55,052 nt of DNA, taken from positions 873-55,924 of the forward strand of contig NZ_BEWG01000033.1 of the NCBI RefSeq assembly GCF_002723835.1. Reading direction: 5' to 3'. This DNA comes from Mycobacterium sp. shizuoka-1. Lineage in GTDB: Bacteria; Actinomycetota; Actinomycetes; Mycobacteriales; Mycobacteriaceae. The position numbers and the translations under genes were made by a program. The notes under the pieces are model-generated. The model worked only from the letters and a program-made list of their open reading frames with translations, was not told where the DNA came from and ran no database searches. Each line of letters begins with the position of its first letter. Position 1 is the first letter of the stretch. Below are positions 1-55,052 of the stretch, piece by piece.

Positions 1-8
1 CGCCGAAA

Positions 9-539
9 TCACGCTTTGGCGAAGACGACGTCGGCGATCAATGTGGTCATCACCGGCATCATCCCGATCATGTTGCCGCTGACCCCCAGCGTGGTGCGGT
101 CGATCGTCGCCGTGGTGGTCAGCTGCACCGAGCCGTCGCCCAGCGTGGTGATCCTGGCCGGCAGCGGAAGCGGCCGGGTGATGCCCCGAACGCTGATCGT
201 GGCGGTGAGGTTGGCGGTGTCCGGGCCGGTGGGCTCCAGTGCGCTCACCTCGACGCGGATGTCGGGGTGCTGGTCGACGTCGAAGAAGTCGGCCGAGCGC
301 AGGTGCTCGTCGCGCTTCTTGATCCCGGTGGTCAACGACCCGGCCCGGATCTCCAGCTCACCGGACACCGAGTCGTCCGGGGCGAGCTGGCCCTGGCCGC
401 GCACGTCGGTGAACTCGCCGGTGACGGTGAGCAGGCCCCAGAACGTCTTGTTCTTGAACCGCACCGAGGATCGCTCGGGCGCCAGTTGCCAACGCCCGGC
501 GGCGTCGGGATTGCCGACTACAGCCTGCAGGTCGGACAT
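9..539 (-). CDS. YceI-family protein
   Basis: About 176 residues covering a YceI-like domain. Characteristic segments are the N-terminal WQLAPERSSVRFKNKTFWG strand, IKKRDEHLRSADFFDV in the middle (the family's typical K-R-D-x-H-L block) and the ISVRGITRPLPLPA region. YceI proteins form a lipocalin-like barrel that binds a long isoprenoid or fatty chain; many are secreted, but no signal peptide is visible here, so it is probably cytoplasmic. The ATG at 539 is chosen because AGGAGA lies just upstream; an ATG 18 bases earlier has no such site. It is the last gene of the tetR-led minus operon, 21 bases after the SnoaL-like gene. The ligand is unknown. Confidence 0.85.
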   Translation of the reverse strand: MSDLQAVVGNPDAAGRWQLAPERSSVRFKNKTFWGLLTVTGEFTDVRGQGQLAPDDSVSGELEIRAGSLTTGIKKRDEHLRSADFFDVDQHPDIRVEVSALEPTGPDTANLTATISVRGITRPLPLPARITTLGDGSVQLTTTATIDRTTLGVSGNMIGMMPVMTTLIADVVFAKA

Positions 540-560
540 GGATCTCCTTTCCCACACCCC

Positions 561-944
561 TCAGGGCAGCAGTGGGGACAGCTCGGCCGGATCGAGGTAT
601 TCGTCGATGCGCCGGATGAGGTCGTCTTCTCCTAGTTGCACCACCAGGCATACCCGCAGAGCCAATGTCTCACCGGTGCCGGTGGTGCAGTGCAGGATGT
701 GCTGCTGAACGAAGCCGCCGTCGAAGACGTGCCGGTCGAGTATCTCGTAGCGCCGGTCGCTGGTCACGCTGACGAACCAGTCGATGACCTTCAGCGCCCG
801 CGCCTTGTCGCGTTCGCGGCCGCCGCCTTGCCGCCATACGGTGATGTCGTCGGACCACTGCGCGCTCACGGCGGCGACGTCCCCGGCGGTGATCGCGGCG
901 AACAACTGGTCGGCGGCAGCGCGGATCCGGTTCTCGGCGGCCAT
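561..944 (-). CDS. SnoaL/NTF2-like small protein
   Basis: 127 residues from the ATG at 944. The pattern fits a cone-shaped SnoaL/NTF2 fold: an N-terminal helix (AAENRIRAAADQLFAAI), the acidic WSDDITVW segment, the hydrophobic HILHCTTGTGETLALRV strand and a final RRIDEYLDPAEL motif usual in SnoaL-like proteins. Members are isomerases, hydrolases or binding proteins, so the activity cannot be named. Its ATG overlaps the stop of the DUF6285 gene (TGATG), implying translational coupling. A longer frame reaches 1022 but its Arg/Pro-rich extension lies inside the upstream gene and is unlikely to be real. The operon suggests a role in hydroxyacyl-CoA catabolism. Confidence 0.8.
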   Translation of the reverse strand: MAAENRIRAAADQLFAAITAGDVAAVSAQWSDDITVWRQGGGRERDKARALKVIDWFVSVTSDRRYEILDRHVFDGGFVQQHILHCTTGTGETLALRVCLVVQLGEDDLIRRIDEYLDPAELSPLLP

Positions 945-1297
945 CAGCGGTGCTCTCCGTCGGGTCGGTCGTATCCGGGGTGGGCGATGGCCAGCCGATG
1001 GCGGACCAGTGTCCGCAGACATCCCATGACGTCGTCGGCGCGGTTGTCGAGTTCACCGGCGCGGATCGCCGCAGCCAGTGCGTCCTCGTCGAGGTAGCCG
1101 AGCCCGGCCAGCGCGGCCAGCGGCTCGGCGGTGCTGTCGTCGAGCAATTCGCGCTCGACGATGCGCAACGCGTTGGCCGCGACGAGGGCGTGGAAGTTGA
1201 CCGACCCGGTGGTGTTGGCGCGGACCTCTCCTTCCAGGAACTCGGCCGCGGCCGCGACCAGCTCAGCGGCGGTGGGCCGCCCGGTCAGGCCGGTCAT
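944..1297 (-). CDS. DUF6285 / LvaB-like protein
   Basis: 117 residues beginning MTGLTGRPTAAELVAAAAEF, with the conserved-looking VNFHALVAANALRIVEREL and the C-terminal CLRTLVRHRLAIAHPGY block. These look like the DUF6285 family, whose genes sit beside APH-type kinases. In Pseudomonas putida the small protein LvaB is needed by the kinase LvaA for phosphorylating 4-hydroxyvaleryl-CoA. Start and stop both overlap neighbours (ATGA with the kinase, TGATG with the SnoaL-like gene), so tight co-translation with its presumed partner is expected. Family assignment is by eye; the LvaB role is inference from context. Confidence 0.7.
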   Translation of the reverse strand: MTGLTGRPTAAELVAAAAEFLEGEVRANTTGSVNFHALVAANALRIVERELLDDSTAEPLAALAGLGYLDEDALAAAIRAGELDNRADDVMGCLRTLVRHRLAIAHPGYDRPDGEHR

Positions 1298-2265
1298 GAC
1301 GCTCCCTCCAGCAGGTCCAGAAGGTCCCATTCGGTCTCGCAGACCCGGCGCCCGATCGCGGCGAGCTCGACCGATCGGGTCTGGCCGGACAGGTGACGTT
1401 CGGCCTGGAACCGGCAGATCACCCCCCAGCGCAGGGTGGCCACCACGAGCCACCAGCGCAGCGCCTCGCGGTCGACGGGTGCTCCGCCGGCGGCTTCGTA
1501 GGCCGCGACGAACTCGTCGATACTGCCGAGCCCGCCGGCGGCCATGCCGGACGGTGCGCCGAACCGCCAGGCCCGGATGCAGAACCAGGCCAGGTCCTCA
1601 TAGATCTCGCCGATGTGGACCAGCTCCCAGTCCAGTACGGCAGCCAGGTTCGAGCCGTCCACGATCAGGTTGCCCATCCGGAAGTCACCGTGCACCAGTC
1701 GCGGGGGAGACGGTGGCGGCCGGTGTGCGGCCAGCCATCGAAATGCCCATTCGAATGTCGCTGTGGTGTCCCTCATTTCATCCAGCTGTTGCCGCCACTG
1801 TGCCACGTCGTCGTGCGCGGCCAGGCCGGGGGCGTCGGCGGCGGAGCGGTGGATCGCGGCCAGCGCCTGCGCGCACTGCCGCAACAGCGCGGCCCTACCG
1901 TCGTCGTCGAGTTGGCGTTGGATGCGGCGCACGATGGTCTCGCCGGCGATCGCACCGCAGATCAAGAACGGATTGCCCAGTGCGTCAACAGAATCGGAGG
2001 CGATCAGTACGTCGGGAACCGGCGCACCGGCCGCCGCGGCGGCGGTCTGAACGGCCGCCTCCAACTCCATTCCGGCGTGCAGGTCGTCGGGCTGGCCGGT
2101 TCGCAGGATCAGGGGGCGCCGGGTCGACCCGGTCACCGCGTCGAACGCCCACGTGGTGCGGCTGGCTCCGCCGGTGAGCGCGCGCAGGTTGTCGATCTCG
2201 GTGGCCGCACCCAGCAGCGGTCGCAGCACCTGGGCCAGATCGTCGGACAGCGTCTCTGCGGTCAC
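1294..2265 (-). CDS. APH-like phosphotransferase (LvaA/ACAD10-ACAD11 kinase type)
   Basis: 323 residues from a GTG at 2265, three bases after the dehydrogenase stop. Kinase features: LTGGASRTTWAFDA nucleotide loop near residue 30, the catalytic-loop LVHGDFRMGNLIVDG and the metal-binding VLDWELVHIG. This is the aminoglycoside-phosphotransferase/choline-kinase fold. In animals the same domain is fused to an acyl-CoA dehydrogenase (ACAD10/ACAD11), and in Pseudomonas LvaA phosphorylates 4-hydroxyacyl-CoA. Here it lies directly between an acyl-CoA dehydrogenase gene and a DUF6285 gene, so phosphorylation of a hydroxyacyl-CoA is the preferred function over antibiotic resistance. The open frame continues 5' to 2529 only as a shadow of the dehydrogenase. 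Confidence 0.82.
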   Translation of the reverse strand: MTAETLSDDLAQVLRPLLGAATEIDNLRALTGGASRTTWAFDAVTGSTRRPLILRTGQPDDLHAGMELEAAVQTAAAAAGAPVPDVLIASDSVDALGNPFLICGAIAGETIVRRIQRQLDDDGRAALLRQCAQALAAIHRSAADAPGLAAHDDVAQWRQQLDEMRDTTATFEWAFRWLAAHRPPPSPPRLVHGDFRMGNLIVDGSNLAAVLDWELVHIGEIYEDLAWFCIRAWRFGAPSGMAAGGLGSIDEFVAAYEAAGGAPVDREALRWWLVVATLRWGVICRFQAERHLSGQTRSVELAAIGRRVCETEWDLLDLLEGAS

Positions 2266-2266
2266 G

Positions 2267-3511
2267 TCAGCGGGCCGGCTTGCCGAACTTGAACATCCGC
2301 TGAGCGACCCGGCGCATTTGGATCTCCTCGGCGCCCTCGGTGATTCGGTAGCGGCGGTGATGGCGATAGATGTGTTCGAAGGGCTCATGGCGGCTGTAGC
2401 CGACACCACCGTGCACCTGCATGGCCCGGTCGGCCGCGTCGCATACCAGGCGGTTGGCGCGGTAGTTGGCCATCGACACCTTGTCGGACACTTCCAGGTG
2501 GTGGTTGCGGTCGAGTTCCCACGCGGCATAGCGGACCAGCAGCCGCACCATCTGGGCCTCGGTCTGCAGCTCCACCAGCGGCCACTGGACCGCCTGGTTG
2601 ACCGACAGCGGCTTGCCGAACGTCACCCGCTTACCCGCATACTCCACAGCGCGATCGATGCAGTGCTGGGCGGCGCCCAGGCTGCTGGCTGCCTGGCGAA
2701 TCCTGTTCTCGTGCAGGAAGGTCTGGGCCACCTCCAGGCCGTGGTCGAGTTCGCCGAGGACGGCGTCGGCCGGTACTCGCACATCGCGGAGTTCGACCTC
2801 GGCGTGGTCGGTGGGCATGTTGAACGTCCACCAGTAGAACGGCACCTCGAAGCCCTTGGCGTCGCACGGGACCAGGAACGCGGTGATGCCGCGGGCTTGG
2901 CCGGGCTCGCCGGAGGTGCGGGCGAACACCAGATCGTGGGTGGCTCGGTGCACCCCGGTGTTCCAGCGTTTGGAGCCGTTGATCACCCAGTCGTCGCCGT
3001 CGCGTTCGGCGCGGGTCTCCAGCCAGGTGGCGTCCGAGCCGTGGTCGGGTTCGGTGAGGCCGAACGCCATCGAGCGCGTGCCGGTCAGCATCGCTTCGAT
3101 CCACTCGCTCTTCTGCTCGTCGGTGCCGAACCGGTCCATCATGATGACCTGCGGGAAGTTGCCGACGATCGACGACTCGTCCTGCAGGTCGTTGTGCAGC
3201 CCGAGGCCCTTGTGCGCCAGATGTTCCCGGATGACGGCCATGTCCAGGTTGGTGCCGTCGCGTCCGCCGAACTTCGACGGAAGCCCGTAGCGCAGCCAGC
3301 CGGCCTTGTCGGCCCGGCGGCGCATCTCGTCGAGCAGGTCCTCCCATTCGCGGCGGGGGATGCCGCCGTTTTCGACATCGGTGCGGGCGAATTCGCGGCG
3401 CTCGTCGAAGTACTGCATGTGTTCGCGCTCAAGCGGTTTGATCTCGGCCTCGATGAAGGCGTCCATCTCGGCCAGCAGCGCCGGAAGATGGTCGGGCAGG
3501 GTGAAATCCAC
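2267..3511 (-). CDS. Acyl-CoA dehydrogenase (ACAD11/LvaC-like context)
   Basis: 414 residues. The N-terminal helical domain (LPALLAEMDAFIEAEIKPLE), the FAD-binding MAFGLTEPDHGSD and NGSKRWNTG strands and the C-terminal HGGVGYSRHEPFEHIYRHHR with YRITEGAEEIQ are typical of acyl-CoA dehydrogenases; the Glu of ITEGAEE occupies the usual catalytic-base region. GTG at 3511 is preferred because GGAG lies six bases upstream; a TTG at 3523 is the alternative. It follows tetR almost directly and is followed within three bases by the kinase gene. FAD-dependent desaturation, or phosphate elimination in an LvaC-like path, is the probable reaction. Confidence 0.88.
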   Translation of the reverse strand: MDFTLPDHLPALLAEMDAFIEAEIKPLEREHMQYFDERREFARTDVENGGIPRREWEDLLDEMRRRADKAGWLRYGLPSKFGGRDGTNLDMAVIREHLAHKGLGLHNDLQDESSIVGNFPQVIMMDRFGTDEQKSEWIEAMLTGTRSMAFGLTEPDHGSDATWLETRAERDGDDWVINGSKRWNTGVHRATHDLVFARTSGEPGQARGITAFLVPCDAKGFEVPFYWWTFNMPTDHAEVELRDVRVPADAVLGELDHGLEVAQTFLHENRIRQAASSLGAAQHCIDRAVEYAGKRVTFGKPLSVNQAVQWPLVELQTEAQMVRLLVRYAAWELDRNHHLEVSDKVSMANYRANRLVCDAADRAMQVHGGVGYSRHEPFEHIYRHHRRYRITEGAEEIQMRRVAQRMFKFGKPAR

Positions 3512-3528
3512 GTTGATCTCCAATCACA

Positions 3529-4188
3529 TCAGAAGCCGTAGAGCGTTTTCTTCCAAATGGTGGACAGGGTAGTGACGGCCTCGCCATCGGTGAGTCGCAG
3601 GCCCAAGCCCGCGCTGTCCGGGCGCAGGCACACGGTGGTGAACTGTTCGAACAGCAGCGCGATCGCCAGGGCGGTGTGCTCGGGCTGCAGGCCGGCGGCA
3701 TAGCCATGGTCCTGGGCCCGGCGCACCGATGCGGTGACGATGTCGATACCGAACTGGCGGAACTGATTCTGCAGCGCGGCGAACCGGGGTTCGGTGGCGG
3801 CAAGTTGGTCGACGGCGACCATGATGCCGATGTTCTGTTTGAACATCTCCCAGTATGCGGTCACGACGGTGACGAAAAAGCTTGTGTCGTCCGGGGACTC
3901 GGGAAGATGCAAGCGCAGGCCGGACGGCAGGACGACATCGTGCAGAAAGGAGTCGGCCAGCGCCGCCAGCAGATCTTCCTTGTCATCGAAGTAGCGGTAG
4001 AACACCGCGGGCGATCGGCCGACGGCCGCGGTGATATCCACCAGGGTGGTGCCGTGAAATCCCCGCTCGGCGAAGAGCTTACGAGCTGCGTCTTCGATCG
4101 CCCGGCGGGTCTGTCTGCCTTTGGAGCTCAATGCGCGCGGGCCGTCGCTGGCCCCGTCCGCGATCGGCGGACGGCTGGACGGTTCCAT
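3529..4188 (-). CDS. TetR-family regulator of the acyl-CoA dehydrogenase operon
   Basis: 219 residues. The HTH is at about residues 27-72 (RRAIEDAARKLFAERGFHGTT, then VGRSPAVFYRYFDDKEDLL). The C-terminal ligand domain is helical and ends KKTLYGF. It is the first gene of a six-gene minus operon and its stop is only 17 bases from the chosen dehydrogenase start. An imperfect inverted repeat at 4215-4238, just upstream of its ATG, is nearly the same as a perfect one at 10173-10198 in front of the dioxygenase operon, so this protein probably represses itself and both operons in response to an acyl-CoA or aromatic ligand. Confidence 0.88.
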   Translation of the reverse strand: MEPSSRPPIADGASDGPRALSSKGRQTRRAIEDAARKLFAERGFHGTTLVDITAAVGRSPAVFYRYFDDKEDLLAALADSFLHDVVLPSGLRLHLPESPDDTSFFVTVVTAYWEMFKQNIGIMVAVDQLAATEPRFAALQNQFRQFGIDIVTASVRRAQDHGYAAGLQPEHTALAIALLFEQFTTVCLRPDSAGLGLRLTDGEAVTTLSTIWKKTLYGF

Positions 4189-4214
4189 AGGTTGGCCCCC
4201 GTGCTTGCCGGTGC

Positions 4215-4238
4215 AAAACTAAAGCTGACGTTACTTTT
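4215..4238. promoter_or_regulatory. Putative TetR operator, copy 1
   Basis: AAAACTAA, eight bases, TTACTTTT: an inverted repeat with one mismatch, followed by TTTTTGTTT-type sequence. It lies 27 bases upstream of the tetR ATG and about 185 upstream of the cyclopropane-synthase-like gene. The near-identical site at 10173-10198 has perfect arms. The binding protein is inferred, not shown. Confidence 0.6.
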
Positions 4239-4422
4239 TGTTTCGCCGGTTTTCAAGAGCGCGGCGCTCCCTGAGAATTCGTGTTGACCTGGTGCAACGC
4301 ACCCGACGGCCGCGTCGGGGCGCCGTTCTTGACATCGGTGCGTAAGCTTGAACGCGGGTTGGGGAGGCTCTTGAACAGACTGGAGCTGCGCAAAATCACA
4401 GCACACGTCGAAGGCTATTCCC

Positions 4423-5304
4423 TTGTCACAACCAGCGAGCACCGCACCTGTCCTGAAGCCGCACTTCGAAGACGTCCAGTCGCACTACGACCTGTCTGAC
4501 GAGTTCTTCCGGCTCTTCCTCGATCCGACGCAGACGTACAGCTGCGCGTACTTCGAACGCGACGACATGACGTTGCAGGAAGCGCAGCTGGCGAAGATCG
4601 ACCTGTCGCTCGGCAAACTCGGCCTGCAGCCCGGTATGACCCTGCTCGACGTCGGCTGCGGCTGGGGCGCAACGATGCGCCGGGCGATCGAAAAGTACGA
4701 CGTGAACGTCGTCGGGCTCACGCTGAGCCGCAATCAGCAGGCTCACGTCGAACGGTCCTTCGCCGAGATGGACACCCCGCGCAGCCGCCGGGTGCTGCTC
4801 CAGGGCTGGGAGCAGTTCTCCGAGCCGGTGGACCGCATCGTGTCGATCGGCGCTTTCGAACACTTCGGCGCAGACCGCTATCCCGCATTCTTCGACTTCG
4901 CCTACGACGTGCTGCCCGCCGACGGCGTGATGATGCTGCACTCCATCATGCAGATCCCGAGGGCCGAGATGGAGGCGCGCGGGCTGCCCATCACGATGAG
5001 CATGCTGCGGTTCTTCAAGTTCATCTCGGTGGAGATCTTCCCCGGCGGCCACCTGCCGACCCGGGGTCTGGTTCAAGAACTGTCCGGCAAGGCCGGTTTC
5101 ACCGTCGATCGGATCCAGTCGCTCGAGCAGCACTACGCCAAGACGCTCGACCTGTGGGCAGCGGCCCTCGAGTCCCGCCGCGACGAGGCCATCGCGATCC
5201 AGTCCGAAGAGGTCTACGACCGCTACATGAAGTACCTCACCGGCTGCGCTGACTTGTTCCGTAACCGCTATACCGACGTCTGTCAGTTCACGCTGAGCAA
5301 GTGA
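4423..5304 (+). CDS. Mycolic acid cyclopropane synthase / methyltransferase family (CmaA/PcaA/UmaA-like)
   Basis: 293 residues from a TTG at 4423 with GAAGG about nine bases upstream. SAM-binding motif LLDVGCGWGATMRRA at about residue 74, LTLSRNQQAH after it, then SIGAFEHFG, IFPGGHLP and the C-terminal YMKYLTGCADLFRNRYTDVCQFTL that marks the mycolate methyltransferase group. These enzymes add methyl or methylene groups to double bonds of AcpM-bound meromycolate chains. The exact paralogue (cmaA2, pcaA, umaA) cannot be fixed by eye. It is transcribed opposite the tetR operon and converges on the S4 gene 10 bases after its stop. Confidence 0.87.
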   Translation: MSQPASTAPVLKPHFEDVQSHYDLSDEFFRLFLDPTQTYSCAYFERDDMTLQEAQLAKIDLSLGKLGLQPGMTLLDVGCGWGATMRRAIEKYDVNVVGLTLSRNQQAHVERSFAEMDTPRSRRVLLQGWEQFSEPVDRIVSIGAFEHFGADRYPAFFDFAYDVLPADGVMMLHSIMQIPRAEMEARGLPITMSMLRFFKFISVEIFPGGHLPTRGLVQELSGKAGFTVDRIQSLEQHYAKTLDLWAAALESRRDEAIAIQSEEVYDRYMKYLTGCADLFRNRYTDVCQFTLSK

Positions 5305-5314
5305 GCCCGGCGGG

Positions 5315-5680
5315 TCATCGCAGGCCCGCGCGCCACCTGTCCAGCGCCCGGCGTTCGCGCTTGGTCGGACGACCCGCGCCGCGCTCGCGAGCCGCCACCG
5401 GTATCACCGGAATCTTGGGCGGCGCGGGAGTGCGGTCCAGATAGCAGGTCGCGGCGTCGACCGCGCCGACCCGCTTCGGTATCGCCCGCACCACCTCCAC
5501 GACCCGCGTCGTGTCGCCCACCAGGGCCCGAACCACGTCGCCGGGGGAGACCGTCGTCGAGGGCTTGGCCACCCGGTCGTTGACCCGCACGTGCCCGCCC
5601 CGGCACGCCGCGGCCGCGTCGGGACGGGTTTTGGTCAGCCGCACCGCCCACAACCATCGATCCACCCGGGTCGAGTCCAT
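5315..5680 (-). CDS. S4-domain RNA-binding protein (HslR-like)
   Basis: 121 residues. The S4 fold is seen at residues 1-60: TRVDRWLWAVRLTKTRPDAA, GGHVRVNDRVAKPST, VSPGDVV. A basic tail (GRPTKRERRALDRWRAGLR) follows. HslR/Hsp15-like proteins bind structured RNA, in E. coli stalled 50S subunits. It is the last gene of the minus operon, 16 bases after the HMG-CoA-lyase-like gene. A longer upstream frame overlaps that gene; ATG 5680 fits the S4 start. The link to the metabolic genes is probably only positional. Confidence 0.83.
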   Translation of the reverse strand: MDSTRVDRWLWAVRLTKTRPDAAAACRGGHVRVNDRVAKPSTTVSPGDVVRALVGDTTRVVEVVRAIPKRVGAVDAATCYLDRTPAPPKIPVIPVAARERGAGRPTKRERRALDRWRAGLR

Positions 5681-5696
5681 GAGGGGCGGCGTCCGC

Positions 5697-6602
5697 TCAG
5701 TCCCGGATCCGGTCGCCGGCGCGCAGCAGCGCGCTGGGCAGCGGATGGCCGACGGCCGATTGTGCGACGGCGGCGGCGCGGATCGCGGTGTCGAGGTCGA
5801 CGTCCACACCGATGCCGCTGTCGCGCAACAGATAGACCAGGTCTTCGGTGGCGATGTTGCCGCTGGCACCCGGCGCGAACGGGCAACCACCCAGCCCGCC
5901 GACCGACGAGTCGAGCCTGCTCACACCGGCCGTCACCGCGGCGTAGGCGCTGGCCAAGCCGGCCCCGCGGGTGTTGTGGAAATGGGCGCCCAACGGCAGG
6001 TCGCCGATGCGCGGTGCCACCTGATCGATCAGTGCGGTGACCCGCCCCGGGGTCGTGGTGCCGATCGTGTCGGCGATCGCCAGCCGGTCGGCACCGAATT
6101 CGCATGCGGCGTCGACGATCTGGAGCACGCGATGCGGTGGGGTCGGCCCGTCGAACGGGCAGTCCCAGGCGGTGGCGATGATCACCTCGACGGTCACGTC
6201 CGCGTCGTGGGCGATCGCCACGATCTCGGCGATCTGCGCGGTGGCCTCCGCGCTACTGCGCCCGACGTTGGCCCGGCTGTGCCCGTCGGCCGCCGACACC
6301 ACGTACTCCAGCGAGCGCAGGCCGGCCGCGATCGCGCGCCTGGCACCGTTGGGGCTGGCCACCAGTGCGGAGAACTCGATGTCGGGATAGTCGCCGAGGC
6401 GGGCGGCCAACTCGGGCGCGTCGGCCAATGCCGGAACCTTCGACGGCGAGACGAACGCCGTCGCCTCCACTTCGCGAACCCCGGTCGCGGCGATGGCATC
6501 GAGCAGTTCCAGCTTGGCCGACAACGGAATCGGGTCTTCGATCTGCAGGCCGTCGCGCAGGGCGACCTCGCGGATCGTGACATGGTCGGGCAGCCGGCTC
6601 AC
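5697..6602 (-). CDS. HMG-CoA lyase-like enzyme
   Basis: 301 residues from a GTG at 6602 that overlaps the stop of the CoA-transferase gene (GTGA). HMGL-like TIM barrel: IREVALRDGLQIE at the N-terminus (Arg-Asp of the active site), VEATAFVSPSKVP, IADTIGTTTPGRV, HFHNTRGAGLASA (metal-binding His-x-His) and SSVGGLGGCPFAPGASGN, which holds the HMG-CoA lyase signature Cys. The expected reaction is retro-aldol cleavage of 3-hydroxy-3-methylglutaryl-CoA or a similar branched 3-hydroxyacyl-CoA. With the dioxygenase, hydrolase and CoA-transferase it suggests breakdown of an aromatic or branched acid. Confidence 0.9.
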   Translation of the reverse strand: MSRLPDHVTIREVALRDGLQIEDPIPLSAKLELLDAIAATGVREVEATAFVSPSKVPALADAPELAARLGDYPDIEFSALVASPNGARRAIAAGLRSLEYVVSAADGHSRANVGRSSAEATAQIAEIVAIAHDADVTVEVIIATAWDCPFDGPTPPHRVLQIVDAACEFGADRLAIADTIGTTTPGRVTALIDQVAPRIGDLPLGAHFHNTRGAGLASAYAAVTAGVSRLDSSVGGLGGCPFAPGASGNIATEDLVYLLRDSGIGVDVDLDTAIRAAAVAQSAVGHPLPSALLRAGDRIRD

Positions 6603-7804
6603 AGCACCCCCGCGGACTCGAGGTCGGCGATCTCGCCGCCGGTCAGGCCCAGCAGGCCCGAGTAGACCTCGGTGTTGTGCTGACCGGGGCGGGCGGACCC
6701 GGCCGACCGGATGGTGCCGGGCGACTCCGAGAGCACTGGAACCACGCCCGGCCCCTTGACATTTCGGCCGATCCGTTCGTCCCAGTGGTCGGCGATCATC
6801 CCGCGGGAGAGCAACTGGGGGTCGGTGACGACCTCGGCGACGGTGTTGATCGGGCCGCTGATCACACCGGCTTCGCTCAAGGTGGCGATGATGTCATCGG
6901 GTTCGCGGGCGGCGGCCCAGTCGCCGATGATCGCGTCGAGCTCGTCCTGATTACGGCCCCGGGCAACGTGATTGACAAATCGCTCGTCGTCGGCGAGTTC
7001 GGGCTGACCCATCGCCGCGCACAACCGGCGAAACACCGTGTCCTGGTTGGCGGCGATCACCACCCAGCTGCCGTCGGCGCTGCGATAGATGTTCGACGGT
7101 GCGATGCCTTCCAGCCGGGTGCCCGACGGTCCGCGGACCACGCCACCGATGTCGTAGTCCGGAATCGTCGATTCCTGCACCGCCAGACAGGATTCGGTCA
7201 GTGCCGCGTCGACGACCTGTCCCTCGCCGGTGACGGTGCGCCGGTACAACGCCGCCAGTGCGCCCTGCGCGGCGAACATCCCGGCCAGGCTGTCGCCGAG
7301 CGACAGGGCCAGCCGTGGCGGGGGGCCGCCGGGAAAACCGTTCATGTGCCGCAGCCCGCTGGCGGCCTCGGCCACCGAGGCATAGCCGGCCTTCTTGGCC
7401 TCCGGGCCGGTCTGGCCGTACCCGGATACTCGCACCAGGATGATGCCCCGGTTGCGTTCGCGCAGAACGTCATAGCCGAGGTCCCACTTCTCCAGGGTGC
7501 CGGGCCGGAAGTTCTCCACGATGATGTCGGAGCGTTCCACCAGATCGAGAAACAGGTCGCGGCCACGAGATTCGCGCAGGTTGAGGGTGATGGCTTTCTT
7601 GTTCCGGGCGTGCACCGTCCAGAAGAAGTGATGGCCCTCGAGTTCGGCTTGACCCCAGGTGCGCAGGGGATCGGGGGCGCCGGGCGGTTCGATCTTGATC
7701 ACTTCGGCGCCCATGTCGCCGAGCAGGCGGCCGGCGAACGGTCCCGAGATCAGGGTGCCGACCTCGATCACCCGAATGCCGTCGAGCGAACCTGTTGGTG
7801 TCAC
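6599..7804 (-). CDS. Family III (CaiB/BaiF) CoA-transferase
   Basis: 401 residues from a GTG at 7804, directly abutting the hydrolase stop. Family III features: LDGIRVIEVGTLISGPFAG at the N-terminus, GAEVIKIEPPGAPDPLR, NKKAITLNLRESRGRDL, and LSLGDSLAGMFAAQGALAAL, which contains the expected catalytic Asp. These enzymes move CoA between carboxylic acids through an aspartyl-anhydride intermediate. It should activate the acid that the HMG-CoA-lyase-like protein, whose gene overlaps by four bases, then cleaves. The substrate is not deducible. Confidence 0.9.
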   Translation of the reverse strand: MTPTGSLDGIRVIEVGTLISGPFAGRLLGDMGAEVIKIEPPGAPDPLRTWGQAELEGHHFFWTVHARNKKAITLNLRESRGRDLFLDLVERSDIIVENFRPGTLEKWDLGYDVLRERNRGIILVRVSGYGQTGPEAKKAGYASVAEAASGLRHMNGFPGGPPPRLALSLGDSLAGMFAAQGALAALYRRTVTGEGQVVDAALTESCLAVQESTIPDYDIGGVVRGPSGTRLEGIAPSNIYRSADGSWVVIAANQDTVFRRLCAAMGQPELADDERFVNHVARGRNQDELDAIIGDWAAAREPDDIIATLSEAGVISGPINTVAEVVTDPQLLSRGMIADHWDERIGRNVKGPGVVPVLSESPGTIRSAGSARPGQHNTEVYSGLLGLTGGEIADLESAGVL

Positions 7805-9019
7805 CTAGTCCGCCTTCGCGAAGTCGTGCCGAACCAGCCAGTCGGTGACGATCGCCACCGCCTGGCGCAGCGTCTCCTTCTGGTCGGGGCCAGAGTAGTA
7901 GTGGTTGGCGCCGGGGATCTCGTGCATCTCCTTGTCGGGGTGCCCGATCGCCTCGAACAGCCGGCGGGTGTGGCTGGGCGTGCACGCGTCATCGGCGAGG
8001 TTGCCGATCACCAGCGCGGGAATCGCGATGTCGGGGCCGGCCTTCACGGCGTCCCCATTGGCGTCGTCATAACTCCACTGTGACAGCCAACTGCGCAGGG
8101 TGCAGAACCGTGCCAGCCCGACAGGGCTCATGTTGACCACCTGCGGGTCACCCAGGTAGCAGGTGCCGGGTGCGCGTTCGTTGGGATCGACCGTCGGGTC
8201 GAGCCAGCGCGGGTCGGCCATGGTGCCGTGCACGACGAAACAGAACTCGTCATCGGGCCTTCCGGCAGCCTTCAGCTCGGCGAGCTTCTCTTTGACCCAC
8301 GCCGTAATTCGCCGGTTGCGGGCGATCTGCGCGGCGTGATAGCGCTCCAGGAACTCCTGCGTGTAGGGCGGTTGGTTCGGATTGTCCGGGTTGTACAGGT
8401 CGAGTTCGGGATCGCGTTTGGTCGGGTCGCTCTCGTCGAGGATCGAGGCGTCCATCCACTCGGTCATCGTGCCGTGTCTGCTGATGTGCGCGGCCAGCAA
8501 CATGATCCCGTCGGCGGGGATCAGGCCCAGCGTGGTCAGATCCGGGCCGTCGCCGGACGGGCTGGCCGTGATCGTTGGGTGCTGCGCCTGCTGCTGGTAG
8601 AACACCGACAGCGACCCGCCGCCGCTCCAGCCGGCCAGCACGACCTTGGAGTAGCCCAGCCGGTGCTTGGCGTCCTTGATGCACTCGCCAAGATCCTCGA
8701 CCACCTTCTCCATCAGCAGCCCGGAGTCCGTGCCACGGAAGCGGCTGTTGCAGTAGATGACGTGGTGACCGGCGCGGGCCAGCGCATTGATCATCGGCAG
8801 ATACGCGCCGCCGCCGATCGGGTGCATGAACACCAGCACGGTGTCCGATGTCGCCGGCCCGGCGGCTCCGGTGTCCGACGGCGTCGTCGGCTTCAGCAGG
8901 TAGCTCTCCAGCACGACCAGCTCGGCCACCCCGCCGTAGACGTCGCGCACGGCCGAATTGTTCTGGTAGGCAATCAGGTACGGGATGCGCTCGTAAGCCC
9001 GCTTGACCGGCGTGACCAT
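7805..9019 (-). CDS. Alpha/beta hydrolase
   Basis: 404 residues from ATG 9019, which overlaps the dioxygenase stop by one base (TGATG). The nucleophile elbow is AGWSGGGSLS (G-x-S-x-G) around residue 140; VLVFMHPIGGG supplies an oxyanion-hole region; a late Asp (NLADDACTPSHT) and His (GANHYYSGPD) complete a plausible triad. The lid region is long (DLYNPDNPNQPPYTQEFLER). It is probably an esterase or C-C hydrolase acting after the ring-cleavage-like enzyme. The frame stays open 5' to 9331 only as a shadow of the dioxygenase gene. Confidence 0.87.
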   Translation of the reverse strand: MVTPVKRAYERIPYLIAYQNNSAVRDVYGGVAELVVLESYLLKPTTPSDTGAAGPATSDTVLVFMHPIGGGAYLPMINALARAGHHVIYCNSRFRGTDSGLLMEKVVEDLGECIKDAKHRLGYSKVVLAGWSGGGSLSVFYQQQAQHPTITASPSGDGPDLTTLGLIPADGIMLLAAHISRHGTMTEWMDASILDESDPTKRDPELDLYNPDNPNQPPYTQEFLERYHAAQIARNRRITAWVKEKLAELKAAGRPDDEFCFVVHGTMADPRWLDPTVDPNERAPGTCYLGDPQVVNMSPVGLARFCTLRSWLSQWSYDDANGDAVKAGPDIAIPALVIGNLADDACTPSHTRRLFEAIGHPDKEMHEIPGANHYYSGPDQKETLRQAVAIVTDWLVRHDFAKAD

Positions 9020-10134
9020 CAGTGCTGGCCGAGGTCGTTGGCGAGGACGTCCGCGGACGGGACCAGGCGCTTTCGGGTGTCGATCGCGATCACCTGCCAG
9101 TCCACGCTGCTGTACTCGTCGAATTTGCGGCGAGCGCGTTCGCGCGCCTTCTCGGGTGCGCCGTGGTGTACCCCCTGCGGGGCGTGGCTGATCAGTCCGG
9201 GCGGCATCGGGATGCCGTAGAGCGAGCCGCCGTGGAAGAACGCGATCTCGTCGTAGTCGACATTGCGGTGATACCAGGGGGTGCGTTCGGTGCCCGGCAC
9301 CGATTCGGCCGGTTTGGGCAGGAAGTTGCACACGTAGACGCCGGTCGCCTCCATGAAGAGATGGACCATCGGTGGCAGGTGCACGCTGTCGGACGTGATC
9401 ACGTTGTAGTCGGCCACGTTGAAGGTGAACGCGTAGTTGTCGCCGCGCCAGCCCACTACGTCGAGCGGATTGTGCGGATACACCAGCGTCGTCGTCTCGA
9501 CAGCGTCGATCGGCCGGTGATACAGCCGTACCTCATATTCACCGTCGTGGTGCGGCCCGTCGCCGTCGTCGAGGGGAGCCGGGTCGGGGATGACCGCCTG
9601 AGACGGGTCGAAGGGCCAGTGCCGGCCGAGTGGGCCGGCCGGTGGCACCCGGAACTCGTCGGCGGCCTCGATGATCAGCCAGGTGCTGTCGGAGTCGGGC
9701 GTCTGGCGCCACGTGCACGCTTTCGGCAGGTAGATCCAGTCGCCGGTGCGGTAGGTCAGCGGACCGAACTCGGTCTCCAGGCGGCCCGAGCCCTGGTGGA
9801 CGAAGCAGAGCAGGTCGCCGTCGATGTAGCGGACATAGAAAGGCATCGCCGCCGTGCGCCGGCTCAGTGAGATGCGGCAGTCGGCGTTGGAGAACAGCAG
9901 CAGCGGCGCCCCGGCGGGGTCGGTCGCATCGCTCGGTTTGAGCTCACTGGACAACACATCCAGCGGCCGTAACGGCCCACTCGCCCGAAATGTGGTCGGA
10001 TCGTTGCGGCGGTACATGTTGGCGGTTCGGCCGGTGAAGCCACCACGGCCCAATTCGTCGTCCTTGAGGCCGTCGAGGTCGGCGTGCGGACGCCGCGGGG
10101 TCGTGCCTTTGCGCAGGTGAGTGAAGGATTCCAT
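9019..10134 (-). CDS. Homogentisate 1,2-dioxygenase-like protein
   Basis: 371 residues, starting MESFTHLRKGTTPRRPHADL, with GGGAGA-type ribosome binding upstream of ATG 10134. Cupin features: FSNADCRISLSRR, SGRLETEFGPLTYRTGDWIYLP, then C-terminal WYHRNVDYDEIAFFHGG and LISHAPQGVHHG, which carry the His and acidic residues expected to bind Fe(II). Homogentisate dioxygenases open an aromatic ring with O2. The acidic ligand sits one residue away from the animal H-x5-E spacing, so substrate identity is uncertain. It is first in a five-gene operon (dioxygenase, hydrolase, CoA-transferase, lyase, S4), with an operator 39-64 bases upstream of its start. Confidence 0.82.
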   Translation of the reverse strand: MESFTHLRKGTTPRRPHADLDGLKDDELGRGGFTGRTANMYRRNDPTTFRASGPLRPLDVLSSELKPSDATDPAGAPLLLFSNADCRISLSRRTAAMPFYVRYIDGDLLCFVHQGSGRLETEFGPLTYRTGDWIYLPKACTWRQTPDSDSTWLIIEAADEFRVPPAGPLGRHWPFDPSQAVIPDPAPLDDGDGPHHDGEYEVRLYHRPIDAVETTTLVYPHNPLDVVGWRGDNYAFTFNVADYNVITSDSVHLPPMVHLFMEATGVYVCNFLPKPAESVPGTERTPWYHRNVDYDEIAFFHGGSLYGIPMPPGLISHAPQGVHHGAPEKARERARRKFDEYSSVDWQVIAIDTRKRLVPSADVLANDLGQH

Positions 10135-10172
10135 GGAATCTCCCGAGATCGGCGTCGAAGTACGGGCAGGCG

Positions 10173-10198
10173 AAAAACTAAAAGTGACATTAGTTTTT
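10173..10198. promoter_or_regulatory. Putative TetR operator, copy 2 (perfect arms)
   Basis: AAAAACTAA, eight bases, TTAGTTTTT: a perfect 9+8+9 inverted repeat, followed by GTTTGACC. It lies 39 bases upstream of the dioxygenase ATG and about 127 upstream of the antigen-85 start. It shares almost every base with the site at 4215-4238, so both promoters are probably controlled by the TetR encoded at 3529-4188. Confidence 0.65.
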
Positions 10199-10237
10199 GT
10201 TTGACCCGCTGACAAGGCCCGATCCGGGGCTGGGTAA

Positions 10238-11308
<1,071 letters not shown>

Positions 11309-11319
11309 CAGTTCACGTC

Positions 11320-11356
11320 AAAGCGGGCCGCCGGCATTGCGCCGACGGCCCGCTTT
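11320..11356 (+). terminator. Rho-independent-type terminator after antigen 85
   Basis: Arms AAAGCGGGCCG (11320-11330) and CGGCCCGCTTT (11346-11356) form an 11-bp perfect stem with a 15-base loop. It begins 12 bases after the antigen-85 stop and, being symmetrical, can also end transcription of the convergent reductase gene. Confidence 0.8.
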
Positions 11357-11367
11357 CGTGTGTCGGG

Positions 11368-12366
11368 TCAGAAGCCGCCGGTGACCCGGACCACCGCCCG
11401 GCCGGAGTACTTTCCGGCCCGCACCTGGTCGATGACTCCGACGACATCCTTGACATCGACTTCGTGGGTGACGTCGGTCAGGTGGCGGGGCTTCAGGTCG
11501 CCGCCCAGACGCTCCCACAGCGCGCGGCGCGGGCCGATCGGCAGCTGTACCGAGTCGATGCCCAGCAGTGCGACGCCGCGCAGGATGAACGGCATCACCG
11601 TGGTGTTGAGGCCGGGTCCGCCGGTCAGGCCGCTGGCCGCAACCGCACCGCCGTATTTCAGCGTGCTGATGACGTCGGCCAGCGTGGCGCCGCCGACGCA
11701 GTCGACCGCCCCGGCCCAGCGCGTCTTGCCCAGCGGACGCGGTTTGGCATCAGGGTCTTCGGGCAGGCGGCCGATGACCTGCGCGGCCCCCAGCGCCTTG
11801 AGGTGCTCTTCGGCTTCGGGCTTGCCGGTGGATGCCACCACCTCGTACCCGGCCGCGGCCAGGATGTCGACGCTGACCGATCCGACGCCGCCGGTCGCAC
11901 CGGTCACCACGATCGGACCGTCCTGCGGGGTGATGCCGTGGGCGACCAACGCCTCGACGCTCATCGCGGCGGTGAATCCTGCGGTACCGATCGCTGCGCC
12001 TTCCCGCGGAGTGAGCGCACCCAGCGCGACAACCTGCTCGGCAGGCAGCCGCACGTATTCGCCGTACCCGCCGTGATGTCCGGTGCCGATGTCGTACCCG
12101 TGCGCCAAAACCAGGTCGCCCACGGCGAATTCGGGGGACTGGGAATCCACGACCTCGCCGGTCAGGTCGATGCCGGGCACGATCGGGTACTGCCGCACGA
12201 CCCCGCCACGCGGGGTCAGCGCCAGCGCGTCCTTGTAGTTGACACTGGAATAGGCGACCCGGATCGTGACGTCGCCGGGCGGCAGTTCGGCGGCGTCGAG
12301 AGTCTCGATCGCAGCGGTGATCTGATCGCCGTCCTGACGTGCCAGCAGTGCTGAGAAGGAATCCAT
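11368..12366 (-). CDS. MDR-type NADPH reductase (AcuI/YhdH acrylyl-CoA reductase family)
   Basis: 332 residues from ATG 12366. AcuI/YhdH marks: SSVNYKDALALTPRGGVVRQYP, GIDLTGEVV, GYDIGTGHHGGYGEYVR, the Rossmann ATGGVGSVSVDILAAAGYEV and DCVGGATLADVISTLKYGGAVAASGLTGG. These zinc-free medium-chain reductases use NADPH to reduce acryloyl-CoA or quinones. A TTG six bases upstream would add two residues. It converges on antigen 85 and shares its terminator; 28 bases separate its start from the stop of the upstream tetR gene, so they may be co-transcribed. Confidence 0.88.
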   Translation of the reverse strand: MDSFSALLARQDGDQITAAIETLDAAELPPGDVTIRVAYSSVNYKDALALTPRGGVVRQYPIVPGIDLTGEVVDSQSPEFAVGDLVLAHGYDIGTGHHGGYGEYVRLPAEQVVALGALTPREGAAIGTAGFTAAMSVEALVAHGITPQDGPIVVTGATGGVGSVSVDILAAAGYEVVASTGKPEAEEHLKALGAAQVIGRLPEDPDAKPRPLGKTRWAGAVDCVGGATLADVISTLKYGGAVAASGLTGGPGLNTTVMPFILRGVALLGIDSVQLPIGPRRALWERLGGDLKPRHLTDVTHEVDVKDVVGVIDQVRAGKYSGRAVVRVTGGF

Positions 12367-12394
12367 AGCCAAGACCGTAGCGTCCGCCGGTCGA

Positions 12395-12988
12395 TCACCG
12401 GCGAGATGCCTCGTAGCCGACCGTCAACCACCGCACGGTGCGCTCGATGGTGGGCAGAATGTCGGTGATCGCGATCTCGCCGGCGGCGAAGCGCCCGGAC
12501 AGCCCGTAGACCAGGCTCGTCAGGATCGAGTCGAGATCGTCGACGAACGATCGGTCGACGCCGGCCAGCACGTTCATCGTGGTCGACGCGACGACGTCGA
12601 ATCCCCGGTTCACCAGGCGGTCGCCGCCGGGTGCCGAGCGAGAACGGAAGTAGGCCTGCAGCATTCCGGGATGGCGTTCCCAGGGCTCGAAGATGGTGCG
12701 GAACACGCGCATGAGCCCGTCATGCAGAGATTCGCCGGGGCGGGGCGCCAGCTCGGCGAGCCCGGCGTAGCGATGCTCGTCCATCCAGGCCTCGAGCGCG
12801 GCGAGGATCAGGCTGTCCCGGGTGGGGTAGCGCTTGTAGATCGTGGTCAGTGAGGTCCGCGAGCGTCGTGCGACCTCGCGGAGTTGGACCGCGTCGTATC
12901 CCTGGGACTCGAGGATGTCGACCACGACGTCGATCACCCGGTCGCGGCTGTCCACCGCGGCGCCCGTCGCGCTGCCGTCGTTGACCAC
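12395..12988 (-). CDS. TetR-family regulator
   Basis: 197 residues from a GTG at 12988. HTH at about residues 15-62: RDRVIDVVVDILESQGYDA, LREVARRSRTSLTTIYKRY, PTRDSLILAAL. The rest is a helical ligand domain with WERHPGMLQAYFRSR. It is divergent from the mycofactocin-type SDR gene at 13089; the 100-bp gap holds two AGTAAC...GTTACT palindromes. It is therefore the probable repressor of itself, the downstream AcuI-like reductase and the SDR-SDR-CMD-ALDH operon. Confidence 0.88.
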   Translation of the reverse strand: MVNDGSATGAAVDSRDRVIDVVVDILESQGYDAVQLREVARRSRTSLTTIYKRYPTRDSLILAALEAWMDEHRYAGLAELAPRPGESLHDGLMRVFRTIFEPWERHPGMLQAYFRSRSAPGGDRLVNRGFDVVASTTMNVLAGVDRSFVDDLDSILTSLVYGLSGRFAAGEIAITDILPTIERTVRWLTVGYEASRR

Positions 12989-13017
12989 GATTCGACCAAA
13001 CCCCTTGCCATGTCGAG

Positions 13018-13054
13018 AGTAACCGGGTTACTTTACCGCAGTAACACGGTTACT
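13018..13054. promoter_or_regulatory. Double TetR-type palindrome
   Basis: Two palindromes: AGTAACCGGGTTACT at 13018-13032 (7+1+7, perfect arms) and AGTAACACGGTTACT at 13040-13054 (6+3+6, perfect arms). Their centres are 22 bp apart, two helical turns, suiting binding of two dimers on one face. The pair lies in the divergent gap between tetR (start 12988) and the SDR operon (start 13089). Confidence 0.75.
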
Positions 13055-13088
13055 GCGCGAGGAAACCGGCGACGCGAAGGCGGTATCG

Positions 13089-13919
13089 ATGGGCTCTTTG
13101 GACGGCAAAGTCGCATTCATCACCGGGGTGGCCCGCGGCCAGGGGCGCAGCCATGCGGTTCGGCTGGCCGCTGACGGCGCCGACATCATCGGCGTGGACA
13201 TCTGCGCGGACATCGCGTCGAACGGCTACCCGATGGCCAGCCGGGCCGAACTCGACGAAACCGTCGCGCTCGTCGAGGCCAAGGGCGCCAAGATGATTGC
13301 CGCGGTCGCCGATGTCCGCGACTTCCATGCGGTGAAATCCGCGCTCGACCGCGGGGTCGAGCAGTTCGGCCGACTCGACATTGTGTGCGCCAACGCAGGC
13401 ATCGCCACGATGACGTTCCGTGAGCTGACCATCGACGAAGAACTGGAACAGTGGACCGACGTCGTCAACGTGAACCTCGTCGGCGCCTTTCACACCGCCA
13501 AGGCCGCGATCGGACATCTGATCGCCGGGCAGCGGGGCGGGTCGATCGTGTTCACCAGTTCGACCGCGGGTCTGCGCGGCTTCGGTGGACTTCTGGGCGG
13601 GGGACTGGGCTACGCGGCGTCCAAACACGGTGTCGTCGGCCTCATGCGAACCCTGTCCAACGCGCTTGCCCCGCACAGTATTCGGGTCAACTCGGTTCAC
13701 CCGACCGCGGTGCGCACCATGATGGCCGTCAACCCGGCGATGGTCGAGTTCCTGCAGAACTACCCCGACGGGGGTCCACACCTGCAGAATCCCCTGCCGG
13801 TGGACATGCTCGAGCCCGAGGACATCAGCGCCGCGATCGCCTACCTCGTCAGCGACGAGGCGAAATTCGTCACCGGGGTGACCTTCCCGGTCGACGCCGG
13901 CTTCTGCAACAAGCTCTAG
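13089..13919 (+). CDS. Mycofactocin-coupled SDR oxidoreductase (1)
   Basis: 276 residues. Rossmann motif TGVARGQGRSHAVRLAADGADII with the extended ARGQGRSHAV signature, a long insertion after strand 2 (IASNGYPMASRAELDETVALV) and the active-site YAASK with upstream TSSTAG; the C-terminus is VTGVTFPVDAGF. This insertion marks SDRs that hold NAD(H) tightly and recycle it through mycofactocin. The reaction is probably oxidation of a secondary alcohol. It is the first gene of SDR-SDR-CMD-ALDH and is preceded by the double TetR palindrome. The substrate is unknown. Confidence 0.9.
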   Translation: MGSLDGKVAFITGVARGQGRSHAVRLAADGADIIGVDICADIASNGYPMASRAELDETVALVEAKGAKMIAAVADVRDFHAVKSALDRGVEQFGRLDIVCANAGIATMTFRELTIDEELEQWTDVVNVNLVGAFHTAKAAIGHLIAGQRGGSIVFTSSTAGLRGFGGLLGGGLGYAASKHGVVGLMRTLSNALAPHSIRVNSVHPTAVRTMMAVNPAMVEFLQNYPDGGPHLQNPLPVDMLEPEDISAAIAYLVSDEAKFVTGVTFPVDAGFCNKL

Positions 13920-13926
13920 GAGTCTG

Positions 13927-14739
13927 ATGACCGAGACGACAGGACGGGTGGCCGGCAAGCGAGTTCTGGTCACCGGAGCGGCCCGCGGAATGGGCCGTAG
14001 TCACGCGGTGCGACTGGCGGAAGAAGGCGCCGACCTCATTCTGGTCGACATCTGCCGGTCGTTGCCGGAGGTGGAGTATCCGCTTGCCTCCCGCGAGGAC
14101 CTGCAGGAGACGGCCCGGCTGGTGGAAGGCCACGGGCGGCGCGCCGTCACCCACGTCGTCGACGTGCGAGACGCCGCGGCCCTCGCGGCGGCCGTCGACG
14201 ACGGCGTCGAGCGGCTCGGCGGGCTGAACGCGGCAGTCGCCAACGCCGGGGTGCTCACCGTCGGAAGCTGGGACATGACCACGCCCGAGCAGTGGCGAAC
14301 GGTGCTGGACGTCAACCTCATCGGCACCTGGAACACCTGCGCGGCGGCGCTGCCGCACCTGGTCTCCCACGGCGGGAGCCTGGTCAACATCAGCTCGGCG
14401 GCCGGGCTGAAGGGGACGCCGCTGCACACTCCGTACACCGCCTCCAAACACGGTGTCGTCGGGCTGAGCCGGGCGCTGGCCAACGAGCTTGCCGCGGTGA
14501 ATGTCCGGGTCAACACCGTCCACCCGACTGGCGTGGAGACCGGCATGCGGCCGGAGTCCCTGCACGAGGTGCTCGGTGAGCGCCGGCCCGACCTGGTACC
14601 GCTGTTTGTCAATGCGCTGCCGATCGTGATGGCCGAACCGATCGACATCAGCAACGCGGTCCTCTATCTCGTCTCCGACGAATCTCGCTACGTGACCGGC
14701 ACCGAGCTCAAGGTCGACGCCGGGGTCACCATCCGATGA
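13927..14739 (+). CDS. Mycofactocin-coupled SDR oxidoreductase (2)
   Basis: 270 residues. TGAARGMGRSHAVRLAEEGADLI at the N-terminus, insertion SLPEVEYPLASREDLQETARLV, NAGVLTVGSW, active-site SSAAG and YTASK, and C-terminal VTGTELKVDAG. The same family as its neighbour seven bases upstream but clearly diverged, so the two probably act on different steps or stereoisomers. Its TGA overlaps the ATG of the CMD gene (ATGA), indicating translational coupling. Confidence 0.9.
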   Translation: MTETTGRVAGKRVLVTGAARGMGRSHAVRLAEEGADLILVDICRSLPEVEYPLASREDLQETARLVEGHGRRAVTHVVDVRDAAALAAAVDDGVERLGGLNAAVANAGVLTVGSWDMTTPEQWRTVLDVNLIGTWNTCAAALPHLVSHGGSLVNISSAAGLKGTPLHTPYTASKHGVVGLSRALANELAAVNVRVNTVHPTGVETGMRPESLHEVLGERRPDLVPLFVNALPIVMAEPIDISNAVLYLVSDESRYVTGTELKVDAGVTIR

Positions 14740-15539
14740 GCGACAGCGAGCGGCGCGAGCGCGGCAGGCGGGCGTTCGCCGAGGTGATGACATTCCCTGC
14801 GCCTGAAGACGACTCACCGGTGGTCACCGGACTGATCGATTTTGTGTACGGCGAGATCTGGTCGCGTCCGGGGTTGAGCCGCCGCGACCGACGGTTCGTC
14901 ACGCTGGCCTGTGTGGCAGCCGCCGACGCCGAGGCGCCGCTGCGTGACCACGTGTATGCCGCACTCAACAGTGGTGACCTCTCCGTCGGCGAGATCCGGG
15001 AAGCGGTCCTGCATTTCGCTGTTTACGCGGGATGGCCCAAGGCGTCGCTGTTCAACATGGTCGTCGACGAGCAATGGGAGCGGATCCATCGCGACCGCGG
15101 GCAGCGCCTACCACCGCCGGAGCCGTTGCTGCCGCTGATCACCCCGACCAGCCCGGAAGGGCGCCTGCTGGTCGGTGAGCAGTCGTTCAAGGACATCAAC
15201 TGCATACCGTTCGCGCCGTCCCGGGACAATCCGTACTCCGGAGCGGGAATCCTGAACTTCGTCTTCGGTGAGATGTGGCTTCGTCCCGGACTGGGGATGA
15301 AGGAACGCCGGCTGATCACGGTGGCGTGTGTGGCTTTGCAGGACACGGTGATACCGATCGTCAGCCATGTCTATGCCGCCCTGAAGAGCCGCGATGTCTC
15401 CTTCGGCGAGATGGCGGAGCTGGCATTGCATTTCGCTGCGTACTACGGCTGGCCCAAGGCGTCGCATCTCGATCAGGTCATCGCTGAACAGAGTCAGCGC
15501 GTGCTCGAGGAATGGCGCGTCGAGGCCGGCGCGCCGTGA
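14736..15539 (+). CDS. Duplicated carboxymuconolactone-decarboxylase-like protein lacking CxxC
   Basis: 267 residues made of two CMD-like halves. The repeats are RPGLSRRDRRFVTLACVA...HVYAAL...LHFAVYAGWPKA (about residues 45-110) and RPGLGMKERRLITVACVA...HVYAAL...LHFAAYYGWPKA (about 180-245). The AhpD-type CxxC pair is absent; the equivalent segments read APLRDHVY and IPIVSHVY with a conserved His. It is thus not a peroxidase of AhpD type and may act as a decarboxylase, hydrolase or binding protein. It overlaps SDR2 by ATGA and the ALDH start by GTGA. Confidence 0.85.
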   Translation: MSDSERRERGRRAFAEVMTFPAPEDDSPVVTGLIDFVYGEIWSRPGLSRRDRRFVTLACVAAADAEAPLRDHVYAALNSGDLSVGEIREAVLHFAVYAGWPKASLFNMVVDEQWERIHRDRGQRLPPPEPLLPLITPTSPEGRLLVGEQSFKDINCIPFAPSRDNPYSGAGILNFVFGEMWLRPGLGMKERRLITVACVALQDTVIPIVSHVYAALKSRDVSFGEMAELALHFAAYYGWPKASHLDQVIAEQSQRVLEEWRVEAGAP

Positions 15540-16978
15540 CCACCGTCGCGGGACTGCTGATCGGCGACGAGCGAATCACTCGTTCCTCGGCGGGTACCCA
15601 CGATCACGTTTATCCGGCGACCGGGCAGGTGAACGCTGTTGTCGCACTGGCCGGTCCGCCGGAGATCGATCGTGCTGTCGCCGCCGCCTGGCAGGCGCAC
15701 CGGCACTGGATGTCGTTGACGGTGGACCGGCGGCGGGATCTGCTCATCGACCTCGCCGACCTGGTGCACGAGCACCTCCACGAGCTTGCCGAACTCAACG
15801 TTCGCGACTATGCCGTGCCGATTTCATTCGCCGGGACCGCGCTGCTGCTGGAACGATTCCTGCGCCATTACGCCGGCTACGTCGACAAGCCACACGGGAC
15901 GAGCAGCCCCGTCAACGGGTCCTTCGACATCAACCTGATCGAACGCGAGCCCTATGGCGTGGTCGCCGTGATCGCCCCGTGGAACGGTGCGCTGGCCGTC
16001 GCCGCGTCCGGCCTGGCTCCGGCGCTGGCCGCCGGAAATGCCGTCGTGTTCAAGCCGTCCGAACTGGCACCCCTGGCGGCACTGCGATTCGGCGAGCTGT
16101 GTCTGCAAGCCGGGCTGCCACCCGGACTGGTCAACGTGGTCCCCGCCGGCGCCGAGGGCGGAGACGCGCTGGCCCGGCACCCGGGCATCCGCAAGGTGCA
16201 CTTCACCGGTGGCGGGGTGACCGCCCGCAAGGTGATCGCCGCGGCGACGACCAACCTGACACCCGTGGTGGCGGAGTTGGGCGGCAAGTCCGCGAACATC
16301 GTCTTCGCCGATGCGGACCTGGCGTCCGCCGCCTCGCTGGCCGCGCATCAGGGACCGCTGATGCAGTCCGGGCAGAGTTGTGCCTGCGCCAGCCGGATTC
16401 TCTTGCAGGACAGCGTGTATGAGGAGTTTCTGGAGGCCTTCCTCGCCCGCATTGCGGCAGCGTCGATCGGGGATCCACTCGACCCCACTGTCACGTTTGG
16501 GCCGGTGATCAGTGCGGCAGCCGCCGATCGCATCCTGGCGGTGGTCGACGACGCCGCGGCGCGGGAGAGCGGGCAGTTGCTCACCGGTGGCAGGCGGATC
16601 GGCGGTGCGCTGGCCGACGGGTTTTACATCGAGCCGACGGTGTTCGGCGACGTCGACAATGCCTGCGAGCTGGCGCAGCTCGAGACTTTCGGTCCGGTGG
16701 TGTCGGTGATCAGATTCGGCGACGCCGACGAGGCCGTCGCCATCGCCAACGACAATGCCTATGGGCTCAACGCTTTCGTGCACACCCGCGACCTCGCCCG
16801 GGCCCACGGGGTGGCCCGGCGGCTGGAGTCGGGCTCGGTCTGGGTCAACACGTACAGCGACATGTCGCCGCAGGGTCCGTACGGCGGCTACAAGCAGAGC
16901 GGCTTCGGCCGCACCGGTGGACTCGAGGGACTGCACGAGTTCCTTCAGGTCAAGAACATCCGGATCGGGATGCCCTGA
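15536..16978 (+). CDS. NAD(P)-dependent aldehyde dehydrogenase
   Basis: 480 residues from a GTG at 15536 overlapping the CMD stop. ALDH landmarks: APWN with Asn150, FKPSE with Lys173, the general base Glu247 in VAELGGKSAN and nucleophile Cys282 in GQSCACASR; FGPV, NTYSDMSPQGPYGGYKQSGFGR near the end. The nucleotide-loop motif is FTGGGVTARKV instead of the usual FTGS..G. It should oxidise an aldehyde made by one of the SDRs to an acid. An ATG 24 bases upstream lies in the CMD gene without a clear ribosome site. Confidence 0.93.
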   Translation: MTTVAGLLIGDERITRSSAGTHDHVYPATGQVNAVVALAGPPEIDRAVAAAWQAHRHWMSLTVDRRRDLLIDLADLVHEHLHELAELNVRDYAVPISFAGTALLLERFLRHYAGYVDKPHGTSSPVNGSFDINLIEREPYGVVAVIAPWNGALAVAASGLAPALAAGNAVVFKPSELAPLAALRFGELCLQAGLPPGLVNVVPAGAEGGDALARHPGIRKVHFTGGGVTARKVIAAATTNLTPVVAELGGKSANIVFADADLASAASLAAHQGPLMQSGQSCACASRILLQDSVYEEFLEAFLARIAAASIGDPLDPTVTFGPVISAAAADRILAVVDDAAARESGQLLTGGRRIGGALADGFYIEPTVFGDVDNACELAQLETFGPVVSVIRFGDADEAVAIANDNAYGLNAFVHTRDLARAHGVARRLESGSVWVNTYSDMSPQGPYGGYKQSGFGRTGGLEGLHEFLQVKNIRIGMP

Positions 16979-17023
16979 CCGCCGATGGCGGTTGACACGC
17001 GAGGGTGCGCCTGCGACAGTGTT

Positions 17024-17047
17024 TTATCGATCGATCAAATTTGATCG
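17024..17047. promoter_or_regulatory. GATC-type TetR operator upstream of SDR 3
   Basis: CGATCAAATTTGATCG at 17032-17047 is a perfect 16-bp palindrome, preceded by TTATCGATCGATCAA (17024-17038), which matches 15 of 16 positions of the palindrome at 18639-18654. It lies 56 bases upstream of the SDR start, so the TetR at 17935-18534 probably controls both promoters. Confidence 0.6.
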
Positions 17048-17102
17048 CGGTGTGGTGGTCAGGCGCGGTACGCGTCGAGTTCATTCGGAGACGAGGATTT
17101 TC

Positions 17103-17942
17103 ATGACTGGACGAGTCGAGGGCAAGGTCGCGTTCATCACCGGTGCGGCCCGGGGGCAGGGCCGCAGCCACGCGGTTCGGCTGGCGCAGGAGGGCGCCGA
17201 CATCATCGCCGTCGATGTGTGCAAGCGCATCAGCAGCAACGAGGACATCCCCGCACCCACGCCCGACGACCTGGCCGAGACCGCCGACCTGGTGAAGGGT
17301 CTCAACCGCCGGATCGTGACCGCGGAGGTCGACGTGCGCGACTACGACGCGCTCAAGGCGGCAGTTGACAGTGGTGTCGAACAACTGGGGCGACTCGACA
17401 TCATCGTGGCCAACGCCGGTATCGGCAACGGCGGACAGACGCTGGACCACACCAGCGAGGCGGACTGGACCGACATGATCGACGTGAACCTCTCCGGTGT
17501 CTGGAAGACCGTCAAAGCCGCTGTACCCCATCTAATTTCTGCCGGTCGCGGCGGTTCGATCATTCTGACCAGCTCGGTCGGCGGGCTGAAGGCGTATCCG
17601 CACACCGGTCACTACATAGCCGCCAAGCACGGCGTGGTCGGTCTGATGCGGACCTTCGCCGTCGAGCTCGGCCAGCATTTCATCCGGGTGAACTCGGTGC
17701 ATCCCACCAACGTCAACACCCCGCTGTTCATGAATGAGGGCACCATGAAGCTGTTCCGTCCGGATCTGGAGAACCCGGGCCCTGACGATATGGCGGTGGT
17801 CGCCCAGATGATGCACGTGCTGCCGATCGGCTGGGTCGAGCCGGTCGACATCAGTAATGCGGTGCTGTTCTTGGCTTCTGACGAGGCGCGCTACGTCACC
17901 GGTCTGCCGATGACGGTGGACGCCGGGAGCATGCTCAAGTAG
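17103..17942 (+). CDS. Mycofactocin-coupled SDR oxidoreductase (3)
   Basis: 279 residues from ATG 17103 with a GAGG site upstream. TGAARGQGRSHAVRLAQEGADII, insertion ISSNEDIPAPTPDDLAETADLV, NAGIGNGG, TSSVGG, YIAAK (active-site Tyr and Lys) and VTGLPMTVDAG. It is closer to the first SDR in its GQGRSHAV signature. It has its own promoter region after the ALDH gene and a GATC-type palindrome shared with the ferredoxin-P450 promoter. Its 3' end overlaps the convergent tetR by eight bases. Confidence 0.92.
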   Translation: MTGRVEGKVAFITGAARGQGRSHAVRLAQEGADIIAVDVCKRISSNEDIPAPTPDDLAETADLVKGLNRRIVTAEVDVRDYDALKAAVDSGVEQLGRLDIIVANAGIGNGGQTLDHTSEADWTDMIDVNLSGVWKTVKAAVPHLISAGRGGSIILTSSVGGLKAYPHTGHYIAAKHGVVGLMRTFAVELGQHFIRVNSVHPTNVNTPLFMNEGTMKLFRPDLENPGPDDMAVVAQMMHVLPIGWVEPVDISNAVLFLASDEARYVTGLPMTVDAGSMLK

Positions 17943-18534
17943 CCGGTGCCTGCTGCGTGGCAGCGAACCGATTCAAGAACCGGTCGACCAGTTCACGCAT
18001 TTGTTCGTGTCCCTCGGTCATCCCGATCGCGCTTTCGTTGCACAGACTGCGCGCAATCTGCGCCACGAGCATCGAGATTGCCACGGGCGGATATTCGTTC
18101 AGGTCGAAGCCGTGTGCGCGCAGAGCGACTGTTGCAGCGGCAGTTTCGATGTCACGCACCCGCTCGGCGTACGACTTGAGCTCAGCGCTGATGGCCTTGC
18201 GGTGGTTGGCCAGGGCGACGAATTCGGTGTAGAGGCCCGTCCAGCGCTGGTCGGTGTTGATCGACCACAGCGCTCGCAACGGTTCCTCGGCGGTTATCGC
18301 TTGGCGCATCCGGGCCAGCGACGCCTCGGAGCCGGACCGCAACACGGCCACGAACAGGTCGTCCATCGTCGGAAAGTAGTAGTACACCAGGGCGGATCGC
18401 ACTCCGGCGCGTGTCGCCACCCGCCTTGAGGTGGCGGCGGCGTACCCCTCCTCCAGCATGATCTGAGCGGTCGCCTCCATCAGGCGGGCACGCGCGCCGG
18501 CATCTTTGTCCTTGGACTTCGGTGTCGGCGCCAT
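17935..18534 (-). CDS. TetR-family regulator
   Basis: 199 residues from ATG 18534, which has GAGAGG nine bases upstream; an ATG nine bases earlier is too close to that site. HTH: RARLMEATAQIMLEEGYAAATSRR, then TRAGVRSALVYYYFPTMDDLFV. It sits between SDR 3 (convergent, overlapping) and the ferredoxin-P450 operon (divergent). A perfect 16-bp TTGATCGATCGATCAA palindrome lies in the divergent gap and a related site precedes SDR 3, marking the probable regulon. Confidence 0.88.
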   Translation of the reverse strand: MAPTPKSKDKDAGARARLMEATAQIMLEEGYAAATSRRVATRAGVRSALVYYYFPTMDDLFVAVLRSGSEASLARMRQAITAEEPLRALWSINTDQRWTGLYTEFVALANHRKAISAELKSYAERVRDIETAAATVALRAHGFDLNEYPPVAISMLVAQIARSLCNESAIGMTEGHEQMRELVDRFLNRFAATQQAPAT

Positions 18535-18638
18535 GGTCGCCATCCTCTCAGGGCGGTCGGCCAGTTGGCTAGTCGGTCGCCCGGGTCGCCTCTTGACCGC
18601 TGATTTCCGGCCATGGTAAGCATGTCCAATCGTAGAAT

Positions 18639-18654
18639 TTGATCGATCGATCAA
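18639..18654. promoter_or_regulatory. GATC-type TetR operator before ferredoxin-P450
   Basis: TTGATCGATCGATCAA, a perfect 16-bp palindrome, 24 bases upstream of the ferredoxin ATG and 105 upstream of the tetR start. Its position at the ferredoxin core promoter fits repression. Confidence 0.65.
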
Positions 18655-18677
18655 TAGTCAAACCGATGGAGGGTTCG

Positions 18678-18893
18678 ATGACCGCGGCTCGCTGGAGCGT
18701 GCAGGTCGACCGGAATCTGTGCGAGGGCCACGCCCTGTGCGTCGAACTGGCCGCAGAGGTCTTCGACGTCGACGCCGACGATCAGGCCATCTGCGATCAG
18801 TCACCCGCGGACGAGCTGCGCGCCCACGTCGAGGCCGCCGTCGCCGCCTGCCCCCGGCAAGCCATCAGCATCGTGAAAGGCCCCCAGGAATGA
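18678..18893 (+). CDS. P450-partner ferredoxin with CxxHxxC motif
   Basis: 71 residues from ATG 18678, with GGAGGG about five bases upstream. The cluster motif is Cys15-x2-His18-x2-Cys21 ... Cys58-Pro59. A His in place of the second Cys is typical of the small mycobacterial ferredoxins that bind a 3Fe-4S (or unusual 4Fe-4S) cluster and pass electrons to a cytochrome P450. The stop overlaps the ATG of the P450 gene (ATGA). A longer frame to 18639 would start inside the operator and is rejected. The reductase partner could be a chromosomal FprA-type enzyme such as that at 28150-29517. Confidence 0.92.
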   Translation: MTAARWSVQVDRNLCEGHALCVELAAEVFDVDADDQAICDQSPADELRAHVEAAVAACPRQAISIVKGPQE

Positions 18894-20170
18894 CCGATTT
18901 GGCAGCCGCCGATTACTTCTCGGATCAGGACATCGCCCAGGATCCCTACGACTATCTCGCCTACCTGCGGGCGCAGAACCCGGTGTTCCGCGAGCCGAAT
19001 TACGGTGTCGTCGCGGTCACCGGATACGACGAGGCGGTCGCCGCGTTCAAGGACTACGAGACGTTCTCGGCGGTGAATGCGATCGGCGGCCCGTTCCCGC
19101 CGCTGCCGTTCATTCCCGAGGGCGACGACATCTCCGAGCAGATCGAAGCGCACCGCCACCTCTTTCCCATCAACGAGTTGATGGTCACGATGGACCCGCC
19201 GGCGCACACGCGCGCCCGCTCCCTGCTGAGTCGGCTGCTGACGCCCGCGCGGCTGAAGGAGAACGAAGACTTCATGTGGGAGCTGGCCGACCGGCAGCTC
19301 GACGAGTTTATCGGCAACGGCACGTGTGAGTTACTCGGTGAGTATGCCAAGCCGTTCGCCACGTTGGTGATCGCCGATCTGCTGGGGGTGCCTGCCGAAG
19401 ACCGTGCGGAGTTTCGCGCGAGTCTGGGCGCAGGCAAGGAGCCGGGCAGCGCGGTCGGCGCCCTCGACCACACTCCCGTCGCGGTCAATCCGCTGGAGTG
19501 GCTGGAGGGCAAATTCACCGGCTACATCGCCGAGCGACGCGAGCAGCCACGCGACGACGTCCTGAGTTCGCTTGCGGCAGCGACCTACCCCGACGGTACG
19601 ACGCCGGACGTCGTCGACGTCGTCCGTCAGGCCACCTTCCTGTTCGCCGCCGGTCAGGAGACCGTGGTCAAACTGCTCAGCGCGTCCGCGCGGGTGCTGG
19701 CCGAGCGGCCCGACCTCCAAGACGCACTGCGCGCGGATCGCAGCCTGATCGGCACCTTTATCGAGGAATCGCTGCGCATCGAGAGCCCGACCAAGGTCGA
19801 CTTCCGGCTGGCGCGCAGGACGACGACGCTGGGCGGGGTGCACATCCCGGCCGGGACCGTGCTGATGCTGTGCCTGGGCGCGGCCAACCGCGACCCGCGC
19901 AAGTTCGACCGGCCCGACGAATTCCGGCTGGACCGCAAGAACGTTCGCGAGCACATCACGTTCGGCCGCGGCATCCACACCTGTGCCGGTGCGCCGCTGG
20001 CCCGCGTCGAGGCGAAGGTCACGCTCAACCGGCTCCTGGATCGCATGACCGACATCGCCATCGACGAGACACAGCACGGACCCGCCGGGGATCGTCACTA
20101 CCGCTACGAACCGACGTTCCTGCTGCGCGGCCTGAGCGAACTGCACCTCACCTTCAAACCTGTTGCGTGA
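18890..20170 (+). CDS. Cytochrome P450 monooxygenase
   Basis: 426 residues from ATG 18890. I-helix AAGQETV at 253-259 (oxygen activation, Gln-Glu instead of the common Gly-Asp/Glu), ExxR at Glu293-Arg296, and heme loop FGRGIHTCAG with Cys365. A bacterial soluble class I enzyme without membrane anchor. It is translationally coupled to the ferredoxin before it. The surrounding alcohol and aldehyde dehydrogenases suggest hydroxylation of a terpenoid, steroid or alkyl substrate which is then oxidised; the CYP family number is not assigned. Confidence 0.95.
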   Translation: MTDLAAADYFSDQDIAQDPYDYLAYLRAQNPVFREPNYGVVAVTGYDEAVAAFKDYETFSAVNAIGGPFPPLPFIPEGDDISEQIEAHRHLFPINELMVTMDPPAHTRARSLLSRLLTPARLKENEDFMWELADRQLDEFIGNGTCELLGEYAKPFATLVIADLLGVPAEDRAEFRASLGAGKEPGSAVGALDHTPVAVNPLEWLEGKFTGYIAERREQPRDDVLSSLAAATYPDGTTPDVVDVVRQATFLFAAGQETVVKLLSASARVLAERPDLQDALRADRSLIGTFIEESLRIESPTKVDFRLARRTTTLGGVHIPAGTVLMLCLGAANRDPRKFDRPDEFRLDRKNVREHITFGRGIHTCAGAPLARVEAKVTLNRLLDRMTDIAIDETQHGPAGDRHYRYEPTFLLRGLSELHLTFKPVA

Positions 20171-20199
20171 CGAGGCAGGTACCGGAACGATAGACCGAC

Positions 20200-20865
20200 A
20201 TGCTCATCCATCCCTGGGACGCCGCGCTCGATGCCGCCGAGTGGCAGGAGTGGCTGTCGACGACTGACCGATTCGGGGTGCTCGCGGTCAACAATCGCGA
20301 TCCAGGCCAAGCCCCGCTGCTGTTGCCCACCCATTTCACCGTGGCGGGCGAGGAGCTGCTGATCCATCTGGCGCGGCCCAATCCGGTGTGGCCGCATGTG
20401 GAGGCCGCCGCCGAGGTACGGCTGGCGGTGATCGGTGACTACGCCTACATCCCGACCTACTGGCGGGCCAAGGCGGGCGGCCCCGACGAGGACGGCGTGC
20501 CGACGAGCTACTACGCGTCCGTCCAATTCGTCTGCCGTCCAACGATTGTCGATGACTCACAGGGCAAGGTCGACATCTTGCGGGCGCAGCTCGATGACTT
20601 CCAGCCCGAGGGCCGCCACGCCGAGGTGGCCGTGGGGGAGGACCCGTACGGCCGGATGCTGCCGGGCATCCGCGGCGTGCGGCTCGCGGTCGAGCGCGTC
20701 GAGGCCAAGTTCAAGTACGACGACGCCAACCCCGTCGAGCACCGTGAGCGAGTCATCGGCCATCTCCAGGAGCGTGGCCGGGGTCTCGATGCCGGGGTAG
20801 CGGCCCAGCAGCGACGACGCCTGTCCGAGATCGGCGACTGGCGGGCTCGCCGCGACCGCACGTAA
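20200..20865 (+). CDS. PaiB-like FMN-binding protein
   Basis: 221 residues. FMN_bind_2/PaiB-like features: LSTTDRFGVLAVNNRDPGQAPLLLPTHF, LLIHLARPNPVWPHVEA, VRLAVIGDYAYIPTYW, and a C-terminal GIRGVRLAVERVEAKFKYDDANP. PaiB was named as a negative regulator of sporulation in Bacillus, but the fold is a split-barrel flavin protein, so an enzymatic role is as likely. Begins 29 bases after the P450 and may share its transcript; ends five bases before the convergent marR. Confidence 0.8.
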   Translation: MLIHPWDAALDAAEWQEWLSTTDRFGVLAVNNRDPGQAPLLLPTHFTVAGEELLIHLARPNPVWPHVEAAAEVRLAVIGDYAYIPTYWRAKAGGPDEDGVPTSYYASVQFVCRPTIVDDSQGKVDILRAQLDDFQPEGRHAEVAVGEDPYGRMLPGIRGVRLAVERVEAKFKYDDANPVEHRERVIGHLQERGRGLDAGVAAQQRRRLSEIGDWRARRDRT

Positions 20866-20870
20866 TCAGC

Positions 20871-21323
20871 TCAGTCGCCGACCGAATCTGCCAGCCGGTG
20901 CAGCAGGTCGGTGAGGACCACCTGTTCGTCGCCAGAGAGCACCCCGAACAACTCGTGCGACGCCGCGGTATAGGCGACCGCCCACGTCTGCGCCTGGCGC
21001 CGGCCCGTCGCGGTCGTCTGTAACAGCGTCACCCGGCGATCGGAATCGTCGGCGCAGCGTTCGACGAGACCGTCCCGGACGAGCGCGTCGACCAGGGTGG
21101 AGGCGGTGCCCTGCGTGATGCCGACCGTCCGGGCGAGATCGGTGAGCCGGACCGGACCGCAGCGGTCCACCTCGAATAGCACTTTCGAGCGCGGGGTAGA
21201 CACCCCGTGGTCACCGAGTCGCTCGTCGAGCGCGCGGACGAGGGTCTTGCCGGCGCGGCCGAACGCGTCGGCGAGTTCGGCGGCCCGCTGCCGGGATTCG
21301 CTGTCGTGAGCAGGCTTCGGAAT
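20871..21323 (-). CDS. MarR-family regulator with probable ATT start codon
   Basis: 150 residues if read from ATT at 21323. From the first standard start (GTG 21203) only 110 residues remain and the N-terminal dimerisation helix is lost. The open frame upstream reads PKPAHDSESRQRAAELADAF, GRAGKTLVRALDERLGDHGV, a normal MarR N-terminus, and no ATG, GTG, TTG or CTG lies between ATT and GTG 21203. GGAGGTG sits nine bases before the ATT; TGA precedes it in frame. The wHTH follows: VRLTDLARTVGITQGTASTLVDALVRDGLVERCADDSDRRVTL. It is divergent from an aldo/keto reductase, its probable target. A sequencing error or mutation is the alternative. Confidence 0.8.
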   Translation of the reverse strand: MPKPAHDSESRQRAAELADAFGRAGKTLVRALDERLGDHGVSTPRSKVLFEVDRCGPVRLTDLARTVGITQGTASTLVDALVRDGLVERCADDSDRRVTLLQTTATGRRQAQTWAVAYTAASHELFGVLSGDEQVVLTDLLHRLADSVGD

Positions 21324-21374
21324 GTCGCTTCACCTCCGTTGGTTGACAAGCAGCGTAGCGTGCGGGCAGGATAG

Positions 21375-21400
21375 TTCGACATCAAATAATTCGATCACAA
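21375..21400. promoter_or_regulatory. Possible MarR site before the aldo/keto reductase
   Basis: Two similar 11-mers, TTCGACATCAA (21375-21385) and TTCGATCACAA (21390-21400), in the 95-bp divergent gap between marR and the aldo/keto reductase. They are direct repeats, not a clean palindrome, so the assignment is weak. Confidence 0.3.
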
Positions 21401-21417
21401 TGCGAATGGATGGCCCC

Positions 21418-22269
21418 ATGACACGCTTCCCGTTGGCCGCCTACAACGTCCACCGCGTCGGATTCGGCGCCATGCAGCTTCCTGGGCCGGGAGTGTTCGG
21501 GCCGCCGCGCGACCACGACGAGGCGCTGGCGGTCCTGCGACGTGCGGTCGATGCCGGCGTCGACCACATCGACACCTCGCAGTTCTACGGCCCCGACGTC
21601 GCGAACGAACTGATCCGGGAGGCGTTGCATCCCTACCCCGAGAACCTGGCCCTGGTGAGCAAGGTCGGTGCCCGCCGCGATGACCAGGGCGATTGGCTGC
21701 CCTACAACCAGCCGGCCGAGTTGCGCGCCGGCATCGAGGAGAACCTGCGCACCCTCGGGGTGGATCACCTGGCCGCGGTCAACCTGCGGGTGATGGAGAA
21801 CGAGGCCGATACCCTGTTCACCGACCAGCTCGGCGCCATGATCGCCGCCCGCGACGAGGGTCTGATCGGCGGTATCGGGCTCAGCAACGTCAGCCATGAA
21901 CAACTGCTGCACGCGTTGGAGATGACCGACATCGTCTGCGTGCAGAACCCGTTCAACCTCGTCGATCGCTCGTCGCAACCGGTGCTCGACGAGTGCATCG
22001 CCCGCGATATCGCGTTCGTGCCGTTCTTCCCGCTCGGGTCGGCCTTCCACGAGGTCAATCCGGTGCTGACCCACCATCTCGTCACCGGTGCCGCCGACCG
22101 GCTCGGCTACACGCCAGCGCAGATCGCACTGGCGTGGACGCTGAGTGTCGCCGACAACGTCCTGCTCATCCCGGGCACTTCGTCGCTGGGCCACCTCGAG
22201 GAGAACCTGGCCGTCGCCGACATCGAACTCGACGACGAGACCCGGCGCGAGCTGACCGCGGTCGCCTGA
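21418..22269 (+). CDS. Aldo/keto reductase
   Basis: 283 residues from ATG 21418; ATG 21400 and 21406 are in frame and would add six or four residues. TIM-barrel AKR: VHRVGFGAMQLPGPGVFGPP, DHIDTSQFYG (catalytic Asp and Tyr), LVSKVGAR (Lys), then DHLAAVNLRVM where the usual catalytic His is replaced by Asn; GIGLSNVS and IPGTSSLGHLEENL for NADPH binding. The Asn occurs in some bacterial AKRs and may change substrate or activity. Likely NADPH-dependent carbonyl reduction, controlled by the divergent marR. Its stop abuts the stop of convergent fadE23. Confidence 0.9.
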   Translation: MTRFPLAAYNVHRVGFGAMQLPGPGVFGPPRDHDEALAVLRRAVDAGVDHIDTSQFYGPDVANELIREALHPYPENLALVSKVGARRDDQGDWLPYNQPAELRAGIEENLRTLGVDHLAAVNLRVMENEADTLFTDQLGAMIAARDEGLIGGIGLSNVSHEQLLHALEMTDIVCVQNPFNLVDRSSQPVLDECIARDIAFVPFFPLGSAFHEVNPVLTHHLVTGAADRLGYTPAQIALAWTLSVADNVLLIPGTSSLGHLEENLAVADIELDDETRRELTAVA

Positions 22270-23484
22270 CTACTTCAGCTCGGTCGACGACAGACCCAGC
22301 AGCCGGCGGGCCACCACCAGCTGCTGGATCTGCTGGGTGCCTTCGAAGATGTCGAGGATCTTGGAGTCACGGGCCCACTTCTCCAGCAGGGTCTGCTCGG
22401 AATAGCCGGCGGTGCCGGCCATCTCGACGGCCTTGAGGGTGATGTCGCTGGCCACCCGGGCGGCCTTGGCCTTGCCCATCGACGCTTCCTTGGAGTTCGG
22501 GATCGCATTGTCGGCCTGCCAGGCCGACCGGACGGTCAGCAGGTAACCGGCCTCCCAGTCGGCCTCCATCCGCAGGAACTCCGCGGCGGCCGCACTCTGC
22601 GCGTGGGCGGGCTTGTCGTAGGAGATCTCCACGCCGGCCTCGGTCAGGATCGTGCGCAGTTCCTCCAGCGCGGCCCGCGCCACACCGACCGCCATCGCGG
22701 CCACGATGGGGCGGGTGTTGTCGAAGGTCTCCATGACCCCGGCAAAGCCCTTCTCCACCTCGATCTCCGGGCTGCCGAGCAGATTCTCCTTGGGGATCCG
22801 GGCGTTCTCGAACCGGATCGCCGCGGTGTCGGAGGCCTTGATGCCCAGTTTGTGCTCGAGGCGTTCGACGGTCACCCCGGGATGATCGCGCGGCACGATG
22901 AACGATTTGATCGCCGCGCGGCCCTTAGACTTGTCCAACGTCGCCCACACCACGATGTGGGTGGCGCGCGAACCCGCCGTGACATAGATCTTCTCGCCGT
23001 TGATCACATACTCGTCACCGTCGAGCACCGCCGTGGTCGACACCGCGGCCGAATCCGAGCCGAACGACGGCTCGGTGATCGCCATTGCGGCCCAGACGTT
23101 TTTGCCCAACCGCTGCAGCTGCTCGTCGGTGGCCACGCCTGAGATCGCGGCGTTGCCCAGCCCCTGACGGGGGACCGACAGCAGCAATGCGATGTCACCC
23201 CAGGAGATCTCCAGTGCATTGAGCAGGGCGGACATGTTGCCGCCGTTGATGTTTCCCTTGGGTCCGGCGTCGCTGTCGCGGAAGGCCTCCGTACCGGCGA
23301 ACGAAATCGTATTGGCTTCGGAGATGCCCTCGAAGAGGGTGGCCAGCGTGTCCAGCTCGACGGGGTAGGCGTGCTCGGCCTTGTCGTACTTGCGCGAGAT
23401 CGGCCGCAGCATCTCCGCGGCGCCCTGGTGGGCCTTTTCGATCACGGCTTCCAGCTTGCGCGGCATTTCGAGATTGATTGCCAT
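22270..23484 (-). CDS. fadE23: Acyl-CoA dehydrogenase FadE23
   Basis: 404 residues. ACAD pattern: WAAMAITEPSFGSDSAAV (FAD strand), VINGEKIYVTAGSRATH, LEHKLGIKASDTAAIRFENARIP and the C-terminal AGTAGYSEQTLLEKWARDSKILDIFEGTQQIQQLVVAR. The IFEGTQQIQ end is the classic dehydrogenase signature. It follows fadE24 after 32 bases and the pair is arranged as M. tuberculosis fadE24-fadE23 (Rv3139-Rv3140); such paired FadE proteins commonly form heteromers. The name rests on gene order and remembered similarity. Confidence 0.85.
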   Translation of the reverse strand: MAINLEMPRKLEAVIEKAHQGAAEMLRPISRKYDKAEHAYPVELDTLATLFEGISEANTISFAGTEAFRDSDAGPKGNINGGNMSALLNALEISWGDIALLLSVPRQGLGNAAISGVATDEQLQRLGKNVWAAMAITEPSFGSDSAAVSTTAVLDGDEYVINGEKIYVTAGSRATHIVVWATLDKSKGRAAIKSFIVPRDHPGVTVERLEHKLGIKASDTAAIRFENARIPKENLLGSPEIEVEKGFAGVMETFDNTRPIVAAMAVGVARAALEELRTILTEAGVEISYDKPAHAQSAAAAEFLRMEADWEAGYLLTVRSAWQADNAIPNSKEASMGKAKAARVASDITLKAVEMAGTAGYSEQTLLEKWARDSKILDIFEGTQQIQQLVVARRLLGLSSTELK

Positions 23485-23516
23485 GGCAGTTCGTTTCCGT
23501 TCGTTGGCCGTGAGTT

Positions 23517-24899
23517 CTACAGGACGACAACACCTTCGGCGACGCCGATGGCCCGCAGATCGCGGTACCAGCGTTCGACCGGGTGTTCCTTGGTGAAGCC
23601 GTGGCCGCCGAGCAGCTGCACACCGTCCAGGCCGATCTGCATGCCCTTGTCAGCGCCCAGCTTCTTGGCCAGCGCAGCCTCGCGGGCGAACGGCAGGCCG
23701 CGTTCGGCGCGGGCGGCGCCGCGCCAGGTGATCAGGCGCAGCCCGTCGAGTTCGATCGCGATGTTGGCGCACATGAACGCCACCGCCTGACGGCGCGCGA
23801 TCGGCTCGCCGAACGCTTCGCGTTCCTTGACGTAGGGGATCACGTAGTCGAGCACGGCGTGCGAGGTGCCGACCGCCAATGCGGCCCAGCCCAAGCGGGA
23901 CAACGCAATTGCCTCGGAGTAATCCGCGTCGGTGGCACCATCCTCGCCGAGTCGTGCCGACAGCGGAACCGAGACGTCGGTCAGCTCCACTTGGCCGAGT
24001 GCGGCGGCCCGGATGCCCATGCTGGGATCGGCCTTGATCGACAACCCGGCGGTCGCGGCCTCGACAATGAACATCGCCGGCTTGCCGTTGAGTTGTGCTG
24101 CGACGATGAACAATTCGGCGTCAGCGGCGGCGGGAACCAATGATTTGATGCCGTTGAGGCGATAGCCGCTGGGCGTGCGTACCGCGGTGGTCTTGAGGGC
24201 GGTCGGGTCGAACAGGGCGTGGGGTTCGGCGATCGCCACGCACGCCTGGGGGGCGTTCTCACCCGCGAACTCGGCGAGATAGGTGGCCTGCTGGTCGGCG
24301 CTGCCCCAATGGGTGAGTGCCGATGCGACGCCGCCTGGCGCCAGGATCGGCAGCGCCAGACCCATGTCGCCGTAGGCCAGTGCCTCGGTGACCAGGGCGT
24401 TGGTGACGGTGGTGCGTTGTTCGGCGATACCGTCGAAGTCCTCGGGGATGTTGATCGCGGTGATGCCCAGCTCCGCGGCCTTGGCGATCAGGTCCGGGGG
24501 ATAGGCCGCCGCCTCGTCGGCATCGTGGGCGGCCGGTCGCAGAATCTCTTCGGCGAACTCGTCGACCGTCGCGACGATCATCTTCTGGTCGTCGTCGGGA
24601 GTGAGGTCGAAATAGTCGGCGCCACCGGTCTTCAGCCGAGTCGGCGGCTTACCGATGCTCTGGACCTTCTTGAATTGCCTGGTGGCCGCTCCGGCGGTCG
24701 AGAACGCCTGCTTGACACCGTATTTCAGGCCGCGGTTGAACGGATCTCTGAGGTGGTAGCGGTCCAGGAACTCCTGGCCGACCACCGGCGTGATGACCGC
24801 CAGTGCGATGTCGGTGAAGGACCGCTTGTGTTTGAACTGTCCGACCGCGCTGTCGCGGGCCCGGGCGCTCGTTGTTGTGTGCGGAAGAGTATTCGTCAT
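23517..24899 (-). CDS. fadE24: Acyl-CoA dehydrogenase FadE24
   Basis: 460 residues from ATG 24899, with GAGG nine bases upstream. It has a long N-terminal part (about 100 residues) before the ACAD core: DEFAEEILRPAAHDADEAAAYP, ACVAIAEPHALFDPTAL, YRLNGIKSLVPAAADAELFIV and C-terminal LDGVQLLGGHGFTKEHPVERWYRDLRAIG. The usual EGT at the end is replaced by VAEGVVV, so the catalytic base may come from the FadE23 partner. A palindrome at 24952-24973 lies upstream. fadE24-fadE23 is known as an isoniazid-responsive pair in M. tuberculosis. Confidence 0.85.
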   Translation of the reverse strand: MTNTLPHTTTSARARDSAVGQFKHKRSFTDIALAVITPVVGQEFLDRYHLRDPFNRGLKYGVKQAFSTAGAATRQFKKVQSIGKPPTRLKTGGADYFDLTPDDDQKMIVATVDEFAEEILRPAAHDADEAAAYPPDLIAKAAELGITAINIPEDFDGIAEQRTTVTNALVTEALAYGDMGLALPILAPGGVASALTHWGSADQQATYLAEFAGENAPQACVAIAEPHALFDPTALKTTAVRTPSGYRLNGIKSLVPAAADAELFIVAAQLNGKPAMFIVEAATAGLSIKADPSMGIRAAALGQVELTDVSVPLSARLGEDGATDADYSEAIALSRLGWAALAVGTSHAVLDYVIPYVKEREAFGEPIARRQAVAFMCANIAIELDGLRLITWRGAARAERGLPFAREAALAKKLGADKGMQIGLDGVQLLGGHGFTKEHPVERWYRDLRAIGVAEGVVVL

Positions 24900-24951
24900 T
24901 GTCGTCAGCCTCGTCGACGGTGGGCGGTGCTGGTCAGAACTCGCTGACGGC

Positions 24952-24973
24952 TATCTTACTCCAAAGTAAGGTA
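24952..24973. promoter_or_regulatory. Putative operator upstream of fadE24
   Basis: Arms TATCTTACT and AGTAAGGTA around CCAA form a 9+4+9 inverted repeat with one mismatch; the inner CTTACT/AGTAAG is perfect. It lies 53 bases upstream of the fadE24 ATG, in the 157-bp gap before hisN. No regulator gene is adjacent, so the binder would act from elsewhere. Confidence 0.5.
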
Positions 24974-25056
24974 GAACTCGGAAGCTCTTCCGGTGCCGGG
25001 TTGTGTTGGGTAGCTCACAGCCGACCGTGGGGAGGGCGGCGTCGACTCGACGCGAT

Positions 25057-25851
25057 CTAGCGCGGTGCCAGCGCCGCCAGGGTCGCCTCGTGCACCAATC
25101 CGTTGGTGGCGACGGCATTCCCGCCATGCGGACCGGGGCGGCCGGCCAGGTTCGTGAAGCTGCCGCCGGCCTCGCGCACCAGAATGTCCAGCGGAGCCAG
25201 GTCCCAGAGTTTGACCTCCGGCTCGGCGGCGATGTCGACCGCGCCCTCGGCGACCAGGCAGTAGGAGTAGAAGTCGCCGTAGCCGCGCACCCGCCAGACC
25301 GCGTCGGTCAGCTCGACGAACTGCTCGCGCAGCCCGAGGTCGGCCCAGCCGGACAGGCTCGAGAACGACAGGCTGGCCGACGCCAGGTCGGCCACACCCG
25401 AAACCGCCAGCGTGCGCGCCGGTCCGCCGCCGACGCTGGCGAACGCGCCGAGGCCGAGCCCGGCCCACCAGCGACGGTTGAGAGCGGGGGCGCTGATCAC
25501 CCCGACCACCGGCACGCCGTCCTCGAGCAGGGCGATCAGGCTCGCCCACACCGGCACGCCGCGGACGAAGTTCTTGGTGCCGTCGATCGGGTCGATCACC
25601 CACTGCCTGCCCTCGAACGCGGCGGTCCCGCCGTACTCCTCGCCGACAATCGCGTCGTCGGGGCGCTCACGGGACAAGACCGCTCGCAGCTCGGCCTCGA
25701 CGGCCTCGTCGGCATCGGTGACCGGCGTCAGGTCGGGCTTGGTGTCGATCCGCAGATCCAGGGCGCCGAACCGGTCGAGAGTGATCGCGTCGGCCCGGTC
25801 GGCGAGTTCGGTCGCCACCGCCAGGTCTGCCTGCACATCGTGGCCGCTCAC
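25057..25851 (-). CDS. hisN: Histidinol-phosphate phosphatase of the inositol-monophosphatase fold
   Basis: 264 residues from GTG 25851, which overlaps the stop of the tiny ORF upstream (GTGA) and has GAGGGGG five bases before it. IMPase motifs: [13 protein letters not shown], the metal site GEEYGG followed by [15 protein letters not shown], and the second site [18 protein letters not shown]. The M. tuberculosis orthologue next to fadE24 (Rv3137) has been described as histidinol-phosphatase; inositol phosphatase is the alternative. The frame stays open to 25905 through the repeat, but the overlap and Shine-Dalgarno sequence favour 25851. Confidence 0.87.
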
Positions 25852-25916
25852 TGCGCCCCCTCGCAGGCTCGGGTCCGGCATGTCCGCTGTTGTTTCGCTC
25901 CGCACACCTCGCTCAT
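25848..25916 (-). CDS. Tiny coupled ORF 2 upstream of hisN (22 aa)
   Basis: A 22-codon frame beginning [12 protein letters not shown] and ending RACEGAQ. Its ATG overlaps the stop of the preceding tiny ORF (ATGA), and its own TGA overlaps the GTG of hisN. GAGGG lies six bases before the ATG. Three Cys and five basic residues in 22. It could serve as a translational-coupling device rather than make a functional peptide. Confidence 0.55.
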
Positions 25917-25982
25917 GCCGTGCCCTCGCAGGCTCGGGTCCGGCATGTCCGCTGTTGATTCGCTCCGCACGCGTCGCTCATG
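25858..25982 (-). repeat. MIRU-like tandem repeat, two 60-bp copies with 65-bp period
   Basis: Copies at 25858-25917 and 25923-25982 differ at three or four positions. Each carries, on the minus strand, an ATG, a 22-codon frame and a 3' GAGGG that serves as the Shine-Dalgarno sequence for the next frame. The spacer is five bases. This arrangement keeps the stop/start overlaps intact when a unit is added or lost. Confidence 0.8.
25913..25981 (-). CDS. Tiny coupled ORF 1 upstream of hisN (22 aa)
   Basis: A 22-codon frame beginning [12 protein letters not shown] and ending RACEGTA, nearly the same as the next one. AGGA stands eight bases upstream of ATG 25981, and its TGA overlaps the ATG of ORF 2. 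It starts 23 bases from the divergent membrane-protein gene at 26005. The arrangement recalls mycobacterial interspersed repetitive units, whose short ORFs also overlap their neighbours. Confidence 0.55.
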
Positions 25983-26004
25983 GCAGCAGTCCTACCATGG
26001 CCGC

Positions 26005-26319
26005 ATGTGGGAATTCGCGGTGCTCTTGCTCATCGTCGGCGCGCTGGTCCTCGTGCTGGGCCCGCGCTTCATGCGCCGCGGCCCGCGTGGCGAGGCCGCG
26101 CAGGGCACTCTGCTGGTGACCGGGGTCAGCCCGCGCCCGGATGCGACCGGCTCGCAGTTCGTCACGATCAGCGGCGTCATCACCGGCCCCACGGTCAGCG
26201 AACATGTGGTGTATCAGCGGATGGCGGTCGACGTGGACAGCTGGCCGACGATGGGCCAGCTCATCCCGGTGGTGTACTCGCCGAAGAATCCGGACAACTG
26301 GTGGTTCGCGCCCAGCTAG
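26005..26319 (+). CDS. Small single-span membrane protein
   Basis: 104 residues from ATG 26005. One N-terminal membrane helix (FAVLLLIVGALVLVLG), a basic stop-transfer segment (RFMRRGPRGE), then a soluble domain with TLLVTGVSPRPDATGSQFVTISGVITGP and a C-terminal YSPKNPDNWWFAP. The soluble part resembles the DUF3592-type small beta domain often reading VVYSPKNPD. Probably anchored with the domain facing the cytoplasm or wall; function unknown. An in-frame start eight bases earlier does not exist. It converges on tetR, overlapping by four bases. Confidence 0.72.
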   Translation: MWEFAVLLLIVGALVLVLGPRFMRRGPRGEAAQGTLLVTGVSPRPDATGSQFVTISGVITGPTVSEHVVYQRMAVDVDSWPTMGQLIPVVYSPKNPDNWWFAPS

Positions 26320-26864
26320 CTCCGCGGCACGTTCACGCACCCCTCGATGATCCGGTCGATCACCGCCAGCAGCCCCTCGTCGAGTTCGGCCCGCGGCTGA
26401 CCGCCGAGCGCGTTGGACATCGCGTGGTGGTAGAGGCCGTCGCCGATCAGCTTGATCGTTCGCGCGACGTCGCGGTCGCCGATGGCCTCGGTGAGTGCGG
26501 TCAGCCACTGGTCGGAGATCATCTCGATCGCCGCCCGTGCCCGTAGATCGCCGGCCTGCTGCAGCCGGGCGACGGCGACCAGGGTGCGGTCCAGCGGGGT
26601 GTCCGCGTAATGCGAGGTGCGGATGTAGTGCCGCGCGGGTCCGTCGGTCGCGCTGCGCATCTTGGCCACGTCGTCGGCGGCCAGGGTGATCAGGCGATCG
26701 CACAGGGCCTCGGCGAGCTGATCCTTGGACGGGAAGTGGTAGAGCAGGCCGCCCTTGGACACCCCGGCCCGTGCGGCCACCGCGTCGAGGGTCGCGTGGC
26801 GCTCCCCGTCGACCGCGAGCGCCTCGGCGTAGGCGTCGAGAATGCGCTCGCGCGAGGTCGTCAT
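26316..26864 (-). CDS. TetR-family regulator of an MFS transporter
   Basis: 182 residues. HTH: RERILDAYAEALAVDGERHATLDAVAARAGVSKGGLLYHFPSKDQLAEAL, the G-G-L-L-Y-H-F version common in efflux regulators. C-terminal domain ends IDRIIEGCVNVPRS. Divergent from the MFS gene; a 26-bp perfect palindrome stands between the two starts, so direct repression of both genes is the obvious model, released by a drug-like ligand. Confidence 0.9.
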   Translation of the reverse strand: MTTSRERILDAYAEALAVDGERHATLDAVAARAGVSKGGLLYHFPSKDQLAEALCDRLITLAADDVAKMRSATDGPARHYIRTSHYADTPLDRTLVAVARLQQAGDLRARAAIEMISDQWLTALTEAIGDRDVARTIKLIGDGLYHHAMSNALGGQPRAELDEGLLAVIDRIIEGCVNVPRS

Positions 26865-26886
26865 CGGCCGAGTTTAATCGGTTTCC

Positions 26887-26912
26887 AACTGTACCGTCTG
26901 GACGGTACAGTT
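26887..26912. promoter_or_regulatory. 26-bp perfect TetR palindrome
   Basis: Arms AACTGTACCGTC and GACGGTACAGTT around TG: 12+2+12 with no mismatch. It lies 23 bases upstream of the tetR ATG and about 44 upstream of the MFS start, and so overlaps both core promoters. Confidence 0.82.
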
Positions 26913-26955
26913 GAGGCGACGTAAAGCACGATGACCGATGAAGGAAGTGATAACC

Positions 26956-28146
26956 GTGCGCGCCTATGTCGAGCTCGTGCGGGTGCCGGGCGTGGTCAAT
27001 GTGACCGCTTCACAGCTGTTCGCACGGCTGCCGCTGGGCATGCTGTCGCTGGCGATCCTGCTCCATGTGCAGGCCCGTACCGGGTCCTACGCAGTGGCAG
27101 GCGCGGTGGTGGCGGCTACCAGCATCGGTGAAGCGCTGGCCATGCCGATGACCGCGCGGCTGCTCGGGCGACTCGGGATGGTCACGACGCTGGTGTCGGC
27201 CGCCGTGCTCAACGGCATCTCCATGCTGGCGCTGGCCTTCGTGCATGCCCCCGCGACCGTCCTGATGGTGCTGGGGTTCTTCATCGGCGCCTCGGTGCCG
27301 CCGCTGCTGCCCGCGGCCCGCGCGCTGTATCCGCAGCTGGTGCCCAGTGACGGGCTGCGGGCCCTGTTCGCGCTGGACACCACCGCCCAGGAACTGATCT
27401 GGGTGATCGGTCCGGTGGCCGCCACGTTCCTGGCGTCGGCGATCTCGACGGCGATCCCGCTGCTGTTCTCGGCGGCGGTCACGGTGGCGGGCACCGTGTG
27501 GTTCCTGCTGAGCGCCCGCCGGCTGCGCCCGACGATCGTGCGCAGCACGGTCGCGTTCGGCCGAGTTCTGGCCAACCCCGCGGTCATCCTGGCCATGGCC
27601 GCCAGCCTGGCGCTGGTTGCGTCGTTCATGGCACTGGAAGTCGGCGTGCTCGCGATGTTCGGCAACCACAACCTCTCCGCCGGTGTGGCGTTGGCCGTGG
27701 CCAGCCTCGGCTCGCTGATCGGTGGCGTGTTCTTCGGACATCGCAGCCTCGGTGTCCGCGGCTTGGCGCTGTCGATGACGGTCGTCGCCGTAGGCACCGC
27801 GCTGTTCGGCATGGTCGACGGCTACGCCATGCAGCTGGCCGCGCTGTTCGCCTCCGGGCTGGGCTTCGCGCCCGCGCTGGCCGCGCTGTACGTGATGGTG
27901 TCCCGCAAGATCGCCCAGAACTCCACCGCCGAGGCGTTCGGCTGGCTCAACAGCGGCGCCCTGGTCGGCGGCGCGCTGGGCACCGCGATCGGCGGCGTGG
28001 TCGTCGACAACTACGGCGCGTTCGCGGTGATCATGGTGTCGGCGGCGCTGGCCCTGACCGCGGCCTGCACCCCGCTGGTGGCGCGGACGCTGGGCCCGGT
28101 CGGCGGGCTGTCCCGTGACCGCGAGCCGGAGACCTGCCAGGTCTGA
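26956..28146 (+). CDS. MFS transporter
   Basis: 396 residues from GTG 26956, which has GGAAG about eight bases upstream; an ATG at 26938 would add six residues. About 12 hydrophobic segments, a basic loop ARLLGRLGM after the second (MFS motif A-like, degenerate), and a second-half loop with SRKIAQNSTAEAFGWLNSG. The architecture matches proton-coupled drug or metabolite efflux proteins. Paired with the divergent tetR through the 26-bp palindrome. The substrate is unknown. Confidence 0.88.
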   Translation: MRAYVELVRVPGVVNVTASQLFARLPLGMLSLAILLHVQARTGSYAVAGAVVAATSIGEALAMPMTARLLGRLGMVTTLVSAAVLNGISMLALAFVHAPATVLMVLGFFIGASVPPLLPAARALYPQLVPSDGLRALFALDTTAQELIWVIGPVAATFLASAISTAIPLLFSAAVTVAGTVWFLLSARRLRPTIVRSTVAFGRVLANPAVILAMAASLALVASFMALEVGVLAMFGNHNLSAGVALAVASLGSLIGGVFFGHRSLGVRGLALSMTVVAVGTALFGMVDGYAMQLAALFASGLGFAPALAALYVMVSRKIAQNSTAEAFGWLNSGALVGGALGTAIGGVVVDNYGAFAVIMVSAALALTAACTPLVARTLGPVGGLSRDREPETCQV

Positions 28147-28149
28147 TCG

Positions 28150-29517
28150 CTACGCGTGGCCGATTCGCAGCAGTTCGGCCACGTTGGCGATCTTCACCCG
28201 CGGCCGGCCGTGCGGTTCGCCGGCCGAGCGCTCGTAGGCGTCGATGGCCTGCCAGTGGTCGTCGGTCACCAACAGTGGCTGGCGCTCCACCAGCCAGCGG
28301 ACCAGCCCGTCGGCGTGCTCGGGTGCGACTTCACGCAACTGCGCCCCGGCGAGGTCGGCGAGCAGGGTGTCGACGGTGTCCTGGGAGTCCTTCTTGTTGG
28401 TGCCGATGATCCCCGACGGGCCACGCTTGATCCAGCCGACCACGTACTCGTTGGGGCTGCCTGCGATGCGGCCGTCTTCGTGCGGGATGGTCCCGGCGCC
28501 CTCGTCGAACGGCAGGCCGGGGACCGGGACGCCCTTGTAGCCCACCGCGCGCACGACCAGCTGGGCGGGCAGCGTCTCGCGCTCGCCGGTGTCCTTGGCG
28601 ACGACCCGGCCGCTCTCGTCGGACACCAGTTCGTTGCGGCCCAGCACGATCTCCTCGACCCGGTCGGTGCCGCGGATCTCGATCGGTGACGTCTGGAAGC
28701 GGAACACGATGCGGCGATGACCGGGGGTGGGCTCCCGCCCGGCGTAGTCGCGCAGGACTTTGATGTTGGCCTTGGCGATCTTGCCGGCCGCTTCGGCGTC
28801 CTCGTCGGTGATGGTGGCCAGGTCCGCCGGGTCGAGCACGACGTCGACGCCCTCGAGCTCGCCGATCTCCCGTAGCTCCAGCGTGGTGATCGCGGACTGC
28901 AGCGGACCCCGGCGGCCCAGGATCACCACCTCCTCGACACCTCGGTCGTGCAGCGACTCCAGCGCATGGTCGGCGATGTCGGTGTTGGCCAGCACGGTGG
29001 GGTCGGTCACCAGGATGCGGGCGACGTCGATCGCGACGTTGCCGTTGCCCACCACGACGGCACGGCCGCTGCTGATGTCGGGCATCATCTCTTCGAAGTG
29101 CGGGTGGGCGTTGTACCAGCCGACGAAGTCGACGGCGGCCACGCTGCCGGCCAACTCCTCACCCGGGATCCGCAGCGCCCGGTCGGACTGGGCGCCGACG
29201 GCGTAGATCACCGCGTCGTAGCGCTGCGCCAGTTCGTCGGCCTGGACGTCCTTGCCCACGGTGATGTTGCCGAAGAAGCGGAACCGCGGATCGGTCGACG
29301 TCTTCTCGAACGTCTTGGAGATCGACTTGATCTTAGGATGGTCCGGCGCCACGCCCGAGCGCACCAAGCCCCACGGGGTGGGCAGCATCTCGAGCATGTC
29401 GACACGCACGTCGGGTCCGCCGTCGGCAACGGAGATGTCGGCGAATTTCAGCAGCGACGCCGCGGCGAAGTATCCCGAAGGTCCCGCACCGACGATCGCG
29501 ACATAGTAAGGACGCAT
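28150..29517 (-). CDS. fprA: NADPH-ferredoxin reductase FprA
   Basis: 455 residues from ATG 29517 (MRPYYVAIVGAGPSGYFAAA), the length of M. tuberculosis FprA. FAD motif GAGPSG at 10-15, LPTPWGLVRSGVAPDHPKIK, the NADP motif VVVGNGNVAIDVARIL and VILGRRGPLQSAITTLELRE, and C-terminal YVVGWIKRGPSGIIGTNKKDS. An adrenodoxin-reductase-like flavoenzyme that feeds electrons from NADPH to ferredoxins, possibly including the P450 partner at 18678. A 5' extension to 29586 is rejected. Divergent from prfB, as in M. tuberculosis. Confidence 0.96.
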   Translation of the reverse strand: MRPYYVAIVGAGPSGYFAAASLLKFADISVADGGPDVRVDMLEMLPTPWGLVRSGVAPDHPKIKSISKTFEKTSTDPRFRFFGNITVGKDVQADELAQRYDAVIYAVGAQSDRALRIPGEELAGSVAAVDFVGWYNAHPHFEEMMPDISSGRAVVVGNGNVAIDVARILVTDPTVLANTDIADHALESLHDRGVEEVVILGRRGPLQSAITTLELREIGELEGVDVVLDPADLATITDEDAEAAGKIAKANIKVLRDYAGREPTPGHRRIVFRFQTSPIEIRGTDRVEEIVLGRNELVSDESGRVVAKDTGERETLPAQLVVRAVGYKGVPVPGLPFDEGAGTIPHEDGRIAGSPNEYVVGWIKRGPSGIIGTNKKDSQDTVDTLLADLAGAQLREVAPEHADGLVRWLVERQPLLVTDDHWQAIDAYERSAGEPHGRPRVKIANVAELLRIGHA

Positions 29518-29711
29518 TCTCGCGCTTTCTGTCCGGACCCGGCCGCGCGCAAGGGGCTGTCGCATCGCAGTCGAGAAGCGCCGCAAGGGGCTGCGCGGCG
29601 CACATCCTGTTACGAAAGTGATGTTAGACGCGCAACCGGCGCACAGGCCCCAGAAGTCTCAGGAGCTGCCGTGGATCACAACGTGTCGCGACGCCGGTAC
29701 CCTGAGGACCC

Positions 29712-30830
29712 GTGGACCTCGATCGTCAGTCAGATATCGCCGCCCTCGATTCCACCTTGACGACGGTGGAACGAGTGCTCGACATCGACGGGCTGCGGGC
29801 CAAGATCGACAAACTCGAGCACGAAGCCGCCGACCCCAACCTGTGGAACGACCAGAGCCACGCCCAGAAGGTCACCAGCGAGCTGTCGCACGCCCAGGGT
29901 GAACTGCGCCGGGTCGAAGGTCTGCGCGCCCGCCTCGAAGACCTCCCGGTGCTGTACGAGCTGGCCGCCGAGGAAGACGGGGCAGGGGGGACCGAAGCGC
30001 TGGCCGAAGCCGACGCCGAACTGAAGTCGCTGCAGGCCGACGTCGAACAGCTGGAGGTCCGGACGCTGCTGTCCGGCGAGTACGACGAGCGCGAGGCGCT
30101 GGTGACCATCCGATCCGGCGCCGGCGGGGTGGATGCCGCCGACTGGGCCGAGATGCTGATGCGGATGTACATCCGCTGGGCCGAGCAACACAAGTATCCG
30201 GTCGAGGTGTTCGACACCTCCTACGCCGAAGAAGCCGGCATCAAGAGCGCGACGTTCGCCGTGCACGCCCCCTACGCCTACGGCACGCTGTCGGTCGAGC
30301 AGGGCACCCACCGTCTGGTGCGCATCAGCCCGTTCGACAACCAGAACCGGCGTCAGACCTCGTTCGCCGATGTCGAGGTGCTGCCGGTCACCGAAACCAC
30401 CGACCACATCGACATTCCCGAGCAGGACGTGCGGGTCGACGTCTACCGCTCCAGCGGCCCGGGCGGACAGTCGGTGAACACCACCGACTCGGCGGTTCGA
30501 CTCACCCACATTCCCACCGGTATCGTCGTGACCTGCCAGAACGAGAAGTCGCAGCTGCAGAACAAGGTGTCGGCGATGCGAGTCCTGCAGGCCAAGCTGC
30601 TCGAACGTAAACGCCAGGAGGAACGCGCCGAGATGGACGCCCTCAAGGGCGACGGCGGCAGTTCCTGGGGCAACCAGATGCGCTCCTACGTTCTGCACCC
30701 CTACCAAATGGTCAAGGATCTGCGGACCGAGTACGAGGTCGGCAATCCCGCGGCGGTACTGGATGGGGACATCGACGGATTCCTGGAGGCGGGGATCCGG
30801 TGGCGCAACCGACGAGATGACGACGACTGA
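29712..30830 (+). CDS. prfB: Peptide chain release factor 2
   Basis: 372 residues from GTG 29712 with GAGG five bases upstream. The codon-recognition motif SPF is at 206-208 and the catalytic GGQ at 251-253 ([14 protein letters not shown]). RF2 reads UGA and UAA and triggers peptidyl-tRNA hydrolysis. No in-frame stop interrupts the early part, so the programmed +1 frameshift of E. coli prfB is absent, as is usual in mycobacteria. It overlaps the start of the mechanosensitive channel gene by 14 bases. Confidence 0.97.
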
Positions 30831-31815
30831 TTTCGTGGCTTCGGCCGCGAGAACCGACTATCTGGCGATTGAGTTCTCGAATCGCTGGCACGACTTCTGG
30901 CACGGCACCATCGGCGAGTGGATCCTGACCCGGGGGCTGCGGATCACGCTGCTGGTTCTGGGCGGCCTGCTGGCCGCCCGATTCATCAACTGGTCGGCGC
31001 AGAAGATATCGCGGCGCATCGACGCCGACTTCCGGGAGAGCGACGCGCTGGTCCGCACCGAGAGTGCCAAACACCGCCAGGCCGTCGCCTCGGTGATCTC
31101 CTACGTGGCGATCGCCCTGCTGGCCGTCATGGTGGTCGTCGAGGTCACCGACGTGCTGGCCGTTCCGGTCAGCTCGCTGGTGGCACCGGCGGCGGTGCTG
31201 GGCGCCGCGCTGGGCTTCGGTGCGCAGCGCATCGTGCAGGACCTGCTCTCGGGGTTCTTCATCATCACCGAGAAGCAGTACGGGTTCGGTGACCTGGTCT
31301 CACTGACGGTCGCCGGCATCGCCAAGGAGGCGACCGGCACAGTCGAGGACGTCACGCTGCGGGTGACCAAGCTGCGGTCGTCGGAAGGGGAGGTGCTGAC
31401 GATCCCCAACGGGCAGATCGTCAAGACCCAGAACCTGTCCAAGGACTGGGCGCGGGCCGTCATCGACATCCCGGTGCCGACGGCCGCCGACCTGAATCTG
31501 GTGAACGACGTGCTGCACGGGGTATCAGAGAAGGCGATCGCCGACCCTGGGCTGAAGGACCTGCTTCTGGACGCCCCGCAGCTGATGGGAGTGGAAAGCA
31601 TCGAACTCGACACCGTGAACCTGCGCATGGTGGCGCGCACGCTGCCGGGTAAGCAGTTCGAAGTCGGCCGCAAGCTGCGCGTGCTGGTGATCGCCGCCCT
31701 GGTGCGCGCCGGTATCGCCAGCCCGGCCGACAACTCGCCGGTGGTCGAGGCCATCGTGCACCCGGCGACCGCAGGCGGCGCCGAGGAGACCCAAGGGCCG
31801 GTGACGTCGAAGTGA
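30817..31815 (+). CDS. MscS-type mechanosensitive channel
   Basis: 332 residues from ATG 30817. Three N-terminal membrane segments ([63 protein letters not shown]) followed by the MscS pore-lining and beta-domain pattern [29 protein letters not shown] and [16 protein letters not shown]. Opens under membrane tension to release solutes. It corresponds in position to Rv3104c. It overlaps prfB upstream and the Thr/Pro-rich gene downstream (GTGA), so the block prfB to smpB reads as one operon. Confidence 0.9.
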
Positions 31816-32294
31816 AGCTGACCCCGACGCGCAGAGAAGGCCGCGGCTGGCCCAACTACATCCTGTGGGGGCGCGTCCGCACGTCGACCGCGGCGCTGCT
31901 GGCCGCATTCATCGCGGTGTGGTGGCTGTATGCGACCTACCAGCCGCAGGTGGCGCCGACCGAGGCACCGGCCAATCAGGTGGTGCCGCCGGGCTTCATT
32001 CCCGACCCGTCCTACACGTGGGTGCCGCGCACCGACGTCCGGGATCGCAGCACGACCACCAGGACCACGACGCCGACGACGACCACGACCACCACGACGA
32101 CGGAGACCACCGAACCGAGCACGTCGGAGACCTCCCCGACGTCACCCACCACCCCGACGTCGCCGACGACCACCACGACGCCAGGCCCGGCACCGCTGGA
32201 AATCCCCGGGTTGCCGACCCCGACCACCACGCCGATTCCGACGCCGGCGCCGGGGCAGGGGCCGATGGTCACGCCTGCGGCGCCGACGCAGTAA
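31812..32294 (+). CDS. Thr/Pro-rich membrane-anchored protein
   Basis: 160 residues from GTG 31812. A short basic N-terminus and one membrane helix ([21 protein letters not shown]) lead to an external part that from residue 80 on is almost only Thr, Pro, Ser and Glu with runs of up to nine Thr, ending in [16 protein letters not shown]. Such mucin-like stretches are often O-mannosylated in mycobacteria and span the wall. In M. tuberculosis Rv3103c, a proline-rich protein, holds this place before ftsE. A role near the divisome is only suggested by position. Confidence 0.82.
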
Positions 32295-32334
32295 CCGGCG
32301 CGTCCGGCCCGGACAGCTACACTGGCGTGCCGTG

Positions 32335-33024
32335 ATGATCACCCTTGACCATGTCTCCAAGCAGTACAAGTCGTCGGCGCGGCCCGCCCTCGACAATGTC
32401 AGCGTCAAGATCGACAAGGGTGAGTTCGTGTTCCTGATCGGCCCGTCGGGGTCGGGCAAGTCGACGTTCATGCGCCTGCTGCTGGCCGAGGAAACCCCCA
32501 CCTCCGGCGAGATCCAGGTGTCGAAGTTCCACGTCAACAAGCTCTCCGGCCGCCACATCCCCAAACTGCGCCAGGTGATCGGCTGCGTGTTCCAGGACTT
32601 CCGGCTGCTGCAGCAGAAGACCGTGTTCGAGAACGTGGCCTTCGCGCTGGAGGTGATCGGCAAGAAGCCCGACACCATCAACCGGGTGGTGCCCGAGGTG
32701 CTGGAGATGGTCGGCCTGTCCGGTAAGGCCAACCGGCTGCCGGCCGAGCTGTCCGGCGGCGAGCAGCAGCGGGTGGCGATCGCGCGGGCGTTCGTGAACC
32801 GTCCGCTGGTGCTGCTGGCCGACGAGCCCACCGGCAACCTGGACCCCGAGACCAGCAAGGACATCATGGATCTGCTCGAACGGATCAACCGGACGGGCAC
32901 CACCGTCTTGATGGCCACTCACGACCACCACATCGTCGACTCCATGCGTCAGCGCGTGGTGGAGCTGTCCCTGGGCAGGCTCGTCCGCGATGAGCAGCGT
33001 GGTGTCTACGGAATGGATCGATAA
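32335..33024 (+). CDS. ftsE: Cell division ATPase FtsE
   Basis: 229 residues from ATG 32335 (a GTG one codon earlier is possible). ABC ATPase with Walker [10 protein letters not shown] at 36-44, the Q-loop CVFQDFRLL, signature [14 protein letters not shown], Walker [15 protein letters not shown] and the switch His in MATHDHHI. With FtsX it forms the complex that activates peptidoglycan hydrolases (RipC in mycobacteria) at the septum. The gene abuts ftsX with no gap. TACACT at 32318 could be a -10 element of an internal promoter. Confidence 0.97.
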
Positions 33025-33918
33025 GTGCGCTTCGGCTTCCTGATCAACGAGGTCTTCACCGGACTTCGCCGCAACGTCACGATGACCGTGGCGATGATCC
33101 TGACCACCGCGATCTCAATCGGTCTGTTCGGCGGTGGTCTGCTGGTGGTGCGCCTGGCCGACCACTCGCGCACCATCTACCTCGACCGTGTCGAGACCCA
33201 GGTGTTCCTGACCAACGACGTGTCGGCCAACGACCCGACCTGCGACGCCGACCCGTGCAAGGCGCTGCGTACCAAGATCGAGCAGCGCGACGACGTGCGC
33301 TCGGTGCGGTTCCTGAACCGCGACGACGCCTACGACGACGCGATCCGCAAGTTCCCGCAGTACAAGGACGTCGCCAGCAAGGACTCGTTCCCGGCGTCGT
33401 TCATCGTGAAGCTGGACAATCCCGAGCAGCACAAGAACTTCGATGCCGCGATGCAGGGCCAGCCCGGGGTGCTCAACGTGCTCAACCAGAAGGAGCTGAT
33501 CGACCGGCTCTTCGCGGTGCTCGACGGGCTGTCCGCAGCCGCGTTCGCAGTCGCGGTCGTGCAGGCGGTCGGTGCGATCCTGTTGATCGCCAACATGGTT
33601 CAAGTCGCGGCTTACACCAGGCGCACCGAGATCGGGATCATGCGCATGGTGGGCGCGACGCGGTGGTACACCCAGCTGCCGTTCCTGTTGGAGGCGGTGC
33701 TGGCGGCGACGATCGGTGTCGTGATCGCGATCGTCGGCCTGATCGTGGTGCGGGCATTGTTCTTGGAGAACGCGCTCAACCAGTTCTACCAAGCCAATCT
33801 GATCGCCAGGATCGACTACGCCGACATCCTCTACATCTCTCCGATCATGTTCGGCGTGGGCGTGTTGATGGCCGGTCTCACCGGTTACGTCACGCTGCGC
33901 CTCTACGTCCGGAGGTAG
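33025..33918 (+). CDS. ftsX: Cell division membrane protein FtsX
   Basis: 297 residues from GTG 33025. Four membrane segments: [64 protein letters not shown] and [22 protein letters not shown], with an extracellular domain of about 120 residues between the first two that should contact the hydrolase. It contains two Cys (CDADPC) likely to be disulfide-bonded outside the membrane. Its last codons overlap the GGAGG used by smpB. Confidence 0.97.
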
Positions 33919-33920
33919 CG

Positions 33921-34409
33921 GTGGCCAAGAACCCGGACAAGAAACCCGACCACAAGGTCGTGGCCACCAATCGCAAGGCGCGCCACAACTATTCGATCCT
34001 GGACACCTACGAGTGCGGTGTCGTGCTGCAGGGCACCGAGGTCAAGAGCCTTCGGGAGGGCCATGCGTCGCTGGCCGACGCGTTCGCGACCGTCGACGAC
34101 GGCGAGATCTGGTTGCGCAACCTGCACATCCCGGAGTATCACCACGGCACCTGGACCAACCATGCGCCGCGGCGCAACCGCAAGCTGCTGCTGCACCGCA
34201 GCCAGATCGACACGCTGGTGGGCAAGATCCGCGACGGCAACCTGACCCTGGTGCCGCTGTCGCTGTACTTCTCCGACGGCAAGGTGAAGGTCGAACTGGC
34301 GTTGGCGCGCGGTAAGCAGGCCCACGACAAGCGCCAGGACCTGGCCCGCCGCGACGCGCAGCGTGAGGTGATCCGCGAGCTCGGCCGCCGGGTCAAGGGC
34401 AAGTTCTGA
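33921..34409 (+). CDS. smpB: SsrA-binding protein SmpB
   Basis: 162 residues from GTG 33921, with GGAGG ten bases upstream. SmpB core: [55 protein letters not shown] and the basic tail [21 protein letters not shown] that enters the decoding site during trans-translation. Its RNA partner, tmRNA, is only 4 kb downstream at 38399. The terminal TGA appears to overlap a CTG start of the next gene. Confidence 0.97.
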
Positions 34410-35251
34410 TCGGGGTCCTGCTGGCGCTGGCATCGGCAATCGGTTACGGCGTCAGCGATTTCGTCGGCGGTATCGCGGCCCGACGAGTCGCCGCCCTGCG
34501 GGTGGTGCTGGTCTCCTATCCGCTGGCGATGATCCTGCTCGGGATCCTGGCCGCAGTCGTCGGCGGCAACGTGACCACGCCCGCGGTGGTGTGGGGTCTG
34601 CTGTGCGGGGTCAGCCAGGCGTTCGGGGTGTGGTGGTTCTACGCCGCGCTCGGGGCCGGCCCGATCTCGGTGGTCTCGCCGCTGACGGCGGTGCTGGTGG
34701 CGGCCGTGCCGGTCAGCGTCGGGTTGGCCGCGGGGGAGCGGCCCGGGCTGATCGCCGGAATCGGGATCGTGCTCGCGCTGTTCGCCGTGGTGCTGGTCAG
34801 CCGGGAAGCCACCGACGAGGATGTGCGCCCGCACCGGTTCACCGCGACGGTGGCGTGGCTGACCGTCGGGTCGGGGCTGGCGTTCGGGCTCAACTTCGTG
34901 CTGATCCACCAGGCCCCGGTCGATGCCCGGCTGTGGCCGCTGTTCTTCGCCCGGGTGTCGGCGACGGCTGTCGTACTCCTGGTGGCCGCGTTCACCGGGA
35001 ACTTCCGCGCGCCGCGCGGATTCCCGCTGAACATGGCGGTGGCCGCGGCACTGCTGGACACCGGGGCCAACGTGGCGATGCTGCTCGCGTTGCAGGCCTC
35101 GATGCTGTCGCTGGCCAGCGTGCTGATGTCGCTCTACCCGGCGGCGACGGTGCTGCTGGCGATCGTGGTGCTGCGCGAGCGGGTCACCCGCTGGCAGGTG
35201 GTCGGCATGGTGCTGGCCCTGGTGGCCGTGGGCATGATCGCGGTGCATTGA
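34406..35251 (+). CDS. EamA/DMT-family transporter with probable CTG start
   Basis: 281 residues if read from CTG 34406, which overlaps the smpB stop as CTGA. The protein then begins (L/M)[21 protein letters not shown], the normal EamA start, and contains ten hydrophobic segments in two EamA repeats. The first ATG/GTG start, at 34502, would delete the whole first helix. AAGGG lies upstream at a normal spacing. Members export metabolites or amino acids. Being coupled to smpB, it is probably the last gene of the prfB operon. Confidence 0.82.
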
Positions 35252-35332
35252 GCCTTGGCGCGACCGTGCGCGCCTGCCCGCAATACGCAGATAGCTGCGT
35301 AGCATTCGTGCACGCTCGCTAGGTGATGGGCG

Positions 35333-36514
35333 TCAGCGCAGCGGCTCGCTGGGGACGTGATACCGCTCCTGATAGGGCCGGACCTGCTCGCGCAACTCGG
35401 CCGCGTCCAGGCCGGTGTCCGCCCAGGTGTATCGGCTGCCGCCGCCGTCGCCGGGGTTGGCCGAAAGGTGCTCGCGCATCCGCTGTTCGGCGACCGGGGT
35501 CAGCTCGCGGCCCAGCTGGCCGTAGATCGTCCTGATCGTCGCGAACGGATCGGTCATGAAGTCGGCGAACTGCACGTCGATGATCCGGTCCGGCGCGATC
35601 ACCCCGTCGTCGACCATCCGCATCGTGCGTTCGAGCCCCAATTGGATTTCGGCGCTGCACAGCCCGGCGGCCCGCGCGACCGACGCGCCGTCGCTGGCCA
35701 GCTTCTGCAGATGGGCGATCAGGGCGCTGATCGAGGAGATGACCACCAGCGGATCACGATGGGTCTGAACCAGAATCGCATCGGGATACTCGGCGAGCAG
35801 CTTGTCCAGCTGCCAGGTGTGCGCGGGGCTCTTGAGCAACCATTGGCCGGGAACCCCCGACTGCAGGTGCTGCAGGTAGGTGCGGTGGTAGCGGTAGGCG
35901 GCGCTGTGGTCGGCTTCGTAATGCAGCCAGTGCGCGTAGTTGGGCAGCCGGTACTGGGTGCTGTAGATCATGCTGCAGAACGTGCCTGCGGTGATCCGGA
36001 CGCATTCCTGCCCGCCGCGCGCACTCATCGGATGGAACTTCATGAAGCCGGGCATCAGCTGCTCGGTCATCTCCAGCTGCGCCTGGGTTTCGGCGATCCG
36101 CGGGTCGGTGTCATAGGTCTCGGGCTGCGGAACCGGGAAGGGCTGGTCGACCTCCCACGTCAGCGGTGCCCGCAGGTCGGGATCCTGGGCGAGCAGGTCG
36201 TAGAGGATCGTCGTGCCGGTGCGGGGCTGGCCGAGAATGAAGATCGGCTGCTCGATGCGCTCGTCGGCGATCTCAGGATGGAGGTTGCGCCAGCCGGTGA
36301 TCTGCAGCCGGTTGCGTAGCGGTACGAGGATGTCGGCGGCGGCGATCTCCACACCCAGCGGCGACAGGTCGGCCTCGGCCACGAAATCTCCGACCAGCCG
36401 GGACAGATTGTCCCGCCAGCCGTCGTCGACGCCGAAGTCGTCGCTGCCGGCCAGCTCGCAGGCCTGTTCGATGAGTTTCTCCGGGTCGAGCCGGGCCTCG
36501 ACAGCGCTCGTCAT
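35333..36514 (-). CDS. Sulfotransferase-family protein
   Basis: 393 residues from ATG 36514, overlapping the stop of the upstream gene (ATGA). The PAPS 5'-phosphosulfate loop is IFILGQPRTGTTILYDLLAQD near residue 92 and the 3'-phosphate region is ILVQTHRDPLVVISSIS. FADFMTDPFATIRTIYGQLG follows, as in the mycobacterial Stf-like group. Expected to transfer sulfate from PAPS to a lipid, sugar or small molecule, but many actinobacterial members have no known substrate. Part of the tetR-DUF1214-sulfotransferase operon. Confidence 0.87.
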   Translation of the reverse strand: MTSAVEARLDPEKLIEQACELAGSDDFGVDDGWRDNLSRLVGDFVAEADLSPLGVEIAAADILVPLRNRLQITGWRNLHPEIADERIEQPIFILGQPRTGTTILYDLLAQDPDLRAPLTWEVDQPFPVPQPETYDTDPRIAETQAQLEMTEQLMPGFMKFHPMSARGGQECVRITAGTFCSMIYSTQYRLPNYAHWLHYEADHSAAYRYHRTYLQHLQSGVPGQWLLKSPAHTWQLDKLLAEYPDAILVQTHRDPLVVISSISALIAHLQKLASDGASVARAAGLCSAEIQLGLERTMRMVDDGVIAPDRIIDVQFADFMTDPFATIRTIYGQLGRELTPVAEQRMREHLSANPGDGGGSRYTWADTGLDAAELREQVRPYQERYHVPSEPLR

Positions 36515-37593
36515 CGCTGCACCTCCTTCTCCACGACGCGGGTGGTCACCTCGGGGGCGCTGGGATGGTCGAGCCAGCGCAGGGTGACGAATCCCCGTGT
36601 GCGCCCGCCGGTGTCGAGCCAATATCCGTCGCCGGTGTCGTCGGCGCCGATATTGATTCGGACCACGCCGTCGGCGCCGGCGTCGACGCCCTTGTTGGTC
36701 ACCGAGCTCGAGGTGCGCAGCGGCTCTGGGCATTCATGCCAGAGGCTTTCCAGAGTCACTGCCCAGTACCGGGTTTCGGGAGGGGTGAACTCCAGCTGCA
36801 GGGACTGGTGGGGTTGCAGGTCGAACACGCCGAGCATGTACAGGTTGTCCGGGGTGGTGTTCTCGGTGCCCAGCGCCTCGGATTCGGAGGTGATCAGCCT
36901 GTTGGGGGTGTCGAGAAGGTCCGGGCGCACGGTGCGGTGCAGGGTGGTCAGCTTCACGATCATCCAGCCCATCGCGGTGAGCTGCTGGGCGAGCACCTCG
37001 TCGGTGATCGGCTGTGGTCGGCGCGGTGGCCCCAGCAGTTCGATGTCGAGCCGGACGGGGACGGCGGCGGTGGTCTCGGCGATGTATTCGCGCACCACGA
37101 TGGAGCTGGCGTCGTCGGGAATCTGGACCCAGGTGGACCCGGCCAGATCGATGTCCGGGGGTGGGGTGGCCGAGAAGATGAGGGTGAACCGGCCGTTCTC
37201 GTCGAGGATCAGGTCACGGTCGGAGACGTAGTTGCTCATCCGGCGGGGATTGAGGCCGGTGCCGGCCAGCACCTGGATGCCCAGGTAGGTCGACGTGCCC
37301 CGGACGCCGGTGACGCGGTAGGCCCGGTCGCCGCTGATGCTGGCCAGCGGGTAGCTGCCGTGCGGGTTGGGGCCGCCGACGTAGCGCTGCGGCGTGGTCA
37401 TCTGGACGAAGTGCGGGTCGTCGAGGTCGGCGTCGATGGTTAGCTCGGTACACAGCGCGGTGACCCGGTTGAGCACCCGAAGGCCTTCGAGCAGCTCGCG
37501 TTCGTCACGTGCGTCCTGCTTGATCTGCTCGGTGATGTCGTCGAGCACTTTGCGGACGAAACCCCATGCCGCCAAGGACTGTTCGCCACTCAT
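36511..37593 (-). CDS. DUF1214-like protein
   Basis: 360 residues with no signal peptide or membrane helix. The C-terminal third carries the pattern seen in DUF1214 proteins: MLGVFDLQPHQSLQLEFTPPETRYWAVTLESLW followed by SVTNKGVDAGADGVVRINIGADDTGDGYWLDTGGRTRGFVTLRWL. An N-terminal part has YVGGPNPHGSYPLASISGDRAYRV. Actinobacterial members commonly sit beside sulfotransferases, as here. No catalytic role is established; a carbohydrate- or lipid-linked function is only suggested. Starts nine bases after tetR. Confidence 0.65.
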   Translation of the reverse strand: MSGEQSLAAWGFVRKVLDDITEQIKQDARDERELLEGLRVLNRVTALCTELTIDADLDDPHFVQMTTPQRYVGGPNPHGSYPLASISGDRAYRVTGVRGTSTYLGIQVLAGTGLNPRRMSNYVSDRDLILDENGRFTLIFSATPPPDIDLAGSTWVQIPDDASSIVVREYIAETTAAVPVRLDIELLGPPRRPQPITDEVLAQQLTAMGWMIVKLTTLHRTVRPDLLDTPNRLITSESEALGTENTTPDNLYMLGVFDLQPHQSLQLEFTPPETRYWAVTLESLWHECPEPLRTSSSVTNKGVDAGADGVVRINIGADDTGDGYWLDTGGRTRGFVTLRWLDHPSAPEVTTRVVEKEVQR

Positions 37594-37602
37594 GGTCAGC
37601 CG

Positions 37603-38199
37603 CTACCCTTCGTCGTCGATCGGTTGAGGCGCCATCGACGCGATAGCGCGGCAGATTCGGTGGTGCAGTGAGCCGCCGTCGCGCAGCCAGTCGTCCAGGG
37701 AGATGCGGACGGCGGCCATGGTGAGCGCGCCGATGAGGCGGGGCCGGGGATCGTCGACGGTCAGATCGTGCAGTCGTGGCGCCACCGCCTCGGCGATGGC
37801 GGTCTCGAAGCTGAGGTAGCACAGCAGCGTCCAAGCCCGCAGGCTCAGCGATTCGCGGGTCTGCTGTTCGATCTCGGCGATCTGTCCGGAGATCGCCTCG
37901 AACCCGGCGGCGAGTTCGTCGAACGCTCCCAGCAGGGCGCCGGTCGGGGAGAGCGGTTCGGGCTGGCGCCGCACGGCGTCGGTGATCGCGGAGATCCAGG
38001 TCGCGGTGAACCCTTCGGCGACGGCGTACTCCTTGGATTCGAAGTACCGGAAGAAGGTGGCCCTGGCCACGTCGGCTTCGGCGGCGATCCGGTCGGTGGT
38101 GGCCGCCGCGAGGCCGTCGGCCATCACCAGCTGGGCCGCCGCGGCGGCGATCCGCTCCCGGGTCCGCTGGCTCTTGCGGACCCGCACGCTGTCAGGCAC
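37603..38199 (-). CDS. TetR-family regulator
   Basis: 198 residues from GTG 38199. HTH: TRERIAAAAAQLVMADGLAAATTDRIAAEADVARATFFRYFESKEYAVAEGF. The C-terminal domain ends CRAIASMAPQPIDDEG. First gene of the tetR-DUF1214-sulfotransferase operon, so probably an autoregulator. AGACAAAGTCT at 38211-38221, 12 bases upstream of the start, is the best operator candidate. Confidence 0.88.
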   Translation of the reverse strand: MPDSVRVRKSQRTRERIAAAAAQLVMADGLAAATTDRIAAEADVARATFFRYFESKEYAVAEGFTATWISAITDAVRRQPEPLSPTGALLGAFDELAAGFEAISGQIAEIEQQTRESLSLRAWTLLCYLSFETAIAEAVAPRLHDLTVDDPRPRLIGALTMAAVRISLDDWLRDGGSLHHRICRAIASMAPQPIDDEG

Positions 38200-38210
38200 C
38201 GGCTCAATGT

Positions 38211-38221
38211 AGACAAAGTCT
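38211..38221. promoter_or_regulatory. Short inverted repeat before tetR
   Basis: AGAC-AAA-GTCT, within the sequence TGTAGACAAAGTCTCA, 12 bases upstream of the tetR GTG. The arms are only four bases, so it is weaker than the other palindromes in the window. Confidence 0.35.
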
Positions 38222-38398
38222 CATTTTCTGGGGCGCAAACGGGCAACTTGCCCGCCCAAACCGACACACGGGCGCAAAAGTCCCAGGACAGGCCCGCCGC
38301 AACGTCGATCTCGAGGCCCCCCGGGATTAAAGCGCTTCAATTCGCGGTTGGATCTCACGTACCATTGACTGTCCGGCCGAACCTCGGCCGGGGTGCGA

Positions 38399-38764
38399 GG
38401 GGCTGAACGGTTTCGACTTCGCGCATCGAATCAAGGGAAGCGTGCCGGTGCAGGCAAGAGACCACCGTAAGCGTCGTTGCAACCAATTAAGCGCCGATTC
38501 CAATCAGCGCGACTACGCTCTCGCTGCCTAAGCGTTAGCTAGTCCGTCAGACCGGGAGAGCCCTCGACCCGGACCCTGGCGTCATCTAGAGGGATCCACC
38601 GTTGAGTCCGGTCGCGGGACCCAACGGGACATCTAACAGCGACTGGGATCGTCATCCCGGCGGGTCTGCGAGACCGGGAGATCCAAGTAGAGACACAGCG
38701 GACTGCGCACGGAGAAGCCTTGAGGGAATGCCGTAGGACCCGGGTTCAATTCCCGGCAGCTCCA
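38399..38764 (+). ncRNA. ssrA: Transfer-messenger RNA (tmRNA)
   Basis: 366 nt. The 5' end GGGGCTGAACGGTTTCGACT is the near-universal tmRNA start; the 3' end has GGGTTCAATTCCCG (T arm) and CAGCTCC, which pairs with GGGGCTG to form the acceptor stem. The reading frame starts at GCC 38493 and codes ADSNQRDYALAA then TAA. tmRNA with SmpB rescues stalled ribosomes and tags the nascent chain. CCA is not encoded after the discriminator A here (ACAA follows). The 3' end is the attachment site of the integrated elements and is rebuilt exactly by the left att copy. Confidence 0.97.
38493..38531 (+). other. tmRNA proteolysis-tag reading frame
   Basis: Twelve sense codons plus TAA (38529-38531) inside ssrA, encoding ADSNQRDYALAA. 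The C-terminal ALAA is the ClpX/ClpA-recognised end. The first codon, GCC, is the resume codon. Confidence 0.92.
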
Positions 38765-38765
38765 C
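38745..38765 (+). repeat. att copy 1 (attL, end of ssrA)
   Basis: A 21-bp sequence ending CCCGGCAGCTCCAC, made of the T-arm and acceptor end of ssrA. An identical 21-mer is at 48831-48851 and a 16-bp part is at 51388-51403. It marks the left junction of element A. Confidence 0.9.
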
Positions 38766-38812
38766 AATTGAATAGCAGGTCAGAGACCTAAATCTGGTCG
38801 AACGAGGGCCAC

Positions 38813-38831
38813 GTCAGCACCTAGTCAGCAC
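38813..38831 (+). repeat. Left arm-type sites GTCAGCAC (two direct copies)
   Basis: GTCAGCAC at 38813-38820 and 38824-38831 with CTA between. The same octamer, including the 12-mer GTCAGCACCTAG, recurs near the right end (48738-48749). Location between attL and the integrase gene fits integrase arm-type binding. Confidence 0.5.
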
Positions 38832-38843
38832 ACTGCGATTAGT

Positions 38844-39974
38844 ATGCCCGGCGTGGCCTTTGTTCGTGAGCGCACCAAGAGGGACGGCGCGACCGTCTAT
38901 GGAGTCACCTATCGCATCGGTGGACGAGCTGGTCGACAATCGTCCGTCACATTCCAAGACAGAAAAGAGGCCGACCGCTTCTGTGCGCTTGTTGACGCGT
39001 TCGGACCGGTAGAGGCATTGGCGAAGGCCGGCATCTCGGACACGCGACCCGCAATGTCGCTGCTCACTGTGACGGAGTTCCTGGGGCAACACATCGACAG
39101 CCTGTCGGGCGTCGAACGTAAGACGCTCACTGAGTATCGGCGCTATGTCCGCAATGACATCGGCCCCGCGTTGGGTGCTTTGCCGTTGAGCAAGTTGACG
39201 CGCGCCGATGTTGCGGGGTGGGTCAATGTCATGCAGGAGGCCGGAGCCAAGACAGGCACCATGCAGAACAAGCACGGGTTTCTGTCCGGCGCATTGAAGC
39301 AGGCAGTCAAGGATGGCCTTCTGGCAGTCAACCCCTGCGACGGGGTCAAGCTACCGAGGACGGAAGAACGCGAAACCGTGTTCCTTACCCGCGACGAGTT
39401 TCAAACCCTCAAGGCATCGTTCACTGAGCACTATCAACCGCTGGTTGAGTTCCTGGTGGCGTCGGGCTGCCGGTTCAATGAGGCCGCAGCACTCAAGCCG
39501 TCCGACGTTAACCGTACTGACAACACGGTGCGGATCGCCCGCGCATGGAAGCAAGACGGCACCCATTACACGATGGGTCCACCGAAGACGCAGAAGTCTA
39601 ATCGGACGATCAACGTGCCGGAGGCCGTGCTTGACCGGCTGGACTACTCACATGAGTGGCTGTTCACCACTACTAGAGGAGAACCGATCCGGCTGTCGTC
39701 TTGGCGCACAAACGTGTGGAACAAGTCACGCGCAAGGGCGCAGGCGGCGGACCCGCAGAGCACGGAGAAGTCCGTGTTGCTCAAGTCTCCAACGCCGCAC
39801 GATCTGCGGCATACGTGTGCCAGCTGGATGATCCAAGCCGGCGTGCCGCTACCCGTCATCCAGGCGCATCTAGGCCACGAATCCATCACGACCACGGTGG
39901 ACAGGTACGGACACCTCGACCGGACCAGTCACGTTGCAGCCGCCGACGCCATCAGCAAGATGCTGCTGGGTTGA
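38844..39974 (+). CDS. Tyrosine integrase of element A
   Basis: 376 residues. An N-terminal arm-binding domain (VTYRIGGRAGRQSSVTFQDRKEADRF), a core-binding SAM-like domain (about 70-170) and the catalytic domain with Arg210 (ASGCRFNEAAAL), Lys248, His319-x2-Arg322 (PHDLRHTCASWM), His345 (HLGHE) and nucleophile Tyr355 (VDRYGH). All catalytic residues are present. It lies 78 bases from attL and reads into the element, the usual arrangement for integration at a tRNA or tmRNA gene. The ATG at 38844 has only a weak ribosome site; GTG 38853 is possible. Confidence 0.95.
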   Translation: MPGVAFVRERTKRDGATVYGVTYRIGGRAGRQSSVTFQDRKEADRFCALVDAFGPVEALAKAGISDTRPAMSLLTVTEFLGQHIDSLSGVERKTLTEYRRYVRNDIGPALGALPLSKLTRADVAGWVNVMQEAGAKTGTMQNKHGFLSGALKQAVKDGLLAVNPCDGVKLPRTEERETVFLTRDEFQTLKASFTEHYQPLVEFLVASGCRFNEAAALKPSDVNRTDNTVRIARAWKQDGTHYTMGPPKTQKSNRTINVPEAVLDRLDYSHEWLFTTTRGEPIRLSSWRTNVWNKSRARAQAADPQSTEKSVLLKSPTPHDLRHTCASWMIQAGVPLPVIQAHLGHESITTTVDRYGHLDRTSHVAAADAISKMLLG

Positions 39975-39976
39975 GG

Positions 39977-40061
39977 TGTCCAGAAAGTTGGACACGCAGC
40001 AGTGCCCGTGAGCTGCGATTTCTCGCCGTTCTCGGTTCGAATTTGTCCGACTTTGTGGACA
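39977..40061. promoter_or_regulatory. Pair of 18-bp TGTCC-N8-GGACA palindromes
   Basis: TGTCCAGAAAGTTGGACA at 39977-39994 and TGTCCGACTTTGTGGACA at 40044-40061, centres 67 bp apart. They fill the gap between the integrase stop and the small HTH gene, and could be operators of the element's switch or Xis sites. The rest of this 211-bp gap holds an AT-rich ATATGTATAGG stretch at about 40093 that may be the promoter. Confidence 0.55.
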
Positions 40062-40185
40062 GATTACGAAAGGGAACGTCCTCGGATGCGACGATATGTA
40101 TAGGTAGGAACGGGACGGAACGACCTGCCTAAAGAATGGGGAGCACAGTGCTCGTCAGTAGCATCCGTCAGTTAGAACCGTACAA

Positions 40186-40446
40186 ATGACAAAATCTCTC
40201 CTCATGGGAATGGATGAGTTCTTTGAGTTGACCGGAGTGCCGGTTAATACTCAGAAAGACTGGCGCGCTAAGGGTGGTCGTAAAGGTCCTCCATCTGCGG
40301 TAATTGCCGGGAAGCTCAAGTATCGCCGTGTCGACGTAATGACATGGATAGACGAGCAATTCGAGCAGCCCGCTAAGCACGCTGCTAACGCGGTGGCCGA
40401 GTTTTCTCCGCTTGGTAAGCGCGCGCTAACGCGTGCTGCGTCTTAA
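40186..40446 (+). CDS. AlpA/excisionase-like HTH protein
   Basis: 86 residues. MDEFFELTGVPVNTQKDWRAKGG followed by PPSAVIAGKLKYRRVDVMTWIDEQF is the winged-helix layout of AlpA/HTH_17 proteins that act as excisionases or regulators of integrases. ATG 40186 is used; ATG 40204 and 40210 are alternatives and none has a strong ribosome site. Lies between the integrase and the DUF3987-like gene, after the TGTCC palindromes it may bind. Confidence 0.75.
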   Translation: MTKSLLMGMDEFFELTGVPVNTQKDWRAKGGRKGPPSAVIAGKLKYRRVDVMTWIDEQFEQPAKHAANAVAEFSPLGKRALTRAAS

Positions 40447-40502
40447 CTCATTAGTCATTGTCATCAGAGACACGAATATCTCCACTTAACAGAGGGAACT
40501 TA

Positions 40503-42038
40503 GTGAACAGGGAAAACGCCTATCTGGCAGAAGACTTCTTCCTTAACTCCGACAGTGAGCAGTTAAGCAGCATCTACGGTTGGGCGCGGACGCGGTACGT
40601 ATCGCCTACTGCGGTGCTCTTCGGGGTATTGCTGCGTGTCGCTGCTTGCGTCCCGCCATACGTGCAGTTGCCGCCTGTAATCGGTGGCCGCGCCAGCCTG
40701 AACCTGCTCTGCGCTTTCGTCGGTAGATCAGGAACCGGTAAGGGTGCTAGCGCAAAGGTCGCAGCTTTGGCGTGGCCAACTGATGTCCTCACATTGCCCA
40801 TCGGTTCAGGCCAGGGGATCGCCGAACAGTTCACTAAGCGGGACGCGGCTGAGGTTAATCCGGTCATCTTCGATATTCCGGAGATAGATACGCTTACGGG
40901 TCTATCAAGTGCCCACGGAAGTATCCTGCTGCCGACGCTAAAGAGTTTGGCAATGGGTGAACAGCTCGGGCAGGCTAACGCTACTAAGGACACCAGCCGT
41001 AATGTCCCTGCCCATTCGTATAGGGCGTGTGTTTCGATTGGTGCACAGCCAGGTCACACAGGCGTCCTTTTCAACGACGTGACCGGCGGTACTCCGCAAC
41101 GGTTTCTATGGGCATCAGTGACCGATCCCAATATCCCCGACGGGTCATTTCCCCAACCTAAACCGTTGTCAACGACAATGCCGATATGGACGCCGCCAGG
41201 CGACGGCAATGCTATCGACATCGTGTATTCAACGCCTGAGATAGAAGAGCTTATTCTAAGCAGCCACATTGCGCGCCAGCGCGGCGACGGAGACCCGCTC
41301 GACGGTCACGCTTTGCTCACGCGCTGCAAGGTGGCAGCGCTGTTGGCCATCATGCACCAGCGCCTTGCGGTTACCAAGCACGATTGGGACCTATCCGGGC
41401 AGATTATGAAGGTTTCCGACCAGACTCGCGCCTTGCTCCGACAGCAGGAAGCCGAGATTCATGCCGCTGTCCTCCGGGAGCGCGGCAAGAATGACGCGTT
41501 GCGCTATGAGGGGCGCGATGACTACCAACTGGAATCGGTTAGGAACAGCGTGGTCGCATTTCTGACGAAGCAGGGCGGCACAGCATCCGCCAGCGACGTG
41601 AAGTCAGCGATGGGGAAGCCGCATCGTCGGAAGCTGCTTCCGCAGGCCGTCGCCGAGTTGGCTGATGACGGTCTAGTGGTGCCCATTTCCGTGGCTGGCG
41701 GCACCCGCTATCAGCTAACAGGGATTGTTCAGGGTGAACAGGGCGTTCAGGGGTTGTCTTCGCAGTTCAGGGAGGATGAACAGTGCGTTCAGGATGAACG
41801 CTCCGCCACCGTCGTAAGTTTGGAATCGCGCAGGCCGCAAAGCTCGGCTACGGAGAAAATCTCATGCCAGAAATGGTTTGACGGGCACCTCGCCGACCTT
41901 CGCGCAAAGGGCCAAGAAACCGTAGAAGGAGCCGCTGTGCGGAAGGCTGGGCAAGCAGCGGGATATTCCAGGGGACAGCTCTACGTTGCCGCGACTACGA
42001 GGCGTCTCAAGGGAACGCATTGGCCTTTGTCGGGCTGA
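40503..42038 (+). CDS. DUF3987-like P-loop (replication/helicase-like) protein
   Basis: 511 residues from GTG 40503, with GAGGG eight bases upstream; a TTG at 40458 is a weaker option. P-loop GRSGTGKGAS near residues 74-83, an acidic FDIPEID segment about 50 residues on (Walker B place), GGTPQRFLW later, then a winged helix (VAFLTKQGGTASASDVKSAMGK...LADDGLVVP). Its C-terminus has a low-complexity segment (VQGEQGVQG, EDEQCVQDE) coded by short palindromes, and a final helix pair. Comparable proteins in actinobacterial elements are thought to act in replication, but no function is proven. Confidence 0.65.
   Translation: MNRENAYLAEDFFLNSDSEQLSSIYGWARTRYVSPTAVLFGVLLRVAACVPPYVQLPPVIGGRASLNLLCAFVGRSGTGKGASAKVAALAWPTDVLTLPIGSGQGIAEQFTKRDAAEVNPVIFDIPEIDTLTGLSSAHGSILLPTLKSLAMGEQLGQANATKDTSRNVPAHSYRACVSIGAQPGHTGVLFNDVTGGTPQRFLWASVTDPNIPDGSFPQPKPLSTTMPIWTPPGDGNAIDIVYSTPEIEELILSSHIARQRGDGDPLDGHALLTRCKVAALLAIMHQRLAVTKHDWDLSGQIMKVSDQTRALLRQQEAEIHAAVLRERGKNDALRYEGRDDYQLESVRNSVVAFLTKQGGTASASDVKSAMGKPHRRKLLPQAVAELADDGLVVPISVAGGTRYQLTGIVQGEQGVQGLSSQFREDEQCVQDERSATVVSLESRRPQSSATEKISCQKWFDGHLADLRAKGQETVEGAAVRKAGQAAGYSRGQLYVAATTRRLKGTHWPLSG
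41727..41799. repeat. Iteron-like GTTCA/TGAAC cluster inside the P-loop gene
   Basis: GTTCAGGGTGAAC (41727-41739), GTTCAGG (41745), GTTCA-N7-TGAAC (41765-41781) and GTTCAGGATGAAC (41787-41799): three inverted repeats and one half site in 73 bp. They encode the Gln/Gly/Glu-rich segment. They may be a replication-initiator binding site or only repetitive coding sequence. Confidence 0.45.
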
Positions 42039-42139
42039 ATACCGCCGGAGAGAGAGGGGTCGCTGGCCGTACGAGGCGGGGTGAGGTGAGTTATGGGGTT
42101 ACCCCCCACCCCCATCGTCTGTGTCAGGTTCCCTTTCGC

Positions 42140-42778
42140 TCAGTCTTCGACGAGTTCACCGGCCCAGGCTTCTCGGCCTTCGTGGATGGCGAAGGCCGCG
42201 ATGACGAACCCAGCCACGGGGTCGAGCCATGCGGCTCCGGTCAGTTGGAATAGACCGACTCCGAGCAGGGTGGAGGCGCTGAGCAGCACGCAGATTTTAG
42301 TTTGGGCGGCGTCGGCCAGGATGAGGTTGTCGTGCAGGGCTATGCCGATGCGCTTTTTCGCCGCTGCTAGGACGGGCATCACGATCAGCGACGCCGCGAG
42401 CAGTATGAGTGCGGCTGGGGAGCTGTGTGGTGTCTCGCCGCTCGTGATGTTGCGGATGCCTTCGACGGTGACGTAGGCGGCGAGGATGAAGAACGAGATG
42501 GCGACGAATCGCAGGGTTTGTCGTTCTTTGCCCTCGTCGGCGACGCCGTGGCGCAGGCGGGCCGACAGGCGCAGGGCGACCAGGATTGCGGTGAGGGATT
42601 CGATGGCCGAGTCGAATCCGAATCCGATGACTGATATGAGTCCAGCAAGGAGTCCGGCTGTTACCGCGATGGCACCTTCGGCGATGTTGTAGGCGATGGT
42701 GAATTGCGCCAGGTGCAGGGCCTTGCGGGTCAGCCGGGTGAGTTCAGCGTTGCTGGGTTCGCTGCCGGTATTGGTCAT
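42140..42778 (-). CDS. CDF-family cation efflux transporter (short form)
   Basis: 212 residues from ATG 42778, overlapping the arsR stop (ATGA). Six membrane segments, including TIAYNIAEGAIAVTAGLLAG and SVIGFGFDSAIESLTAILVALRL, where FDSAIES provides the acidic metal site, and HDNLILADAAQTK the second. The C-terminal cytoplasmic domain of typical CDF proteins is missing, as in the short actinobacterial form. Exports a divalent metal (Zn, Co, Cd) in exchange for protons. Control by the co-transcribed ArsR-type sensor is expected. Confidence 0.85.
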   Translation of the reverse strand: MTNTGSEPSNAELTRLTRKALHLAQFTIAYNIAEGAIAVTAGLLAGLISVIGFGFDSAIESLTAILVALRLSARLRHGVADEGKERQTLRFVAISFFILAAYVTVEGIRNITSGETPHSSPAALILLAASLIVMPVLAAAKKRIGIALHDNLILADAAQTKICVLLSASTLLGVGLFQLTGAAWLDPVAGFVIAAFAIHEGREAWAGELVED

Positions 42779-43146
42779 GGCGTTTCGTCGGTGCAGCCGT
42801 CCATGCCGTAGGTCGGGCAGACGGCCACAGCTTCACCGGTAGCTTCCAGGACGATCTGGGCCGACGAAAGTAGGTCAATCAGTGCGGGCTGGGTGAGGCG
42901 AAACAACGAGGCCCGTCCGACCGGCTCGGAGGCGACCAGACCGCACTCCCGCAGGCAGGCCAGGTGTTTGGAGACGGTGGACTGAGCCAATCCCACGGCC
43001 TGCACCAGCTCCACAACGCGCGCCGGGCCGGCGGCCAGTCTGCGCACAATGGCCAGGCGGGTGGGGTCCCCGAGGGAACGGAATAGTGCCGCCGCCGGGG
43101 CCAGCTCGACCCGCTGTAACTCCGCCGGTACGGCCATCATCTCCAT
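42775..43146 (-). CDS. ArsR/SmtB-family metal sensor (CmtR-like)
   Basis: 123 residues. Winged-helix core LFRSLGDPTRLAIVRRLAAGPARVVELVQAVGLAQSTVSKHLACLRECGLVASEPVGR. The recognition-helix CLREC gives a Cys-x3-Cys pair like CmtR, and the C-terminal CPTYGMDGC offers more thiols, so a soft metal (Cd, Pb, Zn) is the likely signal. First gene of the minus pair with the CDF transporter. TATAG-CAGT-CTATA just upstream is the candidate operator, placed to regulate the divergent copper-type genes also. Confidence 0.87.
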   Translation of the reverse strand: MEMMAVPAELQRVELAPAAALFRSLGDPTRLAIVRRLAAGPARVVELVQAVGLAQSTVSKHLACLRECGLVASEPVGRASLFRLTQPALIDLLSSAQIVLEATGEAVAVCPTYGMDGCTDETP

Positions 43147-43156
43147 TCGGCGATGT

Positions 43157-43170
43157 TATAGCAGTCTATA
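43157..43170. promoter_or_regulatory. Putative ArsR/CmtR operator
   Basis: TATAG-CAGT-CTATA, perfect arms, 11 bases upstream of the arsR ATG. A second small palindrome, CTACTGCGTAG, is at 43190-43200. Both lie in the 122-bp gap between the divergent metal genes. Confidence 0.55.
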
Positions 43171-43268
43171 GATAAGGGGACTATCGGCCCTACTGCGTAG
43201 TGGAGCGACCCGCGCATGCTGACCTCATCAAACAGGAGGACGGGCTTAGCTCTTCTTAGGAGGCGGCG

Positions 43269-43544
43269 ATGTGCGGATACGGGTGGGGCAACGGCTGGCA
43301 CAGCGGTTGGGGCTGGGGCGGTGTGACCATGAGCGTGCTGATGGTGCTGTTGGTTGTCGCTGTAGTGGTGGCGATCATTTTCGCTGTCCGTTATCTCTCG
43401 GGCAGCGCGAGCCTCCATCACCGGGGCGGTGCAGCACCGGACGGGGTGCGTGCCGAAGACCGACTGGCCGACCGGTTCGCGCGGGGAGAGATCGACGGGG
43501 ATGAGTTCCGTCAGCGCATGGCGCTGTTGCGCGAACACCGCTGA
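43269..43544 (+). CDS. SHOCT-domain membrane protein
   Basis: 91 residues; AGGAGG lies five bases before ATG 43269. The N-terminus is rich in Gly and Trp (MCGYGWGNGWHSGWGWGG), then a membrane helix (SVLMVLLVVAVVVAIIFAVRYL), then a C-terminal SHOCT motif (DRLADRFARGEIDGDEFRQRMALL). SHOCT domains are short oligomerisation modules common in metal-resistance islands of actinobacteria. The Cys and His near the N-terminus could bind metal. First of three plus-strand genes; the cupredoxin gene follows after five bases. Confidence 0.82.
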   Translation: MCGYGWGNGWHSGWGWGGVTMSVLMVLLVVAVVVAIIFAVRYLSGSASLHHRGGAAPDGVRAEDRLADRFARGEIDGDEFRQRMALLREHR

Positions 43545-43549
43545 CCGCC

Positions 43550-44308
43550 ATGAAGACTCCTCGCAGAACGCGTGACTTGGTCATTGCCGTGGCAGCCTTA
43601 ATTGTCGCTATCGGCTGTGCGGTCGCACTGAGTATCGGAACAGCCATGCGGCACAACCAGATAGCCGCGAGTCTGCCGTACCCGCCTGGCTTCGGGATGA
43701 TGGGAACCGGGCAGCCGGGGGCCGGGATGATGATGGGTCCCGGCATGATGGGGCCGGGGCGGTCCCCCGCGATCCCGTCATGTTCCGCACCGGCGTTGCC
43801 GGGCACCGTTGTCGACGTGACCCTTACCGATATGCACGGGATGATGGGACCCGGCGGCATGATGGGGCCAGGGATGATGGGTCCCGGCGGCGGGATGGGG
43901 CCAGGTCAAGGCGGCAATCAAGGCGCGCCGATGGGGATGATGGCGATGATGCGCATTGTCCTCAATCCGGCCACGGTCCCGCCTGGGCAAGTGTCCTTTC
44001 GAGTTACCAATGCCGGTGCCCTGAACCACGAATTGGTGATCCTGCCTCTCGGGAAGGGCCAGTATCCCGGCCAGCGTCCCAGCGGTCCGGACGGCAAGGT
44101 CGATGAGGCAGGCAGCGTGGGTGAAGCCTCACGCTCCTGCGGTGCAGACAAGGGTGACGAGAACGCCGCTAACAGCGGCATCGCGCCAGGGGCCAGTGGA
44201 TGGACCTCTGTGAACCTCACGCCTGGACGCTACGAGTTGATCTGCAACCTAAGCGGTCACTACTGGACCGGCATGTACGCCGAATTAGATGTCAGCCCAA
44301 GCAAGTAA
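43550..44308 (+). CDS. Secreted Met-rich cupredoxin (blue copper protein)
   Basis: 252 residues. A signal-anchor (LVIAVAALIVAIGCAVALSIG) leads to two Met-rich stretches of GPGMMGPG type (residues 49-70 and 96-125) and a C-terminal cupredoxin domain: a His in NHELVILPLGKG and Cys, His and Met in CNLSGHYWTGMYAELDV, the His-Cys-His-Met set of a type 1 copper site. Met repeats bind Cu(I), the cupredoxin can hold or pass copper outside the membrane. Expected role is copper tolerance or delivery. It is followed by another Met-rich secreted protein. Confidence 0.85.
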   Translation: MKTPRRTRDLVIAVAALIVAIGCAVALSIGTAMRHNQIAASLPYPPGFGMMGTGQPGAGMMMGPGMMGPGRSPAIPSCSAPALPGTVVDVTLTDMHGMMGPGGMMGPGMMGPGGGMGPGQGGNQGAPMGMMAMMRIVLNPATVPPGQVSFRVTNAGALNHELVILPLGKGQYPGQRPSGPDGKVDEAGSVGEASRSCGADKGDENAANSGIAPGASGWTSVNLTPGRYELICNLSGHYWTGMYAELDVSPSK

Positions 44309-44351
44309 CTCATCGCGACACCCTCAGACGGAACGAGAAGGGGTGAAGATC

Positions 44352-44723
44352 ATGGCCACCGTCACGACGTGGACGATCACCAGTGCCGTAGTCGTCGCGC
44401 TCACCGGGTCGGTGATGTGTGCCGCACCAAGCAGCGGCACCACCGGAAATGACAAGTCGGCAGCTGTGCCGGCCCCCGTCTCTAGAAGCCCCTACGCGGC
44501 CCAAGGTCCCAACCCGCTAGACCCGCCGGGATGTTGGGACGCCGACGGCATCTGGCATCCCGACTGCTGGGGTCCCGGACAGTGGGCACCTGGGCAATCC
44601 GTTCCCGGACAGTGGGGACCTGGCATGGGGCCGGGAATGATGGGACCGGGACCGTGGGGGCCGGGAATGATGGGTCCCGGCCAGTGGGGACCCGCGATGG
44701 GACCTGGGCCTTGGGATTACTAG
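44352..44723 (+). CDS. Secreted Trp/Gly/Pro/Met-rich repeat protein
   Basis: 123 residues from ATG 44352, with AAGGGG eight bases upstream; GTG 44343 is possible. A signal peptide (TWTITSAVVVALTGSVMCAAPSS, perhaps a lipoprotein Cys) is followed by CWDADGIWHPDCWGPG and a tail of GPGQW, GPGMM and GPGPW units ending in GPWDY. The GPGMM unit also occurs in the neighbouring cupredoxin, so both probably bind Cu(I) in the periplasm or wall. No family is recognised. Confidence 0.72.
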   Translation: MATVTTWTITSAVVVALTGSVMCAAPSSGTTGNDKSAAVPAPVSRSPYAAQGPNPLDPPGCWDADGIWHPDCWGPGQWAPGQSVPGQWGPGMGPGMMGPGPWGPGMMGPGQWGPAMGPGPWDY

Positions 44724-44787
44724 CCAACGACACAGCGCGACAACGCATTCTGCGATCCATGACCGAGACGAGTCCCGGCATACAAGC

Positions 44788-45396
44788 TCAGTCGCGCTCT
44801 TGAGCGGCCTCGGCAAGCACGCGGTAGACCGTCGCCCGGCTCACGCCCAAAGTGGCGGCAATGGTGCTCGCCGACTCCCCGCTCGCATGCATCCGCTGAG
44901 CCAGCGCCGCCTTCGACCTGTCGAGTGCCTTTGGGCGACCAATGTGTTGCCCACGCGCACGCCGCGCCTCACGCGCGGAAGCGCGGCGTTCGCGACCAAG
45001 CTCAAGTTCTAGCTCAGCCAGGCTCGCCAGGACACCGGCCACCATGCGACCCGTAGCGTTCGAGGTGTCGATGCCTTCCCGCAGCGACCGCAGCACAATG
45101 TTGCGTTCACCAAGTTCGCGAATCGTCGTCATGACCTCGGCTGCGTTGCGGCCCAGGCGGTCGATGCCCACCACCACAATGGCGTCACCCTCGCGCGCGT
45201 AGTCCAAGAGGGCCGCCAGACCGGGACGCTGCTCGCGTGTCGAGGTGCCGGACAGCTTGTCGCTGTAGATGCGCGCGGTGTCCACCCCCGCTGCGGCGAG
45301 CGCATCGACCTGCTGGTCGAGTGACTGATGGCCGGTCGAAACGCGGGCGTAGCCGAGTTGGGTTCCGGTCGCGGCGGATGCGGTGCTGACTGCCAT
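44788..45396 (-). CDS. Serine recombinase (Tn3-type resolvase)
   Basis: 202 residues. Catalytic domain GYARVSTGHQSLDQQVDAL with the nucleophile Ser, then YSDKLSGTSTREQRPGLAALLDYAREGD, VVGIDRLGRNAAEV (Arg pair) and a C-terminal HTH (SASTIAATLGVSRATVYRVLAEA). It resolves cointegrates or inverts DNA at res sites. No transposase is nearby, so it may be a solitary remnant of the transposon that brought the metal genes, or a stability function. The gap upstream has repeated TGAGACA/GTCTC motifs. Confidence 0.92.
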   Translation of the reverse strand: MAVSTASAATGTQLGYARVSTGHQSLDQQVDALAAAGVDTARIYSDKLSGTSTREQRPGLAALLDYAREGDAIVVVGIDRLGRNAAEVMTTIRELGERNIVLRSLREGIDTSNATGRMVAGVLASLAELELELGRERRASAREARRARGQHIGRPKALDRSKAALAQRMHASGESASTIAATLGVSRATVYRVLAEAAQERD

Positions 45397-45405
45397 GCCA
45401 CTAGT

Positions 45406-45534
45406 GTCGCAAAAGTCGCAGAACGTGTCAATTGAGACAGGCGTTTTGATTCATGTTCTGAGACACACCGTCCTGGGAGTTTCTGCTCTCTAACGAGTCC
45501 CGCCACCAACGTCTCAGTTCTTTAGTTTCGAGAC
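45406..45534. other. Candidate res region upstream of the resolvase
   Basis: In the 243-bp gap between the resolvase and the Mrr-STAND gene: GTCGCA twice (45406, 45415), TGTCAATTGAGACA (45426-45439), TGAGACA (45459-45465), GTCTCA (45511-45516) and GAGAC (45530-45534). Repeated inverted TGTCTCA-like boxes next to a resolvase resemble res subsites, but the spacing has not been matched to a known res. Confidence 0.35.
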
Positions 45535-45639
45535 CTCGAAATACGGATGACTGCTGCATCCTCCCCCCGCCGGAGCGCTTGGCGACACCCGAGGCTTTCA
45601 GCCCGCAATGCCGCTTGGCGCAGGCCTCCTGTAGCGACA

Positions 45640-48378
45640 ATGTCAGGCATGACAGACGGTGCGGTGCCTCCGCAGAGTGTTCAACCGCTCAGAGTGGTAG
45701 ATCCACATGTGTTGATACTCGCGAGCGACGAATCCGACGCCGCGTCGAGCAACAAGCGTGGAGCGTTGTTCGAGAGCTTCGTGGCCTCTCTCCTAAACAC
45801 GTACGGCTACAACGAGCCAACTCGCGAGAGCCTGAACACCACCGCGAACGGCATCGAACTGGACGTGTCGGCAGTACATGGACTCACAAATCATCGTGCT
45901 ATCGCGGAATGCAAGGCATACAGCAGTCCGGTGCCCGCCCACATGCTGGGCACCTTCCACAGCAAGCTTGTCACGGGGCGGTACGTCGACGCTGATCTCC
46001 AAGGCTTCTTTGTTGCCATTCCGCGTCTGACCGGGCAGGGTCAGGAACAGGCGAAGCTGATCGAAGCTAATGATCCACGCTTTCGATGTCTCACAGGGAA
46101 GAACATCTACGAGTCCTTGTTGGAACGTCGTTCGTTAGTTCCGTGCCCGGTAGACCTAAATCTCAAGAGTGACGACGCCGTCGTCATTTCAGAGGACGGC
46201 ATCTACGCCGCATGCATAGAGCTGGACCCTGGCACTCGGACACCAGCACAGGTGTACGTCTGGGGCTCAACAGGGAATGTTCCAGAACGCACGAAAGAGC
46301 TACTCCAAGCGGAGGATTACTGCAAAAGCGCGCCAGTTCAAGACGCCCGCCAACCTTGGGCAGCAACGCCAACTTCCCCGAGCGAGGCAGCTCCGCTCAT
46401 CGTTCAAGTAGCAGGTAGCGAGTCTGATTTCGAATACCAGCTACCTACGTCGCCGAAGTTCTTCGTTGGACGGAAGAACGTCGTGCAAGCGATGGAGAAG
46501 GCGGTTGGAGAGCACGCTGGCGTACTTGTACTCAATGCGCAATCCGGATGGGGGAAGAGTTCGGCTGCGCTTCGCCTGAAAGCCTTGGCTGCCGATCAAG
46601 CTGGCTTTGCGCTGGTGGTGGACTCTAGAACGGCCAGCTCTCGGCGTTTTGTGACGGAGGCTTTAAGCAAGGCCGCGCAGGAGGCGGCCCTGGTGGGGGT
46701 TCTCGACCTACCGGCGAACGCGAGCTGGGCAAGTCTGCCTAGCTCGTTGCGGACCCTTTCGGAGGCAGAATGGAAAGCGGGACCGCTCATTGTGTTCTTC
46801 GACCAGTTCGAGAACGTGTTCCGCGATGAAGCCCTGACCCGAGAGTTTCGAGATCTCGCTCTGAGTACGAGGGAGACTGCGGGCAACCTGATGGTGGGGT
46901 TTGCATGGAAAACTGATCTGGTCGGCTGGACGGAGGGCCACCCGTACCAGTTGAGAGATGAAATCCGTTCAAGCGCTACCGTTCTGGCATTGGGGCCTTT
47001 TGGGGCTTCGGAAGTCGAGACGTTGCTCCGACGCTTAGAGCGTGAGCTTGGGCAGACGCTCGCACGCGACTTGCGAACGCGTCTACGCGAATACAGCCAA
47101 GGTCTGCCCTGGCTCTTCAAGAAACTTGCGGGTCATCTGATCCGTGAGGTCGAAGCTGGTGCGACGCAAGAAAAGCTGGCAAGTGAGGCGCTAAACGTGC
47201 AGGGATTGTTTGACGCCGATCTAGCGGAGTTGAACATGCAAGAGCAAGAAGCTGTGCGCTTCATCGCTCGGCACGCACCTATCGCGATCAGCGAAGTGAT
47301 CGAACGAGTGACGCCGCCAGTCGTCGAATCCCTTGTGAATCGTCGCTTGATCGTGCAGGTGGGCGAGCGACTGGATACATACTGGGATATCTTCCGCGAC
47401 TATCTGAACACGAATCGTGTTCCAGTCGAAGACTCGTACATTCTGCGGCAGAGCCCGAACTCTGTGGCTAGGTTGCTCAGGGAAGTTGAGATAGACAACG
47501 GCGACGCAACTGTGCATGATCTCGCCGAGCGCCTTTCTACCAGCGAGAACGCCGTGTTCAACCTCAGTCGCGAACTCCGTTTGCTTGGCGCGACATCGTA
47601 CGAGCCCAATCGGGTGCGTCTCTTGCCGGAGGTCTGGGAGGCCGACGACCGCGAGGAAGCGATCCGGAAGCGTGTTGCTCAGTCCATCAAGCGGCACAGG
47701 GCTTTTAGCGCGTTTCTGGGTATTGAAGAACGTGTCGGCAGCGTGACGGTCAGCGCGTTCGCCTCCGAGTTACCTTCGGCATTCCCCGCGATCGAAGTCA
47801 CGACGAATACATGGAACACCTACGGGCGTGTCTTCCTGAGGTGGTTCGAGTATGCCGGTCTAGCGACGATGAAGTCTCAAACGCTCTGGGTCTCCGCTGC
47901 GGAAGGCGCACACGGAGTCGGCAAGCTACTTGGTGCGCCGCTTAGGCGCAGAACGGTCGGCGGCTTCCCTCACGCCGCCCCCGGCCCGAGCATCGCCTTA
48001 TTGAGGGAACTTGCTTCGAATACGGCTGTGGACGTGCCTCGGAGACGAAGCGCCCTGCGACCGTTGCTCGACATCGACGCCGTTCGTGAGGAGGACGGTG
48101 GCCGCATTGTTGTTCAACATCAGCTCGTCCAACATGGGGAACTGAGCGCACCCGTACTTCGAGATCTGCTATCGCGAGTGCCCGGAGTTTCCCCAGGCTT
48201 GTCGTTACTAGAGCAGAAGCCCGACGCCTCACCGATGGAGGTCGGAACCACGGTGGCGGAGGCGCTCTCCGCAGACTGGGCACCGGGGACCGTGCACTCG
48301 CTTGGGAAGTATCTGCGCGCCTGGGCGCGCTTCGCTGGCGTAGCTATCGCGAGACCGTCACGCGCACCTGCGCATTGA
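45640..48378 (+). CDS. Mrr-like nuclease fused to STAND NTPase (putative anti-phage protein)
   Basis: 912 residues from ATG 45640; ATG 45547 and 45649 are alternatives. The N-terminal domain has a PD-(D/E)xK core: Glu45 in GALFESF, Asp75 in NGIELDVS and Glu90-Cys-Lys92 in AIAECKAY, as in Mrr-type nucleases. From about residue 274 (FFVGRKNVVQAM) comes a P-loop NTPase with Walker A SGWGKSS (Lys306), Walker B LIVFFDQFENVF (Asp388) and a GLPWLFKKLAG motif, the GxP region of STAND proteins. The rest, about 400 residues, has winged-helix-like segments and no TPR pattern. Avs-type STAND nucleases detect phage proteins and cut DNA; a similar role is inferred. It is alone, with 243 bp of upstream non-coding DNA. 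Confidence 0.8.
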   Translation: MSGMTDGAVPPQSVQPLRVVDPHVLILASDESDAASSNKRGALFESFVASLLNTYGYNEPTRESLNTTANGIELDVSAVHGLTNHRAIAECKAYSSPVPAHMLGTFHSKLVTGRYVDADLQGFFVAIPRLTGQGQEQAKLIEANDPRFRCLTGKNIYESLLERRSLVPCPVDLNLKSDDAVVISEDGIYAACIELDPGTRTPAQVYVWGSTGNVPERTKELLQAEDYCKSAPVQDARQPWAATPTSPSEAAPLIVQVAGSESDFEYQLPTSPKFFVGRKNVVQAMEKAVGEHAGVLVLNAQSGWGKSSAALRLKALAADQAGFALVVDSRTASSRRFVTEALSKAAQEAALVGVLDLPANASWASLPSSLRTLSEAEWKAGPLIVFFDQFENVFRDEALTREFRDLALSTRETAGNLMVGFAWKTDLVGWTEGHPYQLRDEIRSSATVLALGPFGASEVETLLRRLERELGQTLARDLRTRLREYSQGLPWLFKKLAGHLIREVEAGATQEKLASEALNVQGLFDADLAELNMQEQEAVRFIARHAPIAISEVIERVTPPVVESLVNRRLIVQVGERLDTYWDIFRDYLNTNRVPVEDSYILRQSPNSVARLLREVEIDNGDATVHDLAERLSTSENAVFNLSRELRLLGATSYEPNRVRLLPEVWEADDREEAIRKRVAQSIKRHRAFSAFLGIEERVGSVTVSAFASELPSAFPAIEVTTNTWNTYGRVFLRWFEYAGLATMKSQTLWVSAAEGAHGVGKLLGAPLRRRTVGGFPHAAPGPSIALLRELASNTAVDVPRRRSALRPLLDIDAVREEDGGRIVVQHQLVQHGELSAPVLRDLLSRVPGVSPGLSLLEQKPDASPMEVGTTVAEALSADWAPGTVHSLGKYLRAWARFAGVAIARPSRAPAH

Positions 48379-48394
48379 GCGCATCACGCTACGC

Positions 48395-48643
48395 TCATCG
48401 GTCGAGATCCACTTCCCACGGAAGCAGGTCGACAAATCGTTCAAGTTCGGTGACCGGGAAGAGTACCTTCTTCCCGTGGCGCTTGGCATGCAAACGCCCA
48501 GCGCGGCGCAGGTTGTCAATTTCAGATTCGGAGAGCGACAGGATGCGAGCGGCCTCGGGCCTGGTTACCAACAGTGGCAACGGGCGGAAGTCGTCCTCTC
48601 TCAAGCTCTCTGAGCTGAGGCGCTGTCCGGGCGTATGCGTCAT
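48395..48643 (-). CDS. Small HTH_17-type protein near attR
   Basis: 82 residues from ATG 48643 (the frame is open to 48745). PLLVTRPEAARILSLSESEIDNLRRAGRLHAKRHGKKVLFPVTELERFVDLLPWE is the MerR-like HTH_17 fold of excisionases. It lies about 190 bases from the right att copy with GTCAGCAC arm sites in between, so it could be the recombination directionality factor of element A, or belong to an older insertion. No strong ribosome site is seen. Confidence 0.7.
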   Translation of the reverse strand: MTHTPGQRLSSESLREDDFRPLPLLVTRPEAARILSLSESEIDNLRRAGRLHAKRHGKKVLFPVTELERFVDLLPWEVDLDR

Positions 48644-48725
48644 AGGGGCCGAAGCTATCCCAAGTCGGCAGACCCCGCGAGTACGAGCGGCGTACCCCAC
48701 TCTGTCAGCGAGTAAGAGTGGCAGC

Positions 48726-48790
48726 GTGCTGACGGTGGTCAGCACCTAGCCCATGTCGGCTCATGTTTTCCCATGTCGGCCCGTGCTGAC
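48726..48790. repeat. Right arm-type sites GTCAGCAC
   Basis: GTGCTGAC (48726-48733), GTCAGCAC (48738-48745, extended by CTAG as on the left) and GTGCTGAC (48783-48790). The first two form an inverted pair. CCATGTCGGC occurs twice between them. Placement just inside the right att copy mirrors the left end of element A. Confidence 0.5.
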
Positions 48791-48830
48791 GCGTTTCGCG
48801 TATTCGCAGCTCAACGGCATTATATGCGGC

Positions 48831-48851
48831 TTCAATTCCCGGCAGCTCCAC
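48831..48851 (+). repeat. att copy 2 (junction A/B)
   Basis: Identical over 21 bp to 38745-38765. The bases before it (TATATGCGGC) are not those of ssrA, so it belongs to the element side; what follows is a terminator-like hairpin resembling the native one at 51410. Confidence 0.9.
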
Positions 48852-48859
48852 GAGTTAAT

Positions 48860-48887
48860 GCAGGTCAGGTCGAAAGGCCTGGCCTGC
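48860..48887 (+). terminator. Hairpin with GAAA loop after att copy 2
   Basis: GCAGGTCAGGTC (48860-48871), GAAA, GGCCTGGCCTGC (48876-48887): a 12-bp stem with two G-T wobbles, then ATCTTTGTT. It imitates the stem of the native ssrA terminator at 51410-51435, so it probably served as ssrA terminator before element A was inserted. Confidence 0.7.
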
Positions 48888-49041
48888 ATCTTTGTTGCGT
48901 ACGGAAGCGAAAAACAAGTTTGGCCGGCTGAGGACTCTCCTCGCTGACCTCCGAACTCTCCGACATTTGAACGGGCGATTCGCTTATCGGGGCGGCTTAG
49001 GTCCGCCGCTAGCGAAAGAGCTTTCGTCACATACCGTCAGA

Positions 49042-50733
49042 TCAAGTCTTGGTGTTTGGAAGTAACTTGTGAGGACCGAAGAAGCCAACATGCGTTCGGC
49101 AGTGCCCGTCATCGAAGTGGAAGTAAATGCGGGGTGCGAGGTTTCCACCGCCCGTCGCGATCTTCAGGTGCGCCTGCATAAAAATCTTGCCTGTTGGTTG
49201 GACGTCAACTGACACCGGGAACTCCCTTGTGCGCCTCAGCTTCGGCGAGTTGTTGACACTCTCGGATTCCACCATCGCAAGCTTCTTGTCAGTTGCCCTC
49301 CACGCGCGCAGATTACCTGAGTGCTTGCACCACTCCCAGAATCCGCCTCCATCCCATCCGGCTGCGCGATCGGACGCGTATGCATGCAGGGCGAGGAATC
49401 CTTCCCAGGAGGTTTGGCCCCACGCTGCTGATGTCGGGGCTGCGTCAAGTTGATCAAGGTCGTGTAGGGCGGCGGGGGGGATTACAAGCCGGTCGGAGAG
49501 GTATTCCCGTGCCAGTTCGGCAGCGTGTGACAAACTTGCAGCGGTTGCGGGTGGTTGCTGATCCCTCTCGAGCGCATAGAACTCGTCGGGAGCCTTCAGT
49601 TGCCCCTGTAGCGACTGCACGTGACGCTCGAGTTCCTCAATCTGCCGTAAAGCGTAAGCGCGTTCTTCGGCAGCCACGCCGAGGTCGAGTGCGAGACCTT
49701 CAATGGACTCATCGCGATCGCGGATCTGCTCACGCAGTTCCGCAATAGCGCTGTCTGCTTCGCGCAATTGTGTGTCTGCAAGTTCGAGCAGCAATTCGTG
49801 GTCACCAGAAGTTCCGACTTGCTCGAGCAGACGCTTCGCAGCGGGGTAACTCTGGGGCGGCCTCCGCACGGCAGATACCGGTCCGAGCAGTCGCCCAACG
49901 GCCTGCCGTGCGGTGGTCTTGGAGCCGGCATAACGGTTGGCGGTGAAATACCTATGGCGCCAAGCGTTGCCGGAAGCCGCCGGATCCACATCTGTGAGGT
50001 AGACCCTCATCGCGCCGTCCCACACCCCGTGTGAGCGGCCGAGTGCGTCGATTACTCCGTCCGCAGCTTCATTGTCGATCGTATAGACCACTGCTATGCC
50101 GGCTGTGGCGCGGCGTACGGCCTCGACTACGTCCGGGAGATACAGGTCGTGGTCAGCCGCCTTGCATCTAGACTGCACGTCATCGTTGACGACGATAACT
50201 GGGAGTGTCCGGTCGGGCCGGGAGATTGTCTCTGCTAGTTGCTCGCCTGCGGCAAATCCGGTGATCTCTGCATTGAGTGGTTTCAATAAGTCGCCATCCA
50301 CGGTTGGCGACCCACCCCTGCCGAGTAGGTCGTTGACGAGTCTTGGTGCGGCACTGGCGAGTCGCGCGATGTCGACGTCCCCTACAACCTCAACGTCAAC
50401 CCAGATCCACCGCTCTAATGCATCTTTGTCCGGTTCACTGGCCTCCCAACTGCGCAGCGTGGTGTGCCATCGTGAATTGCCGCTGCGCGTCTCAATGAGG
50501 TCAGCACGGTATATGCACGATATGCCCGTGTCGGGATCGCTGGCTCCGCTTGTGCGGACCTCAAGCTCAACCTGCTCAGCGCCCTGCTTGTCGACTCCGT
50601 AAGCAACTCCGTTTTCGGGCACCACTATTGAGCGCCACTTTGAAGTTACCCATCGGCTGAAGGTCTCAGCAGCTAGGTCGCACACATCGCTAAGGTCCTG
50701 ATCCTGCCAAATGGCCCGATAGATCAACGACAT
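49042..50733 (-). CDS. Unrecognised 563-aa protein of element B
   Basis: 563 residues, no signal peptide or membrane helix. Three parts: residues 1-300, an alpha/beta region with WRSIVVPENGVAYGVDKQG, WIWVDVEVVGDVDIARLASAAPRLVNDLL and LPVIVVNDDVQ; 315-395, a Gln/Glu/Leu-rich coiled coil (LADTQLREADSAIAELREQI to ELERHVQSLQGQL); 400-563, a C-terminal domain with SWEGFLALHAYASDRA, REFPVSVDVQPTGKIFMQAHLKIATG and a final VGFFGPHKLLPNTKT. I do not recognise the family. AAGG lies eight bases before ATG 50733. As the only gene of an ssrA-borne element it may be a defence or toxin gene, which is inference from location only. Confidence 0.8.
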   Translation of the reverse strand: MSLIYRAIWQDQDLSDVCDLAAETFSRWVTSKWRSIVVPENGVAYGVDKQGAEQVELEVRTSGASDPDTGISCIYRADLIETRSGNSRWHTTLRSWEASEPDKDALERWIWVDVEVVGDVDIARLASAAPRLVNDLLGRGGSPTVDGDLLKPLNAEITGFAAGEQLAETISRPDRTLPVIVVNDDVQSRCKAADHDLYLPDVVEAVRRATAGIAVVYTIDNEAADGVIDALGRSHGVWDGAMRVYLTDVDPAASGNAWRHRYFTANRYAGSKTTARQAVGRLLGPVSAVRRPPQSYPAAKRLLEQVGTSGDHELLLELADTQLREADSAIAELREQIRDRDESIEGLALDLGVAAEERAYALRQIEELERHVQSLQGQLKAPDEFYALERDQQPPATAASLSHAAELAREYLSDRLVIPPAALHDLDQLDAAPTSAAWGQTSWEGFLALHAYASDRAAGWDGGGFWEWCKHSGNLRAWRATDKKLAMVESESVNNSPKLRRTREFPVSVDVQPTGKIFMQAHLKIATGGGNLAPRIYFHFDDGHCRTHVGFFGPHKLLPNTKT

Positions 50734-51387
50734 GGAAGAGCCTTAAGTTTGTAAAGGACCGGTGCCGGCGATACACGCTTAGCATCGTCATGGTTTCTGC
50801 GGAGACGAAACTGTGTTAACAGGCCCGCGTGCCAGGATGGCATCGGCAGGACGGCGGCCAAGAAGTGCTGGCGGCGTGGATTTGGTAGATGCATGTCGAC
50901 AATTAAAGGACATTAGTGAACGAAAGTGCATCAGAGACTACTATCTCGGTCCATTTTCCGTCGATTGAAAGAACTTAGCCTGTTCACGAAGCGCGCCGTT
51001 CTCACTCTTGAGACTTGAGGAAGGAGGGTATGCAGGCGCCAATGACCACGATGCGCGCCGTAGAAGACTACCGTGTCTTAGGGCTCGTTAGCCGATGCAG
51101 TTAGTTGTTCTCGCCACTTCTATTTGCGGTTCTGTGATCCTCAAGGTCAGCGGATGGAATGGGGCCATAGAATGCCCAGTTAGAACGGATTCCTGCGATA
51201 TCCCGACGGTGGCACAACCCCAGGTTGAGTTCACAGCATCTCGCTGATCATGGGGAACTGGCGTCCGAGTCTATTGACCTTCTAGGAGGCGTTGATGCTT
51301 GTACACGGCCATGCTTACGCGTGAGGAGTCAAGTTCGCAAGGTAGTCCGTTTACGTAGTCCATGTTGAGAGCAACATGGGCCAGATC
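50734..51387. other. 640-bp stretch without a convincing gene
   Basis: Mixed GC, several stops in all frames; the long minus frame over its right part is a shadow of the YhgE gene. It holds one 24-codon frame (51030-51104) and the inverted repeat TCCATGTTGAGAGCAACATGG at about 51358 (CCATGTTG/CAACATGG arms). It may be decayed element sequence. Confidence 0.6.
51030..51104 (+). CDS. Possible 24-aa ORF in element B
   Basis: MQAPMTTMRAVEDYRVLGLV... to TAG. Upstream sequence TGAGGAAGGAGGGT is Shine-Dalgarno-rich, but the closest GGAGG is only a few bases from the ATG; the earlier GAGGA is nine bases away. No similarity recognised. It may be a short leader or remnant. Confidence 0.25.
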   Translation: MQAPMTTMRAVEDYRVLGLVSRCS

Positions 51388-51403
51388 TTCCCGGCAGCTC
51401 CAC
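51388..51403 (+). repeat. att copy 3 (right chromosomal junction)
   Basis: TTCCCGGCAGCTCCAC, 16 bp shared with copies 1 and 2; the five bases before it differ (GATC-C). It is followed directly by the hairpin that looks like the native ssrA terminator, so this is the original attB right half. Confidence 0.82.
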
Positions 51404-51409
51404 CGAGAA

Positions 51410-51435
51410 CAGGCCAGGCCGAAAGGCCTGGCCTG
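51410..51435 (+). terminator. Displaced native ssrA terminator
   Basis: CAGGCCAGGCC, GAAA, GGCCTGGCCTG: 11-bp perfect stem with GAAA loop, then TTTTGTT. It stands seven bases after att copy 3, as expected for the terminator that followed ssrA before the insertions. It also faces the stop of the convergent YhgE gene. Confidence 0.8.
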
Positions 51436-51446
51436 TTTTGTTCTCG

Positions 51447-53393
51447 CTACATCTTGACGCTCGGCACCAGCCGGGTCAGGTTCCACAACTGGTTGCGCCG
51501 CGCGGCCAGCGAGGTCAGCAGGATCGACCCCAGCGACAAGGCGACCATGAAGATCAGTGCCTGCCAGAGCCGGTCGTCGATGCCGCCGAGGATCAGCTGG
51601 CGTAGTCCGTTGACGCCGTAGGCCATCGGGTCGAGCCGGTGCAGAGCCTGGAACGGTCTGGTGGTGGTCTCGACGGGGTAGAGCCCGCCGGCGCTGACCA
51701 GTTGCAGCATCAAAAGTGTCATCAGCAGAATCTTGCCCAGCACCGGGCCGAGCAGGGCGCTGATCGCCTGTGCCACCGCCGTGAACGCGCACGAAACCAG
51801 GACCATGAAGCCCAGCATCGCCACCGGGTGCTCGGCGTGCACGTGCAAAGCGAACCGCACGACGCAGTAGAGGATCACCGCCTGCGGAATCCCGATCAGG
51901 ACCGCGGGCAGGTAACTGGCCAATGTCACCCGCAGCGGACTGATCTCGGCGGCGATGGCCCGGTTCTGCAGCGGGCGGAATGCCATCCACAACAGCATGG
52001 CGCCGAAGAACAGTGCGAGCGTGAGGAAGAACGGTGCCATGCCGGTGCCGAAGTTCGGCGCCGAATTCTCATGTGAACTGGTCAGCTGGACCGGCCCGCC
52101 GATCGCCTGGGCGATGGCGTCCTTCTGCTGAGGGCTCCAGTCGGGAACCTGCCGGGCGCCCTCGGCCAGCTTGGTTGCGAGTTCATTTGAACCGGAACTC
52201 AATTGCGCAGCACCGGTTTTCAGCTGCCGTGCACCGTCGTCGAGCTTGACGATGCCGGAATTGAGCGCTGCGTTGCCCGACGCCACCTGCTGGGCGCCGT
52301 CACGCAACTGATTGAGCTTGTCGGTGAGTTCCTTGCCTTTGGCCGAGATGTCGGTCAGCGCGGAACCGACCGGACCCCCTGAGTTCGCGGCGGCACGTGC
52401 CTTGTCGAGCTTGCCCTGGATGTCCTGGGTCCGCTCATGAGCCAGTAGCTGGTCGCGGGTGTCACGCAGTTTCGCGGTGGCCATCACCGACACCGGATCC
52501 TGGTTGGCGGACAGGTTGTCGATGATCGAGGTCAACGACTGAGCCGCAGCGTCTTGGGCGCCGGTGATGGTCTGCAGTTCGTCAGAGGCCTCGCTCAGCG
52601 CCGACGAGCTGTCCTGGACCTGGCCGTTGATCTGATCGCTCTGGGTGCCGATCTGCGCCAGCAGGTTCGTCATCTTCAACAGGGGGTCGGTGGCGGTGTT
52701 GATGCCGTCCGACAGCGTGCGGGAGCCGGCCGCCAGCTGTGCGGAACCGCTGCGCGCGCTGTCGAGTCCGGCCGCCAACTGGCTTGCGCCGGTGTCGAGT
52801 TGGGCGGCGCCGTCGGAGAGCCGCTGCGCTCCGTCGGCCGCCTGTTTGATCCCCGTCCCGGAGGTGGTGATCACCGAGAGCACCTGGTTGACGGCCTGCC
52901 CGGAGATCCTGGTCGACACGGCGTTGAGCACCTGTTCCAACGCGGTGCGGCCGATGCTCGACGAAATGTAGTTGTTGGCGTCGTTGTACTCGGCGATCAG
53001 CTGCGCCTTGCGGGGATTGCCGGTCGTGGGCGAGGCGATGGCCTCGCTGAAGTCCGGCGGCAATTCCAGCATGAAGTAGTACTTGCCGTGCGCCACTCCG
53101 TCGCGTGCCTCGGCGTCGTCGACCAGGTGCCAGTCCAGGCTCTTGTCATTGGTGAGCCCGTCGGCGATCTGGGCGCCGACGTTCATTTGCTCGCCGGACA
53201 CCTCGGTGCCGCGGTCCGAATTGACCAGTGCGACGGGGAGTTTGTTCACGTGGCCGAACGGATCCCAGTACGCCCACAGATACAGCGCACCGTAGGTCAG
53301 CGGCATCAGCATCAGGACGACGACGGCGATCCGCGTCATTCGATTGCGGGCGAAGCGCTTGATCTCCGACCCGAGGGCAAGTCCGCCCACCAT
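51447..53393 (-). CDS. YhgE/Pip-type ABC-2 membrane protein
   Basis: 648 residues from ATG 53393 with AAGGA eight bases upstream. An N-terminal membrane helix (IAVVVLMLMPLTYGALYLWAYW), then the Pip domain with PVALVNSDRGTEVSGEQMNVG; a long extracellular alpha-helical part with many heptad-like GAQRLSDGAAQLDTGASQLAAGL repeats; then five C-terminal helices (FFLTLALFFGAMLLWMAFRP to the end). YhgE/Pip proteins resemble ABC-2 exporters and phage receptors. The ATP-binding gene lies four bases upstream, so the two probably form one transporter. The frame ends just before the native ssrA terminator. Confidence 0.9.
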   Translation of the reverse strand: MVGGLALGSEIKRFARNRMTRIAVVVLMLMPLTYGALYLWAYWDPFGHVNKLPVALVNSDRGTEVSGEQMNVGAQIADGLTNDKSLDWHLVDDAEARDGVAHGKYYFMLELPPDFSEAIASPTTGNPRKAQLIAEYNDANNYISSSIGRTALEQVLNAVSTRISGQAVNQVLSVITTSGTGIKQAADGAQRLSDGAAQLDTGASQLAAGLDSARSGSAQLAAGSRTLSDGINTATDPLLKMTNLLAQIGTQSDQINGQVQDSSSALSEASDELQTITGAQDAAAQSLTSIIDNLSANQDPVSVMATAKLRDTRDQLLAHERTQDIQGKLDKARAAANSGGPVGSALTDISAKGKELTDKLNQLRDGAQQVASGNAALNSGIVKLDDGARQLKTGAAQLSSGSNELATKLAEGARQVPDWSPQQKDAIAQAIGGPVQLTSSHENSAPNFGTGMAPFFLTLALFFGAMLLWMAFRPLQNRAIAAEISPLRVTLASYLPAVLIGIPQAVILYCVVRFALHVHAEHPVAMLGFMVLVSCAFTAVAQAISALLGPVLGKILLMTLLMLQLVSAGGLYPVETTTRPFQALHRLDPMAYGVNGLRQLILGGIDDRLWQALIFMVALSLGSILLTSLAARRNQLWNLTRLVPSVKM

Positions 53394-53397
53394 CTCT

Positions 53398-54093
53398 TCA
53401 GTCCTTTCCCGCGATATTGGGGATGTGCACGTCGTGTTCGGGTGCCTCGTCGCCGAGCGAGTTCGTCACGCCCACAACGACCAGACGGTCGGCGGCGATG
53501 ACGCCGAGGCGTTGTGCCGCCTGCGCCCGTCGCGCGTTGTCGCGGACCTGCTCGAGATCGCCGACCACCAGGACCGGTCGGTCCGAGCACAGCGCCAGGG
53601 CGATCTGCAGCAGGAATGTCTCCAGGTCACCGAGGTCGCCGATGTAGTCCGATGGTGCCGGGCGGTCGATCTCGCCGAACACTTCGGCCAGCACGTCTCG
53701 GTCCGAATCATGGGAGCGCCGGAACAGGGGAGCCAGCCAGCGGCGCTGTTCGGTCACGACCGTCTCGACGGTGACGGCCTCGTCGAGATCGTCGATGTCG
53801 CCGAAGGCCGCGATCGCGCAGTGCCGACGGATGGCCCGCGGTGCGGTCTCGCCGAATACGGTCACCGTGCCCGCGCTGGGCTTGAGCCGGCCGGCCAGGG
53901 TGAGCAGCAGTGCCTTCTGGCTGTGGCCGCCGGGCATGTGCACCGCGTTCAGGCCGTGGTCCAGGGTCAGGTCGACGTCACTGAACAACGGGCCGTGCTC
54001 GCCGTTGAAGGTCAACCCCCGCGCCACGATGATCGCGTCCCGGTCGGTGCCGGGATGCGCCGGCGGGGCCTGGACCGCAGTGCGTCGGCTCAT
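53398..54093 (-). CDS. ABC-type ATP-binding subunit with degenerate P-loop
   Basis: 231 residues from ATG 54093, with AGGAGG upstream at good spacing. ABC-like layout: IIVARGLTFNGEHGPLFSDVDLTLDHGLNAVHM, then PGGHSQKALLLTLAGRLKPSAGTVTVFG in place of Walker A: Lys is kept but the Gly before it is Gln and the Ser/Thr after it is Ala. The signature region reads GDLGDLETFLLQIALALCSDRPVLVVGDLEQV rather than LSGGQ. ATP hydrolysis is thus doubtful. It precedes the YhgE-type gene in an operon and faces a divergent tetR. Confidence 0.77.
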   Translation of the reverse strand: MSRRTAVQAPPAHPGTDRDAIIVARGLTFNGEHGPLFSDVDLTLDHGLNAVHMPGGHSQKALLLTLAGRLKPSAGTVTVFGETAPRAIRRHCAIAAFGDIDDLDEAVTVETVVTEQRRWLAPLFRRSHDSDRDVLAEVFGEIDRPAPSDYIGDLGDLETFLLQIALALCSDRPVLVVGDLEQVRDNARRAQAAQRLGVIAADRLVVVGVTNSLGDEAPEHDVHIPNIAGKD

Positions 54094-54130
54094 GGTGACC
54101 TCCTGGGTTGCCGTCTCGGTGGATCCTTCA

Positions 54131-54159
54131 ATACAATATGTATTCAATACAGAATGTAT
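54131..54159. promoter_or_regulatory. Tandem ATACA-N3-TGTAT palindromes
   Basis: ATACAATATGTAT (54131-54143) and ATACAGAATGTAT (54147-54159), both with perfect 5-base arms and centres 16 bp apart, in the 88-bp gap between the ABC-like gene (start 54093) and tetR (start 54182). AT-rich against a GC-rich background. Confidence 0.75.
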
Positions 54160-54181
54160 CGAGTCGGAAGGGCGATATGCG

Positions 54182-54793
54182 GTGAAGGTCACAGAGGCCC
54201 CGGCGACCCGCCGGCGCACCAACACCCGGGCCCGTTTGATCGAGGCCACCGACGCACTGATCCGGGACAGTGGCCGGACCTGGTTCTCGGTGGAGGAGGT
54301 GTGCCGGGCGGCCGGCTACACCCGGGGGGCCTTCTACTCCAGCTATGACGGCATGGAGGACCTGCTCTTCGAGGTGTACGAGCATCAGAACGACGCCCTC
54401 GTGGAGCGGCTACGCCAGACGGCCGCGCCCCTGTTGCGAGCGAAGGGCGTTCTGGAGACCGATCGTGTGGTGCGCCAACTGCTCAAGGCCGGCGTCGCCG
54501 ACCAACCGCGCATTGCATTGCACGCCGCCTTGGTGGCCCGCGCGGCTCATCAGTCCGAACTCGCCCTCGCGCTCGACGCCCGAGTCGAACGCTTTCGTGA
54601 AGGGCTGCAGGGGATTTTCGTCGAGCTGATCGCCAAAACCGGGCGGCGGTTGACCGTCGCCCCGGAAACCTTCACCCGCGCGCTGATGGCCGCGCAGGCC
54701 GGCGCCTCGGGCCAGTTCCTCAGCGATCGCGCCGCCACCCAGGAGGTCCGCTACCTGACCGCCCTGGCCGTCGTCGAAGGGCTGTCCGCCTGA
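54182..54793 (+). CDS. TetR-family regulator
   Basis: 203 residues from GTG 54182, with GGAAGGG about nine bases upstream. HTH: NTRARLIEATDALIRDSGRTWFSVEEVCRAAGYTRGAFYSSYDGMEDLLFEVYEHQ. The C-terminal domain contains RIALHAALVARAAHQSELALAL and ends LAVVEGLSA. Divergent from the ABC-like/YhgE operon across the tandem ATACA palindromes, its presumed operators. The open frame further 5' is a shadow of the ABC-like gene. Confidence 0.9.
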   Translation: MKVTEAPATRRRTNTRARLIEATDALIRDSGRTWFSVEEVCRAAGYTRGAFYSSYDGMEDLLFEVYEHQNDALVERLRQTAAPLLRAKGVLETDRVVRQLLKAGVADQPRIALHAALVARAAHQSELALALDARVERFREGLQGIFVELIAKTGRRLTVAPETFTRALMAAQAGASGQFLSDRAATQEVRYLTALAVVEGLSA

Positions 54794-54943
54794 CGCCGGT
54801 CCAACCGTGCCGCGCTCAGAACCACAACGGTGAGTTGATGATCGCGACCACCAAATGGATCGCGATCCGCCGCGCACCCGGTAAGCACGCAGGGCCGATC
54901 CCGGCAAAGGTTTATCCCGACGAGGCCCGGGGTAGCTACAGGC
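54794..54943 (+). other. Leader region with hairpin before the last gene
   Basis: 150 bp. GATCGCGA (54840-54847) pairs with TCGCGATC (54860-54867), the loop can extend by CCA/TGG with one bulged A. Further on come CCCGG and CCGGGG elements. It does not match a riboswitch I know. TAGCTA near 54932 could be a -10 element of a short-leader transcript. Confidence 0.3.
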
Positions 54944-55052
54944 ATGGTGTCTGGCGGCCGGCGTGGTTCCCGCCCGGGCCGCGCACGCTCAGCCCGCTGG
55001 TCCGGGCTCGTCGCCACGGCCTGCGCTACTGCTGGGCTGCTGCTTGCCGTTC
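54944..55052 (+). CDS. N-terminus of a secreted protein (cut by window end)
   Basis: 36 codons from ATG 54944 to the edge. A strongly basic start (VSGGRRGSRPGRARSAR) is followed by WSGLVATACATAGLLLAV, an Arg-rich signal peptide of mycobacterial type; a Cys in the core (ATACATAG) is too early for a standard lipobox. The mature protein is outside the window. An overlapping open frame from ATG 54838 lacks a signal and is less likely. Confidence 0.5.
   Translation, partial: MVSGGRRGSRPGRARSARWSGLVATACATAGLLLAV

Follow-up and report, generated by a model that had tools for sequence, protein, structure and literature searches.

A single gene for a nuclease fused to a STAND NTPase, carried by a mobile element of a mycobacterium, raises the question of what its product senses and what it cuts. 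The window analyzed here is a stretch of 55,052 nucleotides from Mycobacterium sp. shizuoka-1, in which positions 45640..48378 of the forward strand form an open frame free of stops that encodes 912 amino acids. Two other starts are possible: read from the ATG at 45547, upstream and in frame, the protein would have 943 residues, and an identical database record of 909 residues suggests a start at 45649. The motifs quoted in the first-pass annotation (E45, D75, E90-C91-K92, S302-GWGKSS, FFDQFENVF, and G488-LPW) are all present in the translated frame. From the N- to the C-terminus, the protein comprises an Mrr-type PD-(D/E)xK nuclease domain (residues 20-165; 45697..46134), a linker that is beta-rich by its predicted strands and acidic by its charge (residues 166-255; 46135..46404), an nSTAND1 NTPase (residues 256-530; 46405..47229), and a winged helix of the kind that comes after STAND NTPases (residues 531-600; 47230..47439). 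The remainder consists of a further winged helix, placed by AlphaFold2 and MarR_2 matches (residues 601-675; 47440..47664), repeat module 1 with the pattern TW..Y.R....WFEYAGL (residues 676-755; 47665..47904), a connecting part defined from the AlphaFold2 model (residues 756-837; 47905..48150), and repeat module 2 with the pattern W..T....GK.LR.WA..AGV (residues 838-904; 48151..48351). The model of the whole protein, computed with AlphaFold2 from a 61-sequence alignment, has a mean pLDDT of 86.5 and a pTM of 0.72.

The proposed fusion of an Mrr nuclease and a STAND NTPase in one protein is borne out, as the Pfam profiles of both parts score above their cut-offs and the catalytic residues are kept. 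In agreement with the PD-(D/E)xK core claimed for the N-terminus, Mrr_cat matches residues 42-139 with an E-value of 1.6e-4 and 22.2 bits, just over the cut-off of 21. The same cut-off is passed by all nine further family members that were scanned, one of them as an N-terminal piece, down to ∼23% identity; in distant relatives, the scores range from 50.5 bits for a Burkholderia plasmid copy to 21.8 for locus L053. The nuclease is reached in 47 of 49 related genes (all except L004 and L035). Among these 47, E45 is invariant, D75 is kept in 46 with glutamate in one, position 90 is glutamate in 41 and aspartate in six, and position 92 is lysine in 45 and arginine in two. Given the Pfam matches, the kept catalytic set, and the AlphaFold2 model, the fusion is accepted as real, and the nuclease at its N-terminus is likely active. 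Domain profiles detect this nuclease in 145 of the 162 proteins fetched, the window's own included, and the 17 proteins that lack it are 517-796 amino acids long, and their starts fall within the linker or the NTPase or at most some 50 residues ahead of it. No exchange of the effector for another was found in a search with residues 600-912 (122 matches, 120 of them listed) or with domain profiles on the 162 proteins, a comparison made among the matches listed (120 of 546 homologues) with candidates limited to 0.55-1.75 times the length of the query. The genome contains two further, stronger Mrr_cat matches, in open frames of 319 and 232 amino acids on contigs C77 and C32.

The central domain matches Pfam nSTAND1 at residues 272-482 (2.2e-9; 37.8 bits vs a curated cut-off of 27.1), which upholds the STAND assignment made earlier. 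The Walker A, Walker B, and GxP elements are present as K306, D388, and G488-P490, followed by the winged helix at residues 531-600, whose fold matches include STAND 6mfv and NLRP. K306, G488, and P490 are conserved in all 49 related genes; conservation of the FDQFEN motif with D388 arises by construction, the motif being part of the locus search pattern. The linker at residues 166-255 has a positive net charge in none of 61 sequences.

The tail of ∼380 residues was expected to be winged-helix-like rather than built of TPR repeats, and the predicted structure concurs, with winged helices at a mean pLDDT of 90. By sequence comparison, the tail contains a duplicated module, its two copies being homologous to each other at an E-value of 8e-6, and the winged helix at residues 531-600 shows no sequence match to the other tail parts. 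MarR_2 is matched by 17 of 42 C-termini at E ≤ 0.1; alignment A2 holds 42 of 48 C-termini and alignments A5 and A6 hold 21 of 44 each. The tail is the sole part of the protein with a positive mean charge across the family and is basic in most relatives; in the 912-residue protein itself it is weakly basic (+2), with residues 601-757 slightly acidic (−2). The best multi-domain fold match of the tail is a DNA-recognition head, that of the nickase Nt.BspD6I, at a Z score that exceeds only by a little what unrelated models commonly reach. A weak, sub-threshold sequence match to FokI covers the stretch 218-262, largely the D3 subdomain, which we take to make no DNA contact, and FokI was not retrieved with module 2 as the sole query. 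This fold match and this sequence match suggest a possible resemblance between the tail and the DNA-recognition heads of type IIS enzymes. No Avs chain is among the C-terminal fold matches listed, and a viral fold search gave one match at E ≤ 0.001, to an unnamed protein, and otherwise weak helix-turn-helix types.

The gene had also been placed on an integrative element at ssrA, and this location is corroborated by an integrase, att repeats, and an empty site in two genomes of the same genus. The tmRNA gene ssrA (38399..38765, +) is the insertion target. The 21 bp at its 3' end (38745..38765, +; att copy 1) are repeated at 48831..48851 (+; att copy 2), which ends the first unit and starts the second, and att copy 3 (51388..51403, +) repeats the last 16 bp; the terminator-like sequence behind it is read here as that of native ssrA. 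Since ssrA directly abuts the flank that starts at 51404 in the two same-genus genomes L070 and L074, positions 38766-51403 (12.6 kb) are inserted DNA made up of two units. The first unit encodes a tyrosine integrase (38844..39974, +; Phage_integrase 9.8e-24), an excisionase-like helix-turn-helix protein (40186..40446, +; HTH_17 2e-3, below the cut-off), a DUF3987-like protein that may be of the primase/helicase type (40458..42038, +; DUF3987 0.0079, below the cut-off), and a metal cargo at 42140..44308 of a cation efflux protein (−), an ArsR-type regulator (−), a small protein (+), and a sulfocyanin-like protein (+). The metal-resistance-like stretch 42150-44710 is 86% identical to part of a Mycolicibacterium crocinum plasmid. 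A serine resolvase (44788..45396, −; Resolvase 3.1e-36) precedes the 912-residue protein, and an HTH_17 excisionase-like protein (48395..48745, −; 5.1e-10) follows it. The gene stands alone in the sense that the element holds no partner gene for it, and Pfam detects no methyltransferase among ten element ORFs (ORF 44289-44723 left out). The description of it as alone in a mobile element is too strong in another respect, as the adjoining att-flanked unit 48852-51387 holds a gene for a HEC-07-like candidate defense protein of 563 amino acids (49042..50733, −; PADLOC HEC-07 7.9e-25). No integrase was seen in this second unit, which is CIME-like. Its HEC-07-like gene has 49 homologues, own included, all named ones being actinobacterial, and among 98 genomes of the genus it occurs in its own genome only. 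In a further genome of the genus (L073), ∼1.3 kb that includes a separate att-like copy lies between ssrA and the flank, and ssrA appears to have been used for insertion repeatedly.

The family extends far beyond the genus. A search of 5.8 billion proteins, with 7,994 candidates scored, yielded 546 homologues at E ≤ 1e-3, and most of the 120 listed are full-length. A scan of genome contigs found 50 loci, some cut by contig ends, in Actinomycetota, Pseudomonadota, Desulfobacterota, Polyangia, Aminicenantes, Celaenobacter, Fusobacteriaceae, Paenibacillus, Clostridia, Bacteroidales, and Lentisphaerae; one further locus among the 50, with the gene in a split frame, lies in a metagenome-assembled genome of a Thermoplasmata archaeon. 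Plasmid records, 11 in number, add the Cyanobacteria. Four of them are Acinetobacter records of 0.66-3.97 Mb, sizes at which at least some of these "plasmids" are likely of chromosomal origin. The Allocoleopsis plasmid copy (L090) looks broken by an insertion sequence, since a transposase divides the Mrr part from the ATPase part and each part is annotated as a gene of its own. The same build is found across some ten phyla of bacteria, with copies on plasmids as well as in integrative elements. Among relatives, a full-length copy is present in two of 148 genomes, own included, with weak partial matches in three more; in the phylum it is present in two of 396 genomes, again counting its own, alongside one C-terminal fragment and eight weak partial matches. 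Given this wide phylum spread and rarity among relatives, the suggestion that the sensor part defines a mycobacterial subtype is wrong in scope. The sparse distribution fits horizontal transfer. No copies were found in the phage and virus searches, which covered phages and viral contigs.

Over 752 codons compared with the Mycolicibacter heraklionensis copy, residues 161-600 have a dN/dS of 0.022 and residues 601-912 one of 0.105, ratios that are rough as dS is saturated. In alignment A1, which combines the 912-residue protein with 60 of the 120 listed homologues, mean identity to 59-60 homologues is 0.65 for the NTPase, 0.67 for the winged helix behind it, 0.49 for the nuclease, 0.38 for the linker, 0.55 for residues 601-757, and 0.39 for residues 758-905. 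By these measures, the protein is under maintenance while the end of the tail and the linker change fast.

The neighborhoods of other copies vary. The mycobacterial copy L009 has a TrwC relaxase on one side and, on the other, an integrase 50% identical to that of the window, beside tRNA-Ala. Among six plasmid loci viewed, two have recombinase genes nearby, one of these with a SIR2-family gene as well, and one locus lies on a conjugative plasmid. Among the neighbor clusters common to at least three loci, the one partner-like case is a gene of 134-144 amino acids that comes immediately after the nuclease gene at eight loci of Desulfobacterota type (L036-L042 and L053). In Actinobacteria, the neighbor clusters present in at least three loci are one ORF common to three Streptomyces loci and all ORFs of the near-identical loci L021, L023, and L030, with no partner gene otherwise. 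The neighbor tally covers 122 of 245 ORFs of at least 200 amino acids within 6.5 kb, mostly the nearest, after near-duplicates (L013, L023, L030, and L046) were dropped; as the ORFs were called mechanically, some are spurious, and the tally is descriptive and has no control set. At E ≤ 1e-8, PADLOC (first 25 of 76 and 105 families) matches one or two genes each for Cas1, reverse transcriptase (RT), RecD-like, IIG, PDC, and other families, and Pfam matches include three integrases, two TrwC relaxases, two Cas1, two Fic, TIR, RT, TOTE, KAP, and HipA (first 25 of 57 and 87 families). The families listed are mostly ordinary, with many household genes, and the association of the family with defense genes is suggestive only.

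The explanation preferred for these observations, to which an even chance is assigned, is that the 912-residue protein is a self-contained anti-invader nuclease, a one-protein, NTP-gated, restriction-like system that responds to DNA and not to a phage protein. The C-terminal winged helices would bind incoming DNA. Some feature that marks DNA as foreign would be the trigger, and a modified base is the most likely candidate because no methyltransferase partner that could protect the host was found. The STAND domain would then exchange or use NTP to reach an assembled on-state, and this NTP-driven assembly would pair the Mrr nuclease domains so that DNA is cut, either that of the invader or, as a last resort, that of the cell. 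Such a protein would resemble a type IV Mrr enzyme in its action, with an NLR-type switch as its gate, and an anti-phage role is likely. The chief rival to DNA sensing is an Avs-type sensor, in which the tail would recognize a conserved phage protein and STAND assembly would trigger unspecific DNA cleavage by Mrr in an abortive infection. This rival is considered unlikely, though it deserves weight: the predicted tail is made of winged helices rather than repeats and finds its best multi-domain match in a DNA-recognition head, the same effector occurs in all proteins that reach that far (145 of 162), and a PADLOC search with the 912-residue protein matched no model.

A reading that shares the recognition of DNA but dispenses with the modified base is that of a constitutive, sequence-specific or plasmid-restricting enzyme of type II/III-like character, which would act on unmodified foreign DNA while the host is spared by absent sites or a distant methyltransferase. 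The possible FokI/Nt.BspD6I-like head speaks for it, as does the Aminicenantes copy L033, which lies directly downstream of a type IIG-like enzyme gene with an overlap of a few bases between the mechanically called ORFs; an N6_Mtase match also lies 14 kb from the copy in genome G166. These two genomes, out of 26 of the 50 loci, are those with an N6_Mtase within 20 kb, vs 0.76 expected (P 0.17; one methyltransferase family, contig ends ignored), and their N6_Mtase genes are possible partners without shown enrichment. In the remaining 24 genomes no such gene lies nearby, and the ten element ORFs likewise lack a methyltransferase; since recognition of unmodified DNA would thereby harm the host, this reading is improbable. 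Still less credence is given to a role in element maintenance, that is, replication, partition, or exclusion of competitors at ssrA instead of phage defense. The NTPase fold also resembles Orc/Cdc6 and RuvB, and the spread is patchy with several copies on mobile elements, points that speak for this role, but the carriers are unrelated (integrative elements, plasmids, and chromosomes of many phyla) and have no widely shared partner, and the nuclease residues are conserved.

The preferred account, of an NTP-gated nuclease that senses DNA, may be extended to the whole family. Its members would then be DNA-sensing NLRs encoded by one gene, in bacteria and archaea alike. A duplicated FokI-type head, in place of a phage-protein sensor or a translocating motor, would set off the STAND switch, and the switch would bring about the assembly of Mrr nucleases. 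The family would form a separate and widespread class of restriction, so far without a name; this extension is put forward tentatively, as conceivable rather than probable. To our knowledge, those STAND receptors of bacteria whose trigger is known are described as phage-protein sensors. The Avs5 literature, as far as its accessible portions extend, agrees with phage-protein sensing by such receptors. If DNA is indeed sensed through a restriction-type head, restriction enzymes and NLR-type immunity would be joined in one polypeptide, in the form of a small, single-gene, NTP-gated nuclease. One biochemical result would carry far because the architecture is common to many phyla.

Comparison with known systems bears on how new the architecture is. 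The likeness to Avs, and chiefly to Avs4, whose effector is of the Mrr type, is one of analogy only: both have an N-terminal nuclease, a central STAND NTPase, and a C-terminal sensor encoded by one gene. Unlike Avs, the window protein has predicted winged helices and a duplicated module in place of TPR, its effector was not seen to vary, and it is ∼900 residues long. PADLOC includes Avs models, and none of its models is matched by the 912-residue protein at E ≤ 1, nor is an Avs-named one by seven relatives at E ≤ 0.01; PDB sequence searches matched no Avs chain. FokI and Nt.BspD6I, of the type IIS kind, may share a tandem winged-helix recognition head with the window protein, as a fold match and a weak sequence match suggest, but lack a STAND domain and carry a nuclease of another family, and their recognition head occupies a different position.

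Mrr-STAND fusions as such are already known. Mrr_cat-STAND proteins occur in P4-satellite hotspots and share both domains with the window protein, but differ, by the description available, in their C-terminal repeats (PMC9122126). Type IV proteins that fuse a winged helix, the Mrr catalytic domain, and an NTPase are named, not characterized, and proposed as DNA-modification sensors in the accessible part of PMC11037411. Their order is wH-Mrr-NTPase with a PD-QxK motif, in contrast with Mrr-STAND-wH and D-ExK in the window protein, and the PD-(D/E)XK-wH-NTPase cases given there have a McrB-like NTPase. BrxC/DUF499/PglW of BREX combine a STAND/ORC-type ATPase with winged-helix modules proposed to bind DNA, as here, but BREX systems are multi-gene (PMC12839542), whereas the present system consists of one gene. 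In the portions available, PMC7159879 covers Mrr-like effectors in conflict systems and PMC11279042 a plain Mrr enzyme; PMC8195603, PMC10907252, and PMC12931631, likewise available in part, complete the nearest literature. No description of the Mrr-nSTAND1-winged-helix architecture was found in the literature searched, beyond whose reach most subscription journals lie, and neither PADLOC nor that literature appears to have named the family with this tail. Three distant relatives weakly match the PADLOC candidate PDC-S02 in their nuclease part only (best 8.2e-5), a candidate that the 912-residue protein itself does not match at E ≤ 1.
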